Positions 1-64,000 of a stretch of 64,000 nt of DNA are shown in pieces. The stretch covers positions 372,001 to 436,000 of the forward strand of contig NZ_JOMJ01000004.1 of NCBI RefSeq assembly GCF_000711295.1, read 5' to 3'. This stretch comes from Desulfohalovibrio reitneri (GTDB lineage Bacteria; Desulfobacterota; Desulfovibrionia; Desulfovibrionales; Desulfovibrionaceae). Each line of letters begins with the position of its first letter. Position 1 is the first letter of the stretch. The position numbers were made by a program, and so were the translations under genes. Under the pieces are notes generated by a model. It was not told the origin of the DNA and did no database searches. It worked only from the letters and a program-made list of their open reading frames with translations.

Positions 1-839
1 ATCCACGCCCTGGCGGCCGCTCGCTGATCCTGGTGGCGGTTGAAGGTGTCCATCAGTCCGCCGATCTGCTGGTCGGTGAAGAAGAAGTTGCGAAAGAAGG
101 CGGCCGCCTCGGGCAGGTCGCGGGTCACGTCCGGGCGTCCGATGGTGTGGATGTTCTCGGCCCGCCCGTAGACATTCTTGGGGTCGTCCAGGAACTTCAG
201 CTTCCAGCGGGCGAACATCCAGTGGGGCTTCCACCCTGTGACCACGATTGGCTCCCCCGCCGCGATGGCGTCTTTGAGCGATGCTGTCATGGCCGCGCCC
301 GAGGAGCTGACCAGGCTCATGTCCAGGCCGTACTCCGCGATGGCCTTGTCCGTGGCCTCCATGATGCCCGCCCCTGAGTCGATGCCGGTGATCCTGCCGC
401 CGAACAGCCCGGACTCGCGCCGGAGCTGGGGAATGGTCCCCACGTCCACGTAGTCCGGCACTACCAGCCCCACGCGCGCCCCTTTGTAGTTGTGCCCCAG
501 GTCGGTCAGGGTTTCGCCGTAGCGGTCCATGTAGTGGCTGTGGGTCAGGGGCAGCCAGGCGTCGGGGAAGAAGTCCAGGTCGCTTTTGGCCAGGGATGTA
601 AAGATGGGCGCGGGGTCGGCCATGGTCAACTCCACCCGGTAGCCCAGCTCGCTCTCCAGGATTTCCCTGGCCAGGTAGGTCATGGCGATGCCCTCGGCCC
701 AGGAAACGTAGCCGATGCGCACGGTCCGCTCCCGCGTGGTTCCCTGGCCGGGGTCGGCCATGAAACGCCCGAATCCCGCGATGGCCGCGAAGGCCAGCAG
801 CCAGACCAGCGGTTCCCATTTGCCGCGAAGCTTGGCCAT
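1..839 (-). CDS. Glycine betaine/proline ABC transporter substrate-binding protein (3' end cut by window)
   Basis: The periplasmic binding component of a compatible-solute importer (OpuAC/ProX type) delivers glycine betaine or a related quaternary amine to the permease. I translated it by hand from the ATG at 839: 279 codons are visible, close to the family's usual size, so only a short C-terminus lies beyond the window edge. The N-terminus has a basic start and a hydrophobic stretch (about residues 8-27) that is a signal peptide or membrane anchor. The OpuAC-type segment GWKPHWMFARWKLKFLDDP is clear in the C-terminal half, and other family segments such as FPDAWLPLTH are present. The start codon follows the permease stop directly, so the two are translationally linked. 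The ligand (betaine, choline or proline betaine) cannot be told from this view. Confidence 0.9.
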   Translation of the reverse strand, partial: MAKLRGKWEPLVWLLAFAAIAGFGRFMADPGQGTTRERTVRIGYVSWAEGIAMTYLAREILESELGYRVELTMADPAPIFTSLAKSDLDFFPDAWLPLTHSHYMDRYGETLTDLGHNYKGARVGLVVPDYVDVGTIPQLRRESGLFGGRITGIDSGAGIMEATDKAIAEYGLDMSLVSSSGAAMTASLKDAIAAGEPIVVTGWKPHWMFARWKLKFLDDPKNVYGRAENIHTIGRPDVTRDLPEAAAFFRNFFFTDQQIGGLMDTFNRHQDQRAAARAW

Positions 840-1661
840 CTACTTCCTCCCCAGGCCCTGGGTCACTCGGTCCAGGAACATGGCCAGGATGACCACCGCC
901 AGGCCGGATTCGAAGCCCAGGCCGATGCGGAGCTGCTCGATGCCTTTGAGCACCTGCTGGCCCAGGCCGCCCGCGCCGATCATGGCCGCGATGACCACCA
1001 TGGACAGGGCCAGCATGATGGTCTGGTTGACCCCGGCGAGTATGGTGGTGAGCGCCAGCGGCAGCTGCACCTTGAAGAGCAGCTGGCGGTCGTTGCCGCC
1101 GAAGGCGCGGGTGGCCTCCACCACCTCCTCGGAAACCTGGCGGATGCCCAGGTTGGTCAGCCGCACCGAGGGAGGCATGGCAAAGATGACCGTGGCCATT
1201 GCCCCGGGCACCTTGCCCAGCTGGAAGAAGAGCACCGCCGGGATGAGATAGACGAAGGCCGGCATGGTCTGCATGAAGTCCAGCACCGGCCGAACGGCCT
1301 GCTCCACCCTGTCGTTGCGGGCCGCCCAGATGCCCACGGGTATGCCCACCAGCAAGGCGAAGGCGGCCGAGGCCAGCACCAGGGCCAGGGTGCGCATGGC
1401 GTCGTCCCACATGCCCATGCCGTCCACCAGGAACATGCCCAGCAGGGTGAAGATGCCCACCCCGCGTCCGGACACCCGCCAGGCCAGGGCGGCCAGGAAG
1501 GGGATCATGAGATAGGAGGGCGGTGCCAGAAGCAGGCCCTCGCTGATGCTGATGACGAAGTTCACGGCCGTGGACACGGCGCTGAAGAAGGGGGCCAGGG
1601 TGGTGTTCATCCACTCGATACCCCGGGCGAAAACGTCGCCCACCGGGATGGAGACGATCAT
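840..1661 (-). CDS. Glycine betaine/proline ABC transporter permease
   Basis: This inner-membrane permease (OpuAB/ProW type, 273 aa) forms the channel of the compatible-solute importer. Several hydrophobic helices are visible from about residue 45 onward, after a short amphipathic N-terminus. The binding-protein-dependent transport loop lies around residues 150-200 (VRLTNLGIRQVSEEVVEATRAFG region), where the EAA-type contact with the ATPase is expected. The ATG at 1661 overlaps the TGA of the ATPase gene by four bases (ATGA), and the stop abuts the start of the binding-protein gene, so all three form one operon. The likely role is osmoprotection, which fits a marine or saline habitat, but betaine use as a nutrient is equally possible. 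Confidence 0.93.
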   Translation of the reverse strand: MIVSIPVGDVFARGIEWMNTTLAPFFSAVSTAVNFVISISEGLLLAPPSYLMIPFLAALAWRVSGRGVGIFTLLGMFLVDGMGMWDDAMRTLALVLASAAFALLVGIPVGIWAARNDRVEQAVRPVLDFMQTMPAFVYLIPAVLFFQLGKVPGAMATVIFAMPPSVRLTNLGIRQVSEEVVEATRAFGGNDRQLLFKVQLPLALTTILAGVNQTIMLALSMVVIAAMIGAGGLGQQVLKGIEQLRIGLGFESGLAVVILAMFLDRVTQGLGRK

Positions 1662-2839
1662 GATGCAGCACCTCCGGCGATGGCCTTGAGCAATTCGTCG
1701 CGGAAAATCACTCCTTGCAGGCGGCCCTGGCCGTCAACAACGGGAAGGGGCCAGGGGTCCTGGGTGGAACGCTGCAGGATGGCGATGAGATGCTGGTCCA
1801 CCCCGGCCGTGCGGGAGGAGAGCATGATGTCCTCGACCTTTCCTTCATGTTCCTGGGCGTCGCGCAGGCGGACGACTCCGCGCAGTTTTCCCTCCTTCAC
1901 CACATAGAGGTAAGGCAGGTCAGACTGCTCCATCTTTTCCACCGCCTCGGCGGCGGTGGCGTCCGGCGGCAGGGTGGGCGGCGCCTTCTCGGAATCCATG
2001 GCCGTGGACACCGTGACCACCCGGGAGCGGTCCACGTTTTCCACGAAAGAGCGCACGTAGTCGTCCGCGGGTTCGGTGATGATTTCCTCCGGCCCGCCTA
2101 TCTGCACGATGGCCCCGTCCTTCATGATGGCGATGCGGTCGCCCAGGGTCAGGGCCTCGGAGAGGTCGTGGGTGATGAAGAGGATGGTCTTGGGGTAGCT
2201 TTCCTGCAGCTGCAGGAATTCGGCCTGCATGTTGGTGCGGATGAGCGGGTCCAGGGCGGAAAAGGCCTCGTCCATGAGCAGGATGTCCGCCCTGGTGGCC
2301 AGGGCGCGGGCCAGGCCCACCCGTTGCTGCATGCCCCCGGAGAGGGCCTGCACCGGCTGTTCCGCCACATCGGTCAGTCCCACGGTTTCCAGGGCCTCCA
2401 TGGCCCGCTGGCGGCGCTCCTTGGGCTGCATGCCGCGCAGTTCCAGGCCGAAGCCCGCGTTCTCCGCCACGCTGCGGTGGGGCAGCAGGCCGAAGTTTTG
2501 AAAGACCATGGCGATGTTCTGCTTGCGCAGCTCCAGCACGTCCTCGTGGGAGAGGTCCAGGATGGGCTGGCCGTTGATGGCGACGCTGCCCGAAGTGGGC
2601 TCCAGAAGCCGGTTGACGCAGCGCAGCAGGGTGGACTTGCCGGAGCCGGAAAGCCCCATGATGACGAATATCTCCTTGCCCTCCACGGTGAAGGTGGCGT
2701 CGCGCACGGCCACGGTGCAGCCGGTCTCCTTCTGCACTTTGGGGCGCGGTTCACCGTTTCGGGCCATCTCCATGGCCCGCTCGTAGTTCCGCGGGGGGCC
2801 GAAGACCTTGAAAAGATTCTCCACTTCAATGCTGGACAA
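1658..2839 (-). CDS. Glycine betaine/proline ABC transporter ATP-binding protein with CBS domains
   Basis: This cytoplasmic ATPase (OpuAA/ProV type) powers the importer. From the chosen TTG start the protein is 393 aa. Walker A GLSGSGKST is at 62-70, the signature LSGGMQQR near 166-173, Walker B ILLMDEAFSALD at about 186-197 and the H-loop His at 224. Two CBS domains fill about residues 275-393; in OpuA these sense ionic strength. A longer frame runs back to 3064, but its extra N-terminus has no family similarity and would cross the neighbouring terminator and gene. TTG at 2839 is preceded by GGAGCG and gives the family N-terminus (SSIEVENLFKVFG), so I chose it. First gene of a three-gene operon. 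Confidence 0.93.
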   Translation of the reverse strand: MSSIEVENLFKVFGPPRNYERAMEMARNGEPRPKVQKETGCTVAVRDATFTVEGKEIFVIMGLSGSGKSTLLRCVNRLLEPTSGSVAINGQPILDLSHEDVLELRKQNIAMVFQNFGLLPHRSVAENAGFGLELRGMQPKERRQRAMEALETVGLTDVAEQPVQALSGGMQQRVGLARALATRADILLMDEAFSALDPLIRTNMQAEFLQLQESYPKTILFITHDLSEALTLGDRIAIMKDGAIVQIGGPEEIITEPADDYVRSFVENVDRSRVVTVSTAMDSEKAPPTLPPDATAAEAVEKMEQSDLPYLYVVKEGKLRGVVRLRDAQEHEGKVEDIMLSSRTAGVDQHLIAILQRSTQDPWPLPVVDGQGRLQGVIFRDELLKAIAGGAAS

Positions 2840-2879
2840 AGGCGCTCCGAGGGCTGTCTGGTCAGAAAAAGTGAAAAAG

Positions 2880-2898
2880 GTACTCGTTTTCAGAGTAC
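2880..2898. promoter_or_regulatory. Inverted repeat upstream of the betaine transporter operon, candidate operator
   Basis: A perfect 6-bp inverted repeat, GTACTC-N7-GAGTAC, sits about 40 bp upstream of the TTG start of the ATPase gene and overlaps a weak promoter-like pair on the minus strand (TTGCGC, 16 bp, TACTCT). It could be a repressor site for osmotic control. The family of any regulator is unknown. Confidence 0.35.
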
Positions 2899-2931
2899 AC
2901 GACTGGAGGAATCGCGCAAGGTTGGCAAAAC

Positions 2932-2964
2932 GAAAAAGCCGGGAGCGCGTGGAGCGCCCCCGGC
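2932..2964 (-). terminator. Rho-independent terminator after the DUF1318 lipoprotein gene
   Basis: On the minus strand a GC-rich stem (GCCGGGGGCGC pairing with GCGCTCCCGGC, loop TCCAC) is followed by CTTTTTCGTTTT. It lies 33 bp beyond the stop of the lipoprotein gene and separates it from the betaine transporter operon. Confidence 0.8.
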
Positions 2965-2997
2965 TTGCGGGATTGCGGGATTGGATAAGGGTGAGGA

Positions 2998-3564
2998 CTA
3001 CTTCACGGACCAGGAGCCGCCGTCGCTCTGCACAGGGTAGCCGGAGGGGGCTTCCGAGCGCCACTTGTCCGCGAAGATGTCGGCCACCTTGCCCTCCTGG
3101 GAGGGGTCGATGTTCAGCGCCCGGGAGACTTCCTTGTAGAGTTGCCGGCGGGTCTGGTTGTCGCGCTGCACCAGCTGGCGCACGGTGGCCTTGTCCTTGA
3201 GCGACAGCCCGGAGGTGTCGCGCAGGTGGAGCATGCCGTCGTTGCCGATGCCCACCGCGCCCTGCCGGAAGTAGGGTTGCAGCTTCTTGTTGTTTTGCCG
3301 CAGCTCGTCCTTCAGCCCGCGTATGGCGGCGTTGGACACGGAGGTGGCTTCCTGGGCGTGGGCCTCGGCAACGGTGAAGAGCGAGGCCAGCATGACGGCC
3401 AGGCTGCTTTCCTGTTCGCCCTCGGGCTGCGCCCTCTCCTGGCCGTACACGTCGGAGACGATCTCGTCGGCGGTCTTTTCCACCTTGGCCGCAGGGAAGT
3501 AAATATTGACCGTGACGCAGGCGGCCGCGAACAGCAGGGCCAGGGCGGCGAGATATTTTCTCAT
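2998..3564 (-). CDS. YnbE/YdbL-like (DUF1318) outer-membrane lipoprotein
   Basis: A 188-aa lipoprotein: signal peptide and lipobox with the acylated Cys at 16 (AAAC^VTV). Directly after it comes a short hydrophilic strand segment (VTVNIYFPAAKVEKTADEIV) resembling the small lipoprotein YnbE. Residues about 120-188 match YdbL/DUF1318 (VQRDNQTRRQLYKEVSRALNI ... ending in a GxW motif). In E. coli YnbE and YdbL are separate proteins acting with the intermembrane AsmA-like protein YdbH in phospholipid transport to the outer membrane; here they seem joined. The gene overlaps the stop of the YdbH-like gene by four bases (ATGA), which supports one functional unit. YdbL-type proteins are thought to act as chaperones for YdbH-YnbE; a role for this fusion is inference. 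Confidence 0.75.
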   Translation of the reverse strand: MRKYLAALALLFAAACVTVNIYFPAAKVEKTADEIVSDVYGQERAQPEGEQESSLAVMLASLFTVAEAHAQEATSVSNAAIRGLKDELRQNNKKLQPYFRQGAVGIGNDGMLHLRDTSGLSLKDKATVRQLVQRDNQTRRQLYKEVSRALNIDPSQEGKVADIFADKWRSEAPSGYPVQSDGGSWSVK

Positions 3565-5680
3565 GAATCCTCCTTGTCCAGTCCGCGCAGCACCCGGCCG
3601 AGGCGGTCGAGCATGTCCGAGAAGCGGATGGTGTTGCCCGGATTGGAATTGACCACGTTGATGCCGAACAGAGGCGGCCTCTTGATTATATACTCGACCC
3701 CGCCCTCCTGAATCAAGCCCCGCACGGTGAAGAGGTCGTTGTGCAAGCGGCAGTACAGGCCCATGTCCTGGTAGGCGAAGGTCTCGAAGAAGCTTGAGAA
3801 GAAGCCCACGCCCACGCCGGTCATGCCCCGGCCGGTGCCGAGTTCGGTGAGGGCGTTTACCGCCTTCAGGGAGATGCGGCGGTCGGCGCGCGCCTCCCCG
3901 GGGCTGCGGGCCACCAGTTCGAAGGCCACGGGCTGGCCGTAGGCGATTTCCAGCCCGCGCAGCATCAGGTCCAGGCGGCCGGTGATGGTGCCCAGGTCCA
4001 TGGCCCGGCCCAGGGGCAGAAGGTCCATGCCCTCCACCCGCGCGTTCAGGCCGATGCTGCGGCCGGACTGGAACAGGCCGCGGCCGCCGATGTCCGAGAC
4101 GGTCAGCTCGCCGCCGAAGAAGTCACCCCCGAGCTTGCCCTCGGTGGTCAGGCGGCCGCCAGCCATGCGCAGGTCCAGGGAACCGGACAGGGAACCTTCC
4201 AGGGGGAATGGCGAGGGCAGGGCGGCGAAGTCCAGGCCGGGCAGGCGGAGGGTGCCGCGCAGCACGCGGACGGGGCTGAAGGGGCGGTCCACGTGCAGCC
4301 CCGGCGATTCCACCGCGCCGCCGGGAACGGCCGCGCGGAAGCCCCCCACGTACAGCCTTCCCGGCACCAGCGCCAGGGGCACGTCGCTTTGCAGTGACAA
4401 GGGGCCGAGGGCGGCAGCCTGGGCGGAGAAACCGCCCCAGTCGCGGGGCAGCGGGGGCATGGGCTGGCCGCGCGCGCCGCCCTCGCGCCAGTGGAAGGGC
4501 AGGTCCAGGGAGGCCTGGCGCACCTCCACCTCCGGAGCCTGGAAGCCCAGGCCGTCAGCCTCCACTCGCCCTTCGGCCACTAAGCGGCCGTCGTCGTCCA
4601 GGCGCAAATCTGCGAGCAGGCTGGCCGCGCCAGCGGCCTCGGCCTGGCTCACCAGCGGGGAGGCGGCCAGCAGGGCCTGCTTCACCAGGGTGTCGAAGGC
4701 CTTGCCCAGGTCGGGAATGGTTGCGGTCAGTCTGCCTTGGCCGCCGCCCATTTCCAGGTCGGCGGAGGCCAGTTCGCCCAGGCGCAGCGTGGCGCGGGCG
4801 GGCCGTCCCCCTGGCGGGACAGGGAGAGGGAAGGCGGGGAGGTGCCCAGGTCGGCGAACCAGTTGCCCGCCAGCACCTGGCCGGAGGGGGCGGTCACTTC
4901 CAGGGATGCGGATTGCCCGCGCGAGCGCGCCCGCAGGTCCACGGCCAGCTGTTCGCTCATCAACCGGCCCTCGGCGGCGGACAGGGCCACTTGGCGCACG
5001 CCCAGGTCCAGTTCCAGCCGGTCCGGCGCGGCGGCCGTGAGCTCTACGTCGGCCAGCCCCGAGAGGGAGCCGGGCGGGAGGTTGAAGCCGGGCAGGTCGC
5101 GCAGCAGGCCGAGCAGCGGGGCCAGCTTGAGGCCGTCGCCGGACAGGCGCAGGCTCGCGTCGCGGGGCCGGGCGGTGCCGTGCAGCGCGCCGGACTCGCC
5201 CAGGTCGAGGGTCAGGCGGGCGGCGTCCGCATCGCCCGTAATATGCAGGAAGACGCGTATTCCCTGGCCGTCGAAGAGGCTGGCCCGGGCGTCCAGGGTG
5301 TCGCCGCGCAGCTCGCCGTCCACCCGTATGGACCAGGGGGCGAAACGGCGGGGGCGCAGGCCCAGGTCCAGGCGAACGGCCTCCCCGGAGCGCTCCGCCG
5401 CAAGGTCGAAATCAACCGGCCCCAGGTCCGCCAGGGCGGCTCCGTCCACCCCGGCCAGGGCCAGGGCGCGCGCGGGGTCGCGGAGGGTGCCGGTCAGGTC
5501 CGCGCTGGAGCCGTCCGGGGCAATTTTGCCGGAGGTTTCGACCACGCCGGGCAGGGCCAGCCGCAGGCTTTCAAAGGTGAAGCCGGGGCCCAGGCGCAGG
5601 CCCAGGTCCACCCCATCGGCGCGGGCGGGGGACGGCGGCAGCAGGAGCGCGGCCAGGAGGACCAGGAGAAGAACCCGCAT
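3561..5680 (-). pseudogene. YdbH-like intermembrane (AsmA-like) protein, interrupted by a one-base frameshift
   Basis: Two overlapping reading frames encode successive parts of one protein. The N-terminal part (ATG at 5680, signal peptide then beta-rich repeats such as VDLGLRLGPGFTFESLRL) runs to about 4807; the C-terminal part continues in another frame to 3561 and ends in a segment ending GNTIRFSDMLDRLGRVLRG, typical of YdbH C-termini. The frames join if the run of five C at 4807-4811 (G on the coding strand) were six: the product then reads through ...SRQGGRPARATLRLGEL... as about 706 aa. YdbH proteins bridge inner and outer membrane for phospholipid transport. Whether this is a real mutation, phase variation or a sequencing slip in a homopolymer cannot be decided here. 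The downstream lipoprotein gene overlaps it, so the pair was built to act together. Confidence 0.7.
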
Positions 5681-5717
5681 CCGGCCAGAATAGATTGGCG
5701 GGCGGGGAAAGGGAAGG

Positions 5718-6593
5718 TCAGCCTTGCCGCGATCTGGAGAGGATGCCCAGGTACAGCCCGGCCAGCGCCAGGGCAAGCCCCAGGGCGTCCAGGCCGGAGA
5801 AGGGTCGGCCGAAGAAGAGCACGTCCCAGACGAAGGCCAGCATGGGTTGCAGCAGCAGGGCCAGCCCGGCCAGGGAGGCTGGCACGTTCGGCAGGGAGCG
5901 GGAGATGGAGAGCCAGCCCACCGCCTGGCAGCACACGCCCAGGCCCAGCAGGGCCAGGATTGTCACCGGATCGACCACCGCCATGCGCTCGCCCAGGGCC
6001 AGCGCGCCGGAACCCATCATGGTGGAGGTCAGCAGGCAGACCAAGGCCATGTTGGCGGCCTTGGAGCCGTTGCCCTGAATGCGGCGCAGCCCGGTTATGT
6101 AGCAGGCGTAGAAAAAGGCCGCGCCCAGCCCGGCCGCCACCCCGCGCGCCGGGGCAGAGCCCAGTTGCTCCCAGCCGGGCAGAAGCAGCAAAGCCACCCC
6201 GCCCAGGGCCAGCGGCACGGCCAAACCGAACCGCCACCCCGGCCGCTCGCCCAGCATGGCGAAGCCGAAAGCGGTGAGGAAAACCACCTGGAAGTTGGCC
6301 AGCACCGTGGACAGCCCCGGCCCCACGTCCAGAATGGACCGGTGCCACAAGCCCATGTCCAGGGCGTAGAACAGCGCGGTCAGCAGAAACAGCCACAACC
6401 GCCCATCCAGCCGCACCCCGCCCCGCCCGCTCCACCAGGCCAGAAGCGCCAAAGCCACCCCGCCGATCAACTGGCGATAGGCCCCCACGGCCGTGGGCCC
6501 GATGTCGCAAATGGCCACCAACGGCGAAGCGAAGGAAATCAAAAACGCCCCGAACAGCACAGGCCCCACGGAGCGGAGAGTGGATATCGGCAT
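5718..6593 (-). CDS. EamA/DMT-family permease
   Basis: An inner-membrane drug/metabolite transporter family protein of about 291 aa with around ten hydrophobic helices arranged as two EamA halves (first about 1-130, second about 140-285). Family features include PxxxGAYRQLIGGVALALL in the first half and the LLQPMLAFVWDVLFFG segment in the second. Substrates of this family range from amino acids to purines and cannot be deduced. I use the ATG at 6593; a TTG at 6632 would add 13 residues. Neither has a strong ribosome-binding site. It is followed 37 bp later by the YdbH-like gene and preceded by tRNA-Arg on the same strand. Confidence 0.85.
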   Translation of the reverse strand: MPISTLRSVGPVLFGAFLISFASPLVAICDIGPTAVGAYRQLIGGVALALLAWWSGRGGVRLDGRLWLFLLTALFYALDMGLWHRSILDVGPGLSTVLANFQVVFLTAFGFAMLGERPGWRFGLAVPLALGGVALLLLPGWEQLGSAPARGVAAGLGAAFFYACYITGLRRIQGNGSKAANMALVCLLTSTMMGSGALALGERMAVVDPVTILALLGLGVCCQAVGWLSISRSLPNVPASLAGLALLLQPMLAFVWDVLFFGRPFSGLDALGLALALAGLYLGILSRSRQG

Positions 6594-6649
6594 GAAGGGT
6601 ATGGGGTGTACTCGGGATTGAGGGGAAGTCAAGTTGGACCAAATATGAT

Positions 6650-6726
6650 TGGCGCGCCCGCCAGGATTCGAACCCGGGACTCGTGGCTCCGAAGGCCACT
6701 GCTCTATCCAGCTGAGCTACGGACGC
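6650..6726 (-). tRNA. tRNA-Arg (anticodon TCG)
   Basis: The complement reads as a full 77-nt cloverleaf. The acceptor stem GCGTCCG pairs with CGGGCGC (one G-U), with discriminator G and an encoded CCA. The anticodon arm is GTGGC-CTTCGGA-GCCAC, giving anticodon TCG for CGA codons. The T arm contains GGTTCGAATCC. Confidence 0.97.
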
Positions 6727-7062
6727 GCGGTGCGGCATCCTGGGTTGGATGCGGGGCGCACTGGGCGATTGGTAGCGAAGATTTGGCGTGCGTCAAGGGT
6801 CGGCCCGCTTGCGCGCGGGTTTTACGCGAAGGGCGGCGGGTGTCCGGGGGAGCTAGCGGGAGTGTGGCGGCGCCGTTTGCGCGAGTTGCGCTTTTTGGTC
6901 GGCTGGAGATGGTTGCGCCACTTGAGTGTGGGCCGCCGTTGGTTGGCGGTGGTGGCGTGGTACGGAACCCGTTGGCTTTTTCAGCCGTACAGACCGGCCA
7001 GGACGCGCGGGACGTTTTTCACCCGTGGCGGGCTTGCGCGTGCGTCCTTGGGCGGCGGCGGA
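6727..7062. other. Intergenic stretch without a recognisable gene
   Basis: This 336-bp stretch between tRNA-Arg(TCG) and the small reading frame at 7063 is GT-rich on the plus strand, with codon-position composition unlike the neighbouring genes. I see no gene, tRNA, clear promoter or terminator. A plus-strand frame across the region begins inside the antisense of the tRNA and is an artefact. Confidence 0.6.
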
Positions 7063-7227
7063 CTAGTCGCCGGTGAGGGGCTGGCGGCCGGGGCCGTATT
7101 GCAGGGAGAGGACCGCCAGCTTGATGGCGTGCCACTCCGCGTCCGGCTCGCTCAGGCCTGCGGGCACGGTTACGTCCAGGTCGCGGCGGGTTCCGCCGTG
7201 GCTGATGGAGACCGTGTGCTCGGCCAT
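7063..7227 (-). CDS. Hypothetical small protein (54 aa)
   Basis: A short frame from the ATG at 7227 (MAEHTVSISHGGTRRDLDVT...) to a TAG at 7063. A GGGGCGAC stretch five bases or so before the ATG could serve as ribosome-binding site. An in-frame ATG at 7275 would add 16 residues. Third positions are mostly G or C, as in the real genes nearby, but I recognise no family. The predicted product is hydrophilic with an acidic middle and no signal peptide. Only moderately likely to be a gene. Confidence 0.4.
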   Translation of the reverse strand: MAEHTVSISHGGTRRDLDVTVPAGLSEPDAEWHAIKLAVLSLQYGPGRQPLTGD

Positions 7228-7408
7228 GCCGTCGCCCCTGTCCGGGCGTGTTCTTGTGCACGAGATGACTTTCATACCAAATCAGTAGGAAAATAGTAGC
7301 CGATACCGGATTCGGTGACAACCCGTCTGTCCAGTTGGACAGAAGAGGGGGCGCAACCGGTGAGCGGTTCCGGGGGCCAAAGCGGGCTGCGGCGACCGCC
7401 ACGCACCG

Positions 7409-7444
7409 CTCGGCCTTGCCCCGCACCGGCGGGGCAAGGCCGAG
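7409..7444. terminator. Strong 16-bp hairpin downstream of the HU-like gene
   Basis: A perfect inverted repeat, CTCGGCCTTGCCCCGC - ACCG - GCGGGGCAAGGCCGAG. It lies 44 bp past the stop of the minus-strand HU-like gene. Neither flank carries a run of T (GAGCGGTGCG on the minus side, TTAAACCC on the plus side), so it may stabilise the mRNA end or act in another way rather than be an intrinsic terminator. Confidence 0.45.
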
Positions 7445-7488
7445 TTAAACCCCGGCTGAATCAGCATGAAACGGCGGGGCGGATCGGG

Positions 7489-7827
7489 CTATTCGGCCGC
7501 CGCCGCTTCCAGGGCCGGGTCGGGCGTGAAGACGACCTTGCCGCCCTCCATCCTGAAGGTGCCCAGGCCGTGCATGGCCACGGTGTCCTTGTTCTTCAGG
7601 CCCATGGCGATGACCGCCTTGACCACGTCGAAGGCCATGTAGGCCTCGAACTCGTCCTTGAACTTGTCCGGCATGGCGTAGGTCAGGTTGTTGACCACGT
7701 TGCGGGTGTAGTCGCTGAGGGGATCGGTGGAAAGCCGCTCGCGCACCGCGCTGAGGTCAGGGGCGACGACCTTGCAGTCCTCGGTTGTGCAGGCCATGCA
7801 GACGCCTGGGTAATCCTGGTTGGCCAT
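7489..7827 (-). CDS. Small HU/IHF-like protein with N-terminal cysteine cluster
   Basis: A 112-aa protein starting at the ATG at 7827, preceded by GGAGAGC. Residues about 40-110 resemble the HU/IHF fold: two helices (DYTRNVVNNLTYAMPDKF..., FDVVKAVIAMGLK) then the turn and strand pattern NKDTVAMHGLGTFRMEGGKV, comparable with the GFGTF motif of HU, but the long DNA-binding arm of true HU seems missing. Near the N-terminus is a C-x2-C-x4-C cluster (CMACTTEDC), unusual in this fold and suited to metal or redox chemistry. A very AT-rich stretch upstream (about 7845-7885) probably holds the promoter. No partner gene is adjacent. The family call is by pattern only; function unknown. Confidence 0.6.
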   Translation of the reverse strand: MANQDYPGVCMACTTEDCKVVAPDLSAVRERLSTDPLSDYTRNVVNNLTYAMPDKFKDEFEAYMAFDVVKAVIAMGLKNKDTVAMHGLGTFRMEGGKVVFTPDPALEAAAAE

Positions 7828-8080
7828 GATGCTCTCCAAGAAGTGAAAAATTAGAAAATTAAAATACTTATATAAGAAAATACCATGTCCCGAAGGTTCG
7901 CGCAACGCTTGGGCGAGAAAAACATGCCTCGTCGGCGATTATTTTTCGGACGCCCCGCGGGATGGGCCGGAAGGATTGGAAAGTCCTCGGATGAAGGGAC
8001 CAATGAGGGACCATTGAGCCCAAATCGCGCAAAAAGAAAAGCCAAGCTGCCCCAATGTAGTGGCAACCTGGCGAAATCTC

Positions 8081-8157
8081 TGGCGCGCCCGGGAGGATTC
8101 GAACCTCCGACCGTCGGTTTAGAAGACCGATGCTCTATCCTGCTGAGCTACGGGCGC
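8081..8157 (-). tRNA. tRNA-Arg (anticodon TCT)
   Basis: The complement folds as a 77-nt cloverleaf. Acceptor GCGCCCG pairs with CGGGCGC, discriminator G, encoded CCA. The anticodon arm is TCGGT-CTTCTAA-ACCGA, anticodon TCT for AGA codons. T arm GGAGGTTCGAATCCTCC. Confidence 0.97.
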
Positions 8158-8339
8158 TTTCCTTGGGGATGAGGATAGCCGCCGCCGGGGTTTCCGGCAA
8201 CGCGGCTGCGTTCAGCTAGCGCAGGCCGGGGGCGGGGTCAAGGCGAGCTCGCCCCCGGAGCGCCATTTTCATCCGATTTCCAGAGTAACAGACTCCTCGG
8301 CCGATTGCCCGCCACGGCGCGGCGAGGTACACAGGGCCC

Positions 8340-9596
8340 ATGGCCGACGCCTTTGCGGATTTCCACGCCCTCCAGGCGCATCTGGATCGGCTGGGGCTGT
8401 TCCACATGGACCTGACCCTGGGCCGCATGGAGGCCTTTTTCCGTACCTCCGGCCTGGCCGCGCCTCCCTTTCCGGTGATTCACGTGGTGGGCACCAACGG
8501 CAAGGGCTCCACCACCGCTTTTCTGGAGGCCCTGCTTCTGCGGGCCGGGCTGCGGGTGGGCGTGTACACCTCACCGCATTTTCTCAGCGTGCGCGAGCGG
8601 GTGCGGCTGGACGGCGCCCCCGCCTCCCCTGAGGCCTTCCTGGCCGCGGCCAACCGCATCGCCCCGCTGGCCGGCGAACTGACCTACTTCGAGTTCCTCA
8701 CCGCCCTGGCCGTGGACGCCTTCGCCGCGCATCCCGTGGACGTGGCGGTCATGGAGGCGGGCCTGGGCGGGAGGTACGACGCAGTCAGCGCGCTTCAGCG
8801 CGACCTGCTGCTCTACACGCCCATCGACCTGGACCACGCCGCCCAACTGGGCCACACCCGCGCGGCCGTGGCCAGAGACAAGGCCGGGGCCATGCGCCCG
8901 GGGCTGCCCACCCTCACCGTGCCCCAGCATCCCGAGGCCCGGGCCGTGCTCGAGGAGGCGGCCGCCGGGACCGGCTGCCCCCTGGAGACGGCCGCCGTCA
9001 TGGATTTCGGCCGCGACTCCCTGGGGCTGGCCGGGCCGCACCAGTCGGTCAACGCCTCCCTGGCCCTGGGCGCGGCGGACCGCCTGGTCCACAGCCACGG
9101 CTGGGACCTGCCCCTGGACGAGCGGTTGCCCGCCATGGGCCGCGCCTTTCTGCCGGGCAGGCTGCAATGGGCCCGGGGAGAGGCCAGCGGGGCGGACCTC
9201 ATTCTGGACGCGGCCCACAACCCGCACGCCCTGGTCGCCCTGGCCGAAGCCCTGGAACACCTGGACATTCACCCGGCGGCGGTGGTTTTCTCCTGCTTCT
9301 CGGACAAGGACCTCGCCGCCCTGGCCCCGCACGTGGCCAGGCTGACCAGGGGGCCCATCCTGGTGCCGTCCATTCCGGCCGCCTGCCGGGGGCGGGCCTG
9401 CGACCCCCGCTCCATCGCCGGAGCCCTGACCCCGCGCGCCAGGGTGGCCGCCGACCCCGAGGCCGCCGTGCGCGAGGCCGCCCGCCACGGCTCCCCGGTG
9501 CTGGCCTGCGGCTCCTTGTATTTGCTGGCCGCCCTGTATACACAAAGACCCCATCTGCTGGCCCCGCCGACCAACCCAGCCGAGGTGCGCCCATGA
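8340..9596 (+). CDS. folC: Dihydrofolate synthase / folylpolyglutamate synthase
   Basis: An ATP-dependent Mur-ligase-family enzyme that adds glutamate to dihydropteroate and to folates. The 418-aa protein has the P-loop GTNGKGST at 51-58, the FolC signature just after it (VYTSPHFLSVRERVRLDG), the EAGLGGRYDAVS segment near 141-152 and the C-terminal AHNPHA motif (about residue 290). It starts at ATG 8340 after a weak AGGGCCC site. Its stop overlaps the selA start by four bases (ATGA), so folC and selA are cotranscribed and probably translationally coupled. The link between folate and selenocysteine synthesis is positional only. Confidence 0.95.
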   Translation: MADAFADFHALQAHLDRLGLFHMDLTLGRMEAFFRTSGLAAPPFPVIHVVGTNGKGSTTAFLEALLLRAGLRVGVYTSPHFLSVRERVRLDGAPASPEAFLAAANRIAPLAGELTYFEFLTALAVDAFAAHPVDVAVMEAGLGGRYDAVSALQRDLLLYTPIDLDHAAQLGHTRAAVARDKAGAMRPGLPTLTVPQHPEARAVLEEAAAGTGCPLETAAVMDFGRDSLGLAGPHQSVNASLALGAADRLVHSHGWDLPLDERLPAMGRAFLPGRLQWARGEASGADLILDAAHNPHALVALAEALEHLDIHPAAVVFSCFSDKDLAALAPHVARLTRGPILVPSIPAACRGRACDPRSIAGALTPRARVAADPEAAVREAARHGSPVLACGSLYLLAALYTQRPHLLAPPTNPAEVRP

Positions 9597-11011
9597 ACCT
9601 GTTCCGACTGCTGCCCTCCATAGACAAGCTGCTGGGCCGCATGGCCGAGGATCCCGAGCTGCGCGGCCTGCCCCGCGCCCTGCTGCGCGACCTGGCCAAC
9701 GACTTTCTGGACGTGGTGCGCGAGGAAATCCGCGCCGGAACCGCCGGGGCGGACGACCTGGACGAGGCGCGGCTGCTGCCCCGCGCCCTGGCGTTCGTGC
9801 GGGTGCGCTCCAAGCCGCGCTTCCGCCGGGTGCTCAACGCCACCGGGGTGGTCATCCACACCAACCTGGGCCGCTCCAACCTGCCGGATTCGGCGGTGGA
9901 GGCCGTGGCCCGGGCCGCCCGAGACTACTCCAACCTGGAGTTCGACCTCTCCACCGGCAAGCGCGGCTCCCGCTACTCCCACGTTGAGGAGCTGCTCTGT
10001 CGCATCACCGGCGCGGAAGCGGCGCTGGTGGTCAACAACAACGCCTCGGCCGTGCTGCTCACGTTGCAGACCCTGGCCCGGGACCGCGAGGCCATCGTCT
10101 CGCGCGGTGAGCTGGTGGAGATCGGCGGCTCCTTCCGCATTCCCGACGTCATGGCCCGCTCCGGCGCGCGATTGGTGGAGGTGGGGGCCACCAACCGCAC
10201 CCACCCGCGCGACTACGAAAACGCCATCACCGGAGAGACCGGCCTGCTGCTCAAGGTGCACGCCTCCAATTTCCGCATCGTGGGCTTTTCCAAGGAAGTC
10301 TCCCTGGAGGAGCTGGTGGGCATCGGCCGGGCCCATTCCATCCCGGTGATGGAGGACCTGGGCAGCGGCAATTTCGTCGATTTCACCGCCCTGGGCATCC
10401 CCCTGGACGAGCCCACGGTGCAGCGGCGGGTGGCCGCCGGGGCGGACGTGGTCACTTTCTCCGGCGACAAGGTGCTGGGCGGCCCCCAGGCCGGGCTCAT
10501 TGTGGGCCGCAGGGAGTACGTGGACCGCATCAAGCGCAACCCGGTCAGCCGGGCCATGCGCATCGACAAGATGACCCTGGCCGCCCTGGAGGCCGTGCTG
10601 CGGCTGTACCTGGAGCCGGAACGGGCCCTGCGCGAGATCCCCACCCTGGCCATGATTACCGCCGGGGCGGACGAATTGAAGAACAAGGCGCGCTCCCTGC
10701 GACGCCGCCTGTCCCGCGATCTGGCCGGGCGGGCGCGGCTGTCGCTCAAGCCGGGGTCCTCCCGCGTGGGCGGCGGCTCCTTTCCGGAGTGCGACCTGCC
10801 CACCACCCTGGTGGCGGTGGAGCCCCAAGCCCCGGTCACGGCCGAGGCGCTGCGCGAGGCCCTGCTGGCGACCGAGCCGCCCCTGGTGGGCCGGGTGGAG
10901 GACGACGCCTTCCTGCTGGACCCCAGAACCCTCAGACGCGACGAATTCCCCCTGGCGGGCTCCTCCCTGGATCAGGCGCTGGAGTCGCTGGGGGCAGCCA
11001 AGGAGAGTTGA
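9593..11011 (+). CDS. selA: L-seryl-tRNA(Sec) selenium transferase
   Basis: A PLP enzyme that converts seryl-tRNA(Sec) to selenocysteinyl-tRNA(Sec) using selenophosphate. From the ATG at 9593 it is 472 aa. The PLP lysine is K293 in the motif TFSGDKVLGGPQAG, and the family segments RRVLNATGVVIHTNLGRS (78-95) and VNNNASAVLL (147-156) are intact. An open frame continues upstream to 9167, but that part lies in folC in another phase, and the ATGA overlap gives the family N-terminus (MNLFRLLPSIDKLL). selB lies 5 kb downstream on the same strand; selC and selD are not in the window. The organism therefore probably makes selenoproteins. Confidence 0.96.
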   Translation: MNLFRLLPSIDKLLGRMAEDPELRGLPRALLRDLANDFLDVVREEIRAGTAGADDLDEARLLPRALAFVRVRSKPRFRRVLNATGVVIHTNLGRSNLPDSAVEAVARAARDYSNLEFDLSTGKRGSRYSHVEELLCRITGAEAALVVNNNASAVLLTLQTLARDREAIVSRGELVEIGGSFRIPDVMARSGARLVEVGATNRTHPRDYENAITGETGLLLKVHASNFRIVGFSKEVSLEELVGIGRAHSIPVMEDLGSGNFVDFTALGIPLDEPTVQRRVAAGADVVTFSGDKVLGGPQAGLIVGRREYVDRIKRNPVSRAMRIDKMTLAALEAVLRLYLEPERALREIPTLAMITAGADELKNKARSLRRRLSRDLAGRARLSLKPGSSRVGGGSFPECDLPTTLVAVEPQAPVTAEALREALLATEPPLVGRVEDDAFLLDPRTLRRDEFPLAGSSLDQALESLGAAKES

Positions 11012-11014
11012 TAC

Positions 11015-12406
11015 ATGACCAAGAAGAAGAGCGGCGAACCCCAGCTTGAATCCAAGCCCCGCAGCTGCTGGGACGTCTATTCCGCCAAGAAGCACCGCAC
11101 GGCCATGGACAAGCTGGCCAGGCGGTACATGGAGTTCCTGTCCGCCTGCAAAACCGAGCGGGAGACCGTGGACTGGGCGATTGAACGGGCCGAGGCCGAG
11201 GGCTTCACCCCTGACTTCCACTCCCACGCCTGTTTCCGCGTCATGCGCGGCAAGTCCATTTTCCTGGCCCGTCAGGGCAAGCGGCCCCTGTCCGAGGGCT
11301 TCCGGCTGGTGGGCGCGCACGGCGACACACCCCGGCTGGACCTCAAGCAGCACCCGCTGTTCGAGGAGGTCAGCTTCGGCCTGGGCAAGACCCACTACTA
11401 CGGCGGCATCCGCAAGCACCAGTGGCTGGCCCGTCCCCTGGCCCTGCACGGCACGGCCGTGACCAACTCCGGCGAGGTCAAGCGCATCGTCATCGGCGAG
11501 GATCCGGGCGACCCCGTTTTCACCGTGGCCGACCTGCTGCCCCACCTGGCCCAGAAGCAGGGCGAAAAGAAGCTTTCCGAGGCCTTCGAGGCGGAGAAGA
11601 TGTCCGTGGTGCTGGGGCACGAGCCCTCCAACCCCGGCAAGGACGAGGAGGAGAAGTCCCGGGTCAAGCGGCGCATGCTGGAGCTGATCCACGAGAAGTA
11701 CGGCCTGGTTGAGGACGACCTCTACTCCGCGGAAATGCAGATGGTGCCCGCCGGACCGGCCCGCGAGGTGGGCCTGGACCGAGGCCTCGTCGGCTCCTAC
11801 GGGCAGGACGACCGGGCCTGCTGTTTCCTGGCCATGGAGGCGCTCTTCGCCGCCAAGCAGCCGGAGCACACCCAGATGGTGCTCATCTGGGACAAGGAGG
11901 AGATCGGCTCCGACGGCTCCACCGGGGCCAAGTCGATGTTCTTCGAGTACTGCCTGGACGACCTGCTGGAGGCGTGGGAGCCGGAGACTTCGCCCTCCCG
12001 CGCGCTGCTGGCGGCCAAGGCCCTGTCCACGGACGTGCACCCGGCGGTGGACCCGGACTACCAGGAGTTCCACGAGAAGCTGAACTCCGCCTACATGGGC
12101 TTCGGTCCCACCTTCTGCAAGTTCACCGGCAGCCGGGGCAAGTACGCCGCCAACGACGCGCACCCCGAATACGTGGGCTGGCTGCGCGGCCTGCTGGACG
12201 GCGCCGGGGTGCCCTGGCAGATGGCCGGACTGGGCAAGGTGGACCTGGGCGGCGGCGGCACGGTGGCCAAGTTCCTGGCCGTGTACGGCATGGACATCAT
12301 CGACTGCGGCCCGCCGGTCCTTTCCATGCACTCCCCCTTCGAGCTGACCTCCAAGGCGGACATCTACGCCACCAAGCTGGCCTTCGAGGAGTTCCTCAAG
12401 AGCTAG
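11015..12406 (+). CDS. M18-family aminopeptidase
   Basis: A cytoplasmic zinc metallopeptidase of the aspartyl aminopeptidase family that removes N-terminal, often acidic, residues from peptides. The 463-aa length is typical. Visible zinc and catalytic motifs are GAHGDTPRLDLK near residue 95 (His, Asp), DKEEIGSDGSTG near 293 (catalytic Glu), and the C-terminal SMHSPFELTSKADIY segment (His). The start is three bases after the selA stop, with GGAGAG before it, so it is the third gene of folC-selA-pep. A strong terminator follows. Confidence 0.93.
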   Translation: MTKKKSGEPQLESKPRSCWDVYSAKKHRTAMDKLARRYMEFLSACKTERETVDWAIERAEAEGFTPDFHSHACFRVMRGKSIFLARQGKRPLSEGFRLVGAHGDTPRLDLKQHPLFEEVSFGLGKTHYYGGIRKHQWLARPLALHGTAVTNSGEVKRIVIGEDPGDPVFTVADLLPHLAQKQGEKKLSEAFEAEKMSVVLGHEPSNPGKDEEEKSRVKRRMLELIHEKYGLVEDDLYSAEMQMVPAGPAREVGLDRGLVGSYGQDDRACCFLAMEALFAAKQPEHTQMVLIWDKEEIGSDGSTGAKSMFFEYCLDDLLEAWEPETSPSRALLAAKALSTDVHPAVDPDYQEFHEKLNSAYMGFGPTFCKFTGSRGKYAANDAHPEYVGWLRGLLDGAGVPWQMAGLGKVDLGGGGTVAKFLAVYGMDIIDCGPPVLSMHSPFELTSKADIYATKLAFEEFLKS

Positions 12407-12438
12407 CGTTCAACGCAAAACACGGCATGGCTTGAACA

Positions 12439-12483
12439 CCGCAAGCCCGCGCCTGACCAGTCAGGCGGGGCTTGCGGTTTTTT
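12439..12483 (+). terminator. Rho-independent terminator after the M18 aminopeptidase gene
   Basis: The stem CCGCAAGCCC...GCCTGA, loop CCAG, TCAGGC...GGGCTTGCGG is followed by TTTTTT on the plus strand. It ends the folC-selA-pep operon just before the convergent GGDEF/EAL gene. Confidence 0.9.
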
Positions 12484-12508
12484 CTCGCTGCGCGTCCGGA
12501 GCGGGCGA

Positions 12509-14836
12509 TCACTCCCGTCGCGCCCCGGCGGCTTCCGGGTGGTCCAGTTCCAGCTTGGCCTCCTCCGCGGGCGGGCCGAAGTGGTAGCCCTGCACCAGGG
12601 TGCAGCCCAGTTCGCTCAGGCGACTGGTCTGCTCCTCGTCCTCCACGCCCTCGGCAACCACCTCCAGGCCCAGGTTGCGGCCCAGGGCCAGCACGGTGCG
12701 CACGATCTCGCGGTCGTCCTCGCGGCTGGCGATGAGGTTGATGAAGGAGCGGTCCACCTTCAGCGCCTTGACCGGCAGCCGCCGCAGGTAGGCCAGGGAG
12801 CTGTAGCCGGTGCCGAAGTCGTCGATGGCCAGGTTGACCCCCAGTTCGTGCACCCTCTCCAGGGCGTCCCTGGCGGCCTGCCCGTATTCCATGAGCACGT
12901 TTTCCACGATTTCCAGGGTCAGCAGGCGCGGCTCGAGGCCGTGGTGCTCCAGCGCCTGCCGCACCCAGTCGATCAGCTCCCGGTTGATGATCTGGTGGGC
13001 CGAGACGTTGACCGCCATGTAGCAGTCCTCGTCCACCTCGCCGCTCTCCCGCAGCCGGGCCAGGGCGGCGCAGGCCTCCTCCAGCACCATGCGGCCCAGC
13101 TCGTGGATGAGCCCGGAGTCCTCGGCCACGTGCAGGAACTCGCCGGGCGGCAGCAGACCGCGTTCCGGATGGTTCCAGCGCAGGAGCGCCTCCAGGCCGC
13201 GCAGGCGTCCGTCCGCCAGGTTGCGCACGGGCTGGTAGTGGACAGTGAACTCCCCCTGCTCCAGCCCGCGCCGAATATCCTGCTCCACGGTCACCAGCCT
13301 AACCGCCTCGGAGTGCATCTCCTGGCGGAAGAGGGCCATGGAGTCGCCGCCCCGGCTCTTGGCCCGGTACATGGCCGTGTCCGCGTCGCGCAGGATGTCG
13401 TCGGCCGAGCTGTAGTCCGAGGTCTCCATGAGCACGCCGATGCTGGCCTTGGTGACGAACTCCCCGCCGCTCAAATGGAAGGGCTCGGCCAGCTTGTACT
13501 GGATGCGCCGCACCGCGATGAGCACGTCCTCGGGGTCGGAAACCTCTTCCAGCAGAACGGCGAACTCGTCTCCGCCGAAACGGGCCACGGTGTCCACGTT
13601 CCGGGTGGAGTCGTTCAGGCGGTGGGCAACCTCGCGCAGCAGCGCGTCGCCCGCCATGTGGCCCAGGCTGTCGTTGACCTTCTTGAAATTGTCCAGGTCC
13701 AGCATGAGCACGGCGAAGAAGGCCGCCTCCCGCCGCTGCATCCGGTCCATTGCCCGCTGCAGCCGCTCCATGAACAGGTTTCGGTTGGGCAGGCCGGTGA
13801 GGGCGTCGTGCATGGCCATGCGGGTCAGCCGCTGCTGGTACTCGCGCCGCTCGGTGATGTCCTCCAGGGTGCCCAGCAGTCCCGTGACGTCCCCGTCCGG
13901 GTCGCGCAGGGGCACGATGTTGCTCTCCACCCACAGGGCGTCGCGGCCCTGGGCGGGCAGGCTGCGCTCCACGCCCAGAAAGCTCACCCCGCGCCGCATG
14001 GCCTCGCTTTCCTGGAACGCGGCCGGGCCGTCCAGAATGCCGCCGGGCAGATCCTCGTCGCGCCGCCCCGTCACCTGGTCCGGCGTGGAGAGGCCCACCA
14101 GGCGCGCGAAGTTGAGGTTGCAGCCGGAGTAGGTGCCGTCCGTGTCCTTCCAGTAGAGGAACTGGGGGATGGTGTTCATCACCAGGTCCAGTTGGTTGCG
14201 CGACTGCTCGATGGCGCGTTCGGCCAGGGCACGTTCCTCCATTTCCTTGGCCAGGCGGGAGACGTGGCTGCTCAGGGCGCGGTTCACCGAACGGTACATG
14301 CTGTACATTTCGAAACTTTCCAGAATGTTGGCGCACTGCTGCAGCATCAGCGTGACCAGCCTGTCGGCCACGTCCGGCAGCTCGCGCCTGCTGCCCGGCC
14401 AGACGCCCAGAAACAGCCCGCGCACGCGTGAAACCGTTCCCACGACATGCAGCAGAAGCAGCTGTCCCTTTTGGGGCACAAGGTAGAGGGGTTTGCCCGT
14501 GCGCAGGGCCACGGCCACCTCGCCGTGGTCGATGGCCCGGTCCAGATCGGCCTGAAGCCTCTTGCCGGCTCGGCCGGGATGGGTCAAAGCCGTTTCCAGG
14601 TCCGGGTTGTCGCGCTCGAAGAGAAAGAAGGCGGCCCGCTCGAAGGGGATGATCTCCAGAATCCGCTCCATGGTCCGTTCCAGGATGGGCCGTGGGGATT
14701 CCAGGTTTTCAAGCCCTTCCGCCATGCGGGCCATGCCCGCCACCTTGTCCAGGGCCTCCAGCACGCTGGCGTCGCAGCCCCGTTCCAGGGCCTGGCGTTG
14801 GGAGTGCGAAGAGGGATGGCGGTTGAGGGGGTTCAT
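12509..14836 (-). CDS. GAF-PAS-GGDEF-EAL protein (cyclic-di-GMP synthesis and breakdown)
   Basis: A 775-aa cytoplasmic signalling protein. Order: a GAF-like N-terminal domain (about 45-180), a helical linker, PAS (about 215-335), GGDEF (about 340-505) and EAL (about 515-760). The diguanylate cyclase motif GGDEF is intact at 421-425, with the inhibitory RxxD site (R412, D415) five residues before it. The EAL motif is intact at 548-550 and DDFGTGYSSL is present, so both activities are possible. No membrane segments are seen. The gene starts seven bases after the stop of the HDOD gene and is surely cotranscribed with it. Its start (ATG 14836) has only a weak ribosome-binding site, which suggests coupling. 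Confidence 0.93.
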   Translation of the reverse strand: MNPLNRHPSSHSQRQALERGCDASVLEALDKVAGMARMAEGLENLESPRPILERTMERILEIIPFERAAFFLFERDNPDLETALTHPGRAGKRLQADLDRAIDHGEVAVALRTGKPLYLVPQKGQLLLLHVVGTVSRVRGLFLGVWPGSRRELPDVADRLVTLMLQQCANILESFEMYSMYRSVNRALSSHVSRLAKEMEERALAERAIEQSRNQLDLVMNTIPQFLYWKDTDGTYSGCNLNFARLVGLSTPDQVTGRRDEDLPGGILDGPAAFQESEAMRRGVSFLGVERSLPAQGRDALWVESNIVPLRDPDGDVTGLLGTLEDITERREYQQRLTRMAMHDALTGLPNRNLFMERLQRAMDRMQRREAAFFAVLMLDLDNFKKVNDSLGHMAGDALLREVAHRLNDSTRNVDTVARFGGDEFAVLLEEVSDPEDVLIAVRRIQYKLAEPFHLSGGEFVTKASIGVLMETSDYSSADDILRDADTAMYRAKSRGGDSMALFRQEMHSEAVRLVTVEQDIRRGLEQGEFTVHYQPVRNLADGRLRGLEALLRWNHPERGLLPPGEFLHVAEDSGLIHELGRMVLEEACAALARLRESGEVDEDCYMAVNVSAHQIINRELIDWVRQALEHHGLEPRLLTLEIVENVLMEYGQAARDALERVHELGVNLAIDDFGTGYSSLAYLRRLPVKALKVDRSFINLIASREDDREIVRTVLALGRNLGLEVVAEGVEDEEQTSRLSELGCTLVQGYHFGPPAEEAKLELDHPEAAGARRE

Positions 14837-14843
14837 GGGGGTG

Positions 14844-16085
14844 TCACGGGAAGAAGATGTTCATGGATTCGTCGAAGCTGGTTTCGGCTTGACTGATGAT
14901 GGTGGGGATCAGGTTGGATGAAAGACCGTAGGCGTCCCAGCAGTGGGCGCAGAACCTGGGCAGGTGCCAGGCTCCGCTGCCCCCGCACTGCATGGCGTGG
15001 GCGAAGAGGTCGGCCAGGTGGACCAGCACGCAGGGCAGGGCCATGCCGTCCCTGGCGGGCTGGTGGTGGTCCACGATGACGGAAGTGAGGGAGGAGGGCA
15101 GGCCCCAGGCGTCCAGCACCGCACCGCCCACATCGGCGTGGTCGAAGTCCCAGCAGCGTTGTTCCGCCTTGTTCAGGGGAATCTCCTCTTCCAGGTGGAG
15201 GCGCATGGCCCGGGCCATCTGGGGCTGGAAGTTGCGCAGCATGACCAGTTTGCCGATGTCGTGCAGCAGCCCGGCCACGAACAGCCGCTCCTCGTCCTCC
15301 ACGCCGCAGGTCACGGCCAGCAGGCGGGTGATGATGCCGCAGGCCAGGGAGTGCTGCCAGAAGCCGTGCATGTTCAGAAGGGTCTCGGGGACGTCGCGGA
15401 AGTGGGAGACGACGGAGATGCCCAGGGCCAGGTTGAGTATCTGCCGCGACCCCATGAGGGTGATGGCCCGGGTGAGGGTGTCGATGCGGCGGGGAAAACC
15501 GTAGTGGGGTGTGTTCACCGCCCGCAGCACCTTGGCCGAAAGGCTCACGTCGCGCTGCACCACCTCGGCCACGTAGGCGGCCGAACTGTCGGGATCGTTG
15601 ATGGCCCGCAGGATGCGGTTGAAGGAGTCGGGCGGGGAGGCCAGCTCCAGCTCCCTGGCCGCCACCTCCTTCAGGTTCGGGGGCGATTCGTCCTCCCCCG
15701 GGCCGGGCGGAGGCAAGCTGGGCCGAGAGCGGCCGGGTGACTCGATGACCAGCGGCAGCAGCCGCCGGTAGAACTCCTTGGCCAGCCGCTTGACCGCCTT
15801 GTGTTCAAGCCCCGCCGTGGCGAACCGTTCCCGTGTATCCCGCTTGGCCTCCTTGCTGGCCTTGGGGGCCTCGGCGGCCATGCGCCGCAACTCCATCTCC
15901 TCGCGATGCTCCGCTTCGGCCTGGCCGCTCACGTCCGCCTCCACCACGCCCCATATCTTGCACATGCGGATGTGCTTGTCCGTGACGATGGTTCCGGCGG
16001 GGATCAGCAGCCTTCCCTGGGAGGAACGGACCGCGCTGTTGAGGACCATTCCCGGTTCCAGTTCCGCGAGGCCGACGATGCTCAT
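14844..16085 (-). CDS. HDOD-domain signalling protein
   Basis: A 413-aa protein. Residues 1-60 form a small beta-rich domain (LAELEPGMVLNSAV...) often found before HD-GYP or HDOD domains. After a charged linker rich in Arg and Glu, the HDOD domain spans about 125-400, with PPDSFNRILRAINDPD, the VAGLLHDIGKLVMLR segment (HD pair retained) and the DHADVGGAVLDAWGLP segment. HDOD proteins are usually non-catalytic hubs linked to chemotaxis and cyclic-di-GMP signalling. It lies directly upstream of the GGDEF/EAL gene in a two-gene operon, so it may control that enzyme; this is inference from position. Confidence 0.88.
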   Translation of the reverse strand: MSIVGLAELEPGMVLNSAVRSSQGRLLIPAGTIVTDKHIRMCKIWGVVEADVSGQAEAEHREEMELRRMAAEAPKASKEAKRDTRERFATAGLEHKAVKRLAKEFYRRLLPLVIESPGRSRPSLPPPGPGEDESPPNLKEVAARELELASPPDSFNRILRAINDPDSSAAYVAEVVQRDVSLSAKVLRAVNTPHYGFPRRIDTLTRAITLMGSRQILNLALGISVVSHFRDVPETLLNMHGFWQHSLACGIITRLLAVTCGVEDEERLFVAGLLHDIGKLVMLRNFQPQMARAMRLHLEEEIPLNKAEQRCWDFDHADVGGAVLDAWGLPSSLTSVIVDHHQPARDGMALPCVLVHLADLFAHAMQCGGSGAWHLPRFCAHCWDAYGLSSNLIPTIISQAETSFDESMNIFFP

Positions 16086-16167
16086 GGTCGTAAAACTCCG
16101 TTTCCCTTCGGCGAGAAGGGTGTCGTAGCCTACCTTGTTACCCTTCGGTAGAGATTAAGACAACCTC

Positions 16168-16195
16168 TTGCCGAACAAAAACGGGACGGTATCCG
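16168..16195 (+). promoter_or_regulatory. Candidate sigma-70 promoter for selB
   Basis: TTGCCG (16168-16173), 16 bp, TATCCG (16190-16195). It lies about 70 bp before the selB start in the divergent gap with the HDOD gene. The match is moderate. Confidence 0.3.
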
Positions 16196-16263
16196 TGCAT
16201 CGGGCGAGCGGGCATCTTGCCTTGAACGCATCGCGCGGCTAGGTTGGCCGATCTGGAGGACGC

Positions 16264-18174
16264 ATGGCCTACGTTCTGGGAACAGCCGGACACATCGACC
16301 ACGGCAAGACGACCCTCGTGCGGGCCCTGACCGGCGTGGACTGCGACCGGCTGGCCGAGGAGAAGAAGCGCGGCATCACCATCGAACTGGGGTTCGCCCA
16401 GCTGGAAATGCCCGGCGGCGGTTCCATCGGCGTGGTGGACGTCCCCGGCCACGAGAAGTTCGTCAAGCACATGGTCTCCGGGGCCGCCGGCATCGACTTC
16501 GTCATGCTGGTGGTGGCCGCTGACGAGGGCGTCATGCCCCAGACGCGCGAGCACCTGGAAATCTGCCAGCTGCTCGACGTGCGCTCCGGGCTGGTGGCCC
16601 TGAGCAAGATCGACGCGGTGGAAGAGGATCTGCGGGAGCTGGCCGCCGAAGAGGTGCGGGAGTACCTGGCGGACACCTTTCTGGCCGAGGCCGAGGTGGT
16701 GGGCGTTTCCGCCAAGACCGGCGAAGGGCTGGAGGATCTGCGGGCGGCCATCGCCAGGGCCTCGGAGACCGCCTCAGAGCGGCCCCGCTCCGACCTGCCG
16801 CGCTTGCCCGTGGACCGGGTGTTCTCCATGCGCGGCTTCGGCACGGTCATCACCGGCACCCTCACAGCGGGCAAAATCCGCACCGGGCAGGACGCCGCCA
16901 TCTACCCCCGGGGGCGGCAGGTCAAGGTGCGCGGGCTGCAGCGGCACGGTGAGTCGGCCGAGTGCGTGGAGATGGGCAACCGCTGCGCCGTGAACCTCTC
17001 CGGCGTGGAGACCGAGGAGGTGCGCCGGGGGGACGTGGTGGCCGCGCCGGGCAGCCTGTTCCCGTCGTATTCCTGGGATTTCCGCCTGCGGCTGCTGTCC
17101 TCCTCCCCGCGCTCCCTGCGCCACCGGCGCGAGGTCCATTTCCACCACGGCAGCCGAGAAGTGCTGGCCCGCATCCACCTGCTTGACCGCGACGAACTCA
17201 AGCCGGGCGAGGAATGCCTGGCCCAGGTGCGGCTGCCCCATCCCCTGCCCGCGGTGCGCGGCGAGAGGGTGGTGCTGCGCTCTTTCTCCCCCCTGCGCAC
17301 CATCGGCGGCGGGGAGGTGCTCAATCCCCTGCCGCGCAAGCCGCGCCGCTTCTCCGACGAGCTGCGCCACCTGGAGCGGCTGGAATCCGGCGACCCGGCG
17401 GAGATGGTCACCGCCTCCCTGGAGCTGGCGGGCGAGGCGGGCCGCACCTTCGCCGAGCTCATGGTGGCCACCGACCTGCCGCGCAAGGAACTGGAAAAGG
17501 TGCTGCAATCCCTTGGCGGCAAGCAGGCGGCCCTGCTCTTCGACCGCGACTCCCGCGCCTACGTGGCCGGCAGCGCGGCCGAGGCGCTGTCCTCGGACAT
17601 GCTGGAGTTCATGGCCGGCTTCCATCGGAACAACCCCATGAAGGCGGGCATCGGCCGGGGGGAGCTGGCCTCCTCCTGGGGCAAGGGCAAACACCCCAGG
17701 CTGGTGCACTTCCTGGTGGAGCGGCTGCTCAAGCGGGAGGAACTGGCCCTGGAGGGGGATCTGCTCAAGCTGCCCGGCCACCGGGTTTCCCTGGCCGCGG
17801 ACCAGGACAAGCTGCGTTCCGGCATCATGGCCGCCTACCGCCGGGGCGACACCGCGCCGCCCAACCAGAAGGACGTTTTGGAGGAACTGGACATAACCCG
17901 CACCGAGGCCGCGCCCATGTTCAAGCTGCTGGTGGAGCAGGGGGAGCTGGTCAAGGTCAAGGAGGACATGTTCTTCGCGGCCGAGGCCATGGAGAAGCTA
18001 CGGGACATGGTGCGCGGCTGGTTCCGCGACCACGACGACCTGGGGCCGGGCGAGATGCGCGAGCTGACGGGGTTGTCGCGCAAGTACGCCATCCCCCTGC
18101 TGGAGCACTTCGACAAGGAGCGGCTGACCGTGCGCGTGGGGGACAAGCGGCTGCTGCGGGAAAAGGCGGGCTGA
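16264..18174 (+). CDS. selB: Selenocysteine-specific translation elongation factor
   Basis: An EF-Tu-like GTPase that carries selenocysteinyl-tRNA(Sec) to UGA codons followed by a SECIS hairpin. The 636-aa protein has the G1 motif GHIDHGKT at 9-16, the switch region [25 protein letters not shown] (G3) and SKIDAVEED (G4). The C-terminal third (about 370-636) carries the winged-helix repeats that bind SECIS RNA. GGAGG lies seven bases before the ATG. Together with selA this supports selenoprotein synthesis. Its stop is only seven bases from the stop of the convergent transporter gene, with no terminator between them. Confidence 0.96.
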
Positions 18175-18181
18175 GCCGGGC

Positions 18182-20371
18182 CTACTCCGCGCCCAGCACG
18201 TCCTCCACCTCGCCGCTGCGGGCCAGCAGCACGGCCCGGTCCGTGAGCTTGAGTCGTTCCAGTATGCGCCTGGCCTGGCCCTCGGCGTGCTCCGTGTCCG
18301 GCGGGGGCATGCTCAGCACCACCAGGTCCGCGTCCTGGCTGGACCCCTCGAAGACCTCGGCGAAGGTCTGTTCCTCCCCGCTTTTGACCAGCACCATGAC
18401 CTCGGCCCGCACCCGCGCCTCGGCCAGCAGTTCGCGGGTGGATTCGGACGCCTGCTCGCGTCCCTCCTCGTGCTCGATGTAGCGCAGCACACGCATTTCG
18501 GCGTGTTCCCAGGAGGGATTGATGTGCACCAGGTGGGCCAGCAGCAGCATCAGTTCGCCGTTGCGGTCGCGGCCTCGCCACCAGACGTCGATGCGCTCCC
18601 GTTCTCCGAAGGAGCAGTCCGCGGGCGGGCGGAAGAAGAGCACCGACTTGCGCAGTTCCAGCAGCCTCTGGGTCAGGCGCACCTGCCGGGCCACGGTCTC
18701 CTCGCTCTCGCCCAGCCCCATGAGCACGGTGTTGGTCTCCAGCACGGTCACGCCCAGGGCCTGGCTCACGGCCATGACCCCCTCGTCGAAGTCCTCGGTG
18801 ATGGCGCATTCGGCGAAAGCGGCCACGTCCATCTCGGCCACCTTTTTGTCCAGGGATTTCTTCACCGTGTCGCGGAAGGCGTGGGGGGAATGGGGCGGCT
18901 CGGGCGGCGGGGTGAGGTGGTAGAAAGTGACCATGCCGTTGCCGCTGCACAGCCAGGAACCCGCCTCCATGAGGCAGTCGCGCCCTTCGGTCAGGGAGAC
19001 CATGGCCAGCAGGTTGGGCCGCCAGTTCTTGGCGTGGCGGGGGGAGAACTCCAGCATGAGCAGGGCGTGGCGGGCCAGGGTGTACCAGATGCCGGAGCGC
19101 AGGTCGCCCCAGTTCTGCCGCAGGGAGCGGCGGGAGAGCAGGAAGAAGATGGAATAGCTGGCCACCACCGCGAAGAGGGTGGCCAGGGGGTTGATGAGCA
19201 CCATGGTCGCGTAGCAGCCCAGCGCGCCCAGCAGGGAGACCGGCCAGGGGGTGTTGAAGGCCGGGCGGTAGCTGGGGTTGCCTACCAGCTTCTCCAGCCC
19301 GGCGGTGGTGTTCACCATGCCGTAGGTGTTGAGAAAGAACATGGTGATGATGGGGGCCACGAAATCCAGGTCGCCCAGCCAAATGACCCCCAGGGCCAAC
19401 ACGGTGGTCAGCAGCACGGCCGCGCGGGGCTCGGTGCGGCTGCCCAGGTTGGAGGCCAGCCCGCGCGGGGCCACCCTGTCCCGGGCCAGGGACTGCAGTA
19501 CGCGCGGCGCGGCGGTGATGGTGCCCAGGGCGGAGGACAGGGTGGAGGCCCACACCCCGGCCAGGATGAGCCAGGGCCAGCGGGCGTTGGTGTGCATGAT
19601 GAAGGTGTCGGAGCGCAGTTGCTCGGGATCGTTGTGCATGGCCAGCCAGACCACGGCCAGCAGGTAGATCAGGGTGGAAACACCGATGGCCGAGAGGGTC
19701 CCCTTGGGAATGTCGCGGCCGGGATCGCGCAGGTCGCCGGACATGGAGACGCCCACGGTGATTCCCGTGACCGCCGGGAAGAACACGGCGAAGGCGGCCA
19801 GCGGCGTGGCCGCAGCGCCCTCGGGGGGCAGCATCTCCGGCGTGGTCCAGCCGGTCAGCCCTCCCGCGAAGAAGGACAGCAGGGCCAGCCCCAGCACGCC
19901 CATGATGACGTACTGCACCTTGATGGCCACTCCCGCGCCCACGTAGGCCAGCAGGCCGAAGAGCAGCACCACGGCCGTGGCCGTGAGGTTGGGCGGGAAC
20001 TGGGGAAAGACGTTCACCAGGGCCTCGGTGAAGCCGATGACGTAGAAGGCCACGGACACGGCCTGGGAAAGGTAGAGCGGGATGCCGATGGCCCCGCCGA
20101 TCTGCAGCCCAAGTGTGCGCGAGATCATGAAATAGGAGCCGCCCACCCCCACCCGCATGTTGGAGGCGATGGCGGACAGGGACAGCCCGGTGCACAGGGA
20201 GATGAGGCAGGCGAGGCCGACGATGGCCAGGGCCCCGAGCATGCCGGTCTGGCCCACCAGCCAGCCGGTGCGCAGAAAGAGGATGAGGCCCAGGATGGTC
20301 AGGATGGTGGGCGTGAAGACGCCGGAGAATGCGCCGAACCGTCGCGTGGCGGGTTTCTGTTGCTGCGGCAT
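18182..20371 (-). CDS. APC-superfamily transporter resembling SLC12 cation-chloride cotransporters
   Basis: A 729-aa membrane protein. Residues about 15-470 form roughly twelve membrane helices with the APC fold; the SLC12-like core begins with RFGAFSGVFTPTILTILGLI and includes GGSYFMISRTLGLQIGGAIG. The C-terminal 250 residues are a soluble domain, as in cation-chloride cotransporters. The start is the ATG at 20371, with AGGAG eight bases before it; a longer frame adds 31 residues with no family likeness. Substrates may be K+/Cl- or amino acids; motif reading cannot separate these. It stands alone in its operon. Confidence 0.85.
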   Translation of the reverse strand: MPQQQKPATRRFGAFSGVFTPTILTILGLILFLRTGWLVGQTGMLGALAIVGLACLISLCTGLSLSAIASNMRVGVGGSYFMISRTLGLQIGGAIGIPLYLSQAVSVAFYVIGFTEALVNVFPQFPPNLTATAVVLLFGLLAYVGAGVAIKVQYVIMGVLGLALLSFFAGGLTGWTTPEMLPPEGAAATPLAAFAVFFPAVTGITVGVSMSGDLRDPGRDIPKGTLSAIGVSTLIYLLAVVWLAMHNDPEQLRSDTFIMHTNARWPWLILAGVWASTLSSALGTITAAPRVLQSLARDRVAPRGLASNLGSRTEPRAAVLLTTVLALGVIWLGDLDFVAPIITMFFLNTYGMVNTTAGLEKLVGNPSYRPAFNTPWPVSLLGALGCYATMVLINPLATLFAVVASYSIFFLLSRRSLRQNWGDLRSGIWYTLARHALLMLEFSPRHAKNWRPNLLAMVSLTEGRDCLMEAGSWLCSGNGMVTFYHLTPPPEPPHSPHAFRDTVKKSLDKKVAEMDVAAFAECAITEDFDEGVMAVSQALGVTVLETNTVLMGLGESEETVARQVRLTQRLLELRKSVLFFRPPADCSFGERERIDVWWRGRDRNGELMLLLAHLVHINPSWEHAEMRVLRYIEHEEGREQASESTRELLAEARVRAEVMVLVKSGEEQTFAEVFEGSSQDADLVVLSMPPPDTEHAEGQARRILERLKLTDRAVLLARSGEVEDVLGAE

Positions 20372-20433
20372 GGGTGCTCCTGCGGCGGCAGGGTAGCACG
20401 GCCGCCCCCGGCGGGCCACTCCCGGGCGGGGAA

Positions 20434-20907
20434 TTATACCCGCTTGCGCCGTGAGGCGGGCCACCAGGCCAGCCCGGCCGCCAGCAGGCAGCCCGCGTCC
20501 AGCCAGAACATTGCCCGGGTGAAGTCCGGACGCAGGTAGAAAAAGGCGTAGCCGCGCAGGGCGGCCCAGATTCCCTCGCCCGAGGGCTGGGGCAGGGGGC
20601 CGAGCAGGGGCCAGAACAGCATGCGCGGGGCGGCCAGATCACCGGCCAGATGGACGATCCACATGCCCAGGAAGGCCAGGGCGGTGGCGGGGCGCAGCCG
20701 GTGGAAACGGATAAGCAGCAAGCAGACCAGCCCGGCGGCCAGCAGCATGACCCCGGTGTGCCCCACGGCCCGGCTGCCGGTGAGGCCCAGAAGCCCCAGG
20801 GGCTTGTCCATCAGGTCCGGGGCGAAGGCCCCAAGGAGCAGGGCTGCCCAGGGCGCGTGTGTCAGGCGGCGGCCGAGGGCGGCGGTGGCCGCGTGTCCCA
20901 GAATCAT
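20434..20907 (-). CDS. YdjM/DUF457-like membrane protein
   Basis: A 157-aa integral membrane protein with four or more helices. The N-terminal MILGHAATAALGRRL, the LLGAFAPDLMDK segment, GHTGVML and the MWIVHLAGDLAAP segment carry the conserved His and Asp residues of the membrane-bound 'metal-dependent hydrolase' family. In E. coli YdjM is SOS-induced; I see no LexA box here. The biochemical function of the family is not established. It follows tRNA-His and its terminator on the same strand and lies 62 bp before the transporter gene. Confidence 0.75.
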   Translation of the reverse strand: MILGHAATAALGRRLTHAPWAALLLGAFAPDLMDKPLGLLGLTGSRAVGHTGVMLLAAGLVCLLLIRFHRLRPATALAFLGMWIVHLAGDLAAPRMLFWPLLGPLPQPSGEGIWAALRGYAFFYLRPDFTRAMFWLDAGCLLAAGLAWWPASRRKRV

Positions 20908-20929
20908 GCCCGTTCCGCCTCCGGTGCTG

Positions 20930-20972
20930 AACGAACAAGACGCCCCCGGAACGATGGTTCCGGAGGCGTCTT
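20930..20972 (-). terminator. Terminator after tRNA-His
   Basis: A perfect 16-bp stem, AAGACGCCCCCGGAAC - GATG - GTTCCGGAGGCGTCTT as read on the plus strand with one mismatch position. On the minus strand it is followed by a T-rich tail (TTGTTCGTT). It lies eight bases after the tRNA-His CCA. Confidence 0.75.
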
Positions 20973-20980
20973 GCGAAAAG

Positions 20981-21057
20981 TGGGGCGAACGATGGGATTT
21001 GAACCCACGACCCCATGGGCCACAACCATGTGCTCTGCCTACTGAGCTACGTTCGCC
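20981..21057 (-). tRNA. tRNA-His (anticodon GTG)
   Basis: The complement folds as a cloverleaf with the extra G at position -1 that marks tRNA-His, opposite C73. Acceptor GCGAACG pairs with CGTTCGC, and CCA is encoded. Anticodon loop TTGTGGC gives GTG. T arm GTGGGTTCAAATCCCAT. Confidence 0.97.
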
Positions 21058-21112
21058 GCAAAGGGGAAGTCAGATACACACTCAGCGCGCATCGGTCAAG
21101 TGGTTGAGGGAG

Positions 21113-23203
21113 TCATCCGCCTTTTTCCCCCGCCAGCAGGTTGACCAGGTCCACCGGATCGGTCACCGGGGGGCGGCAGGCCTTGTCGCGGCAAACGTGG
21201 GCCGTGGCCCGGCCGTCGGCCGGTTCCTTGCCGCGCGTGAGCGGGGCCAGCGTTTCGATGCGCTCCGGATCCACTTGGTCGCGGAAGAGGATGACCGCGT
21301 CCGGCAGGTAGGGGCGGCAGGCCTCGCGGTGCAGGAGCATGGTTTCCGGCGCGGCGCGGTCCCCGGTGATGACGATGTCCGGCCCGTCGCCCGCGGCCAG
21401 GTCCGCCCCGCAGAGCAGGAAGGTGAAGGCGGCCGGATGCTGGGCGGCCTTGGCGGAAAAGGCCCGGCCCATCTCCTCCGCCTTGGAGGTGAAGGGCTTC
21501 CGTTCGGTCATGCGGGCCAGCTTGAGCAGGGCGGTCCAGGCCACGGAGTTGCCCGAGGGGATGGCCCCGTCCATGGCCTCCTTCTGCCGCACCAGCAGGT
21601 TCTCGGCGTCCGAGGCGGTGGTGAAGAAGCCGCCTTCCTCCTCGTCCCAGAAGTGGCGGATCATGTCTTCGGCCAGCCCGGCCGCTTCCTCCAGCCAGCG
21701 TTCCTCCAGGGTGGCCTCGTACAGCTCCGCCAGCCCCCAGGCCATGCAGGCGTAGTCCGCGGCCGTGGCGGGCATGGCCGCCTCGCCCTGCCGGAAGCGC
21801 CGCAGCAGCCTGCCGGAGCCGTCGCGCATGTGGCTCAGGACGAAATCGGCGGCCCGGGCGGCGTGCTCGGCGTGGGCCGGGTCGATGGCCTTGGCCGCCT
21901 TGGCCAGGGCGGCGATCATCAGGCCGTTCCATTCCGCCAGCACCTTGTCGTCCAGGTGTGGCCGCACGCGCTCGTCGCGCACCGCCAGCAGGCGTTGCCG
22001 GATGGATTCCATCTTCTCCCGCAGCTCATCGGCGGACATCTCCGGTTCGCCCGCCCGGTCGTCCAGGGGCCTGGTCAGGTGGGGGATGTTGCGGCCGGTG
22101 CGGCGCTGGGTGGCCTCGTCCAGGTAGTTGCCCTCGCTGGTAATGTTGTAGAGGCGGATGAAGAGGTCCGCCTCCGGGGAATCGGGACCAAGGGCGGCGC
22201 GGATTTCCTCCTCGGTCCAGAGGTAGAACAGCCCTTCCTCGCCCTCGGAGTCGGCGTCCCAGGCGCTGAGAAAGCCGCCCTCGCCGTCCCGAAGCTCGCG
22301 CAGGACGTAGGCGATGGTCTCCCCGGCCGTGCGGCGGAAGGCCTCGTCGCCGGTGGCCTGGTAGCCTTCGGTGTAGGCCATGGTCAGCATGGCCTGGTCG
22401 TAGAGCATCTTTTCGAAGTGGGGCACAAGCCATTCGCGGTCCGTGGAGTAGCGGTGGAAGCCGTGGCCCACGTGGTCGTGGATGCCGCCCAGCCGCATGG
22501 CGTGGAGGGTTTTTTCCACCATGTCCACGGCCTTGTCCTGGCCGAAGCGGCGGGCGTGGCGCAGCAGGAAGAGCAAGTTGTGCGGGGAGGGGAACTTGGG
22601 CGCGTGCCCGAAGCCGCCGCGCTCGGCGTCGAAGGCCTTTTCCAGCTCGGCGAAACAGGACCGCATTTCGGATTCGCCCAGGCCGTCCCCGGCGTTGCCG
22701 GACTCGATCTTGCGCAGGTGCTCGGTGATCTGGGAGGCCGAGGTCACTGCCCGCTCGCGTTCCTCGTGCCACAGCTGGCCCAGTCTGGGCACCAGCTCCA
22801 GCATGCCGATGCGGCCTTGCACGGACGCCTTGGGAAAGTAGGTTCCGGCGAAGAAGGCCTGCCCGTCCGGGGTCAGGACCACGTTCAGCGGCCAGCCGCC
22901 CGAGCCGGTGAGCATCTGGCAGACGGTCATGTACACCGAGTCCACGTCCGGCCGCTCCTCGCGGTCCACCTTGACGTTGACGAAGTGCTGGTTCATCAGC
23001 CCAGCCACCTCCTCGTCCTCGAAGCATTCGCGCTCCATGACGTGGCACCAGTGGCAGGTGGAGTAGCCGATGGAGACGAAGAGCGGCTTGTCCCGCCGCT
23101 TGGCCTCGGCGAAGGCCTCCTCGCCCCAGGGCATCCAGTCCACGGGGTTGTCCTTGTGCTGCAAAAGGTACGGGCTCTTTTCGTTCGCCAGCCGGTTGGC
23201 CAT
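21113..23203 (-). CDS. YyaL-type (DUF255) thioredoxin-domain protein
   Basis: A 696-aa protein of the DUF255/SSP411 family. The N-terminal thioredoxin-like domain (about 1-165) begins with the family signature [17 protein letters not shown] and has a CHWC active-site motif at 50-53. The rest is an alpha/alpha toroid like those of glycoside-processing or epimerase enzymes (for example [19 protein letters not shown]). The molecular function of the family is unresolved. I chose ATG 23203, with GGAGG six bases upstream; a longer frame runs back through tgt in a different phase and is not real. It lies 95 bp downstream of tgt on the same strand and may share its transcript. Confidence 0.92.
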
Positions 23204-23298
23204 GGGTCCTCCAGGGATCGTGCGGGAAAACTGGTCACAGTACAGGGTACGTGCCCCGGGCGAACGAGTCCAGTGGGGAGAGCGGAAAAGGGCGGAGG

Positions 23299-25585
<2,287 letters not shown>

Positions 25586-25604
25586 GGGCGACGTGGAGAA
25601 CGGT

Positions 25605-25640
25605 ACGAAAAAAGCCCGGCGGATTTCCCCGCCGGGCTTT
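25605..25640. terminator. Bidirectional rho-independent terminator
   Basis: A 12-bp stem, AAAGCCCGGCGG - loop - CCGCCGGGCTTT, between the convergent EAL and lpd genes. The minus-strand side has a run of six T after the stem, the plus-strand side a weaker T-rich tail. Confidence 0.9.
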
Positions 25641-25666
25641 CGATTATTGGTATTTCGCTGTCGCGG

Positions 25667-27049
25667 CTAGACCGCTTCCGGCTTCTCCCGGCAAGCCTCC
25701 ATGAGCGATTCGTCGATGGAGGGGTGGGGGTAGATGATGTCCAGGCACTGCTCGCGGGTCCACTCCTGGCGCACCATGACCTCGGCCAGGGTGGTCAGGC
25801 CGGTGACGCCGTGCCCCACGGCGGTGACGCCGCGCACGCGCGGGGTCTTGCCCGCGCTCCAGACCACCTTGACGAAGCCCTGGGTGGCTCCGTGGGCCTG
25901 GGCGATGGGGTTGGCCGCCAGGTTGTAGCGGGAGACCAGGGCCTCCTGGCCCTGTTCCTTGAGCTCTTGGGCCATGCGCCCCACCCGCATGGACTCGGGC
26001 GAACCGTAGATGCAGGAGGGCAGGCCCAGGTCGGAGTAGGGGCCCTCCGCCCTGCCGGTGATGTGCTTCACCGCCCATCGGGCCTGATGCTCCGCGGCGT
26101 GGGCCAGCATGGCCCGGCCGTTGGCGTCGCCCGCGCAGTAGACGCGCTCGGCCGCCTTGAGGTCGCCGTCCACCTTCACGAAACCGCGCTCGGTAATCTC
26201 GCCCCCGGCCGCGGAGACCTTCAGCCCCCGGGTGGCGGGCTGGCGGCCGATGCAGACCAGCGCCTTGTCCGCGGTGACCTCCTCGCCGGATTCCAGGGCG
26301 AGGTGCGCCTTGCCGTCGCGCGTGACCAGCGAGGCGACCTTCTGGCCGGTGAGGAGCTTCCACTTCTTGCGTTTGAGGATCTTGCCCATCTCCTGGGAAA
26401 CCTCGGGGTCCTCCCAGGGGATGAGGCGGTCCATGGCCTCCACCACGGTGATGGCGGAGCCCAGCCGCTCGAAGACCTGGCCCATCTCCACGCCGATGAC
26501 CCCGCCGCCCACGATGATGAGCGATTCGGGGACTTCCTCCAGGGAGAGGATCTGGTCGGAGTCCAGCACCGCCTCGCCGTCCGGCTGCATGGAGGAGGGC
26601 GCGAAGGTCTTGGAGCCGGTGGCCAGCAGGCAGTGCTCGAATTCCAGGATGTGGATGTCGCCCGAGGCGTCGTCCGCGCGGTGGACTTCCAGGCGGTCCG
26701 GGCCGTCCAGCCGGGCCTCGCCCCGGACGAGCTTCACCCCGGCCGCCTCCAGCCGTTTTTCCATGGCCTGGCGGGTGCCCTGGATGAGCCTGTCCTTGCG
26801 CTTGTGCATGGCGGGCAGGGAGAAGCTGACCTCCCCCTGCGCCGCCTTGAACTTGCGCTGCACCGCCAGCTCCTCCGAGGCGGCCGTGCCGCCCAGGAGG
26901 AACTTGGTGGGGATGCAGCCCCAGTTGAGGCAGGTGCCGCCCAGATCGCCCTTTTCCACCAGGCAGACGGACAGCCCGGCCCGGGCGCCGTCCAGCGCGG
27001 CGGCGAACCCGGCGGGGCCGCCGCCCACCACGATGAGGTCCCAGGTCAT
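25667..27049 (-). CDS. lpdA: Dihydrolipoyl dehydrogenase
   Basis: A flavoprotein (E3 or L-protein) that reoxidises dihydrolipoyl groups with NAD+. The 460-aa protein has the FAD-binding GGGPAGFAAA near 9-18, the redox disulfide in GGTCLNWGCIPTK (C40, C45), a second nucleotide-binding GGGVIGVEMG and the C-terminal HPSIDE catalytic motif. It is the last gene of the glycine cleavage operon, one base after the gcvPB stop, so its main partner here is the lipoylated GcvH; other lipoyl complexes could share it. A terminator follows. Confidence 0.95.
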   Translation of the reverse strand: MTWDLIVVGGGPAGFAAALDGARAGLSVCLVEKGDLGGTCLNWGCIPTKFLLGGTAASEELAVQRKFKAAQGEVSFSLPAMHKRKDRLIQGTRQAMEKRLEAAGVKLVRGEARLDGPDRLEVHRADDASGDIHILEFEHCLLATGSKTFAPSSMQPDGEAVLDSDQILSLEEVPESLIIVGGGVIGVEMGQVFERLGSAITVVEAMDRLIPWEDPEVSQEMGKILKRKKWKLLTGQKVASLVTRDGKAHLALESGEEVTADKALVCIGRQPATRGLKVSAAGGEITERGFVKVDGDLKAAERVYCAGDANGRAMLAHAAEHQARWAVKHITGRAEGPYSDLGLPSCIYGSPESMRVGRMAQELKEQGQEALVSRYNLAANPIAQAHGATQGFVKVVWSAGKTPRVRGVTAVGHGVTGLTTLAEVMVRQEWTREQCLDIIYPHPSIDESLMEACREKPEAV

Positions 27050-27050
27050 G

Positions 27051-28538
27051 CTACGCCTCCTCGCGGGGCTGGGTGATGACCATCTCCCGCGCCGCCTTGG
27101 TCTCGTCCAGGCGGGTCACGGGCAGGTTCTGGGGCGCGGCCTTGACCGCCTCGGGGTTTTCCCGCGCCACCCGCACGATGTCCCGCAGGTCCTCGACGAA
27201 CTCGTCCAGGGTTTGCAGGCTCTCGGTCTCGGTGGGCTCGATCATCATGCATTCCTTGACGATGAGCGGGAAGTAGACCGTGGGGGCGTGGTGGCCGCGC
27301 TCCAGCAGGGCCTTGGCCATGTCCACGGCGCGCACCTCGTTCTCCTCGGCCAGCTTCTGGGCGGAGGCCACGAACTCGTGCATGCAGACCCGGTTGTAGG
27401 GAATCTCCAGCACGTCCTCCAGCTTCTTGCGCAGGTAGTTGGCCGCCAGCACGGCGTTCTCCGAGACGCGGAGCAGCCCCTCCCCGCCCAGGCGGAGGAT
27501 GTAGGCGAAGGCCTTCAGGTAGACGCCGAAGTTGCCGTAGAAGGGGGCCACGTAGCCGATGGACTCGGGGTGGTCGTAGTCCAGGGTGAAGAGGCCGTCC
27601 TCCAGCTTCTTGACCCGGGAGATGGGAAGGTAGGGCATGAGCTTTTCGCTGACGCCCACCGGCCCGGAGCCGGGGCCGCCCCCGCCGTGGGGGGTGCCGA
27701 AGGTCTTGTGCAGGTTCAGGTGGACCACGTCAAACCCGGCGTCGCCCACGCGCAGCTTGCCCAGGATGGCGTTGAGGTTGGCCCCGTCGTAGTAGAGCAG
27801 GGCGTCCTTGGCGTGGATCATTTCCACGATCTCGGGCAGGTGCTTCTCGAACAGCCCCAGGGTGTTGGGGCAGGTCATCATAACCGCGGCGGTGTCGTCG
27901 TCCAGGGCCTCGGCCAGCTTTTCCGGATCGAGGATGCCGTCCACGCTCTCGATGTTGACCACGTCGAACCCGGCCAGGGCGGCCGAGGCGGGGTTGGTGC
28001 CGTGGGCGGAGTCCGGGCAGATGACCTTGGTCTTCTTGTTGCCCTTGGCCTTGTGGTAGGCGGCGATGAGCATGGCTCCGGTCAGCTCGCCGTGGGCCCC
28101 GGCCATGGGGTGCAGGGTGAAGCCCGCCATGCCGGTGATCTCGCACAAGAGGCTTTCCATCTCGTGCATGACTTCCAGCGCGCCCTGGCACATGCGCCCC
28201 GCGCCCTGCAGCTGCGGCATGGCCGGGTGCAGCCTGGCGAAGCCGGGCAGCGCGGCCACGGTCTCCAGGAAGCGCGGGTTGTACTTCATGGTGCAGGAGC
28301 CCAAGGGGTAGAAGTTGGTGTCCACCCCGAAGTTGCGGCGCGACAGCTCGGAGAAGTGGCGCACCACGTCCAGCTCGCTGAGGTGGGGCAGCCCGGAGTC
28401 CTCCTTGCGCAGCAGGTCGCCGGGCAGCAGGTCCCCGGCCGAGACTGTCGGCTTTTCGGGCCAGGTTCCCTCGCGCCCGTGCGCGGACTTGTCGAACACG
28501 GTGGGGACGCTTCCGGTCTTGGTGGGACAGTTCTTCAT
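27051..28538 (-). CDS. gcvPB: Glycine decarboxylase (P-protein) subunit 2
   Basis: The PLP-binding subunit of two-part glycine dehydrogenase, which decarboxylates glycine and passes methylamine to the lipoyl arm of GcvH. From ATG 28538 the protein is 495 aa; the PLP lysine is K278 in HLNLHKTFGTPHGGGGPG. Other family segments are FYPLGSCTMKYNP and DSAHGTNPASAA. A longer frame continues through the gcvPA region in another phase and is not used. The start overlaps the gcvPA stop (ATGA), which suits production of equal subunit amounts. Confidence 0.95.
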   Translation of the reverse strand: MKNCPTKTGSVPTVFDKSAHGREGTWPEKPTVSAGDLLPGDLLRKEDSGLPHLSELDVVRHFSELSRRNFGVDTNFYPLGSCTMKYNPRFLETVAALPGFARLHPAMPQLQGAGRMCQGALEVMHEMESLLCEITGMAGFTLHPMAGAHGELTGAMLIAAYHKAKGNKKTKVICPDSAHGTNPASAALAGFDVVNIESVDGILDPEKLAEALDDDTAAVMMTCPNTLGLFEKHLPEIVEMIHAKDALLYYDGANLNAILGKLRVGDAGFDVVHLNLHKTFGTPHGGGGPGSGPVGVSEKLMPYLPISRVKKLEDGLFTLDYDHPESIGYVAPFYGNFGVYLKAFAYILRLGGEGLLRVSENAVLAANYLRKKLEDVLEIPYNRVCMHEFVASAQKLAEENEVRAVDMAKALLERGHHAPTVYFPLIVKECMMIEPTETESLQTLDEFVEDLRDIVRVARENPEAVKAAPQNLPVTRLDETKAAREMVITQPREEA

Positions 28539-29869
28539 CGGACCAGCCCTCCGATCATTTCGGCCATGACCCCGACGTCCTCGGTGGTCTGCTTCTCGGT
28601 GCAGGCCACCAGCAGGCAGTCTTCCATGCCCTCGTAGTAGCGGCCCAGCGGGAAGCCGGGCACCACGCCGCGCATGGAGAGGCGGTCGATGGCCAGGGCG
28701 GCGTCCATGGGCAGCCGCACGGCGAACTCGTTGCCGAAGGGCTGGTCGCTGAGCAGCTCCACGCCGGGGATGGCGGTCAGCCGCTCGGCGGCGTAACGGG
28801 CCCGCTCCATGGAGAGCAGGGCGGTGCGGCGCAGTCCCTCCTGCCCCAGCAGGCAGACATGAATGATGGCCCGCATGGCGCACAGCGCCTGGTTGGAGCA
28901 GATATTGGAGGTGGCCTTGGCCCGGCGGATGTGCTGTTCCCTTGCTTGCAGGGTGAGCACGTAGCCGGTGCGCCCCTCGGTGTCCTGGGTGCGGCCGGCG
29001 ATGCGGCCGGGAAGCTGGCGCACTAGCTTGCGGGTGCAGGCCATGATGCCCAGGTAAGGGCCGCCGAAGGACAGCGGCAGGCCCAGGGACTGGCCCTCGG
29101 CCACGGCGATGTCCGCGCCCATCTCGCCCGGGGTCTTGAGCACGCTCTGCAGCACGGGGTAGGCGGAGAGAACGGACAGGGCCTTCTTCTCCTTGGCCGC
29201 GGCGAAGACGCGCTCGAAGTCGGCGATGTTGCCGAAGAAGTTGGGGTTCTGCACCAAAACGGCGGCCGTCTTGTCGTCGATGGCCGCGATCAGCCCCTCC
29301 ACGTCCGTCACCCCGTCCTTGTGGGGCACGGTGACGAGCTCCAAATCCAGGTTGGAGGTGTAGGAGGTGAGCATGATGCGGTAGATGGGATTGACCGCTT
29401 CCGAAATGACGAAGCGGCGGCGCTTGGTGGAGCGCACGGCCATCATCATGGCCTCGAAAATGGCCGTGCCGCCGTCGTAGACGCTGGCGTTGGCGCATTC
29501 CATGCCCATCAGGCGGGCCACGGCCGTCTGGTATTCGTAGATGGCCTGCAGGGTGCCCTGCGAGGCCTCGGGCTGGTAGGGGGTGTAGGCGGTGTAAAAC
29601 TCGCCGCGCCCGGCCAGGGCATCGACGGCCTCGGGAATGTAGTGGTCGTAGAAGCCCGCGCCAAGGAAGCTGGTCACATGGGTGGCGTTCTTGGAGGCGA
29701 GGAATTCGAGGTGCTTGACCACCTCCATCTCGCTGCGGGCCTCGGGCAGGTCGAAGGAGCGCGGGCGGAGGTCTTCGCCTATTTCGGCGAAGACCTCCTC
29801 CACGCTTCCCGCGCCCACCGTGCCGAGCATGGCCTGGCGCTCGTCGTCGGTGTGCGGAATGTAGGGCAT
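28535..29869 (-). CDS. gcvPA: Glycine decarboxylase (P-protein) subunit 1
   Basis: The non-PLP subunit of the split P-protein; 444 aa, the normal length. Typical segments are MPYIPHTDDERQAML at the start, FLGAGFYDHYIPEAVD and TAYTPYQPEASQGTLQAIYE, and GPYLGIMAC. It follows gcvH by 34 bp and overlaps gcvPB. The split form is usual in Desulfovibrio-like and many Gram-positive bacteria, in contrast to the single GcvP of enterobacteria. Confidence 0.95.
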   Translation of the reverse strand: MPYIPHTDDERQAMLGTVGAGSVEEVFAEIGEDLRPRSFDLPEARSEMEVVKHLEFLASKNATHVTSFLGAGFYDHYIPEAVDALAGRGEFYTAYTPYQPEASQGTLQAIYEYQTAVARLMGMECANASVYDGGTAIFEAMMMAVRSTKRRRFVISEAVNPIYRIMLTSYTSNLDLELVTVPHKDGVTDVEGLIAAIDDKTAAVLVQNPNFFGNIADFERVFAAAKEKKALSVLSAYPVLQSVLKTPGEMGADIAVAEGQSLGLPLSFGGPYLGIMACTRKLVRQLPGRIAGRTQDTEGRTGYVLTLQAREQHIRRAKATSNICSNQALCAMRAIIHVCLLGQEGLRRTALLSMERARYAAERLTAIPGVELLSDQPFGNEFAVRLPMDAALAIDRLSMRGVVPGFPLGRYYEGMEDCLLVACTEKQTTEDVGVMAEMIGGLVR

Positions 29870-29903
29870 GATTCGTCCCTGTTGGAGGTGAGGGGAGGAG
29901 GTT

Positions 29904-30284
29904 CTAGTGGGCCTCCTCCTCGATGAGGCTCTTGTAGTCGTCGGGGGAGAGCAACCCTTCGGGCTCGCCGTCGAGGCGGATGCGGCAGATCCAGCCCTCG
30001 CCGTAGGGGTCCTCGTTGATGAGCCCGGGGTTCTCCTCGAGCTCCTCGTTGACCTCGCTGACCTCCCCGGCCACCGGGGCGTAGATTTCGCTGGCGGCCT
30101 TGACCGACTCCACGCTGCCGAGCTCTTCCCCGGCCTGGAACGTGGCGCCGACTTCCGGGACCTCCACGAAGGTCAGGTCGCCGAGCTGCTCCTGGGCGAA
30201 GTGGGAGACGCCCATGACGGCCTCCTCGTCCTCCACCCGGACCCACTCGTGGGTCTTGCTGAACAATACGTCGTCAGGAATCAT
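29904..30284 (-). CDS. gcvH: Glycine cleavage system H protein
   Basis: The 126-aa lipoyl carrier protein of the glycine cleavage system. The lipoylated lysine is K62 in GSVESVKAASEIYAPV; other landmarks are THEWVRVED near the start and NEELEENPGLINEDPYGEGW in the C-terminal half. It is the first gene of gcvH-gcvPA-gcvPB-lpd. AAGGAGG lies before the ATG. The 150-bp leader up to the divergent methyltransferase gene holds small hairpins, such as GCCTCCTTCGGGGGC, but nothing that I can match to the glycine riboswitch. The T-protein gene gcvT is not in the cluster. Confidence 0.95.
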   Translation of the reverse strand: MIPDDVLFSKTHEWVRVEDEEAVMGVSHFAQEQLGDLTFVEVPEVGATFQAGEELGSVESVKAASEIYAPVAGEVSEVNEELEENPGLINEDPYGEGWICRIRLDGEPEGLLSPDDYKSLIEEEAH

Positions 30285-30434
30285 TATGGGTTCCTCCTTG
30301 TCTTGGTTCTGGTCCCCTTCGGAAGGCGGATGCCCCCGAAGGAGGCTCTATTTCCTTAATGGCTATCGGCTTCGATCGCAAGGTGGGCTTTCCCGGGGTT
30401 GCCCGCGCGAGGGTTTCGGGATAGAGCCGGGGCC

Positions 30435-31133
30435 ATGACGGAAGTGGACTCTGGCCGCGCGGAATCGGCCCTGGCGGATCGCCCGGAAGCGCCCCAGCGC
30501 CTGCGCGTGCGGATAGGCGGGCGGGAGTGGCTGGTGGAGCGCCGCGGCGACCTGGACACCCTCTGGGAAGCCATGGGCGACGACGCGGACGAGGACCGCA
30601 TACCCTACTGGGCCGAAATCTGGCCCGGCGGCGTGGCCGTGGCCGAACAGATGCAGCGCGAGCCGGGACGGGTGCGCGGCAAGCGTTGCCTGGACGTGGG
30701 CTGCGGCCTGGGGCTGACGGCCATGGTGGCCGCCTCCCTGGGCGGGCGCGTGGCCGCCTTCGACCTGCTGCCCGAGGCGCTGGAGCAGGCGGCGCGCAAC
30801 GCGGCCCTCAACGGCATCGCCCCGGAATCGGCCCCCTTGTGGATGGCCATGGACTGGCGCGCCCCGGCCGTGGCTCCCGGGTCCATCGACCTCGCCTGGG
30901 GCGGGGACGTGGTCTACGAGAAGCGGTTCTTCATGCCCCTGGAGGCCATGCTGCGGCGCGCGCTGGCACCAGGCGGCCGGGTCTGGCTGGGCGAGGCCCG
31001 GCGCGAGGTCTCGGCCCACGTCTGGGACAACTTCCGCTCCCTGGGCTGGCGGGTGGAGCGCCTCTCCAGCCGCCCCACCACCGGCCCCACCTCGATCATG
31101 ACGGTCAATCTCTGGGAACTGCGACTGGACTAG
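30435..31133 (+). CDS. Class I SAM-dependent methyltransferase (METTL20/ETFB-KMT-like)
   Basis: A 232-aa methyltransferase. The SAM-binding motif I is [13 protein letters not shown] (about 89-101) followed by the acidic strand end [13 protein letters not shown]. The [10 protein letters not shown] segment before motif I and the [12 protein letters not shown] segment after it are typical of the lysine methyltransferase group that includes METTL20 and nicotinamide N-methyltransferase-like bacterial proteins. The target could be a protein lysine, for example in electron-transfer flavoprotein, but this is inference. The start is the ATG at 30435; an earlier in-frame codon at 30399 would add 12 residues. 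nikR follows after 10 bp. Confidence 0.8.
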
Positions 31134-31143
31134 GAGGACACAG

Positions 31144-31563
31144 ATGGGCAAAACTATCCGATTCGGCGTTTCCCTCGACTCCGACCTGCTCGAGCGGTTC
31201 GACGCCCTGTGCGAGGAGAAGAGCTACCAGACCCGCAGCGAGGCCATCCGCGACCTCATCCGCAACACCCTTGTGCAGCGGGAGTGGGAGCAGTCCGGCG
31301 GCCTGCAGGCGGGCACCCTCTCCCTGGTCTACGACCACCACCAGTCCGATCTGGCCCAGAAGCTGACCGAAATCCAGCACGACGCCCACGACCTCATCCA
31401 ATGCACCATGCACGTCCACCTGGACCACCACAACTGCCTTGAGGTCCTGGTGCTGCGCGGCGAGGGCGAGCGCATCCGCGAGCTGGCGCAGCGGCTCATC
31501 TCCACCAAGGGCGTCAAGCACGGCAAGCTGGGGCTGACCACCACGGGGCAAGGCATTGTCTGA
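31144..31563 (+). CDS. nikR: Nickel-responsive transcriptional regulator
   Basis: A ribbon-helix-helix repressor with a C-terminal ACT-like nickel-binding domain, 139 aa. The high-affinity nickel ligands are conserved with the E. coli spacing: H79, H90, H92 and C98. The DNA-binding RHH part is residues 1-50. NikR controls nickel uptake and enzymes such as hydrogenase. GGAGG lies before the ATG. It overlaps the start of folE2 and follows the methyltransferase, so its own operon is unusual; no nickel transporter lies nearby and no E. coli-type GTATGA palindrome was seen upstream. Confidence 0.95.
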
Positions 31564-32365
31564 TTTCATCGAGGACGTGCAGAGCGGGCCCAGTGAAGTG
31601 GCCATGCCCATCGATCGGGTGGGTGTGAAGGGGCTCAAGCACCCCCTGACAATCCGCGACCGCAAGCGCGGCAGCCAGAACACCGTGGCCGAGGTGGATC
31701 TTTCTGCGGACCTGCCCGCCCGTTTCAAGGGCACCCACATGAGCCGCTTCGTGGAGGCCCTTGGCGAGTTCAAGGGCGACCTGGACAGGTCCACACTGGA
31801 GACCTTTCTGGCCGATCTGGCGGACAAGCTGGAGGCGGACTCGGCCCACGCCCGCTTTCGCTTCCCCTATTTCCTGCGGCAGAGCGCCCCGGCCACCGGC
31901 AGCCCGGGGCTGATGCACTACGAGTGCGTGCTGGACGGGGAATGGCGGCGCGGCGCGCTGACCTTCACCCTGGAGGTGGCCGTGCCGGTCATGACGGTCT
32001 GCCCCTGCTCCAAGGCCATCGCCGAGGAGGGGGCGCACTCCCAGCGGGCGGTGGTGCGCATCCGCTGCCGGTTCGAGGGATTCGTCTGGCTGGAGGAATT
32101 GATCAAACTGGCCGAGGCCTCGGCCTCCTGCCGGGTGTACTCCGTGCTCAAGCGCGAGGACGAGAAGATGGTCACAGAGACCGCCTTCGCCAACCCCCGC
32201 TTCGTGGAGGACGTGGTGCGCGGCTGCGCCCAGGGGCTGGCCGGCGACGGCCGTTTCACCTGGTTCCGGGTGGAGGTGGAGAGCTTCGAGTCCATCCACA
32301 ACCATTCCGCCTTCGCCTCCATCGAGCGAACGCTGCGGCCCAAGGAGCGGGAAGGGACGATTTGA
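31556..32365 (+). CDS. folE2: GTP cyclohydrolase FolE2 (type IB)
   Basis: Converts GTP to 7,8-dihydroneopterin triphosphate, the first step to folate (and to queuosine precursors). 269 aa. The metal-binding region is [18 protein letters not shown] (C149, C151, H161), with the downstream [14 protein letters not shown] segment. FolE2 proteins begin close to the xDVQS motif, and the only start codon that allows this is TTG at 31556, overlapping the end of nikR by eight bases. An ATG at 31601 would remove the conserved N-terminus. FolE2 tolerates metals other than zinc, so coupling with nikR suggests metal-dependent control. Confidence 0.92.
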
Positions 32366-32421
32366 CCGGTTCTCCCTCCGCGATGTATTGTTCGGCCAAA
32401 CGGGGGAGGTAAGGAGCGCTC

Positions 32422-32778
32422 ATGGTCAACGCCAGCGCGTTGGACGCCTTCGGGGTGCAGGCCTGGGTGGCGGCCAACAACATCGCCAATGTGAACACGC
32501 CGGGCTACCAGGCCCAGCGGGCTTCCCTGACCACTGGCCCGGACGGGCGCGGCGTGGAGGTGGAATCCATCCGCCGCGATGCCGCCGAGGCCCCGCTTCC
32601 CGCCAGCGTGGAGGCGAGCCTCTCCGGAGCGGCCAAGGATGCCGCCAGCGCCTCCAACGTGGACCTTGGCCGGGAAATGGTGGACCTCATGCGCACCGAG
32701 ACCGCCTACCAGGCCAACGCCACCGTCATTTCCAATCAGGACGCCATCACCGGCTCGCTCATCGACGAACTGGTCTAG
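32422..32778 (+). CDS. Small FlgC-like flagellar rod-family protein
   Basis: A 118-aa protein with the N-terminal rod signature NNIANVNTPGYQA (about 19-31) and the C-terminal Flg_bbr_C segment SNVDLGREMVDLMRTETAYQ followed by an ending INQD-like region (ISNQDAITGSLIDELV). It is shorter than typical FlgC, and the middle is only a short Ala-rich stretch. It lies outside any flagellar operon, 57 bp downstream of folE2 with a strong GGAGGTAAGGAG site, and is closed by a terminator. It may be an additional rod or adaptor protein, or a stand-alone member of unknown role. Confidence 0.8.
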   Translation: MVNASALDAFGVQAWVAANNIANVNTPGYQAQRASLTTGPDGRGVEVESIRRDAAEAPLPASVEASLSGAAKDAASASNVDLGREMVDLMRTETAYQANATVISNQDAITGSLIDELV

Positions 32779-32804
32779 TCCCTATCCAGCAGGGCTATCC
32801 CAAG

Positions 32805-32839
32805 CGCGGCCCCGGACATTCCGGCGGCCGCGTTTTTTT
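32805..32839 (+). terminator. Rho-independent terminator after the FlgC-like gene
   Basis: The stem CGCGGCC...GGCCGCG, extended inward by CGGA/TCCG, is followed by TTTTTTT on the plus strand. Confidence 0.9.
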
Positions 32840-32898
32840 ATCCGGCTCTCCGCCCGGCGGCTGGACGAATCCCGGCCCCGGGGGTATCACGGCTGCCC

Positions 32899-33828
32899 AT
32901 GGACGGGACCCTGGTCATCAAGGCCTCGGGAGGCATGAGCAACCGGCTGCAGGCCGTGCTGCTGGGCGCGGGATTCTGCCTGCACACCGGCCGCCGCCTG
33001 CACGTGGATTGGCGTGACGGCCTCTACGCCGACTCGCCGGGCAACGTTTTCCACGAGTTCTTCCGGCTGCGCGGGGTGGAGGAGGTGGAGACGCTGCCCA
33101 AGGCCGCTCCCGAAGACATCGCCCCGGAGTATTGGCGGGAGAACCTGGCCCGTCCCGAGGCCATCGAGTACCTTTTCGACAACACCCACTTCCGTCCGGA
33201 GGTGGTCGAGGCCACCTCCATCGACCTGGGCGGACCGGACGTGGACGCCCCCGTGGCCGTGGGCTGGGCCCCCAACCTGGACTGGTACATTGGCGGGCTG
33301 CTGCCCAGGCTGGCCGAGGTGCGGCCGGAGTTCGCCGGGCTGGACGCCGTGGCGGCCGCAGGCAGGCTCCTGCGGGAGCACGTGGTGCTGCGGGAGGACT
33401 TGGCCGAGCGGGTGGAGCGCACCCGGACGGAGCTTTTTCCGGCCGACGCCCCGGTCTGCGGGGTGCATGTGCGCCACACCGACCTGGAGAGCCCCCTGGA
33501 GGAGTTCATCAGGGTCATGGCCGCCAAGCGGGCCGAGAATCCCCGCACCCGCTTCCTCGTCTGCACGGACAACGTCATGGTGCAGCGCACACTGGGCCGC
33601 CTCTTTCCCGGTAGCTTCTGGACGGAGAAGATGATGCCCGAACCCGGCGAGGTGCTGCACGGCCACCTGCCGGGGGAGGACAACGTGGAGAAGGGCAGGC
33701 AGGCCCTGGTGGACATGTATCTGCTGGCCCATTGCAGCGAGATCATCCACTTCGCGCCCAGCTCCTTCGCCCGCATCCCCATCCTGCTGGCCGGGCTGCC
33801 GCCTTCTCGCAGCACGGCCATCGGCTGA
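32899..33828 (+). CDS. NodZ/GT23-like fucosyltransferase family protein
   Basis: A 309-aa cytoplasmic protein. The GT23/GT11-like peptide HVRHTD is at 190-195, and the N-terminal GGMSNRLQAVLLG segment matches the nucleotide-sugar-binding start of bacterial fucosyltransferases (GGLGNRLR-type). C-terminal segments FAPSSFARIPILLAG and SFARIP fit. It would transfer fucose or a related sugar from a GDP donor to a surface glycan. No other polysaccharide gene is near. It starts at ATG 32899 with no strong ribosome-binding site (CACGGCTGCCC before it), so the start is only the best available. Confidence 0.7.
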   Translation: MDGTLVIKASGGMSNRLQAVLLGAGFCLHTGRRLHVDWRDGLYADSPGNVFHEFFRLRGVEEVETLPKAAPEDIAPEYWRENLARPEAIEYLFDNTHFRPEVVEATSIDLGGPDVDAPVAVGWAPNLDWYIGGLLPRLAEVRPEFAGLDAVAAAGRLLREHVVLREDLAERVERTRTELFPADAPVCGVHVRHTDLESPLEEFIRVMAAKRAENPRTRFLVCTDNVMVQRTLGRLFPGSFWTEKMMPEPGEVLHGHLPGEDNVEKGRQALVDMYLLAHCSEIIHFAPSSFARIPILLAGLPPSRSTAIG

Positions 33829-33850
33829 ATTTCCCCGGGCGCGAATGAGT

Positions 33851-33879
33851 GGACCCCGGAGCCTGGGGCCCCGGGGTCC
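33851..33879. terminator. Hairpin between convergent genes, possible terminator
   Basis: GGACCCCGG and CCGGGGTCC form a 9-bp stem between the fucosyltransferase-like and VWA-OmpA genes. No T-run follows on either side, so a role in termination is uncertain. Confidence 0.4.
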
Positions 33880-33903
33880 GGTGCTGAGGGGTGTCGTCCG
33901 CGA

Positions 33904-34950
33904 CTACTTGCCGAAGACGATGTACTCGGCGCGGCGGTTCAGGCGGCGTCCGGCCGCGGTGTCGTTGGTGGCAAGGGGGGCGTTTTCGCCGTACCACTTC
34001 ACGGTGATGCGGTTGGAGGCGATGCCGTGCTTTTCCACCAGGTAGTCGCGAACGGCCATGGCCCGGGCCCTGGAAAGCTCGACGTTGTAGCCCTCGGATC
34101 CGGTGACGTCGGTGAATCCGGCCACGTAGAAGCGGGTGCCGGGCTTGGACTTGAGCACTCCGGCGGCCTCGTCCAGGTCCTCCATGGCGTAGGGCTTCAA
34201 CTCGGACTTGTTCAGGCCGAAGTAGGCCACGTGGACCGGAGTGTACTCGCGCCCTTCGCGGATCATGGTCACGGACTCACCCACCACCGGGGCCACGGCG
34301 CAGAGCTGGCCGGTGCAGACCTCGGGATTGCGCACGGCGTAGTCGAAGTCCACCAGCTGCGAGCACTCGTTGGCGTCGGCGATGCCCTCCACGGTCTCGC
34401 GTCCCTGCCTGCTCTCGGCCAGGCTGACCACCAGGAAGCAGACATCGAACTCGTCGGCCATGCGGTGGGCCAGCTCGACCGGGTCGCGGTTGTCCGTGTT
34501 CACGCCGTCGGTGAAGATATAGACCACGGTGCGGCCCTGCATTTCATCGAGCATGCGGGCCACCTTGGCCATGGATTGCCCCAGCGGGGTGGGATGGCTG
34601 AAGGCTCCGCCCTCCACCTGGGACGGCAGGGAGTTGATGGCCCTGGCGAAGGGCTTCTTCTCGTAGGCTGTGTAGCCGTAGATGGGGTCCCAGGGGCTGA
34701 TGTTGTACAGCGCCGCGTTGTAGGGGAAGGGGGGGATGTCGTTGTTGATGGTGTGCAGCAGTTCCTTGGCGACTTCCACCCTTGGTTTGCCGGAATCCTG
34801 GTGCTCCTTGGCCATGGTGCCGGAGGTGTCGAAAAGAATCAGGAAATTGTCAGCCTTCTGGATGTAGGCTTCCTGGCCGAAGGCGGGGGCCGCAAGGACC
34901 AGCGCCAGCAGCGCGGTGGTGAAAAGAAAGGTGATTCGGGACGCGTTCAT
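33904..34950 (-). CDS. VWA domain fused to OmpA-like peptidoglycan-binding domain
   Basis: A 348-aa exported protein. A signal peptide (about 1-25, ending AFGQ) is followed by a von Willebrand A domain with the MIDAS start FDTSGTM (a DxSxT form) and a VVYIFTDGVNTDNRD segment. Residues about 235-348 are an OmpA C-terminal domain, with FYVAGFTDVTGSEGYN and LNRRAEYIVFG, which binds peptidoglycan. Four Cys in the VWA part (about 170-225) could form disulfides. The ATG at 34950 is preceded by AAGGAG. The protein probably sits in the periplasm, tethered to the wall, and binds another protein through the VWA fold. A good promoter lies upstream. Confidence 0.85.
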   Translation of the reverse strand: MNASRITFLFTTALLALVLAAPAFGQEAYIQKADNFLILFDTSGTMAKEHQDSGKPRVEVAKELLHTINNDIPPFPYNAALYNISPWDPIYGYTAYEKKPFARAINSLPSQVEGGAFSHPTPLGQSMAKVARMLDEMQGRTVVYIFTDGVNTDNRDPVELAHRMADEFDVCFLVVSLAESRQGRETVEGIADANECSQLVDFDYAVRNPEVCTGQLCAVAPVVGESVTMIREGREYTPVHVAYFGLNKSELKPYAMEDLDEAAGVLKSKPGTRFYVAGFTDVTGSEGYNVELSRARAMAVRDYLVEKHGIASNRITVKWYGENAPLATNDTAAGRRLNRRAEYIVFGK

Positions 34951-35002
34951 GTGCCAACTCCTTGCTTGCCGGTAGAAAAGAGGGAATACCACTATCCTCC
35001 AT

Positions 35003-35031
35003 GTTAGATGTGATGTGGCTTCATTTGTCAA
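35003..35031 (-). promoter_or_regulatory. Sigma-70-type promoter for the VWA-OmpA gene
   Basis: On the minus strand: -35 TTGACA (35031-35026), a 17-bp spacer, -10 TCTAAC (35008-35003). It lies about 50 bp upstream of the ATG at 34950, the best sigma-70 match in the window. Confidence 0.65.
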
Positions 35032-35174
35032 GCACGCCCGGCTTTGCGGGGATGGGGCGTTGATTTTTTCCGTACTCAGGGGTTTTTCGGGTTGACTTCC
35101 CGTCAGAACGTTGACACCACGGGCCAAGGACCAGCGTTCGACTTTCTGTTCACCCAACCCGCGTCGGCCACGGA

Positions 35175-36191
<1,017 letters not shown>

Positions 36192-36249
36192 TGAATCGGG
36201 CCGAAAAGCCGATGAAGGGGCAACGAGGAGGAACAAGCACGATTTTTGC

Positions 36250-39200
36250 TTGGTTGAACACGTGAGACGTCTCCTTCGCGCCGGGCCCTTCCGGCTTCTT
36301 GCGGCCGTCCTGGCCGTTCTGCTCTTCCAGGCAGCCCCAGCGGCCGCCCTGGACGTTTCCCTGTCCGTCTCGGACTCCACGGAAACCCTCACCCTGGAAT
36401 TCGACCGCGCCCCGCCCCGGGCCGAGGTCTCCCGCACCGCGGCCGACCGGGTTACGGTCAACTTCCCGCAATCGTTCTGGGACGGCGTTCAACCACCTGT
36501 CACCAGACGGTTCGGGGACTCCCGGCTGGTCAACGAGGTGCGTCCCGCCCCGGACGGCGTGCTGGTGGATCTGAAAACCGACGGCTTCGGCTTCATCCGG
36601 ATGCCCCAGCAGGGCGAGCGCGTGGTGGTGCAGTTCTTCCGTGATCCCATCGGCTCCCGCTGGCAACCCCGAGAGGATGCCGCGCAAGCCGAACCCGCCC
36701 CGTCGCCGGAGCCGGAATCGGCTCCGGCACCGGAACCGGAGCAACGGTCTGAACCTCCCGCCCAGGCGGAGACCGCGCCTGCCCAGCCCGCGCCGCCGGA
36801 ACCCGAAGAATCCGCCGAGCCGGAAGCGACCGCTGTCGAACCCGCCCCGGAGCCTTCCCCTGAACCTGCCATGGCACCGGCGCAACGGCCGGAAGCGCGC
36901 GTGGAATCCCCCTTCTCCCTGCGCGCGCCAGTGCGCCGCAAGGGACCGGAGGGCGCGCCGAGCTACTCCACTTCGCCCGCGAACGGCCAGGCCGTGAGCC
37001 CGGAAAGCGGGCTGGGCGTGTCCGAAAGCGTCCCCTCCCCCGGGGGCGAGCCTGTGGAGGAGGCGGCCCGGGTTCCGGGGGGAGGAGACCCCGCCCCGGA
37101 AGGGCGGGCCGCCACGACCGCAGGGGGATCCGGCATGGTCATGGCCAACGGTCGGCCCTGGCCCGGCGAAATGGGGCAGGGGAACGGCTCGGTGCGCATG
37201 CCCATCACCCGCCAAACCCTGCCGGAGATGCTGGCCGAGGCGGAATCCGGAGTGGAACGGGCCGCCGGTGAGGCGGGCCGGGCTGTGGAGGGAGCGGCCG
37301 AGGACGTCGGTCGGGCGGCGGAGGAAAGCTACCGCGACGCGCCCCTGGCCGAGGAAGCCACCGAGGAGACGGCAGCCCTTGAGGGCGAGCCCGCACCGAA
37401 GGAAGCCCCGGAGGAACCCGCGCCGGAGACCGCGGAACAGGAAAAGCCGGAGCCCGACCCTGAACTGGACCGGCGGGACGCCATGCAGCGCGCCCTGGCG
37501 GCCATGAACGGCGGCAAGTACCGGCTGGCGGTGACCGAACTGGAAACGCTGCTGCAGGACCCCGGCTTGACCGCCGACATGCGCGAAAACGCCCTGTTCA
37601 ACCTCGCCAGGGCGCGCTTCCAGCTGTACCAGGACAATCTTTCGGCCCACTACGACGACGTAACGGGGGCTTTCGAGCGGGCCATGAACGCCGATCCGGA
37701 TTCGCCCCGGGTGGCCGAGGCCCTGCTCAATCTGGGGCTGGTCAACCTCCGGGTGGGCAACCTGCCGGAGGCCAGGGGCTACTTCAACCTGCTCCGGAAG
37801 CGTTACCCCAACGACGAGAACATCCCTTACATCGACTACTACTGGGGCAACCACTACTACGCCGAGGGCGACTACCAACAGGCGGCCGACCATTTCCAGG
37901 CCCTGGTTCAAAACCATCCGGATTCCAGGGTGGTGCGGCCCGCCTCGGTCAAGCTGGCCCGGTCGCTCAACGAGCTGGGCTACTACGACCAAGCCTATCA
38001 GATGGTGGATTTCGTGGATAAGCGCTGGCCGCGCTACTACGTGGAGTCACCGGGCTTCCTCCGCCTTTCCGGCACCGTGGCCAACAATCTGGAGCGGTAC
38101 CAGGAAGCCAAGGAGGACTACTGGACCTACTACAACCTCTCGCCCGGGGCGGAGGAAATGGATGTGGTCCTGGCCCGCATCGGCGACATCTATCTGCGCG
38201 AGGACAAAGTGGAGCCGGCCAAGGAGGTCTACACCCGGGTGGCCGACCGCTACCCCGACCAGCAGGGCGGGCTCATCGCCAAGATGCGGCTGGCCGAGGA
38301 GGGCGTGTACGACGACCCCACAACCGAGCAGATGTTCTCGGTGTTTGACCGGCCCTTCACCCTGCGTCCCTCGCGGATATACAGCCGCATCGTGGAGGAC
38401 TACCCCAAGAGCGCCCTGGCCCCTCTGGCCCAGTTGAAACTGGCCATGTGGCACCTCTTCCGCAGCCAGCCGGACGAGGCGTTGGCGGCGGTGGAGGGAT
38501 TCATCGAGAAATACCCCAAGAACTCCCTGCGTGCCCGGGCCGAGGAGGTGGGCTACGGGGCCTTCGAGAAGTCCGTGGCCGGGGCTTCGGACAACGGCAA
38601 CTGGGCGCGCATTGTGGGCATGTGGGAGCGCTTCGGCTTCTTGCGGGAGAACCGGGATGAACTGCTGCCGGACACCCGCATGGCCGTGGCCATGGCCTAC
38701 TGGAAGCGCGACGAGGGCCGCAAGGCCCTGGTTCTGGCCGAGCCGTTCCTTGAGGGGGAGAAACAGGGCAAACTGTCGGAAATGGCCCTGAATCTGGCCC
38801 TGGACATCTACCTCGGCCGCCACAACTGGTCCGAGGTGGTGGGGTTGGCCAAGACGGCCAAGGACTGGGAACTGCCCGGGAAGCTGCGCCAGGACGTGAG
38901 CTACGCCCATGCCCTCTCCCTGGTGAACCTGGGGCGGCTGGAGGAGAGCGAGGGGCTGTGGTCCAAGCTGGCCCAGGATTTCGAACTGCCGCCCGCCGAG
39001 CGGGCAACGGCGCTGTACTACATGGCCGTGCTGGCCGGGCGGGAGAATCAGCTGGAGAAACAGTTCCTCTACGCCCAGGAGGCGCTGGCCGGGTTCGTGG
39101 CCGAGAACGCGTCCCAGGGCAAGGTCAAGGACCTGCTGACCATGCTCATCAACGTCACGGAAAGGGCGGGACGGATGAACGACGCCCTGAACTGGGCCCT

Positions 39201-39426
39201 GGAGTACGACCGCCTGGTCACGCCCGAGGACGAGGACTGGGCGCCCTTCCGCATCCGCCTGGCCGGTATCTACCGCGACATGGGCGACCGCGAGGCCTGG
39301 CGCGAGGTGTTGCGGGACGTCATCGAGAAGAAGCCGGACAGCATCTACGCCCGCACCGCCCGCTCCGCCCTGGACACCTGGCGGCTGGAACAGGAAACGG
39401 AACAGTTCACCGCCACGGGCCCCTAG
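36250..39426 (+). CDS. Large exported AMIN-like/TPR repeat protein
   Basis: A protein of about 1050 residues. A signal peptide or anchor (about 10-34) is followed by an AMIN-like beta domain (about 35-135: LDVSLSVSDSTETLTLEFD...), then a long low-complexity segment rich in Pro, Glu and Ala (about 135-405), and tetratricopeptide repeats over about 415-1050 (for example AEALLNLGLVNLRVGNLPEA). The architecture recalls FimV-like or cell-envelope scaffolds. The start is uncertain: TTG at 36250 or GTG at 36262 are in frame, but a strong GAGGAGG lies at 36225-36231, rather far from both. It follows the sigma-54 activator by 58 bp on the same strand, hinting at shared transcription. Confidence 0.8.
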   Translation: MVEHVRRLLRAGPFRLLAAVLAVLLFQAAPAAALDVSLSVSDSTETLTLEFDRAPPRAEVSRTAADRVTVNFPQSFWDGVQPPVTRRFGDSRLVNEVRPAPDGVLVDLKTDGFGFIRMPQQGERVVVQFFRDPIGSRWQPREDAAQAEPAPSPEPESAPAPEPEQRSEPPAQAETAPAQPAPPEPEESAEPEATAVEPAPEPSPEPAMAPAQRPEARVESPFSLRAPVRRKGPEGAPSYSTSPANGQAVSPESGLGVSESVPSPGGEPVEEAARVPGGGDPAPEGRAATTAGGSGMVMANGRPWPGEMGQGNGSVRMPITRQTLPEMLAEAESGVERAAGEAGRAVEGAAEDVGRAAEESYRDAPLAEEATEETAALEGEPAPKEAPEEPAPETAEQEKPEPDPELDRRDAMQRALAAMNGGKYRLAVTELETLLQDPGLTADMRENALFNLARARFQLYQDNLSAHYDDVTGAFERAMNADPDSPRVAEALLNLGLVNLRVGNLPEARGYFNLLRKRYPNDENIPYIDYYWGNHYYAEGDYQQAADHFQALVQNHPDSRVVRPASVKLARSLNELGYYDQAYQMVDFVDKRWPRYYVESPGFLRLSGTVANNLERYQEAKEDYWTYYNLSPGAEEMDVVLARIGDIYLREDKVEPAKEVYTRVADRYPDQQGGLIAKMRLAEEGVYDDPTTEQMFSVFDRPFTLRPSRIYSRIVEDYPKSALAPLAQLKLAMWHLFRSQPDEALAAVEGFIEKYPKNSLRARAEEVGYGAFEKSVAGASDNGNWARIVGMWERFGFLRENRDELLPDTRMAVAMAYWKRDEGRKALVLAEPFLEGEKQGKLSEMALNLALDIYLGRHNWSEVVGLAKTAKDWELPGKLRQDVSYAHALSLVNLGRLEESEGLWSKLAQDFELPPAERATALYYMAVLAGRENQLEKQFLYAQEALAGFVAENASQGKVKDLLTMLINVTERAGRMNDALNWALEYDRLVTPEDEDWAPFRIRLAGIYRDMGDREAWREVLRDVIEKKPDSIYARTARSALDTWRLEQETEQFTATGP

Positions 39427-39472
39427 TCCGCGGCGAAGTGGGCCGTCTTTTCAGGCCGGGCAGGAAACCGGC

Positions 39473-40456
39473 CTAGTCGTCGTCCAGTTCTTCCGGGCTG
39501 ACGGCGGGCTGGTTCTGGCGCAGGTAGGTCTTTTCGTAGTCCGTGTACTTCACGCCCAGAAGCCCCATGGCCAGCTCCACGCACAACTCGGCGGTCTGGT
39601 TGCGCTTGTCCATGAGGGGGTTGACCTCGATGACGTCGAAGCCCGCCAGCTCCACGTCGCGGCCGATGGCCCGCATGATGTAGCTTATTTCGCGGTAGGT
39701 CAGGCCGCCCTTGGTCATGATGCCCGTGCCCGGAGCCACCTTGGGGTCCATGACGTCGGCGTCGAAGCTGACGTAGACCGCGTCCGTGTCCCGGCTGACA
39801 GTCTCGATGGCCTCGGCCACCACCCGCGCCATGCCCAGGTTCTCTATGTCGAAGGTGGTGTAGAGCTTGACCCCCTCCCGGCGCAGAAACTCCAGTTCGC
39901 CGGGGTCCACGTCCTTGGCGCCCAGGATGACCACGTCCTGCGGCAGTAGTTTGGGCGAGAAGCCCAGGCAGTCGCGCAGGCCTGGGTAGCCGTGGCCCAG
40001 GGAGACGGCCAGGGGCATGCCGTGCACGTTGCCGGAGGGGCTGGTCTCCGGGGTGTTGGCGTCGGCGTGGGCGTCGATCCAGATGACGCCCAGACGTCCC
40101 TTGGCCTTGGCCAGCCCGGCGATGGAACCGATGGCAGTGGAGTGGTCACCGCCCAGGATGACCGGGATGGAGCCGCCCCGGGCCGCCTCGAACACCGCCC
40201 GGCCCAGTTCCTCGGAGACGCGCTCGATTTCCGCCAGCTTGGCCGAGGCGCGCTCGGCCGGGGGCAGCCGGTCCAGGGCGAAGTTGTTGGCCACGGCCAA
40301 ATCGCCCTGGTCCTCGTAGCGGTACCCGGCCTGCTCGAAAGCCTCGAAGATGCCTGCGTAGCGGATGGCCGTGGGGCCCATGTCCGCGCCAAGCTTGCTC
40401 ACCCCCAGGTCCAGGGGTACGCCGATGACGGTCAGGCTCGTGTGCGGGCTTATCAT
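39473..40456 (-). CDS. Arginase-family hydrolase
   Basis: A 327-aa ureohydrolase. The binuclear manganese ligands lie in GGDHSTAIGS, WIDAHADANTP and SFDADVMDP. The segment SPSGNVHGMPLA is characteristic of true arginases (arginine to ornithine and urea) rather than agmatinases. I chose ATG 40456: GGAGG lies seven bases upstream, and an ATG four bases closer is out of frame. A longer frame to 40585 lacks similarity. It is divergent from the MEMO-like gene and convergent with the TPR gene. No ornithine or urease genes are nearby. Confidence 0.9.
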   Translation of the reverse strand: MISPHTSLTVIGVPLDLGVSKLGADMGPTAIRYAGIFEAFEQAGYRYEDQGDLAVANNFALDRLPPAERASAKLAEIERVSEELGRAVFEAARGGSIPVILGGDHSTAIGSIAGLAKAKGRLGVIWIDAHADANTPETSPSGNVHGMPLAVSLGHGYPGLRDCLGFSPKLLPQDVVILGAKDVDPGELEFLRREGVKLYTTFDIENLGMARVVAEAIETVSRDTDAVYVSFDADVMDPKVAPGTGIMTKGGLTYREISYIMRAIGRDVELAGFDVIEVNPLMDKRNQTAELCVELAMGLLGVKYTDYEKTYLRQNQPAVSPEELDDD

Positions 40457-40511
40457 GGCATTGCCTCCGGTGGGAGGTTGTACGCCAGGCGGGCGGAAAT
40501 GCAAGCCGCCC

Positions 40512-40539
40512 TTGTCTGGGCGGGCCGTTCTGGTATCCT
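40512..40539 (+). promoter_or_regulatory. Candidate promoter for the MEMO-like gene
   Basis: TTGTCT (40512-40517), 16 bp, TATCCT (40534-40539) with the extended -10 TGG just before. It ends 29 bp before the ATG at 40569. Confidence 0.45.
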
Positions 40540-40568
40540 GATGGGCAACGCGAGAGAAAGGAGGAGCC

Positions 40569-41378
40569 ATGAACCGCCGACCCATCGTAGCCGGGCAATT
40601 CTACCCGGCGGACGTGCAGGGCCTTGAACGCTTGGTCCTGGAGTGCGCCCGGGGAGCTGGCGAGCCGGACGCCGAGCCCACCATGCTGGCCATGACACCC
40701 CACGCGGGCTACGTCTTTTCCGGCCCCGTGGCGGGCAAGACCATCGCCCAGGCCAATCTACCGGACACCATCGTCCTGCTCGGTCCCAACCACACTGGCA
40801 TGGGCAGCCCCATGGCGGTCTGGCCCGAGGGAACCTGGGAGTTGCCCGGCGGCGGCGTGGAGGTGGACGCCGAGCTGGCGGCCTACCTCATCGACAAGGT
40901 GGACGGATTCGAGAGCGACAGCCGGGCGCACGAGCGGGAACATTCCCTGGAAGTGGTGCTGCCCTTCCTGCGCCACTTCAACAACAACGTCCGCGTGGTG
41001 CCCGTGGCAGTGGCCGAGCGTGACCCCCGCAGGCTGCTGCGGGCCGGGGAGCAACTGGCCGAGGCCCTGCGCGGAAGCGGACGCGACGCGGCCATGGTGG
41101 TCAGTTCGGACATGAGCCACCAATTGCCCCAGGAGGAGGCCAAGCGCCGCGACTCCCTGGCCATCGACAAGATTTTGGAGTTCGACCCCGAGGGGCTGTA
41201 CCGCACCGTGGCCGAGAACGACATCACCATGTGCGGCGTGCTGCCCATGACCCTGGCCATGCGGGCCGCGCGGGAATTGGGCGCGGAGAACGCCAGGCTG
41301 GTGGAGTACCGCACCTCGGCCGAGGCGTCCGGCGACTACTCCCACGTGGTCGGCTACGCCGGGGTCATCCTCAACTAA
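40569..41378 (+). CDS. MEMO1-family protein (AmmeMemoRadiSam system protein B)
   Basis: A 269-aa protein of the MEMO family. Typical segments are RRPIVAGQFYPAD at the start, TPHAGYVFSGPVAGK (His at about 43), LGPNHTGMG, EHSLEVVLPFLRH and VSSDMSHQLP (His/Asp). In bacteria these proteins usually occur with an AMMECR1-domain protein and a radical SAM enzyme, whose shared function is unknown; neither partner is here. AAAGGAGG precedes the ATG. The lipoprotein gene starts 16 bp after its stop and is likely in the same operon. Confidence 0.93.
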   Translation: MNRRPIVAGQFYPADVQGLERLVLECARGAGEPDAEPTMLAMTPHAGYVFSGPVAGKTIAQANLPDTIVLLGPNHTGMGSPMAVWPEGTWELPGGGVEVDAELAAYLIDKVDGFESDSRAHEREHSLEVVLPFLRHFNNNVRVVPVAVAERDPRRLLRAGEQLAEALRGSGRDAAMVVSSDMSHQLPQEEAKRRDSLAIDKILEFDPEGLYRTVAENDITMCGVLPMTLAMRAARELGAENARLVEYRTSAEASGDYSHVVGYAGVILN

Positions 41379-41394
41379 GCGAACCGGAGGGTTC

Positions 41395-42162
41395 ATGCGC
41401 CGCCTTTTCACCCTTGTCCTCATCCTTGTTTTCGCCTTTTCCCTGGCCGCCTGCGGCAAGAGCCGCCCCGCGCCCCAGGCCCGGCGGGTCGTCCAGCCCT
41501 CGGAGGTGCCGGGGTCATTCGCCGGTCCGGGGTACGACCTGGCCGCGGTGCGGTACCAGCACACCGGCGAGGGCCTGGACTACACCGAGGCCGGGGTGGA
41601 GCCGGTTTATCTGGTCTTCGAGAACCGCTCGGCCGACACGCCCACGGTGGACTACGACCAGGTGCGCGGGGTGTCGCCGGACGGCGAGTATCTGCCCTAC
41701 TCCATTGACGAGGCCACCCAGGTCGTCACCGAGTCCGAGGCCTTTTCCGCCACGGCCGAGAACGCGGCCCGCTCCGGGACACTGGGGGCACTGCTGGGCG
41801 CGGGCCTCGGAGCCATCGCCGGTTCCATCGGCGGGGGCGACAACATCTGGCATGGTGCGGTCATCGGCGGCGCCATCGGCGGCATGGCGGGCGGCGTGTA
41901 CGGCGGCGCCGGGTCGGAGCGCGCGGTGAAGGACACGGTGCAGAAGCAGCTCTCCCGCTACGCCTGGGACTCCCGCGTGGTGCCGGAAAACTACACCAAG
42001 GTGGGGTACGTCTACTTCCCCGCGGCCAAGGGCATCACCAAGCTCAAGGCCCCGGTCTCGGTGAACGGCACCATCACCACAGTGGCCGTGCTGCCCATGG
42101 CGTCCCCGGCTTCGGTTCGGGCGGAGGAGGCCTCAGCAAACGCAACCCTCAGGGGAAAATAG
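41395..42162 (+). CDS. Glycine-zipper lipoprotein
   Basis: A 255-aa lipoprotein with the lipobox LAAC (Cys20). A glycine-zipper region (about 123-180: GTLGALLGAGLGAIAGSIGG and GAVIGGAIGGMAGGVYGG) can insert into a membrane and mediate helix packing, as in SlyB/Omp25-type proteins. The rest of the protein has no recognisable domain. GGAGGG lies before the ATG. It follows the MEMO-family gene by 16 bp; the two may be linked, although no functional tie is known. Confidence 0.8.
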   Translation: MRRLFTLVLILVFAFSLAACGKSRPAPQARRVVQPSEVPGSFAGPGYDLAAVRYQHTGEGLDYTEAGVEPVYLVFENRSADTPTVDYDQVRGVSPDGEYLPYSIDEATQVVTESEAFSATAENAARSGTLGALLGAGLGAIAGSIGGGDNIWHGAVIGGAIGGMAGGVYGGAGSERAVKDTVQKQLSRYAWDSRVVPENYTKVGYVYFPAAKGITKLKAPVSVNGTITTVAVLPMASPASVRAEEASANATLRGK

Positions 42163-42288
42163 GGGAGTCGGGGTGTTTCTTCGTCTTTGGCGTTCTGCTA
42201 TGAGGGAACCGGTCCCAGCCGCCGTCCGCGAGGGGGAACGGTGGAGGCCGGCCGTGAGGCCGGGTCGTGAGGGGACGCATGAAACGAA

Positions 42289-43404
42289 ATGCGTGACGCG
42301 CCACTGGTTCTCATCGTCGACGACGAACATCTCAACAGGCTGACCCTGGAGCGCATGCTCCATCGGGAGGGCTTCCAGACCCTTCTGGCGGATGACGGCC
42401 AGACGGGCAGGGAGTTGGCCCGGACCAGCCTGCCGGACATCATCCTGCTGGACATCATGATGCCCGGCGAGTCCGGCTTCGAGACCATAAGCGGGCTGCG
42501 GGAGGATGCGGAGACCGCCGCCATCCCGGTCATTTTTATTTCCGCCCTGGGAGATGTGGAAAACAAGGTGCGGGGCTTCGATCTGGGCGCGGTGGATTAC
42601 GTCACCAAGCCCTTCCAGTTCCGCGAGGTGCTGGCCCGCATCCGCACCAACCTCAAGGTTTCCGAGGCGCTGCGGGCCACTATCCGCGAACAGGCGCGGC
42701 GGCTGGAGCAGGTGCGCGACGCCCAGGAGGCCATTTTGGTCAAACCGGAGAGCCTTCCGGACGCCCGCTTCTCCATCCTCTTCGAACCCGTTCTCGAAGC
42801 CGGCGGCGACTTCTACGACGTCTTTCCGCGCGGCGCGGGGTACGGCTATTTCGTGGCAGACATCGCCGGGCACGACCTGGGGGCGTCCTTCGTCACCTCC
42901 TCCCTCAAGGCGCTTCTGCGGCAGAACGCCACTCCCCTGTACACGCCGGTGGAGACCATGACCAACATCAACGGCGTTCTGAACCAAGTGCTGGCTCCGG
43001 GCAAGTTTCTGACGGCGGCTTACCTGCAATTGGACCGCGCGCGCCGCAGGCTGACATTGGTCAACGCCGGTCATCCCCCGCCGGTGCTGGTGAGCGCGGA
43101 CGGCTCGGTGGAGCTTTTGCGGGCGGATGGGGACATTCTGGGGGCCTTCGAGCGGGTGGCCTTCACCCCGCTGCAACGGGAAGTGAGACCGGGGGACCGC
43201 ATCTACCTCTATACCGACGGGCTGGTGGAAACGCAGGGCGGCTCGTCGCCCCGCTGCCTGGGGAGCGGGGTGAGCCTGCTGCAGGATGCCTGCGGGGAGC
43301 TGCCCGGCTTGGAACTGGGAGAGAGCGTCGAGCGCCTCTGCCGGGCCATGGCGGGGCGGGGCGAACGCGGCGACGACGCGGTTGTAATGGCCGTCGAGGT
43401 TTGA
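42289..43404 (+). CDS. Response regulator with PP2C/SpoIIE-type phosphatase output (RsbU-like)
   Basis: A 371-aa protein. The receiver domain (about 5-125) has the acidic pair DDE at 11-13, phospho-acceptor D55 (LLDIMMPG) and the TKPF lysine. After a coiled linker comes a PP2C-type serine phosphatase (about 160-371), with GGDFYDVF, ADIAGHDLGASF, YTDGLVETQ and GDDAVV carrying metal-binding Asp residues. Such RR-PP2C proteins dephosphorylate STAS antagonists when their receiver is phosphorylated. The next gene encodes a kinase-STAS fusion and the last a CheA-type kinase, so input and target may lie in the same operon. A five-codon frame (ATGAAACGAAATGCGTGA, 42279-42296) overlaps the start. Confidence 0.93.
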   Translation: MRDAPLVLIVDDEHLNRLTLERMLHREGFQTLLADDGQTGRELARTSLPDIILLDIMMPGESGFETISGLREDAETAAIPVIFISALGDVENKVRGFDLGAVDYVTKPFQFREVLARIRTNLKVSEALRATIREQARRLEQVRDAQEAILVKPESLPDARFSILFEPVLEAGGDFYDVFPRGAGYGYFVADIAGHDLGASFVTSSLKALLRQNATPLYTPVETMTNINGVLNQVLAPGKFLTAAYLQLDRARRRLTLVNAGHPPPVLVSADGSVELLRADGDILGAFERVAFTPLQREVRPGDRIYLYTDGLVETQGGSSPRCLGSGVSLLQDACGELPGLELGESVERLCRAMAGRGERGDDAVVMAVEV

Positions 43405-43406
43405 AT

Positions 43407-44150
43407 ATGCTTGTTTCCTACACCAGAGGCGGGCTGCTCGGGTTCCACATGCCATCGAGGCTGCGCAGCGTGGACGCGGTCTGCGACGCGGTCTGGAACA
43501 GGCTGGAGCGGCTGGGCCTTGCGGAGCAGGCCTTCAAGCTGGTGCTGGGCCTGCGGGAAGCCCTGGTCAACGCCGTGCTGCACGGCAACGGACGGGGTGC
43601 GGAAGAGCGAGTGACCTGCGAGCTGCTTTTGGACGGCGACCGGCTGGAGGTGCTGGTGGCAGATTCGGGCGAGGGCTTCGACTGGCGGAGGGAGCGGGAG
43701 CGTCCCGAGCCGCTGAGCGAGTCCGGCCGGGGGCTGCACATCCTGCGCCACTGCTACGACGAGGTTGTGTTCAACGAGAAAGGCAACGAGGTGCGCTTTA
43801 GCAAGCGCGGCCTGCAACCGAGGGAAGAGGAGATGTCCGAGATCATGCGCGAGGAGAACGGCGTGGTCGTCCGGCCCGGACGGGACCTGGTGGCCTCCAC
43901 AGTGGAAGACCTGCGGGCGGAGCTTGGCGACCTGGTGGACGAGGGAACCGACAGCCTGACCATCGATTTCGAAGGAGTGGACATGGTCGATTCCCTGGGC
44001 ATGGGGCTGCTGGTGGCCACCCACAACTCTCTCAAGAAGAACGAGGGAAAGCTGGAACTGGTCAACGTTCCGGAGTCCATCCACGAGGTCCTGTCCATCA
44101 TGCGGCTCACCCGCCATTTCGAGGTGCGGCGTACTGGCGAAGAAGGATAG
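43407..44150 (+). CDS. Anti-sigma-type serine kinase fused to a STAS antagonist domain
   Basis: A 247-aa protein joining two parts usually made separately. Residues about 20-135 form a GHKL-type HATPase of the RsbW class: N box LREALVNAVLHGNG (49-62), DSGEGFD (87-93) and SGRGLHIL (106-113). Residues about 150-245 form a STAS domain with the motif DSLG at 195-198, where antagonists usually have DS[ST]G. An in-frame ATG at 43833 (Met143), preceded by AGGGAAGAGG, could start a separate STAS polypeptide. The upstream gene ends three bases before the ATG at 43407; a TTG at 43401 would add two residues. The fusion implies kinase and substrate in fixed ratio, or internal regulation. Confidence 0.85.
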   Translation: MLVSYTRGGLLGFHMPSRLRSVDAVCDAVWNRLERLGLAEQAFKLVLGLREALVNAVLHGNGRGAEERVTCELLLDGDRLEVLVADSGEGFDWRRERERPEPLSESGRGLHILRHCYDEVVFNEKGNEVRFSKRGLQPREEEMSEIMREENGVVVRPGRDLVASTVEDLRAELGDLVDEGTDSLTIDFEGVDMVDSLGMGLLVATHNSLKKNEGKLELVNVPESIHEVLSIMRLTRHFEVRRTGEEG

Positions 44151-44153
44151 GCG

Positions 44154-45272
44154 ATGGACGACGAGCTGCTGCATTCCTTTCAGGAGGATTCCAGGGAAAA
44201 CCTGGAGTCCATCGAGGGGGACCTCATGGATTTGGAGGCCGCCGGGGAGGCCTTCGAGGACGACTTGGTCAACCGGATTTTCCGCACCGCCCACTCCATC
44301 AAGGGGGCGGCCGGCTTTCTGGGGCTGGAACAAGCGGCCGGGCTGGCCCACGTGCTGGAGAACCTGCTCCACCTGGTGCGCGAGCGGCGGCTGATTCCGT
44401 CCAGGAAAACGGTGGACGCGTTCATGCGCGGGTTCGACGCCCTGGGGCGGCTGGTGGACAATCCCCTGGAGGAGGCCGAAGAGGGCCTGGAGGGGCTGGT
44501 GGCCGAACTGGAGGGCATGTACGACCCCGAGGCGCGGGACCTGGCCCACACGGATAGGGAAATCGGCGGCGGGGACGGGCCGGTCTTTACGGTGGATGAC
44601 CTGACCCTGGAGGAGGCGCTCAAGGGCGGCAAGTTCCTCTATCTGGTGGAGTACGACCTCATCCATGACGTGCATCGCAAGGACAAGACGCCCTACGACG
44701 TCATCCGCGCCATGCTCGATTCCGGCTACATCCTGGACAGCAAGGTGGACCTGGAGGCCGCGGGCGATCTGAAGAGCGGTTTCGGCAACAGCATTCCATT
44801 CCACGTGCTGTACGCCACCATTATCGATCCAGAGATCGTCTCCATGCTTTTCGACGTGCCCGAAGGGCGCGTACGCCTTCTGGACAGGGAAAGCGTGCGG
44901 GCCGGCGAGCCGCCGCGCTGGGCGTCCGGAACGGAGCCGCACGCCGGAGTGCTCGCCGAGAGCATAGCCGGGTTGGAGGTGGCCGAAGAGGACGGCGCGG
45001 CGGTGGTGCGCGCCGGGGAGGAGCTGACCCTGGATACGGTGGAGAACTTGCGGCAGGCGCTGCTGCGGGCTTCAGAGTCGCGCTCCGCTGTGCGGCTGGA
45101 TGTGAGCGATGCGAACCGCGCGGATTTTTCTTTCGCCCAGCTTGTTGTCTCCGCACTGCGCCACCAGGCGGAATGCGGCGGAGATTTCGGTTTCACGGGT
45201 GAACCGCCGGAACCGGTGGCGGCCTGCCTGCGCCGGGCCGGACTGGATAGGCTGCTTGGGGAGGCGACATGA
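44154..45272 (+). CDS. Hpt protein with P2-like and STAS-like segments, lacking a kinase domain
   Basis: A 372-aa protein. Residues about 1-115 form an Hpt domain with phosphoacceptor H47 in AHSIKGAAGFLGL. Residues about 150-250 resemble the response-regulator-binding domain of CheA proteins of this lineage (GKFLYLVEYDLIHDVHRKD...). Residues about 265-372 resemble a STAS fold (LTLDTVENLRQALLRASESR, then ADFSFAQLVVSALR). There is no HATPase, so it must receive phosphate from another kinase, most simply the CheA encoded next. It starts three bases after the previous stop and overlaps the next gene by four bases (ATGA). A phosphotransfer or buffer role is inference. Confidence 0.8.
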   Translation: MDDELLHSFQEDSRENLESIEGDLMDLEAAGEAFEDDLVNRIFRTAHSIKGAAGFLGLEQAAGLAHVLENLLHLVRERRLIPSRKTVDAFMRGFDALGRLVDNPLEEAEEGLEGLVAELEGMYDPEARDLAHTDREIGGGDGPVFTVDDLTLEEALKGGKFLYLVEYDLIHDVHRKDKTPYDVIRAMLDSGYILDSKVDLEAAGDLKSGFGNSIPFHVLYATIIDPEIVSMLFDVPEGRVRLLDRESVRAGEPPRWASGTEPHAGVLAESIAGLEVAEEDGAAVVRAGEELTLDTVENLRQALLRASESRSAVRLDVSDANRADFSFAQLVVSALRHQAECGGDFGFTGEPPEPVAACLRRAGLDRLLGEAT

Positions 45273-47434
45273 GCGGGCATCGGCTGTTCGCGGAGGAAGG
45301 CCGGGAGTTGCTGGCCGAACTGGAGGCCGCCTTGCTGGAGATGGAGGCGGAGCCGGGGAATGAGGACAGCGTGCACCGCATCTTCCGCGTCCTGCACACC
45401 CTCAAGGGCTCGGCCGACATGCTGGGCCTGGACGACGTGGCCGCCCTGGCCAACGACATGGAGACGGCCTTCGACCGTGTTCGCCAGGGGGAGCTGGCCG
45501 TGGAGCGTCCCCTCATCGACCTGACTTTCGCCTTCAAGGATCGCCTGGAGGAATACATCGCCGAGCCCGCAGGGAGGCTGGACCTGGAGGCCTCGTCGCG
45601 CATTCGGCGGGGGCTGGAGCGCTTGGCTGAGGGCGGCGGAGTTTCTTCGGAGCCCCCCCGCGCAGAGCGGAATGCTTCTGCCGAGGGGGACGGCGGTGCG
45701 AAGGAATACGGCCTTGAACTGTTCCACGTACGGCTACGGCCTGTGGGCCGGGAGTTCGCGCTGGCCGACCCCGCAACACTGCTGGAGCAACTGGCCGAAC
45801 TGGGCGAGGCGCGGGTGGCGGCCGGGGTGGAGGACGTGCCGGGGCTGGACGGGCTTCGCCCGGCGGTTTGTTTCATGGGCTGGGACGTGATTTTGCGCAC
45901 CGGCCGGGGGGAGGATGCCCTGGCCGACATCCTGTTGTTCGCCGAGGACGCCGAGGCGGAGTACCGGCGTGTGGACGAGGCCGAGGCGGGCGAGATTCTG
46001 CGTCGGGCCTCCTGGACGCCCGCGCGGCTTTGCCAGGGGGCTCCTACCGTGGCGAGCGGTTTTTCTGCATCCACCACCGAAGGGGAGTCGCCGGAGGAAT
46101 CCGGAGCGGCGGGTGAAACGTGCGCCGCCGGGTTTTTGGACCTTGAGGAAACCGGTCTCCCGGAGCCTTCCACTCCCGTCGCTGGATCCGTCCGTCCTGA
46201 GCCTCACGAGGCGGAGGCCCGGCGTCCGGCCGGGCGGCCCGCGGCCAAGAACCGGGGAAGCGAAGAGATCGCTTCCATCCGGGTAGCCGCGGACAAGCTG
46301 GACGGCATGGTGGACCTAGTGGGACAGCTTGTCATCGCCCAGGTGCGGCTGAGCCGGATTTCCGAGGACGTGCGGGACGTTAGGCTGAACGCGGTCACCG
46401 AGGAGGTGGAGCGGCTCTGCGACGACCTTCGCGAGCGCACCCTGTCCCTGCGCATGCTGCCCATCGGCACCACCTTCAACAAGTTCCGCCGCCTGGTGCG
46501 CGACCTGTCCTGCGAACTGGGCAAGGAGATCGAGCTCAAGACTTCCGGCGCGGAGACCGAACTGGACAAGACGGTCATCGAGAAGCTGGGCGACCCCCTG
46601 GTGCACCTGCTGCGCAACTCCATCGACCACGGAATAGAAACGCCCGGGGAGCGCCGGGCCGCGGGCAAGCCGGAAATGGGGACCATCCGCCTGCATGCCC
46701 AGCAGGCAGCCGGGCAGGTGCGCATCGAAATCAGCGACGACGGCCGGGGAATCGACCCGGACAAGGTGCTTGCCAAGGCGGTGGATCGCGGGCTGGTGCG
46801 GCCCGAGGCGGCCAACGGCCTGAGTGTCCCGGAAATCCTGAAGCTCATCTTCCAGCCCGGCTTCTCCACGGCCGAGAGCGTGACCAGCGTCTCCGGCCGA
46901 GGCGTGGGCATGGACGTGGTTCTGCGCTCCCTGGAGTCCCTCAAGGGCAAGGTGGACATCGACTCCGACCTTGGCGAGGGAACCACCATCACCATCGGCC
47001 TGCCCCTGACCCTGGCCATTATCGACGGGCTGGAGGTGAAGGTGGGGGAGGAACACTACGTCATCCCCCTGTCCGACGTGGAGGAGTGCGTGGAACTGCC
47101 CGGGGTCGTGGCAAACGGTGCCTGCGCCAAGGCGTACGACATCAAGGGGGCGCTGGTTCCCTGCGTGCATCTGCGCGGCTGGTTCGAACTGGATGACGAA
47201 GGCCCGCCCATTCAGCAGGTGGTGCTGGTGCGCCATGGCTCCGAGAGGGCCGGGCTGGTGGTGGACGACATCATCGGCCAGCGGCAGACGGTCATCAAGG
47301 GGCTGGGCCGGGTGCTGCGGCGCGTGCGGGGGCTCTCCGGGGCCACCATCATGGGCGACGGCTCCATGGCACTGATTCTGGACACCGCCTCTCTCATCAG
47401 CGTGGCCGAATCGGAATGCCGGACTGGCCGCTGA
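45269..47434 (+). CDS. CheA-type chemotaxis histidine kinase
   Basis: A 721-aa histidine kinase. Hpt at about 1-105 with H43 in LHTLKGSADMLGL, a P2-like segment (about 145-240), a low-complexity linker, dimerisation domain (about 325-400), HATPase (about 420-580: LLRNSIDHGIETP, DDGRGID, GFSTAESV, GRGVGMDVV) and a C-terminal CheW-like domain (about 590-715: GLEVKVGEEHYVIPLSDVEE). All catalytic boxes look intact. It is the last gene of a four-gene operon and has no CheW, receptor, CheR or CheB next to it, so it may serve the upstream receiver-phosphatase instead of, or as well as, flagellar chemotaxis. A terminator follows. Confidence 0.93.
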   Translation: MSGHRLFAEEGRELLAELEAALLEMEAEPGNEDSVHRIFRVLHTLKGSADMLGLDDVAALANDMETAFDRVRQGELAVERPLIDLTFAFKDRLEEYIAEPAGRLDLEASSRIRRGLERLAEGGGVSSEPPRAERNASAEGDGGAKEYGLELFHVRLRPVGREFALADPATLLEQLAELGEARVAAGVEDVPGLDGLRPAVCFMGWDVILRTGRGEDALADILLFAEDAEAEYRRVDEAEAGEILRRASWTPARLCQGAPTVASGFSASTTEGESPEESGAAGETCAAGFLDLEETGLPEPSTPVAGSVRPEPHEAEARRPAGRPAAKNRGSEEIASIRVAADKLDGMVDLVGQLVIAQVRLSRISEDVRDVRLNAVTEEVERLCDDLRERTLSLRMLPIGTTFNKFRRLVRDLSCELGKEIELKTSGAETELDKTVIEKLGDPLVHLLRNSIDHGIETPGERRAAGKPEMGTIRLHAQQAAGQVRIEISDDGRGIDPDKVLAKAVDRGLVRPEAANGLSVPEILKLIFQPGFSTAESVTSVSGRGVGMDVVLRSLESLKGKVDIDSDLGEGTTITIGLPLTLAIIDGLEVKVGEEHYVIPLSDVEECVELPGVVANGACAKAYDIKGALVPCVHLRGWFELDDEGPPIQQVVLVRHGSERAGLVVDDIIGQRQTVIKGLGRVLRRVRGLSGATIMGDGSMALILDTASLISVAESECRTGR

Positions 47435-47484
47435 ACTCCCGGCGATAGACAGGGTGGCAGCCCCCACAGGGGGCTAAAGCGGAA

Positions 47485-47520
47485 AAAGGGCGCTCCCCCG
47501 GTGGGGAAGCGCCCTTTGTT
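47485..47520. terminator. Bidirectional terminator between cheA-like gene and pnp
   Basis: The stem AAAGGGCGC...GCGCCCTTT, extended by TCCC/GGGA, has T-rich tails on both strands (TTTGTTCATTT on plus, CCCTTTTTCC on minus). Confidence 0.85.
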
Positions 47521-47543
47521 CATTTCGTTTCGCGGAGCGGAGC

Positions 47544-49763
47544 CTAGTTGCGGCGTCCGCCGCCTCCACCGCCGCGGCGATCCCCGCCGCGTCCGCCGCC
47601 GGGACGGCCGCCGCCCTTGGGCTGGCCGTAGTCGGCCAGGTCGATCTCCTGACCGGCCTGCTCCTGCAGCCAGGCCTTGCGGGAGAGGCGGACCCGGCCG
47701 TTGGGCTGGACCTCGACCACCTTCACGTTTACCTCCTGCCCCAGGGAGAGCAGGTCGGAGACGTTTTCGATGCGCTCAACGTCCAGTTGGGAGACGTGCA
47801 GCAGGCCCTCAACGCCGGGCAGGACCTCGACGATGGCGCCACAGTCGATGATCTTGATGACCTTGCCGGTGTAGTTGGCACCCAGTTCGGCGGACTGGTC
47901 GTAGTAAAGGATCATCTCCTCGGCCTTCTGCAGCGACTCCAGGGTGGGCGCGAAGACGTGGATCTGGCCGGAGTCCTCGATGTCGATGTCCGCCTCGGTG
48001 GCTGCGGTGATGGCCTTGATGTTCTTGCCGCCGGAACCGATGACGTCGCGGATCTTGTCCGGGTTGATTGAGATGGTCTTGAACTGGGGAGCCAGGTCGG
48101 AGACCTTCTCGCGGGACGCGGGCAGGACCTGCTTCATGTCATTGAGGATGGACAGGCGGGCGTCGCGGCCCTGGTTCAGGGCGCGGCGCAGGACCTCCTG
48201 CGGGATGCCGGAGATCTTGATGTCCATCTGCACGGCGGTGATGCCCTCTTCCGTGCCGGCCAGCTTGAAGTCCATGTCGCCCAGGGCGTCCTCGTCGCCG
48301 AGGATGTCGGTGAGCACGTAGTATTCGTCCTCGACTTTGGCCAGGCCCATGGCGATGCCCGCCACCGGAGAGGAGATGGGCACGCCCGCGTCCATGAGCG
48401 CCAGGCAGCCGCCGCAGACCGTGGCCATGGAGGAGGAGCCGTTGGACTCCATGACCTCGGAGACCAAGCGCACGGTGAAGGGGAAGTCCTCGTCCGTGGG
48501 CAGCACCGGGGTCAAAGAGCGCTCGGCCAGGTTGCCGTGGCCCACCTCGCGGCGGGAGGGGGCGCGCAGCATGCGCGCCTCGCCCACGCAGTAGGGCGGG
48601 AAGTTGTAGTGCAGCATGAAGTTCTTGGTCTTCTCGCCGGTCAGCGTCTCGATGCGCTGCTCGTCGCGGGAGGAGCCCAGGGTGCAGGAGGCCAGGGCGG
48701 AGGTCTCGCCGCGGCGGAAGAGGGCGGAGCCGTGCGTCTGCGGCAGCAGGCCCACATCCATGGACAGTGGGCGCACCGTGGTCAGGTCGCGGCCGTCGAT
48801 GCGGGTGCCGGTCTCCTTGATGCGGGTGCGGACGATCTCCTTCTCCATGCCCTCCAGGGCCTTGCCCACGAGCTTGCCCAGGTATTCCTCTTTGGGGAAG
48901 CGCTCGGTAAGGGCCTCGACGGCCTTGTTCTTGACCGCCTTCTTGGCGTCCTTGCGCTCCATTTTCTGGGCCACCTGCAGGGCGGCGCGCAGGTCCTTTT
49001 CGGCCACCTCGCGCACGGCATCCTCGATGTCGGTGCGCTCCTCGGCGGGCACCACGGTCATCTTGGGCTGGCCGACCTTCTCGCGCAGCTCCTCCTGCAG
49101 GTCCAGCAGGGGCGTGATCTGCTCATGGCCCCAGGCGATGGCGTCGGCCACCACGTCCTCGGGCATGAACTTGGCCGCGCCCTCGACCATGACCACGGCG
49201 TCGCGGGAGGCGGCGAAAACGATGTTCAGTTCGTCGTTCTGAGCCATGCCCTGGTAGGAGGGGTAGAGGACGAACTCGCCGTCCACCCGGGCCACGCGGG
49301 CGCAGGCGATGGGGCCCTCGAAGGGGATCTTGGAGATGTGCAGGGCGGCGGAGGCGCCGGTCATGGCCAGCACGTCGGGGTTCACGTTGCGGTCGGCCGA
49401 GAGCACGGTCGCGATGACCTGCACTTCGTCCTTGAACCCGGCGGTGAACAGCGGCCGGATGGGACGGTCCATGAGGCGGGAGACCAGGGTCTCGCGCTCG
49501 GAGGGGCGGCCCACCTCGCGGCGGAAGTAGTTGCCGGGGATGCGGCCCGCGGCGTAGCCCATCTCCTGGTAGTTGCAGGTCAGGGGGAAGAAGCCCCGGT
49601 CGAACTCCAGGGTGTTGGTCACGGCGGTGACCAGGATGACGGTGCCTCCGGATTGCACCCACACGGCGCCGTCGGCCTGGTTGGCCAGGCGGCCGGTTTC
49701 CAGGGTGATGTCGATGTTGCCGACCTTGGTGGACAAGGCGGTCTTTTCAAAAGGTACCAGCAT
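47544..49763 (-). CDS. pnp: Polyribonucleotide nucleotidyltransferase
   Basis: A phosphorolytic 3'-5' exoribonuclease of the RNA degradosome, 739 aa from ATG 49763. Two RNase PH-like halves (about 10-225 and 310-540) flank a helical domain; KH (with [10 protein letters not shown]) and S1 domains follow, and the C-terminus is a Gly/Arg-rich tail ([14 protein letters not shown]...). AAGGAG lies before the start. A longer frame to 49853 adds no conserved sequence. It follows rpsO, from which it is separated by a terminator, an arrangement like that in enterobacteria. Confidence 0.96.
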
Positions 49764-49817
49764 GAAGCCGCTCCTTGGGATTGGTTCCCCGAATGCTAGC
49801 TGGTCTGTGCCGAGGGT

Positions 49818-49836
49818 TTCGGCCCATGCGGCCGAA
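49818..49836 (-). promoter_or_regulatory. Hairpin in the pnp leader
   Basis: TTCGGCC - 5 nt - GGCCGAA forms a 7-bp stem about 55 bp upstream of the pnp start. In E. coli the pnp leader folds into a stem cut by RNase III for autoregulation; this hairpin is shorter and the analogy is untested. Confidence 0.35.
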
Positions 49837-49880
49837 GCGCCCGCCACAGCCAACTAACCGGTTCCGGGAAACGGTTCGTG

Positions 49881-49917
49881 AAAAAGCGCCCGGACCGGGT
49901 AGTCCCGGTCCGGGCGC
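49881..49917 (-). terminator. Rho-independent terminator between rpsO and pnp
   Basis: On the minus strand a perfect 14-bp stem (GCGCCCGGACCGGG with loop) is followed by CTTTTTC. It lies nine bases beyond the rpsO stop, so pnp needs readthrough or its own promoter. Confidence 0.9.
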
Positions 49918-49925
49918 GGATGGTC

Positions 49926-50195
49926 CTACTTGCGCAGGCCCAGCCGGGCGATGAGGTCGCGGTAGCGCTGCACGTCTTTCTTCTTGAGGTAGTTGAGCAA
50001 CTTGCGGCGCTGACCCACCAGCTTCAGCAGGCCGTTGCGGGAGTGGTAGTCCTGCTTGTGCACCTTGAAGTGCTCGGTCAGGTAGCTGATACGGTTTGTC
50101 AGCAGGGCCACCTGCACCTCGGGCGAACCGGTGTCGCCCTCGTGCTTGGCGAATTCCTCGATGATCTTCTGCTTGTCTTCGGCGTTCATGACCAC
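49926..50195 (-). CDS. rpsO: 30S ribosomal protein S15
   Basis: The 89-aa small-subunit protein S15, which binds 16S rRNA at the three-way junction. Signature [20 protein letters not shown] and the ending LGLRK are intact. Two starts are possible: GTG at 50195 (eight bases after AAGGAG) or ATG at 50189; I prefer GTG on spacing. An upstream extension to 50456 overlaps truB and is not real. It lies 55 bp after truB, the normal neighbourhood. Confidence 0.95.
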
Positions 50196-50250
50196 AGCGA
50201 ATCTCCTTGTCTGAATGGTTGCTGCCGGGTTCGCTTCCGCGTGGGCGTTC

Positions 50251-51150
50251 TCACCACAAGCCGCGTTCGATGTGCCAGCGGACGTCGTCGCCCTCGGCCC
50301 TGGCCTCGGCCAGCGCCAGCGGCGTCTCGTCCGGGCCGAGGAACAGCGCCCTCGCCCCGGCTCCGGCCTGGCCGCGCGTGGAAAGCCGCACCCCGTTTTT
50401 GACCTGTTTGGCCTCGTCCTCGCCCAAAACGGCGCGGGGCCAGTCGGGCAGGGCATCGGCCATGCTCACCACCCGCGAGGGCAGGGTGGAGGGATCCTCC
50501 AGCACCTCGTCCAAGGGGTGGGACCGCTCCAGGTCGAAGGGGCGGCTTTCCTCGCGCCGCAGCGCGGTCATGGCGGCTCCGCATCCTAATCGCGTCCCCA
50601 GGCTGTGGACCAGGGAGCGGATGTAGGTTCCGGCGGAGCACGTCACGCGGAAGCGGGCCCCGGGTGGATCCACTTCCACCGCGTCGGCCCGAAATATGGT
50701 TATCTCCTTGACCTTGCGGGGGACTTCCTCGCCCTTGCGCGCAAGTTCGTACAGGGGTTTCCCCTGGTGCTTGGCGGCGGAGTAGGCGGGCACCTCCTGC
50801 TCGGTCAACTCGGCCCAGGCCGCGATCTCCCGGCGGACATCGTCCGCCGTGGCGGCGCAGGGACGCTCGTCGAGCACGACACCTTGTATGTCATAGGTGT
50901 CGGTTGTCAATCCCAGGCGCAGCTCGCCCAGGTAGGTCTTGGACGCGCCGGTGAGGTAGGGGGCCAGCTTGGTGGCGCGGCCCAGAAGCACCACCAGCAC
51001 GCCGGAGGCCAGCGGGTCCAGCGTTCCGGCGTGGCCGATCTTTTTCTGGCCGCACCGGCGCTTGATCTGGTTGAGGCAGTCGGTGGAGGTGGGGCCGGAG
51101 GGCTTGTCCACAACCAGCACCCCGTGCTGCTGCTCCGGCTTGCCGCTCAC
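50251..51150 (-). CDS. truB: tRNA pseudouridine(55) synthase
   Basis: Makes the pseudouridine at position 55 in the T loop of nearly all tRNAs. 299 aa. The catalytic Asp is D45 in [14 protein letters not shown]; other landmarks are [17 protein letters not shown] and [10 protein letters not shown]. The ATG overlaps the nrnA stop (ATGA). The C-terminal part has a short PUA-like extension. Confidence 0.95.
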
Positions 51151-52109
51151 CCGGCGATGACCTCCCGGCAGGCCGAAATCAGAATCCCGGCCGCCTCCTC
51201 CATGGGGGCGAAGATGGTGCCGCCGGCGGCGTTCTTGTGCCCGCCCCCGTTGTGGGCGGCGGCCACCGGCTGCACGTTGGTGTCACCGTGGCTGCGCAGG
51301 GAGAACTTGATCTCCTCGGGGCCGTCCTCGCGCAGAGACACAGCGATGCGCACCCCGCGCACCTGCCGTAGCATGTTGATCAGCCCGTCGGCGTCGGTGG
51401 CGTCGGCGCCGCATTCCTCCAGCGCCCGGCGGGTGATGCGGATGAGGCCAAGTTGGCCGTCCATGCGCATCTCCGCCCGGCCCAGCACGTTGCCCATGAG
51501 GCAAAGCCGCGCCGGGGTCCACTGGTTCTGGATGCGGGCGTTGATGGGGCCGGGCTTGAGCCCCAGCTCCATGATGCGCTCGGCCACGCGCATGGTGCGG
51601 GTGGTGGTGTTGTCGTAGCTGAAGTAGCCGGTGTCCGTGACCAGGGCGGTGTACACGGCCTCGCCCAGGGGGCCGGACAGATCCACGCCGAAGTGGTCGC
51701 ACAGCCGGGCCACCATCTCCCCGGTGGAGGAGTAGGTGGTCTTGACCCAGTTGAGGTCGGCGAACTCCGGGTTGCCCAGGTGATGGTCGATGTTGATGGT
51801 GCGGTAGTCGCCGAAGGAGCGTTGCAGCTCCGGGCCGGTGCGGGCCAGGTCGCCGCAGTCCAGGGCCACCACCCAGGAGTATCCCCGGGGCAGCTCGGTC
51901 AGCACCGGGCAGGGCGTCTCCATCCAGTCGAAGGTCCGGGGCATGCCGGTGGCGTTGTAGATGGCCACGTTCTTGCCCAACGCCCGGAGCAGGTAGGCCA
52001 TGGCCACGGAGGAGCCGATGGCGTCGCCGTCCGGGTTGTAGTGGGAGGCGATGATGATGTCGTCGGCCTTGCGCAGGGCTTCGGCCACCTCCTCACGTTG
52101 GCGGCTCAT
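51147..52109 (-). CDS. nrnA: DHH-family nano-RNase / pAp phosphatase
   Basis: A 320-aa DHH-DHHA1 phosphoesterase. Manganese motifs: HYNPDGDAIGSS (23-34), ALDCGDLART, IDHH (107-110) and the DHHA1 motif NGGGHKNAAGG. NrnA proteins degrade 2-5-nt RNA and 3'-phosphoadenosine phosphate, replacing Orn in bacteria that lack it. It overlaps the 3' end of rbfA by 17 bases and truB by four, so the operon is very tight. Confidence 0.93.
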   Translation of the reverse strand: MSRQREEVAEALRKADDIIIASHYNPDGDAIGSSVAMAYLLRALGKNVAIYNATGMPRTFDWMETPCPVLTELPRGYSWVVALDCGDLARTGPELQRSFGDYRTINIDHHLGNPEFADLNWVKTTYSSTGEMVARLCDHFGVDLSGPLGEAVYTALVTDTGYFSYDNTTTRTMRVAERIMELGLKPGPINARIQNQWTPARLCLMGNVLGRAEMRMDGQLGLIRITRRALEECGADATDADGLINMLRQVRGVRIAVSLREDGPEEIKFSLRSHGDTNVQPVAAAHNGGGHKNAAGGTIFAPMEEAAGILISACREVIAG

Positions 52110-52425
52110 AGACCATCCCCTCGAGGTATTCGTCGCGGAGGAAGCGCAGGTCCGGGGTGCGGCGCAGCTTCATGACGCGGCCCATGCGGGTGCGCAGGAA
52201 TCCCTTGGCTTTGGTCAGTCCGGCCATGACCTCGGCTTCCCGCTCGCTCCCCCCCTGGAAGGTGACGTACACCTCGGCCAGGGAGAGGTCGGCATTGAGG
52301 CGGACGCCGGACACCGTGACCAGCTCCAGGCGCGGGTCGGCCGCCTCCTCCACGAGAAGGCGCCCCAACTCCTGCATCATGTTGTCGGCCAACCGCTGGC
52401 CCCGTTTGGAATCCGTGGGTCGCAT
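52093..52425 (-). CDS. rbfA: 30S ribosome-binding factor A
   Basis: A 110-aa KH-type assembly factor for the small subunit. Landmarks: RLADNMMQELGRLL, the LVTVSGVRLNADLSLAEVYV strand-helix region and LRRTPDLRFLRDEY. The ATG at 52425 shares one base with the stop of the DUF503 gene (TGATG). It lies in the order expected after infB. Confidence 0.94.
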   Translation of the reverse strand: MRPTDSKRGQRLADNMMQELGRLLVEEAADPRLELVTVSGVRLNADLSLAEVYVTFQGGSEREAEVMAGLTKAKGFLRTRMGRVMKLRRTPDLRFLRDEYLEGMVYEPPT

Positions 52426-52715
52426 CAATCCTCGCTGAATATGTCCACGGAGCTGTCGGTCAGCTCCTCGTCCGCGGCCGCCTCGACCATGTTCAGGGCC
52501 TTCTGCATCCTGCCCTCGAGCACGTTGTAGTCGCCGGCCACGCTGACGGCGGCGAGGTCGAGCCGCCCCGGATCGTCCAGGGGCCCGACCTCGGCCACGG
52601 AGACGTTGAATTTGCTCCGCAGCTTCATCTTGATGGAGTTGGCCACCTTGCGCTTGCCCTTGAGGGAGCGGTTGCCGTGCAGGGTGAACTCCAGTCGCAG
52701 CACGCCGAAGTACAT
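52425..52715 (-). CDS. DUF503 (YlxP-like) protein
   Basis: A 96-aa protein of the DUF503 family found between infB and rbfA in many bacteria. Signature: NRSLKGKRKVANSIKMKLRS and the ALNMVEAAADEEL region. The biochemical role is unclear; YlxP has been linked to ribosome assembly. It starts three bases after the infB stop and is coupled to rbfA. Confidence 0.9.
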   Translation of the reverse strand: MYFGVLRLEFTLHGNRSLKGKRKVANSIKMKLRSKFNVSVAEVGPLDDPGRLDLAAVSVAGDYNVLEGRMQKALNMVEAAADEELTDSSVDIFSED

Positions 52716-52718
52716 GCG

Positions 52719-55622
52719 CTAGAGGGTGGCCGCCTCCTCGACCATTTCAAAGGCCTCGATGACGTCGCCTTCCTTGATGTCGTTGAAGTTCTTGATGGTC
52801 ATGCCGCACTCGTAGCCCTTGGCCACTTCCTTGGCGTCGTCCTTGAAGCGTTTCAGGGAGGACAGCTCGCCGGTGTGGATGACCACGCCGTCGCGCAGCA
52901 GGCGGATCTTGGCGTCGCGCTTCATCTTGCCGTCGGTGACGTAGCTGCCCGCCACGGTGCCGATGCGGGAGATGTGGAAGGTCTCGCGCACCTCGGCCTG
53001 ACCCAGGTAGGATTCGGAGACCACCGGGGCCAGCATGCCGGTCATGGCCGCCTTGATGTCGTCCACCAGCTTGTAGATGATGTCGTAGAAGCGGATGTCC
53101 ACGTTTTCCTGCTCGGCCACTTCCTTGATCTTGGCCGTGGGCCGGACGTTGAAGCCGATGATGACGGCGTCCGAGGCCGAGGCCAGCAGGATGTCCGACT
53201 CGGTGATGGCCCCCGCGCCGGTGTGGATGATGTCCACCTTGACCTTGTCGGTGGAGAGCTTGACCAGGGCCTCGTTGATGGCCTCCAGGGAGCCCTGCAC
53301 GTCGGCCTTGAGCACCAGGTTGAGGGTCTGCACTTCCTGGTCGGGGCGGGACTGGAGGAAGGACTCCAGGGTGACTTTGGACTCCTTGGCCAGTTCGCGC
53401 TCACGCTGCTTGGTCTGGCGGTCGTCGGCGATCTTCCGCGCCACCTTCTCGTCGGCCACGGCCACGAACTCGTCGCCCGCTTCGGGCACGCCGTCGAAGC
53501 CCTGCACCTCGACCGGCATGGCCGGACCGGCTTCCTTGATGCGCTTGCCGGTGTCGTCGAACATGGCGCGCACCTTGCCCCAGTGCAGGCCGCAGACGAA
53601 GGCGTCGCCGGCGCGGAGGGTGCCCTCCTGCACCAGCAGGGTGCCCACCGGTCCCCGGCCCCGGTCCAGCCGCGCCTCGACGATGTGGCCGCGGGCGGGC
53701 TTGTCCGGGTTGGCCTGCAGTTCCAGGACCTCGGACTGCAGGAGCAGAAGCTCCAGCAGCTCGTCCAGGCCCAGCCGCTGTTTGGCGGAGACGTTGGTGA
53801 AGATGGTCTCGCCGCCCCATTCCTCCGGCACAAGGCCCATGTCGGCCAGTTCGCGCCGGGGACGGTCCGGGTCGGCGTCCTCCTTGTCGATCTTGTTCAC
53901 GGCCACCACGATGGGCACGCCCGCGGCCTTGGAATGGTTCACCGCTTCGCGGGTCTGGTCCATGACGCCGTCGTCGGCCGCCACCACCAGGATGACGATG
54001 TCCGTGACGTTGGCTCCCCGGGCGCGCATGGCCGTGAAGGCCTCGTGGCCTGGGGTGTCCAGGAACACCACGTCGCCCCGGCCGGTGGTCACGTGGTAGG
54101 CGCCGATGTGCTGGGTGATGCCGCCGGCCTCGCCGCCGGTGACGTCGGAGCTGCGGATGGCGTCCAGCAGGGACGTCTTGCCGTGGTCGACGTGGCCCAT
54201 GATGGTCACGACCGGGGGGCGCGCCTTGAGGTCCTCGGGCTTGTCCGCCTCGGTGGGGATGATGAATTCCTCCTCGGAGAAGCCCACGCGCTCAACTTCG
54301 TAGCCGAACTCGGAAGCCACCACCGAAGCGGTGTCCAGGTCCAGGGACTGGTTGATGGTGGCCATGATGCCCATGCTCATGAGCACGCGCATCAGCTCGG
54401 GGGCCTTGACGCCCATCTGGTGGGCCATGTCGGAAACGCGGATGGCGTCCTCGATGCGCAGCTTGCGCTTCTGGGCCTTCATGGGCGCGGTGGTGGGCTG
54501 CGTCTTGGGCGGCGGCCCGAGCTTGGCCGCGGCCTCCAGCTCCTCGAAGCGGGAGGGGCGCTGGCCCTGCTGGGCTCCCTTGCGGCCCTTCTTGCCCTTG
54601 GGCCCCCGGGCGTCCTTGCGGCGGCCGGAAGGCTGCTGCTGTTGTCCGGGGGCGGGAGCGGCGCCCTTGCCGGGTTCCGCGGCCGGGGTGTCCTTGAACT
54701 CCACCACGCGGCGGTCCTTGCGGCGTCCGGCGCCTCCACCCGGAGCGGCGCCCTCGCGGGGCGGGCGGCCGCCGGCGGGGCGGGCGGGACGCGAGGGCTT
54801 GGCGGGCTTCTCGTTGGGGTCGGGCCGGGCGATGACCTTGACCTGCGACCCGCTGAACTTTTCGGTCTTCTTGTTCTTGGCGTCCTCGTCCTCGGCCTCT
54901 TCAGCCTTGGCGGCCTTCTCGGCCTTCTTTTCCTCGGCGGGGGCTTCGGCGGCTGGAGCCTCTTCCTCGGCGGGGGCTTCGGGCTCGGCGGGGGCTTCCT
55001 CGGGCTCGGCAGCCTCGGCGGCGGGGGCAACCTCCTCGGCGGGGGCTTCGGCCTCTGCCGGAGGAGCCTCGGGGGCCTCCTCGGGCTGAGCCTCTTCCAC
55101 GGGGGCTTCGGGAGCTTCGGGGGCGGGGGGCTCCACACCCGCGGGCGTGATGATGCGGGCCGTCTGCTGCACGGGCTCGACCTTCTTCTTCCCGCGCGGC
55201 TTGGGCGCGGGCTCTTCCGCCTCGGCGGCCTTCTCGACCTCGGCCTGGGCCGGGGCTTCGGGCTCGACCGGAACCTCGGGCTTCTCCGGGGCGGCGGACG
55301 CTTCGGCCTCGGCCTCCACCGGAGGCTCCTCGACCGGAGCTTCGGGCTCGGGAGCCTTCACGGGGGCTTCGGGGGCTTCCCCGGCCTTTGCGCGCGACCG
55401 CTTGCGGCGGCGGCGCACCACGCCGGGCTGAATCTCCTTGGTGGTCACTTCCGCGGAACCGCCGCTCTGCGACAGGCGCTGACGCACCAAATCCACTTGC
55501 TGGTCTTCCAGGCTGCTCATGTGGCTTTTCACCGGGATGTCCAGGTCTCGCAGGACCTGCAAGACCTCCCGGTTGCCGACGCTCAGCTCGGCAGCCAGGT
55601 CCTTGACCCTCAATTTCGCCAT
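52719..55622 (-). CDS. infB: Translation initiation factor IF-2
   Basis: A GTPase that brings fMet-tRNA to the 30S subunit. The 967-aa protein is long: an N-terminal IF2_N domain (about 1-50), a low-complexity region rich in Ala, Pro and Glu with a basic part (about 60-370), a second IF2_N (about 385-435), then the G domain with GHVDHGKT at 476-483, DTPGHEAF and NKID, and two beta-barrel domains with the tRNA-binding C2. The long acidic/proline linker is typical of high-GC Desulfovibrio-like bacteria. It follows ylxR after three bases. Confidence 0.96.
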
Positions 55623-55625
55623 CTG

Positions 55626-55847
55626 CTACCCCCTTTTCCGTTTCTTCAGCTTTCCGGCCATCCCCGCCAAGCGAGACCGGCAGCTTTCCGCGCGGCAACT
55701 GTAATATCCCCGCCCCGGCAACCGCTTCTCCGGGTCGGGCGTCAACGTCCCGTCTTCCGCGAGGACGTGGCGTTCAAGATCTCTTTTGTCGTTGGTTCCC
55801 CGGCAGGCCAGACAGGTCCTGCGGGGAACGTGTGTTCCCTTGCTCAG
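55626..55847 (-). CDS. YlxR (DUF448) RNA-binding protein, apparently starting at CTG
   Basis: A 73-aa basic protein between nusA and infB that I translated by hand. The DUF448 signature is clear: RRTCLACRGTNDKRDLERHV, and later PGRGYYSCRAESC, ending in a Lys/Arg-rich tail. In this frame there is no ATG, GTG or TTG before the conserved part. The only suitable codon is CTG at 55847, which overlaps the nusA TGA (CTGA) and sits six bases after a very strong GGGGAGGAG. I therefore take a CTG start with coupling to nusA; a sequencing error or a programmed frameshift from NusA is possible. Any role in RNase P or ribosome function is only suggested for the family. Confidence 0.8.
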   Translation of the reverse strand: MSKGTHVPRRTCLACRGTNDKRDLERHVLAEDGTLTPDPEKRLPGRGYYSCRAESCRSRLAGMAGKLKKRKRG

Positions 55848-57268
55848 GACCGCTCCTCCCCGGAATCGGCTTCCGCTTCCGCGGATTCCGCCGTTTCCTC
55901 TTCACCGGAGCCGGGTTCGGCCGTCTCCGCCTCTTCCCCGGCGGCTTCTTCCCCGCCGGTCTCGACGTCCTCGCCCTCCAGAGAAACGTTCTCCAGCGGA
56001 GCGATCGCGCCCTCGGCGGCCATGGCGGCCTCCACGCGTGGCATCAGGAATTTGACCGCGCTGCGCAGGTTGCCCAGGTGCTCCTCGCTCAGGCCCTCGA
56101 TGGACTCGAGCAAGGTCTCGTCGTCCGCCTCGTGAATCTGCTCCAGCGACTCGAAGCCGGCGGAGAGGAAGCGGTCCACATTCATTTCCACCACCGAGGC
56201 CAATTGCTCAAGCGCCTCGCGGGCGGCGTGCAGTTCGCCGTAGCGGGTCTCGGTGAAGATGTCGATCTTCCAGCCCAGCAGCTTGGAAGCCAGCTTGACG
56301 TTCTGCCCCTTGCGGCCGATGGCCAGGGTGAGCTGGTCGTCGGGCACCACCACGTCCAGCTGCTGCTCCTCGTCGTCCACCGCGATGCGGGTGATGACCG
56401 CGGGGGAGAGGGCGTTGCGGGCGTAGTCGGCGATGTCCGGCTTCCAGACCACGATGTCGATGCGCTCGCCACGGAACTCCTGCACCACCTGCTGGATGCG
56501 GGAGCCCCGGATGCCCACGCAGGCGCCCACGGGGTCCACGTCGCGGTCGCGGGAGAGAACCGCCACCTTGGCACGGATGCCCGGGTCGCGGGCAACGCCC
56601 ATGAGCCGCACGGTGCCGTCGGCCACCTCGGGCACCTCGCGCTTGAACAGGGCGGCCATGTAGTCCGGGTGGGAGCGGGAAAGAATGACCTGCGGGCCGC
56701 GGCCCTCCTTGAGCACCTCGATGACGTAGCCCTGCACGCGGTCGCCGCGCTTGTAGCGCTCCTTGGGGATCTGTTCCTCGCGGGGAAGGAGGGCCTCGGT
56801 GCGGCCGAGGTTGATGATCCAGCCGGTGCGGTCGCGGCGCTGGATGATGCCGGAGATGATCTCGCCCACGCGGTCCTTGTATTCCTCGTAGATGATCTCC
56901 TGCTCGGCGTCGCGCATGCGCTGGATGATGACCTGTTTGGCCGACTGGGCGGCGATGCGGCCCAGGTCGTGCACGTCGAGCTTGAAGCCCAGGTCGTCGT
57001 CCAGCTCCACGGTGGGGTCGTGCTCTTTGGCCTCTTCCAGGGAAATCTCGGTGTTGGGGTCCTCGACCTCGTCGACCACGATCTTGAACTGGAAGACCTC
57101 GATGTCCCCGGTCTCGTCGTTGAAATTGACCTCGACGTCGATGGTGTCGCCGAATTTGCGCATGACCGAGGAGCGCACGGCCTCCTCCAGGGTGTCCACG
57201 AGGAGGTCGCGATCGATGCCGCGGTCCTTGCTGATCTGGTCGATGGCCTTCTTGAGTTCGCTGCTCAT
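55844..57268 (-). CDS. nusA: Transcription termination/antitermination protein NusA
   Basis: An RNA polymerase-associated elongation factor, 474 aa. N-terminal polymerase-binding domain (about 1-130), S1 (about 133-200), two KH domains (about 205-345, with GACVGIRGSRIQQV and LAIGRKGQNVKLAS) and a C-terminal region with one helix-hairpin-like repeat (about 365-425), then a very acidic tail (Glu/Ala, about 430-474). GAGGGG precedes the ATG. It follows rimP by 40 bp and overlaps ylxR. NusA often autoregulates this operon. Confidence 0.95.
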   Translation of the reverse strand: MSSELKKAIDQISKDRGIDRDLLVDTLEEAVRSSVMRKFGDTIDVEVNFNDETGDIEVFQFKIVVDEVEDPNTEISLEEAKEHDPTVELDDDLGFKLDVHDLGRIAAQSAKQVIIQRMRDAEQEIIYEEYKDRVGEIISGIIQRRDRTGWIINLGRTEALLPREEQIPKERYKRGDRVQGYVIEVLKEGRGPQVILSRSHPDYMAALFKREVPEVADGTVRLMGVARDPGIRAKVAVLSRDRDVDPVGACVGIRGSRIQQVVQEFRGERIDIVVWKPDIADYARNALSPAVITRIAVDDEEQQLDVVVPDDQLTLAIGRKGQNVKLASKLLGWKIDIFTETRYGELHAAREALEQLASVVEMNVDRFLSAGFESLEQIHEADDETLLESIEGLSEEHLGNLRSAVKFLMPRVEAAMAAEGAIAPLENVSLEGEDVETGGEEAAGEEAETAEPGSGEEETAESAEAEADSGEERS

Positions 57269-57308
57269 GGTGACCCCTCCGTCGGCCCGCCTGCCGGGCC
57301 GGCGGTTG

Positions 57309-57815
57309 TTAATGTTGCTTGCCCCTGGTCAGGGCGTCCCAATCCTGAATTTTCAGGCGGCAGGACTTCACCAACGACCAGGGAATAACCAGTTCGCGGC
57401 CGTCCGCCTCCAGGCGGATGGCCTCGTCTTCGACGGCCCGCACGGGGCCGGTGTATTTCTTGCGGTCGCCCTCGCCGGGCAGCGGCTCGGCGAGCTTCAT
57501 CTCCACGGTCCCGCCCACGTGGTCGGCGAGCTGCCCGGGTGAGAAGAAGGGGCGTTCCAGTCCGGGCGAGGAAACCTCCAGGCTGAAGGAACCGGGCACG
57601 GGGTCCTCCACGTCGAGAATGGCGCTGAGGTGGCGCGAGGCTTCGGCGCACTCGTCGAGCTCCACGCCGCCTTCCTTCTCCACGTAGACGCGGACGACCT
57701 GTCCGCCGTGGGCGGTGCCCAGTTCCAGTCCCCACAGGCTGAGCCCCAGAGCCTTCAGGGCCGGGGCGAACAGTTCCTCCAGGGTGCTGGTCAGTTCCTG
57801 CCGGTTCAATTCCAT
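57309..57815 (-). CDS. rimP: Ribosome maturation factor RimP
   Basis: A 168-aa small-subunit assembly factor. Landmarks are LGLSLWGLELGTAHGGQVVRVYV near the start, ISxxLD-type region (RHLSAILDVEDPVPGSFSLE) and SSPGLERPFF. I chose ATG 57815, which gives the family N-terminus (MELNRQELTSTLEELFAP); the longer frame to 57866 would translate through the terminator upstream. The ribosome-binding site is weak (GGATTG). First protein gene of rimP-nusA-ylxR-infB. Confidence 0.93.
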   Translation of the reverse strand: MELNRQELTSTLEELFAPALKALGLSLWGLELGTAHGGQVVRVYVEKEGGVELDECAEASRHLSAILDVEDPVPGSFSLEVSSPGLERPFFSPGQLADHVGGTVEMKLAEPLPGEGDRKKYTGPVRAVEDEAIRLEADGRELVIPWSLVKSCRLKIQDWDALTRGKQH

Positions 57816-57838
57816 CGCGATGCAATCCGTCAACCTGT

Positions 57839-57868
57839 AAAAAATAAAAAAGGCGGCCTGAGCCACCT
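57839..57868 (-). terminator. Terminator or attenuator between tRNA-Gly and rimP
   Basis: On the minus strand AGGTGGC - TCAG - GCCGCCT is followed by TTTTTATTTTTT. The T-run ends only about 23 bp before the rimP start, leaving little room for a separate promoter, so it may act as a leaky terminator or attenuator. Confidence 0.85.
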
Positions 57869-57936
57869 CCGAAGATCCGCGCGCCGCACGCGCGACCGAA
57901 AGCGTTCCGAACCGGACAGGCGAACCGGATTCGGAG

Positions 57937-58012
57937 TGGAGCGGGCGACGGGGGTCGAACCCGCGACACCAAGCTTGGGAAGCTTGTACTCTACCAGCTG
58001 AGCTACGCCCGC
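57937..58012 (-). tRNA. tRNA-Gly (anticodon CCC)
   Basis: The complement folds as a 76-nt cloverleaf. Acceptor GCGGGCG pairs with CGCCCGC, discriminator T, encoded CCA. Anticodon arm CAAGC-TTCCCAA-GCTTG gives CCC for GGG codons. T arm GCGGGTTCGACCCCCGT. Confidence 0.96.
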
Positions 58013-58228
58013 TCTCCGGAAACGGGTTCTTCTAACACCTTTCCAATCGATGTCAAGCGTGGGAGGGCCCGCCCGTGCCGGGGCTAGAGGCTTCCTGGCC
58101 GCGCCGACGCCCCGGTGGCGCGGAGCATGCCTGGAAAGCCTGTGTGCGCCGTGTTTCCAGTAGCCACGGCTTGGTCGAGGCGGTGCGGACTCGCCGGGCG
58201 GATAGAAGGTCTTACTTTCCCGCGCGGC

Positions 58229-58245
58229 TTGGCAGAGCTTTTGCA
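58229..58245 (+). promoter_or_regulatory. Sigma-54 promoter of the flgF operon
   Basis: TTGGCAGAGCTTTTGCA: GG at -24 and GC at -12 with the exact sigma-54 spacing (consensus TGGCACG-N4-TTGCA). It lies 30 bp before the flgF ATG, so the transcription start would fall near 58256, just before the GAGGAGG site. Confidence 0.85.
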
Positions 58246-58274
58246 TCCAATTTGGCCGAGGAGGACCGCAGCTC

Positions 58275-59093
58275 ATGCAGGACAGCATTTTCTCAGCTTT
58301 GTTCGGTGCGCTCTCCAACGAGCACAAGATGAACATGATCTCCAATAATCTGGCCAACGTGAATACCACGGGCTTCAAGAAGGACAGCGTCACCTTCGAG
58401 GATACCTTCCTCCGTTTCGCCCATGATTCCGTGGTGGACGCCAGGCCGCACATGGAGGCCGACAAGCTGTGGCCCGACGCGGAGCTCAAGACCCGGCCAA
58501 GGCTGTCGGAGCAAAGCACGGACTTCACCCAGGGGGGGCTGAAGCTCACCGGAAACCCTCTGGACCTGGCCATCCAGGGCGAGGGTTTTTTCCAAGTGCG
58601 GGACCAGAACACCGGCGACACCTTTTTGACGCGCAACGGGAACTTCACCCGCAACGCCCAGGGCCAGGTCATCGACAGTAACGGCAATCAACTGCTGGCG
58701 GGCGGCGGCCCCCTGGAGCTGCCCTCCAGCGAGACGGTGCGCATCGACGCCGCGGGCAATGTGCGCGTGGGGGACCGCACCCTGGGCCAGATCGACCTGG
58801 TGCGGCCGCAGGACCCCGGGGCGCTGGAGAAGGTGGGCAACAACCTCTTCCGCGCGCCGGAAGGCGCGGAACAGCTGCAGACCGCCCAGGCCGTGGTGCC
58901 CGAGGGGCAGGACACGCCGGTGGTCGAGGCCACCATCAACCAGGGATATCTTGAATCCTCCAACGTGGAGGTGGTCACGGAGATGGTGCGCATGATCGAG
59001 ACCCAGCGCTCCTTCGAGGCCTACAGCAAGATCATGCAAAACACGGATCAGATCGACAAGCGGGTCATCCAGCTTGGCAGCAAGACAACCTAG
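58275..59093 (+). CDS. flgF: Flagellar basal-body rod protein FlgF
   Basis: A 272-aa proximal-rod protein exported by the flagellar type III system. N-terminal Flg_bb_rod helix with NNLANVNTTGFKKDSV, FlgE/F/G-type core (GNPLDLAIQGEGFF) and C-terminal Flg_bbr_C helix (GYLESSNVEVVTEMVRMIE). GAGGAGG precedes the ATG. First gene of flgF-G-A-H-I-J-N-K behind a sigma-54 promoter. Confidence 0.94.
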   Translation: MQDSIFSALFGALSNEHKMNMISNNLANVNTTGFKKDSVTFEDTFLRFAHDSVVDARPHMEADKLWPDAELKTRPRLSEQSTDFTQGGLKLTGNPLDLAIQGEGFFQVRDQNTGDTFLTRNGNFTRNAQGQVIDSNGNQLLAGGGPLELPSSETVRIDAAGNVRVGDRTLGQIDLVRPQDPGALEKVGNNLFRAPEGAEQLQTAQAVVPEGQDTPVVEATINQGYLESSNVEVVTEMVRMIETQRSFEAYSKIMQNTDQIDKRVIQLGSKTT

Positions 59094-59107
59094 GGAGGAT
59101 TCGAGCC

Positions 59108-59890
59108 ATGATGCGCTCACTGTGGACCGCGGCCACCGGCATGGTGGCCCAGCAGACCCACATCGACACCCTGTCCAACAACCTGGCCAACGTGAACACA
59201 ACGGCCTTCAAGAAGAGCCGGGCCGAGTTCGAGGACCTCATGTACCAGACCCTGCAGATCGCGGGCACCCTCAACGAGGGAGGCAACCGCGTGCCCACGG
59301 GCATGCAGGTGGGCATGGGCGTGCGTCCGGTGACGGTGCACAAGTACTTCAGCCAAGGCGACTTCCAGAACACCGGCAACCCGCTGGACATGGCCATCGA
59401 GGGTGACGGTTTCTTCCTGGTGGATTACAACGGCCAGGACGCCTACACCCGCGCCGGCTCCTTCAAGCTGAACAACGAGGGCACCCTGGTCACGGCCAAC
59501 GGCTACCCCCTGCAGCCGGAGTTCACCGTGCCCGAGGAGGCGGTCAACGTGGTGGTCACGCCCAACGGCCGCATCTCCGCCCTGGACGCCCAGGGACAGG
59601 AACTGGCCGGTGCCGACCTGGAGCTGTACACCTTCGTCAACCCCTCGGGCCTCAACTCCGTGGGCCGCAACCTCTACTTCGAGACCCAGGCCTCCGGCCC
59701 GGCCACGGCCGGCACGCCGGGCGAGGACCAGTACGGCACCCTGGCCCAGGGCTTCCTGGAAGGCTCCAACGTGGAGCTGGTGGACGAGATGGTCAGCCTC
59801 ATCGTTGGCCAGCGCGCCTTCGAGATCAACTCCAAGGCCATCACCACCTCCGACTCCATGCTGCAAACCGCCATCCAGGTGAAGCGCTAG
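59108..59890 (+). CDS. flgG: Flagellar distal rod protein FlgG
   Basis: A 260-aa distal-rod protein. Landmarks: MMRSLWTAATGMVAQQTHID, NNLANVNTTAFKK, GNPLDMAIEGDGFF and the C-terminal GFLEGSNVELVDEMVSLI with the ending AITTSDSMLQTAIQVKR. It lies 14 bp after flgF with GGAGGA before the ATG. Length is typical. Confidence 0.95.
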   Translation: MMRSLWTAATGMVAQQTHIDTLSNNLANVNTTAFKKSRAEFEDLMYQTLQIAGTLNEGGNRVPTGMQVGMGVRPVTVHKYFSQGDFQNTGNPLDMAIEGDGFFLVDYNGQDAYTRAGSFKLNNEGTLVTANGYPLQPEFTVPEEAVNVVVTPNGRISALDAQGQELAGADLELYTFVNPSGLNSVGRNLYFETQASGPATAGTPGEDQYGTLAQGFLEGSNVELVDEMVSLIVGQRAFEINSKAITTSDSMLQTAIQVKR

Positions 59891-59900
59891 CGGAGGAGGC

Positions 59901-60887
59901 ATGAAGCGGTTCCCGGCTTCCCTTTTCCTTCTTCCGTTAGCCCTGGCGCTGGCCGTCGCCGCCTGGGGGGGCATGGCTTCCGCCGCCACCAGCGGCCGCG
60001 AGTGGGCCGTGGTCACCATGCGGGCCGCCTGCGTTCAGGACGGCGTGGTGGAACTGGGGGAGATCGCCGCCCCCTTCGGACCGATTCCCGACAAGACCTG
60101 GGAACGGCTGGCGGACACGCGCGTGGCCAAGGCGCCCGAGCAGGGGCGGAAGGTGGTCATCAACCCGGACCAGCTCCGCTGGCTCATGCGCCGGGCGCTG
60201 GGGGACGAGGCCTCGGTGGTCTCGGTCAAGGGCGGGCTGACCCTGCAGCGGGGTGGTTACGTGGTGCGGGAGGAAGAGCTGCGCGACGTGGTCGTCGACT
60301 TTTTGACCAAGCGCCTCTCCGGGATGGAAGGGGAGATCGAGCTGCGCAATTTGCGCCTGCCGGACGCGGTGTTTCTGCCGGGTGATTTTTCCGAGTTGAA
60401 GGTCCAGGAGCCGGACGAACTGGAGCCCGGCCGGGTGAACCTGCGCATCAAGGCGTTGACGGCCGACGGCCGCGAGCTGCGCTCCATCGTGGCCGGGGCC
60501 TTCGTGGACCGATGGATCGACGTGCCAGTGGCCGGACAGCCCCTCAACTCCGGCGACGTGCTGACCATGGACATGGTTGGCCACGACCGCAAGAACGCCG
60601 CCTATTTCAACGGCGAACCCGCCTCGATGGAGGGCCTGCCCCTGCGCGTCACCCGCTCCATCGGCCGGGGCATGGTCATCTATGAGGATGATCTGGAGGG
60701 CGTGCCCCTCATCGCCCGCGGGGAGAAGGTGAGGCTGGAGTACCGCGGCGAGAACGTGACCCTGCGAACCCGGGCCGAGGCCGAGACCGAAGGGACCTTC
60801 GGCGACATGATCATGGTACGCAACCTGCAGTCAGGCAGGAAGGTGCGGGCCCAGGTCTGGGACGACGGCACCGTGGTCGTCAAATAG
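59901..60887 (+). CDS. flgA: Flagellar P-ring assembly chaperone FlgA
   Basis: A periplasmic chaperone for FlgI. The 328-aa protein has a signal peptide (about 1-29, ending ASA), a middle part and a SAF/ChapFlgA region (about 190-328) with VPVAGQPLNSGDVLTMDM and RSIGRGMVIYEDDLEGVPLIARG, and TFGDMIMVRNLQSGRKVRAQV near the end. Longer at the N-terminus than E. coli FlgA. GGAGGAGG lies before the ATG. Confidence 0.92.
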   Translation: MKRFPASLFLLPLALALAVAAWGGMASAATSGREWAVVTMRAACVQDGVVELGEIAAPFGPIPDKTWERLADTRVAKAPEQGRKVVINPDQLRWLMRRALGDEASVVSVKGGLTLQRGGYVVREEELRDVVVDFLTKRLSGMEGEIELRNLRLPDAVFLPGDFSELKVQEPDELEPGRVNLRIKALTADGRELRSIVAGAFVDRWIDVPVAGQPLNSGDVLTMDMVGHDRKNAAYFNGEPASMEGLPLRVTRSIGRGMVIYEDDLEGVPLIARGEKVRLEYRGENVTLRTRAEAETEGTFGDMIMVRNLQSGRKVRAQVWDDGTVVVK

Positions 60888-60898
60888 GGAGAAACCCC

Positions 60899-61636
60899 AT
60901 GCATATCCTTCCCCGAACCATCCTTTCCCTGGTGCTGGCCGCCGTGGTGGCCGCCCCGGCGCTGCTGTCCGGCTGCGCCCCGGCCGACACCTCGCCGGAG
61001 CCTTCGCCGGTGCTCACCCCGCCCCCGGGCGAGCCCACCCGCCAGGATGAAAACCCCGGCTCCCTTTTCGGCACCGGCCAGGCGGAGAATCTCTTCGCCG
61101 ACAACCGGGCCAGGCGGCTGGGGGACATCGTCACCGTGAAGGTGGTGGAGACCTCCGAGGGCACCCATGAGGCCGAGACCGACGCCGACAGGGCGAGCAA
61201 CCTCAACCTCCAGGTGCAGAGCTTCTTCAACAAGGGCAACGTGCGGGCCACACCCTTCGGCATTCCCTCCTTCGGCCTCAACGGCGCTCCGGGCGACGAT
61301 CCCCTGGCCGAGGTGCAGTCCAACTCCGAGTTCTCCGCCACTGGCGAGACAACCCGCGAGAGCGAGCTAACCGCCACCCTGGGCGCGCGCGTGGTGGACG
61401 TGCTGCCCTCGGGCATGCTGCAGATCGAGGGAGCGCGGGAGATGCGCATCAACGACGAGACCCAGGTTCTCATCGTGCGCGGATTGGTGCGGCCGCAGGA
61501 CATCGCCTCGGACAACTCCATCACCTCGGACAAGATCGCCGACGCCAAGATCCAGTACTTCGGCCAGGGCGTGCTGGCGGACAAGCAGAAGCCGGGGTGG
61601 ATGATCCGCGTGCTGGACAACATCTGGCCCTTCTAG
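60899..61636 (+). CDS. flgH: Flagellar L-ring protein FlgH
   Basis: An outer-membrane lipoprotein forming the L-ring. 245 aa with lipobox LLSGC (Cys26), then a Pro-rich segment and the conserved region [30 protein letters not shown], and the C-terminal [23 protein letters not shown]. Twelve bases after flgA. Confidence 0.94.
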
Positions 61637-61655
61637 GCAACGGGACGGTGCGAAC

Positions 61656-62780
61656 ATGACAAAGGCCTTTCCCCGCAACATCGCCGCCGCGTTGGCGGCC
61701 GGACTGCTCCTGGCCGCGCTGGCCGCCTGCTTCGCTTCCGAAGCCGGGGCCGTGCGGCTCAAGGACATCGCCTCCTTCAAGGGCGTCCGTTCCAACCAGC
61801 TTGTCGGCTACGGCCTGGTGGTCGGGCTGGGCGGCACCGGCGACCGCCGGGGCTCCGACTTCACCATCCAGTCCATGGTCAATATGCTGGACAAGATGGG
61901 CGTGCGCGTGGACCAGGACCAGCTGCGCTCCCGCAACGTAGCCGCGGTCATGGTCACGGCGGACATGCCCGTCTCCGTGCGGCCGGGCAGCAAGCTCGAC
62001 GTCACCGTCTCCTCCCTGGGCGACGCCGAAAGCCTCTTCGGCGGCACCCTGCTCATGACCCCGCTCAAGGGCGTGGACGGCCAAGTATACGCCGTGGCCC
62101 AGGGCGCGCTGACGCTGGGCGGTTTTTTGGCCCAGGGCGAGGCGGCCCAGGCGCAGAAGAACTCCACCACCGTGGCCCGCATCCCCAACGGGGCCACCGT
62201 GGAGCGGGGCGTGCCTTTTGAATTCAACGACATGGACACCATGACGGTGAACCTCAACATGGCCGATTTTTCCACCACCATGCAGGTGGTGCGCTCCATC
62301 AACCGCAGCCTGGGCGGCGAGTTCGCCTCCGCGAGGGACATCTCCACCATCGACGTGGATGTTCCAGACCGCTTCAAGGGCAAGCTGGTGCCGCTCATGG
62401 CCTCCCTGGAGAACCTGCGGGTGCGTCCCGACGGCAAGGCCAAGGTGGTGGTGGACGAAAAAACCGGCACGGTTGTGCTGGGCCAGAACGTCCGCCTGGG
62501 CACCGTGGCAGTGGCCCACGGCAATCTGGAAGTGGTCATCGCCGAGAGCGCCGAGGTCTCCCAGCCGCGCGCCTTCGCCGAGGGCGAGACAGTGGCCGTG
62601 CCGGAGACCGAACTGGGCGTGGAGGAGGAGAACAACCGCCTTATCCTCATGGAGGGGGCCACCCTGCGCGAGCTGGTGGACGGCCTCAACGCCATCGGGG
62701 CCACCCCGCGCGACCTCATCTCCATCCTGCGCACCCTCAAGCAGGCCGGCGCGCTCATGGCGGAACTGGAGGTTATCTAG
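61656..62780 (+). CDS. flgI: Flagellar P-ring protein FlgI
   Basis: Periplasmic P-ring protein, 374 aa with a signal peptide (about 1-32) and the conserved [29 protein letters not shown] and [20 protein letters not shown]. The C-terminal [21 protein letters not shown]-type segment ([18 protein letters not shown]) is intact. Length is typical. Confidence 0.95.
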
Positions 62781-63500
62781 ATGCCCAGCTTCATCGGTGC
62801 GGGCCTGTCCCCCAACCTTCCCGGCGGCGAGGGCACGGACACGGAATTCGCCGTGCGCCAGGCGCGCATGACCCAGCTCAAGGACAAACTGGAGCAGGGC
62901 AAGGCGAGCAAGGCGGAGTTGCAGGAGGCCTGCAAGGACTTCGAGGCCATCTTCATCAACAAGCTGTGGAACCAGATGCGTTCCACCATCCCCAAGGAGG
63001 GGTACCTCCACTCCAAGTACGAGGACAAGTACCTCTCCATGTTCGACAACGAACTGTCCAAGAAGTTCGCCAACTCGGGCGGCATCGGCCTGGCCGACAT
63101 GCTCTACGAGCAGCTGGCCACCCGGCTCAAGCAGGAGGCCTCCCCGCAGGAGGCTGACGTGCGCTCCCTGGCCGGACCGGACCGGCTGGGCGGGCTGCCC
63201 TCCCTGGACGACGTGCCGGGCGTTCCCGGCGGCGGGGGGGAAAACCACGTCAACCCGGCGGACCTCAGCCGCGAGGAGGTGCGGCGGCGGGTGGATGAAC
63301 TGGCCGGACGGATAGCCGCCGAGGCCGGTTCGGCGGACGGCTCTGGCAAGAGCCTTGCAGATTCTCCTGAAAACACCCCGCCCGGCGGCAGAAACGACCG
63401 CCCCGGGGCCCGGCCGGAAAACTGGGCCTCGGACGGACTGGCCAGGGCATCCCAGGCCACGGACGGTGCGGGGAACGCGGATGAGGAGAAGACCACATGA
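62781..63500 (+). CDS. flgJ: FlgJ-type rod-binding protein without muramidase domain
   Basis: A 239-aa protein. The Rod-binding domain (about 45-115: KDFEAIFINKLWNQMRSTIP, GGIGLADMLYEQL) matches the N-terminal half of FlgJ. The peptidoglycan hydrolase half seen in enterobacteria is absent; instead there is a long hydrophilic, probably disordered tail (about 125-239) rich in Gly, Asp and Pro. The ATG follows the flgI stop directly, and its stop overlaps flgN by four bases. Another enzyme must open the wall for the rod. Confidence 0.88.
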   Translation: MPSFIGAGLSPNLPGGEGTDTEFAVRQARMTQLKDKLEQGKASKAELQEACKDFEAIFINKLWNQMRSTIPKEGYLHSKYEDKYLSMFDNELSKKFANSGGIGLADMLYEQLATRLKQEASPQEADVRSLAGPDRLGGLPSLDDVPGVPGGGGENHVNPADLSREEVRRRVDELAGRIAAEAGSADGSGKSLADSPENTPPGGRNDRPGARPENWASDGLARASQATDGAGNADEEKTT

Positions 63501-63970
63501 TCGAGACGGTTCAGTCCAATCTGCATCGCCAGCGTGGCGCCCTCGGCACCCTGCGGCAGCTTCTCGAGGAAGAATTTTCCTATCTCAAGGCGGGCGAGCC
63601 CGGCCGGGTGACAGGCGTGGAGATGTCCATCCAGGAGCTCATGCGCCAGATCGCGGCCGAGCGCGTGGAACTGAAAATGACCCTGCAGAAGCAGGGCATG
63701 GAGCGCCTGCTCGGCTGGATCGACACCCTTCCGGCCGAATCGGCACAGCCCCTGCGCGACCTGACGCGGGACATCGACCTCGCGGAACAGGAGTGCGCCC
63801 GCCAGGCCGACCGCAACAACAAGCTGGCCCTGGCCCTGTACGACCAGTCCAAGGAACTCATCGAGTTCCTGCACGACCAGGTCAAGCCCAAGCGGCAGGA
63901 CGTCTACGCGCGCAACGGCCGCTACGCCGGGGGCAAGTCCGGCCCCTCCCTGCTCCGCGGGAGGTACTAG
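63497..63970 (+). CDS. flgN: FlgN-family flagellar chaperone
   Basis: A 157-aa cytoplasmic helical protein of the FlgN type, which binds the hook-filament junction proteins FlgK and FlgL before export. The helical FLGN region covers about 5-140 (RQLLEEEFSYLKAGEP near the start) and the tail is basic. It overlaps flgJ (ATGA) and is directly followed by flgK, one of the cargo genes, which supports the call. Confidence 0.85.
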   Translation: MIETVQSNLHRQRGALGTLRQLLEEEFSYLKAGEPGRVTGVEMSIQELMRQIAAERVELKMTLQKQGMERLLGWIDTLPAESAQPLRDLTRDIDLAEQECARQADRNNKLALALYDQSKELIEFLHDQVKPKRQDVYARNGRYAGGKSGPSLLRGRY

Positions 63971-64000
63971 ATGCCCGGCATCAACTCCCTTCTGGATCTC
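63971..64000 (+). CDS. flgK: Hook-filament junction protein FlgK (start only)
   Basis: Only ten codons are visible (MPGINSLLDL), directly after the flgN stop. They fit the N-terminus of FlgK proteins of Desulfovibrio-like bacteria. The rest lies beyond the window. Confidence 0.7.
   Translation, partial: MPGINSLLDL

Follow-up and report, generated by a model that had tools for sequence, protein, structure and literature searches.

Partner switches, on/off devices based on serine phosphorylation of the kind that can free sigma factors, are as a rule investigated apart from chemosensory arrays. Among partner switches, the HptB-HsbR-HsbA system of Pseudomonas aeruginosa is fed by a phosphorelay: once phosphorylated via HptB, HsbR acts on HsbA as a PP2C phosphatase rather than as a kinase, and HsbA without phosphate binds FlgM (PMC6482189). 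In the same species, HsbA-HsbD and SiaC-SiaD control a diguanylate cyclase (PMC5085249, PMC7647112). Rv1364c of Mycobacterium tuberculosis combines kinase and phosphatase activities with STAS switching in a single chain (PMC9138534), and helical linkers are known to switch PPM phosphatases, including the receiver-linked RssB (PMC12143880). Partner-switch genes (HmpU/V/W) also occur in the hmp locus of Nostoc punctiforme (PMC8256260), and in Sinorhizobium meliloti the STAS protein CheS binds CheA and alters its choice of CheY (review PMC12654446). Here, we analyzed a stretch of 64,000 nucleotides from Desulfohalovibrio reitneri (NZ_JOMJ01000004.1, positions 372,001 to 436,000; hereafter, the window), which contains an operon combining a CheA gene with the components of a partner switch.

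The four-gene operon and its proteins

The features of the operon, in coordinates of the window, are as follows.

42289..43404, + strand: gene 1, REC-PP2C, 371 aa (Pfam and our own HMMs)
42451..42453, + strand: Asp55 of gene 1, predicted receiver phospho-acceptor (alignment of 29 orthologues)
43407..44150, + strand: gene 2, RsbW/SpoIIAB-type serine kinase plus RsbV/SpoIIAA-type STAS (Pfam, AlphaFold, Foldseek)
43992..43994, + strand: Ser198 of gene 2 (numbered from TTG 43401), predicted STAS phosphosite (D-S motif in 26/26 fused copies)
44154..45272, + strand: gene 3, Hpt plus P2-like plus STAS_2, 372 aa (Pfam, our own HMMs, AlphaFold, Foldseek)
44292..44294, + strand: His47 of gene 3, predicted Hpt phospho-acceptor (orthologue alignment)
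45012..45248, + strand: STAS of gene 3, CheS-like and without a phosphosite serine, predicted docking domain (alignment and grouping)
45269..47434, + strand: gene 4, CheA, 721 aa (Pfam, catalytic motifs, CheA tree)
~47486..47517, no strand assigned: hairpin AAAGGGCGCTCCCCC...GGGGAAGCGCCCTTT between gene 4 and the convergent pnp (from sequence)

The four genes are co-directional and lie at the coordinates (42289-47434) given in the initial annotation, and Pfam searches reproduced the domains that it listed. Its claim of tight spacing was also borne out: the ATG of gene 2 at 43407 is 2 bases past the stop of gene 1, gene 3 begins 3 bases past gene 2, and genes 3 and 4 share a 4-base ATGA overlap at 45269-45272. 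This ATG is the most likely start of gene 2 (247 aa); a TTG at 43401 from the ORF list, which would overlap gene 1 and yield 249 aa, is also possible. A glycine-zipper lipoprotein-like gene is located ~127 bases upstream of the operon, and neither a sigma-70 promoter consensus nor a sigma-54 box (our own pattern) was detected upstream of it. Judged from its sequence, the hairpin downstream of gene 4 is likely a bidirectional terminator, and a terminator-like site was found there on the - strand. None of the four proteins has an obvious membrane part. As had been noted initially for sigma factor, CheW and receptor genes, genome-wide searches gave the window no gene for an MCP, a stand-alone CheW, a sigma-70 factor or a further RsbW/STAS protein, and our own profiles matched no hybrid kinase in it.

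The product of gene 1 is composed of a receiver (aa 7-119; Response_reg, 3e-27), a helical linker and a SpoIIE/RsbU-type PP2C domain (aa ~153-371; SpoIIE/PP2C, 1.6e-36), and among solved structures the closest to it over the full length is 3eq2/3f7a, a REC-PP2C protein of P. aeruginosa. The alignment of 29 orthologues agreed with the earlier assignment of D55 as the receiver aspartate; only L048, which has a truncated called start, lacks it. Asp11/12, S/T85 (Ser85 here) and Lys107 of the receiver are also kept, as are the PP2C residues D174, D191, D310 and D362/363; in L057, where all parts form one chain, the final PP2C motif did not align.

Gene 2 encodes a serine kinase (HATPase_c_2, 8.4e-21) fused to a STAS domain (STAS, 8.5e-15). 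AlphaFold models were obtained for genes 2 and 3 (pLDDT 87 and 84, respectively), in which the relative domain positions are not reliable (pTM 0.58-0.63). The gene 2 model matched SpoIIAB 1th8, RsbW 6m37 and RsbV 6m36 in Foldseek, and its predicted fold is SpoIIAB/RsbW plus SpoIIAA/RsbV. Kinase residues E53, N57, D88 and G-R-G are kept among orthologues, and D197-S198 corresponds to the D-S site of SpoIIAA/RsbV, with the serine present in all 26 fused copies.

In gene 3, an Hpt domain (aa 3-98; 4.3e-15) is followed by a P2-like domain (aa ~144-244) and STAS_2 (aa 283-365; 9.1e-12). Foldseek matched the model to CheA P1 and to RsbV/RsbS, with the middle domain between them. His47 is kept in all copies except L039, whose Hpt domain is lost. 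The STAS domain, in every orthologue, has no serine at the phosphosite, and it groups with the STAS gene adjoining the other CheA of this genome (STAS-CheY-CheA, L197). This domain, which has no phosphosite, is best read, by analogy with CheS, as a putative docking domain that may bring CheA, Hpt and the switch together. The initial annotation, correct as far as its domain list went, had thus missed that STAS domains of two kinds are present, with and without a phosphorylatable serine. It had also missed the conserved P2-like domains of genes 3 and 4, which are unnamed by Pfam; for gene 3, our own HMMs were used.

Gene 4 has the CheA domains P1 (with His43), P2-like, dimerisation, HATPase and CheW-like (Pfam: Hpt, H-kinase_dim, HATPase_c and CheW-like). 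His43 and the CheA catalytic motifs are kept among orthologues, with an altered ATP-lid motif in L041. Desulfovibrio vulgaris CheA3 was also considered and set aside, since the operon described for it contains chemotaxis and parA-type genes (PMC3944678).

Conservation, natural variants and origin of the parts

We examined 199 genomes of Desulfovibrionales together with a GTDB contig scan. The full four-gene order, whose occurrence in other genomes the initial annotation had proposed to check, was found in 22 distinct loci from five genera and two families; the kinase and STAS are fused in 18 and encoded by neighbouring genes in 4, and four further loci are cut by contig ends. As the order is kept in 22 loci, the arrangement is not due to chance. 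The order persists amid differing flanking genes. Pairwise distances from seven domain trees, CheA included, had correlations of 0.84-0.97 (raw values that include shared species descent). In five of these trees, the exceptions being PP2C and RsbW, the nearest relative of the window is a Desulfonatronum-family locus. These comparisons suggest that the parts of the operon, including CheA, have been co-inherited since assembly.

Eleven loci contain genes 1-3 and no CheA, which means that CheA is not an obligate partner; the comparison supports the view of CheA and the partner switch as one conserved unit, in which CheA itself is dispensable. In three of the CheA-less loci, which belong to one lineage (L047, L049 and L091), a divergent hybrid kinase gene (SBP_bac_3-PAS-HisKA-HATPase-REC) is present ~2 kb upstream, a layout that appears to fit an HK-REC to Hpt to REC-PP2C relay. 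The syntenic nearest relatives of the window, L039 and L040, share its lipoprotein and pnp neighbours; Hpt and CheA are lost in the former, genes 3 and 4 are lost altogether in the latter, and genes 1 and 2 keep their active-site residues in both. Other loci differ in how the parts are joined. REC-PP2C-RsbW-STAS forms one chain in L057/L105 (Desulfocurvus), the only loci with PP2C in the chain of the kinase and STAS; the HsbR-HsbA layout, REC-PP2C-RsbW followed by STAS, was found only in the relative L136; and a lone Hpt gene directly precedes REC-PP2C in L110, L113 and L126. Taken together, these variants point to genes 1 and 2 as the core and Hpt as the likely phosphate entry, with CheA as a replaceable part, a donor among several that are possible.

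In Acidobacteria, Planctomycetes, Spirochaetes and other delta-proteobacteria, genes for REC-PP2C, RsbW and STAS are followed by a CheA-receiver hybrid, and related clusters in other phyla add CheW and chemoreceptors (MCP) after it. In L098, for example, the next genes of the cluster encode an MCP, CheW, another receptor-like protein and a CheB-like receiver. The occurrence of such clusters in these phyla implies that CheA and a partner switch were coupled before the Desulfovibrionales operon arose. The CheA-switch link proposed initially is supported to this extent: the catalytic residues of the operon are intact, and in unrelated phyla the same phosphatase/kinase/STAS set adjoins CheA, CheW and chemoreceptors.

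It does not follow that gene 4 is the leftover CheA of such clusters. In the CheA tree, all gene 4 copies and the other CheA of this genome formed one supported group (99/97), which rejected this possibility; the link of this CheA to the switch is therefore a later recruitment. The Hpt-P2 half of gene 3, on the other hand, matches the N-terminal part of ~1000-1170 aa CheA-type proteins from many other families of the same phylum (E 1e-67 to 1e-105), and the CheA-receiver hybrids of the wider clusters are proteins of this type. In L127 (Solibacteraceae), an Hpt-P2-STAS protein and a CheA hybrid are encoded side by side; the STAS of this protein belongs to the RsbV group, and the fusion there therefore looks independent. 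The operon thus looks like a chimera, in which switch genes and an Hpt-P2 adaptor from an old chemosensory cluster were joined by a recruited CheA.

More broadly, we see about an even chance that the related clusters represent an undescribed multi-phylum chemosensory class whose output is a serine/threonine partner switch and not a motor-binding CheY. The window would then hold a reduced chimera. The ancestral CheA hybrid would persist there as its N-terminal half, now an Hpt-P2 adaptor to which a STAS tail has been added, and the kinase would be a second, recruited CheA. That the wider clusters around CheA merit naming as a class of their own is moderately likely.

Predicted phosphate source and possible output of the switch

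We think it rather probable that the module is a partner switch of the HptB-HsbR-HsbA type which obtains its phosphate from CheA. From the observed domains, residues, conservation, gene order and co-inheritance, we infer the following phosphotransfer steps, together with the sign of the switch and its output. CheA would autophosphorylate on His43, and phosphate would pass to Asp55 of gene 1, directly or via His47 of the gene 3 Hpt domain. The phosphorylated receiver may then alter PP2C activity through the helical linker. PP2C would dephosphorylate Ser198 in the STAS domain of gene 2, and the RsbW-type kinase of the same chain would phosphorylate it again, so that STAS occupies the kinase in one state and the kinase or STAS surface is free for an outside partner in the other. 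Given that a single chain carries both kinase and STAS, switching probably takes place within one molecule or one dimer, an idea already put forward for Rv1364c. The serine-less STAS of gene 3 could hold CheA, Hpt and the switch together. The mechanism put forward in the initial annotation was similar and incomplete, as it gave Hpt no role, although the CheA-less loci suggest that phosphate enters there. Each step is made plausible by described precedents (HsbR-HsbA, linker-switched PPM phosphatases, Rv1364c). Catalytic residues are intact in all domains, the gene order is conserved, the domain trees agree, and natural variants re-fuse the same parts (L057; L136; L110, L113 and L126), all of which argue for a CheA-driven switch; the 11 CheA-less loci, the grouping of gene 4 with the other CheA of the genome and the missing receptor and CheW genes of the operon argue against it.

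It is also possible, if fairly unlikely, that the real input comes from one or more orphan hybrid histidine kinases acting through the Hpt domain of gene 3; CheA would then be a second or alternative source of phosphate, or would drain it away. In Pseudomonas, HptB is used by hybrid kinases in this manner (PMC6482189), and the 11 CheA-less loci, the hybrid kinase near the module in three of them and the lone Hpt genes before REC-PP2C are all consistent with such a relay. However, CheA adjoins the other genes in 22 loci, is co-inherited with them and overlaps gene 3 here, and our profiles matched no hybrid kinase in the window. More improbable still is that gene 4 is a chemotaxis kinase serving a CheY elsewhere, with its position beside the switch genes incidental. 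Its kinase core does group with the CheA of the STAS-CheY-CheA cluster, it has a CheW-like domain, and stand-alone CheW genes and about 19 MCPs are present elsewhere in the genome, but the order is kept across five genera and two families despite different flanks, and no cheY, cheB, cheR, cheW or MCP gene is found in the operon.

With regard to the output of the predicted CheA-driven switch, no output gene was conserved in the flanks across genera. The downstream gene is of the Fur family in Solidesulfovibrio, bacterioferritin in the Desulfonatronum family and pnp in the window; because flanking genes differ between genera, they give no target. The sigma-70 factors found in this genome (97% complete) are RpoD-like, RpoH, FliA and two of the ECF type; none of the matches was an equivalog of RpoS or of the SigB/F type. 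FlgM is encoded close to flagellar genes, ~23 kb downstream of the operon. Its proximity and the missing RpoS or SigB/F-type equivalog make FlgM/FliA the first candidate target and, as we infer, the most testable one, with a non-sigma target equally possible. Such a target, for example a diguanylate cyclase as in the P. aeruginosa precedents HsbA-HsbD and SiaC-SiaD, would be compatible with the input side of the favoured model, and we place its probability somewhat short of even. The lack of a sigma gene in the operon and of an RpoS or SigB-type equivalog in the genome is in line with it; this reasoning, however, depends on absence of evidence for a sigma target, and both FlgM and FliA are present.

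If CheA does drive the PP2C/RsbW/STAS switch, transcription or second messengers could be placed under receptor arrays, with the same gain and adaptation as in chemotaxis. The sensory system, although of a chemotaxis-like kind, may thus end in gene regulation and not at the flagellar motor. The conserved order and the fused, split and CheA-less variants make this model testable with four proteins, and such work would help define chemosensory clusters of 'alternative cellular function'.

Comparison with described systems

The initial annotation had regarded the arrangement as undescribed, and searches of the open-access literature brought up no account of an operon in which CheA is accompanied by REC-PP2C, kinase-STAS and Hpt-P2-STAS. 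The arrangement is, however, not unprecedented in kind: its chemistry and domains are known, and HptB-HsbR-HsbA, Rv1364c and Nostoc hmp are close precedents.

The hmp locus is linked to a chemotaxis-like system. To our knowledge, HmpU is not a receiver-phosphatase, and no CheA-to-phosphatase phosphotransfer is therefore implied for it. In Bacillus cereus, RsbY is a REC-PP2C protein; RsbK-RsbY resembles the present operon in that such a protein is driven by a histidine kinase, and B. subtilis RsbU/RsbW/RsbV shares the RsbW/RsbV chemistry. Both have a SigB gene in the operon and are without CheA, Hpt and P2-like parts, whereas the D. reitneri genome has no SigB/SigF-type sigma equivalog. Compared with chemosensory clusters, the operon has the CheA domain set, and CheW and MCP are missing from the cluster. 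CheS is alike, going by its description, in that a STAS protein encoded beside CheA binds it and biases transfer to a receiver; CheS stands alone, whereas the serine-less STAS here is the C-terminus of the Hpt protein.

Rv1364c (PAS-PP2C-kinase-STAS) has in common with the operon a kinase-STAS fusion and a cognate PP2C. It differs in its PAS sensor, in having no receiver, Hpt or CheA, and in carrying PP2C in the same chain, which in the window is the separate gene 1; the Desulfocurvus chain of L057/L105 has the layout of Rv1364c with a receiver replacing PAS. The HptB-HsbR-HsbA system and its Shewanella counterpart CrsR-CrsA share with the operon a phosphorelay that feeds a partner switch, in which Hpt acts on REC-PP2C alongside an RsbW-type kinase and a STAS serine, and the receiver-PP2C aspartate and metal aspartates, the STAS serine and the Hpt histidine are all present here. 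Those systems join the kinase to REC-PP2C and leave STAS separate, whereas here the kinase shares a chain with STAS and REC-PP2C stands alone. In the operon, moreover, Hpt occurs in one protein with P2-like and STAS domains, and the predicted source of phosphate is CheA instead of orphan hybrid kinases.

Genes next to the operon and elsewhere in the window

Immediately 3' of the operon, loci of two lineages each carry a further gene:

L054:13815-14264 and other Solidesulfovibrio loci, Fur-family regulator
L042:11650-12201 and other Desulfonatronum-family loci, bacterioferritin

These are independent occurrences in two lineages, and such neighbors point to a possible link of the operon to iron or oxidative stress. 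In the window itself, an NtrC-like sigma-54 activator (35175-36191; AAA+ and Fis-type HTH), whose called frame lacks a receiver domain, has a TPR protein gene downstream.

RsbW-type kinase matches in other bacteria

L140:7068-8459, Planctomycetota, protein of ~464 aa with HU/IHF and RsbW-type kinase parts
L157:7914-8462, Candidatus Parcubacteria MAG, ORF of 182 aa

The L140 protein, conserved in similar planctomycetotal loci (L141-L153, L158 and L159), has an odd architecture: two stretches of HU/IHF-type DNA-binding domain and a C-terminal RsbW-type kinase, with a weak receiver-like match between these parts in many copies. In the L157 ORF, two stretches match the RsbW kinase profile, which is unexpected in a reduced genome; the ORF could have been binned wrongly, or the hit could be a split one.

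Paralogous and wider clusters

L070:6657-10185, and also L071, RsbW-STAS adjoining an Hpt-P2-Hpt-CheA protein
L098:6871-16620, Acidobacteria MAG, chemosensory cluster

The L070 and L071 genes represent a second, divergent paralogue in a single genus. The full chemosensory cluster L098, which begins with REC-PP2C and RsbW-STAS, followed by the CheA-receiver hybrid, MCP, CheW, a receptor-like gene and a CheB-like receiver, is a candidate for the form from which the window operon arose.
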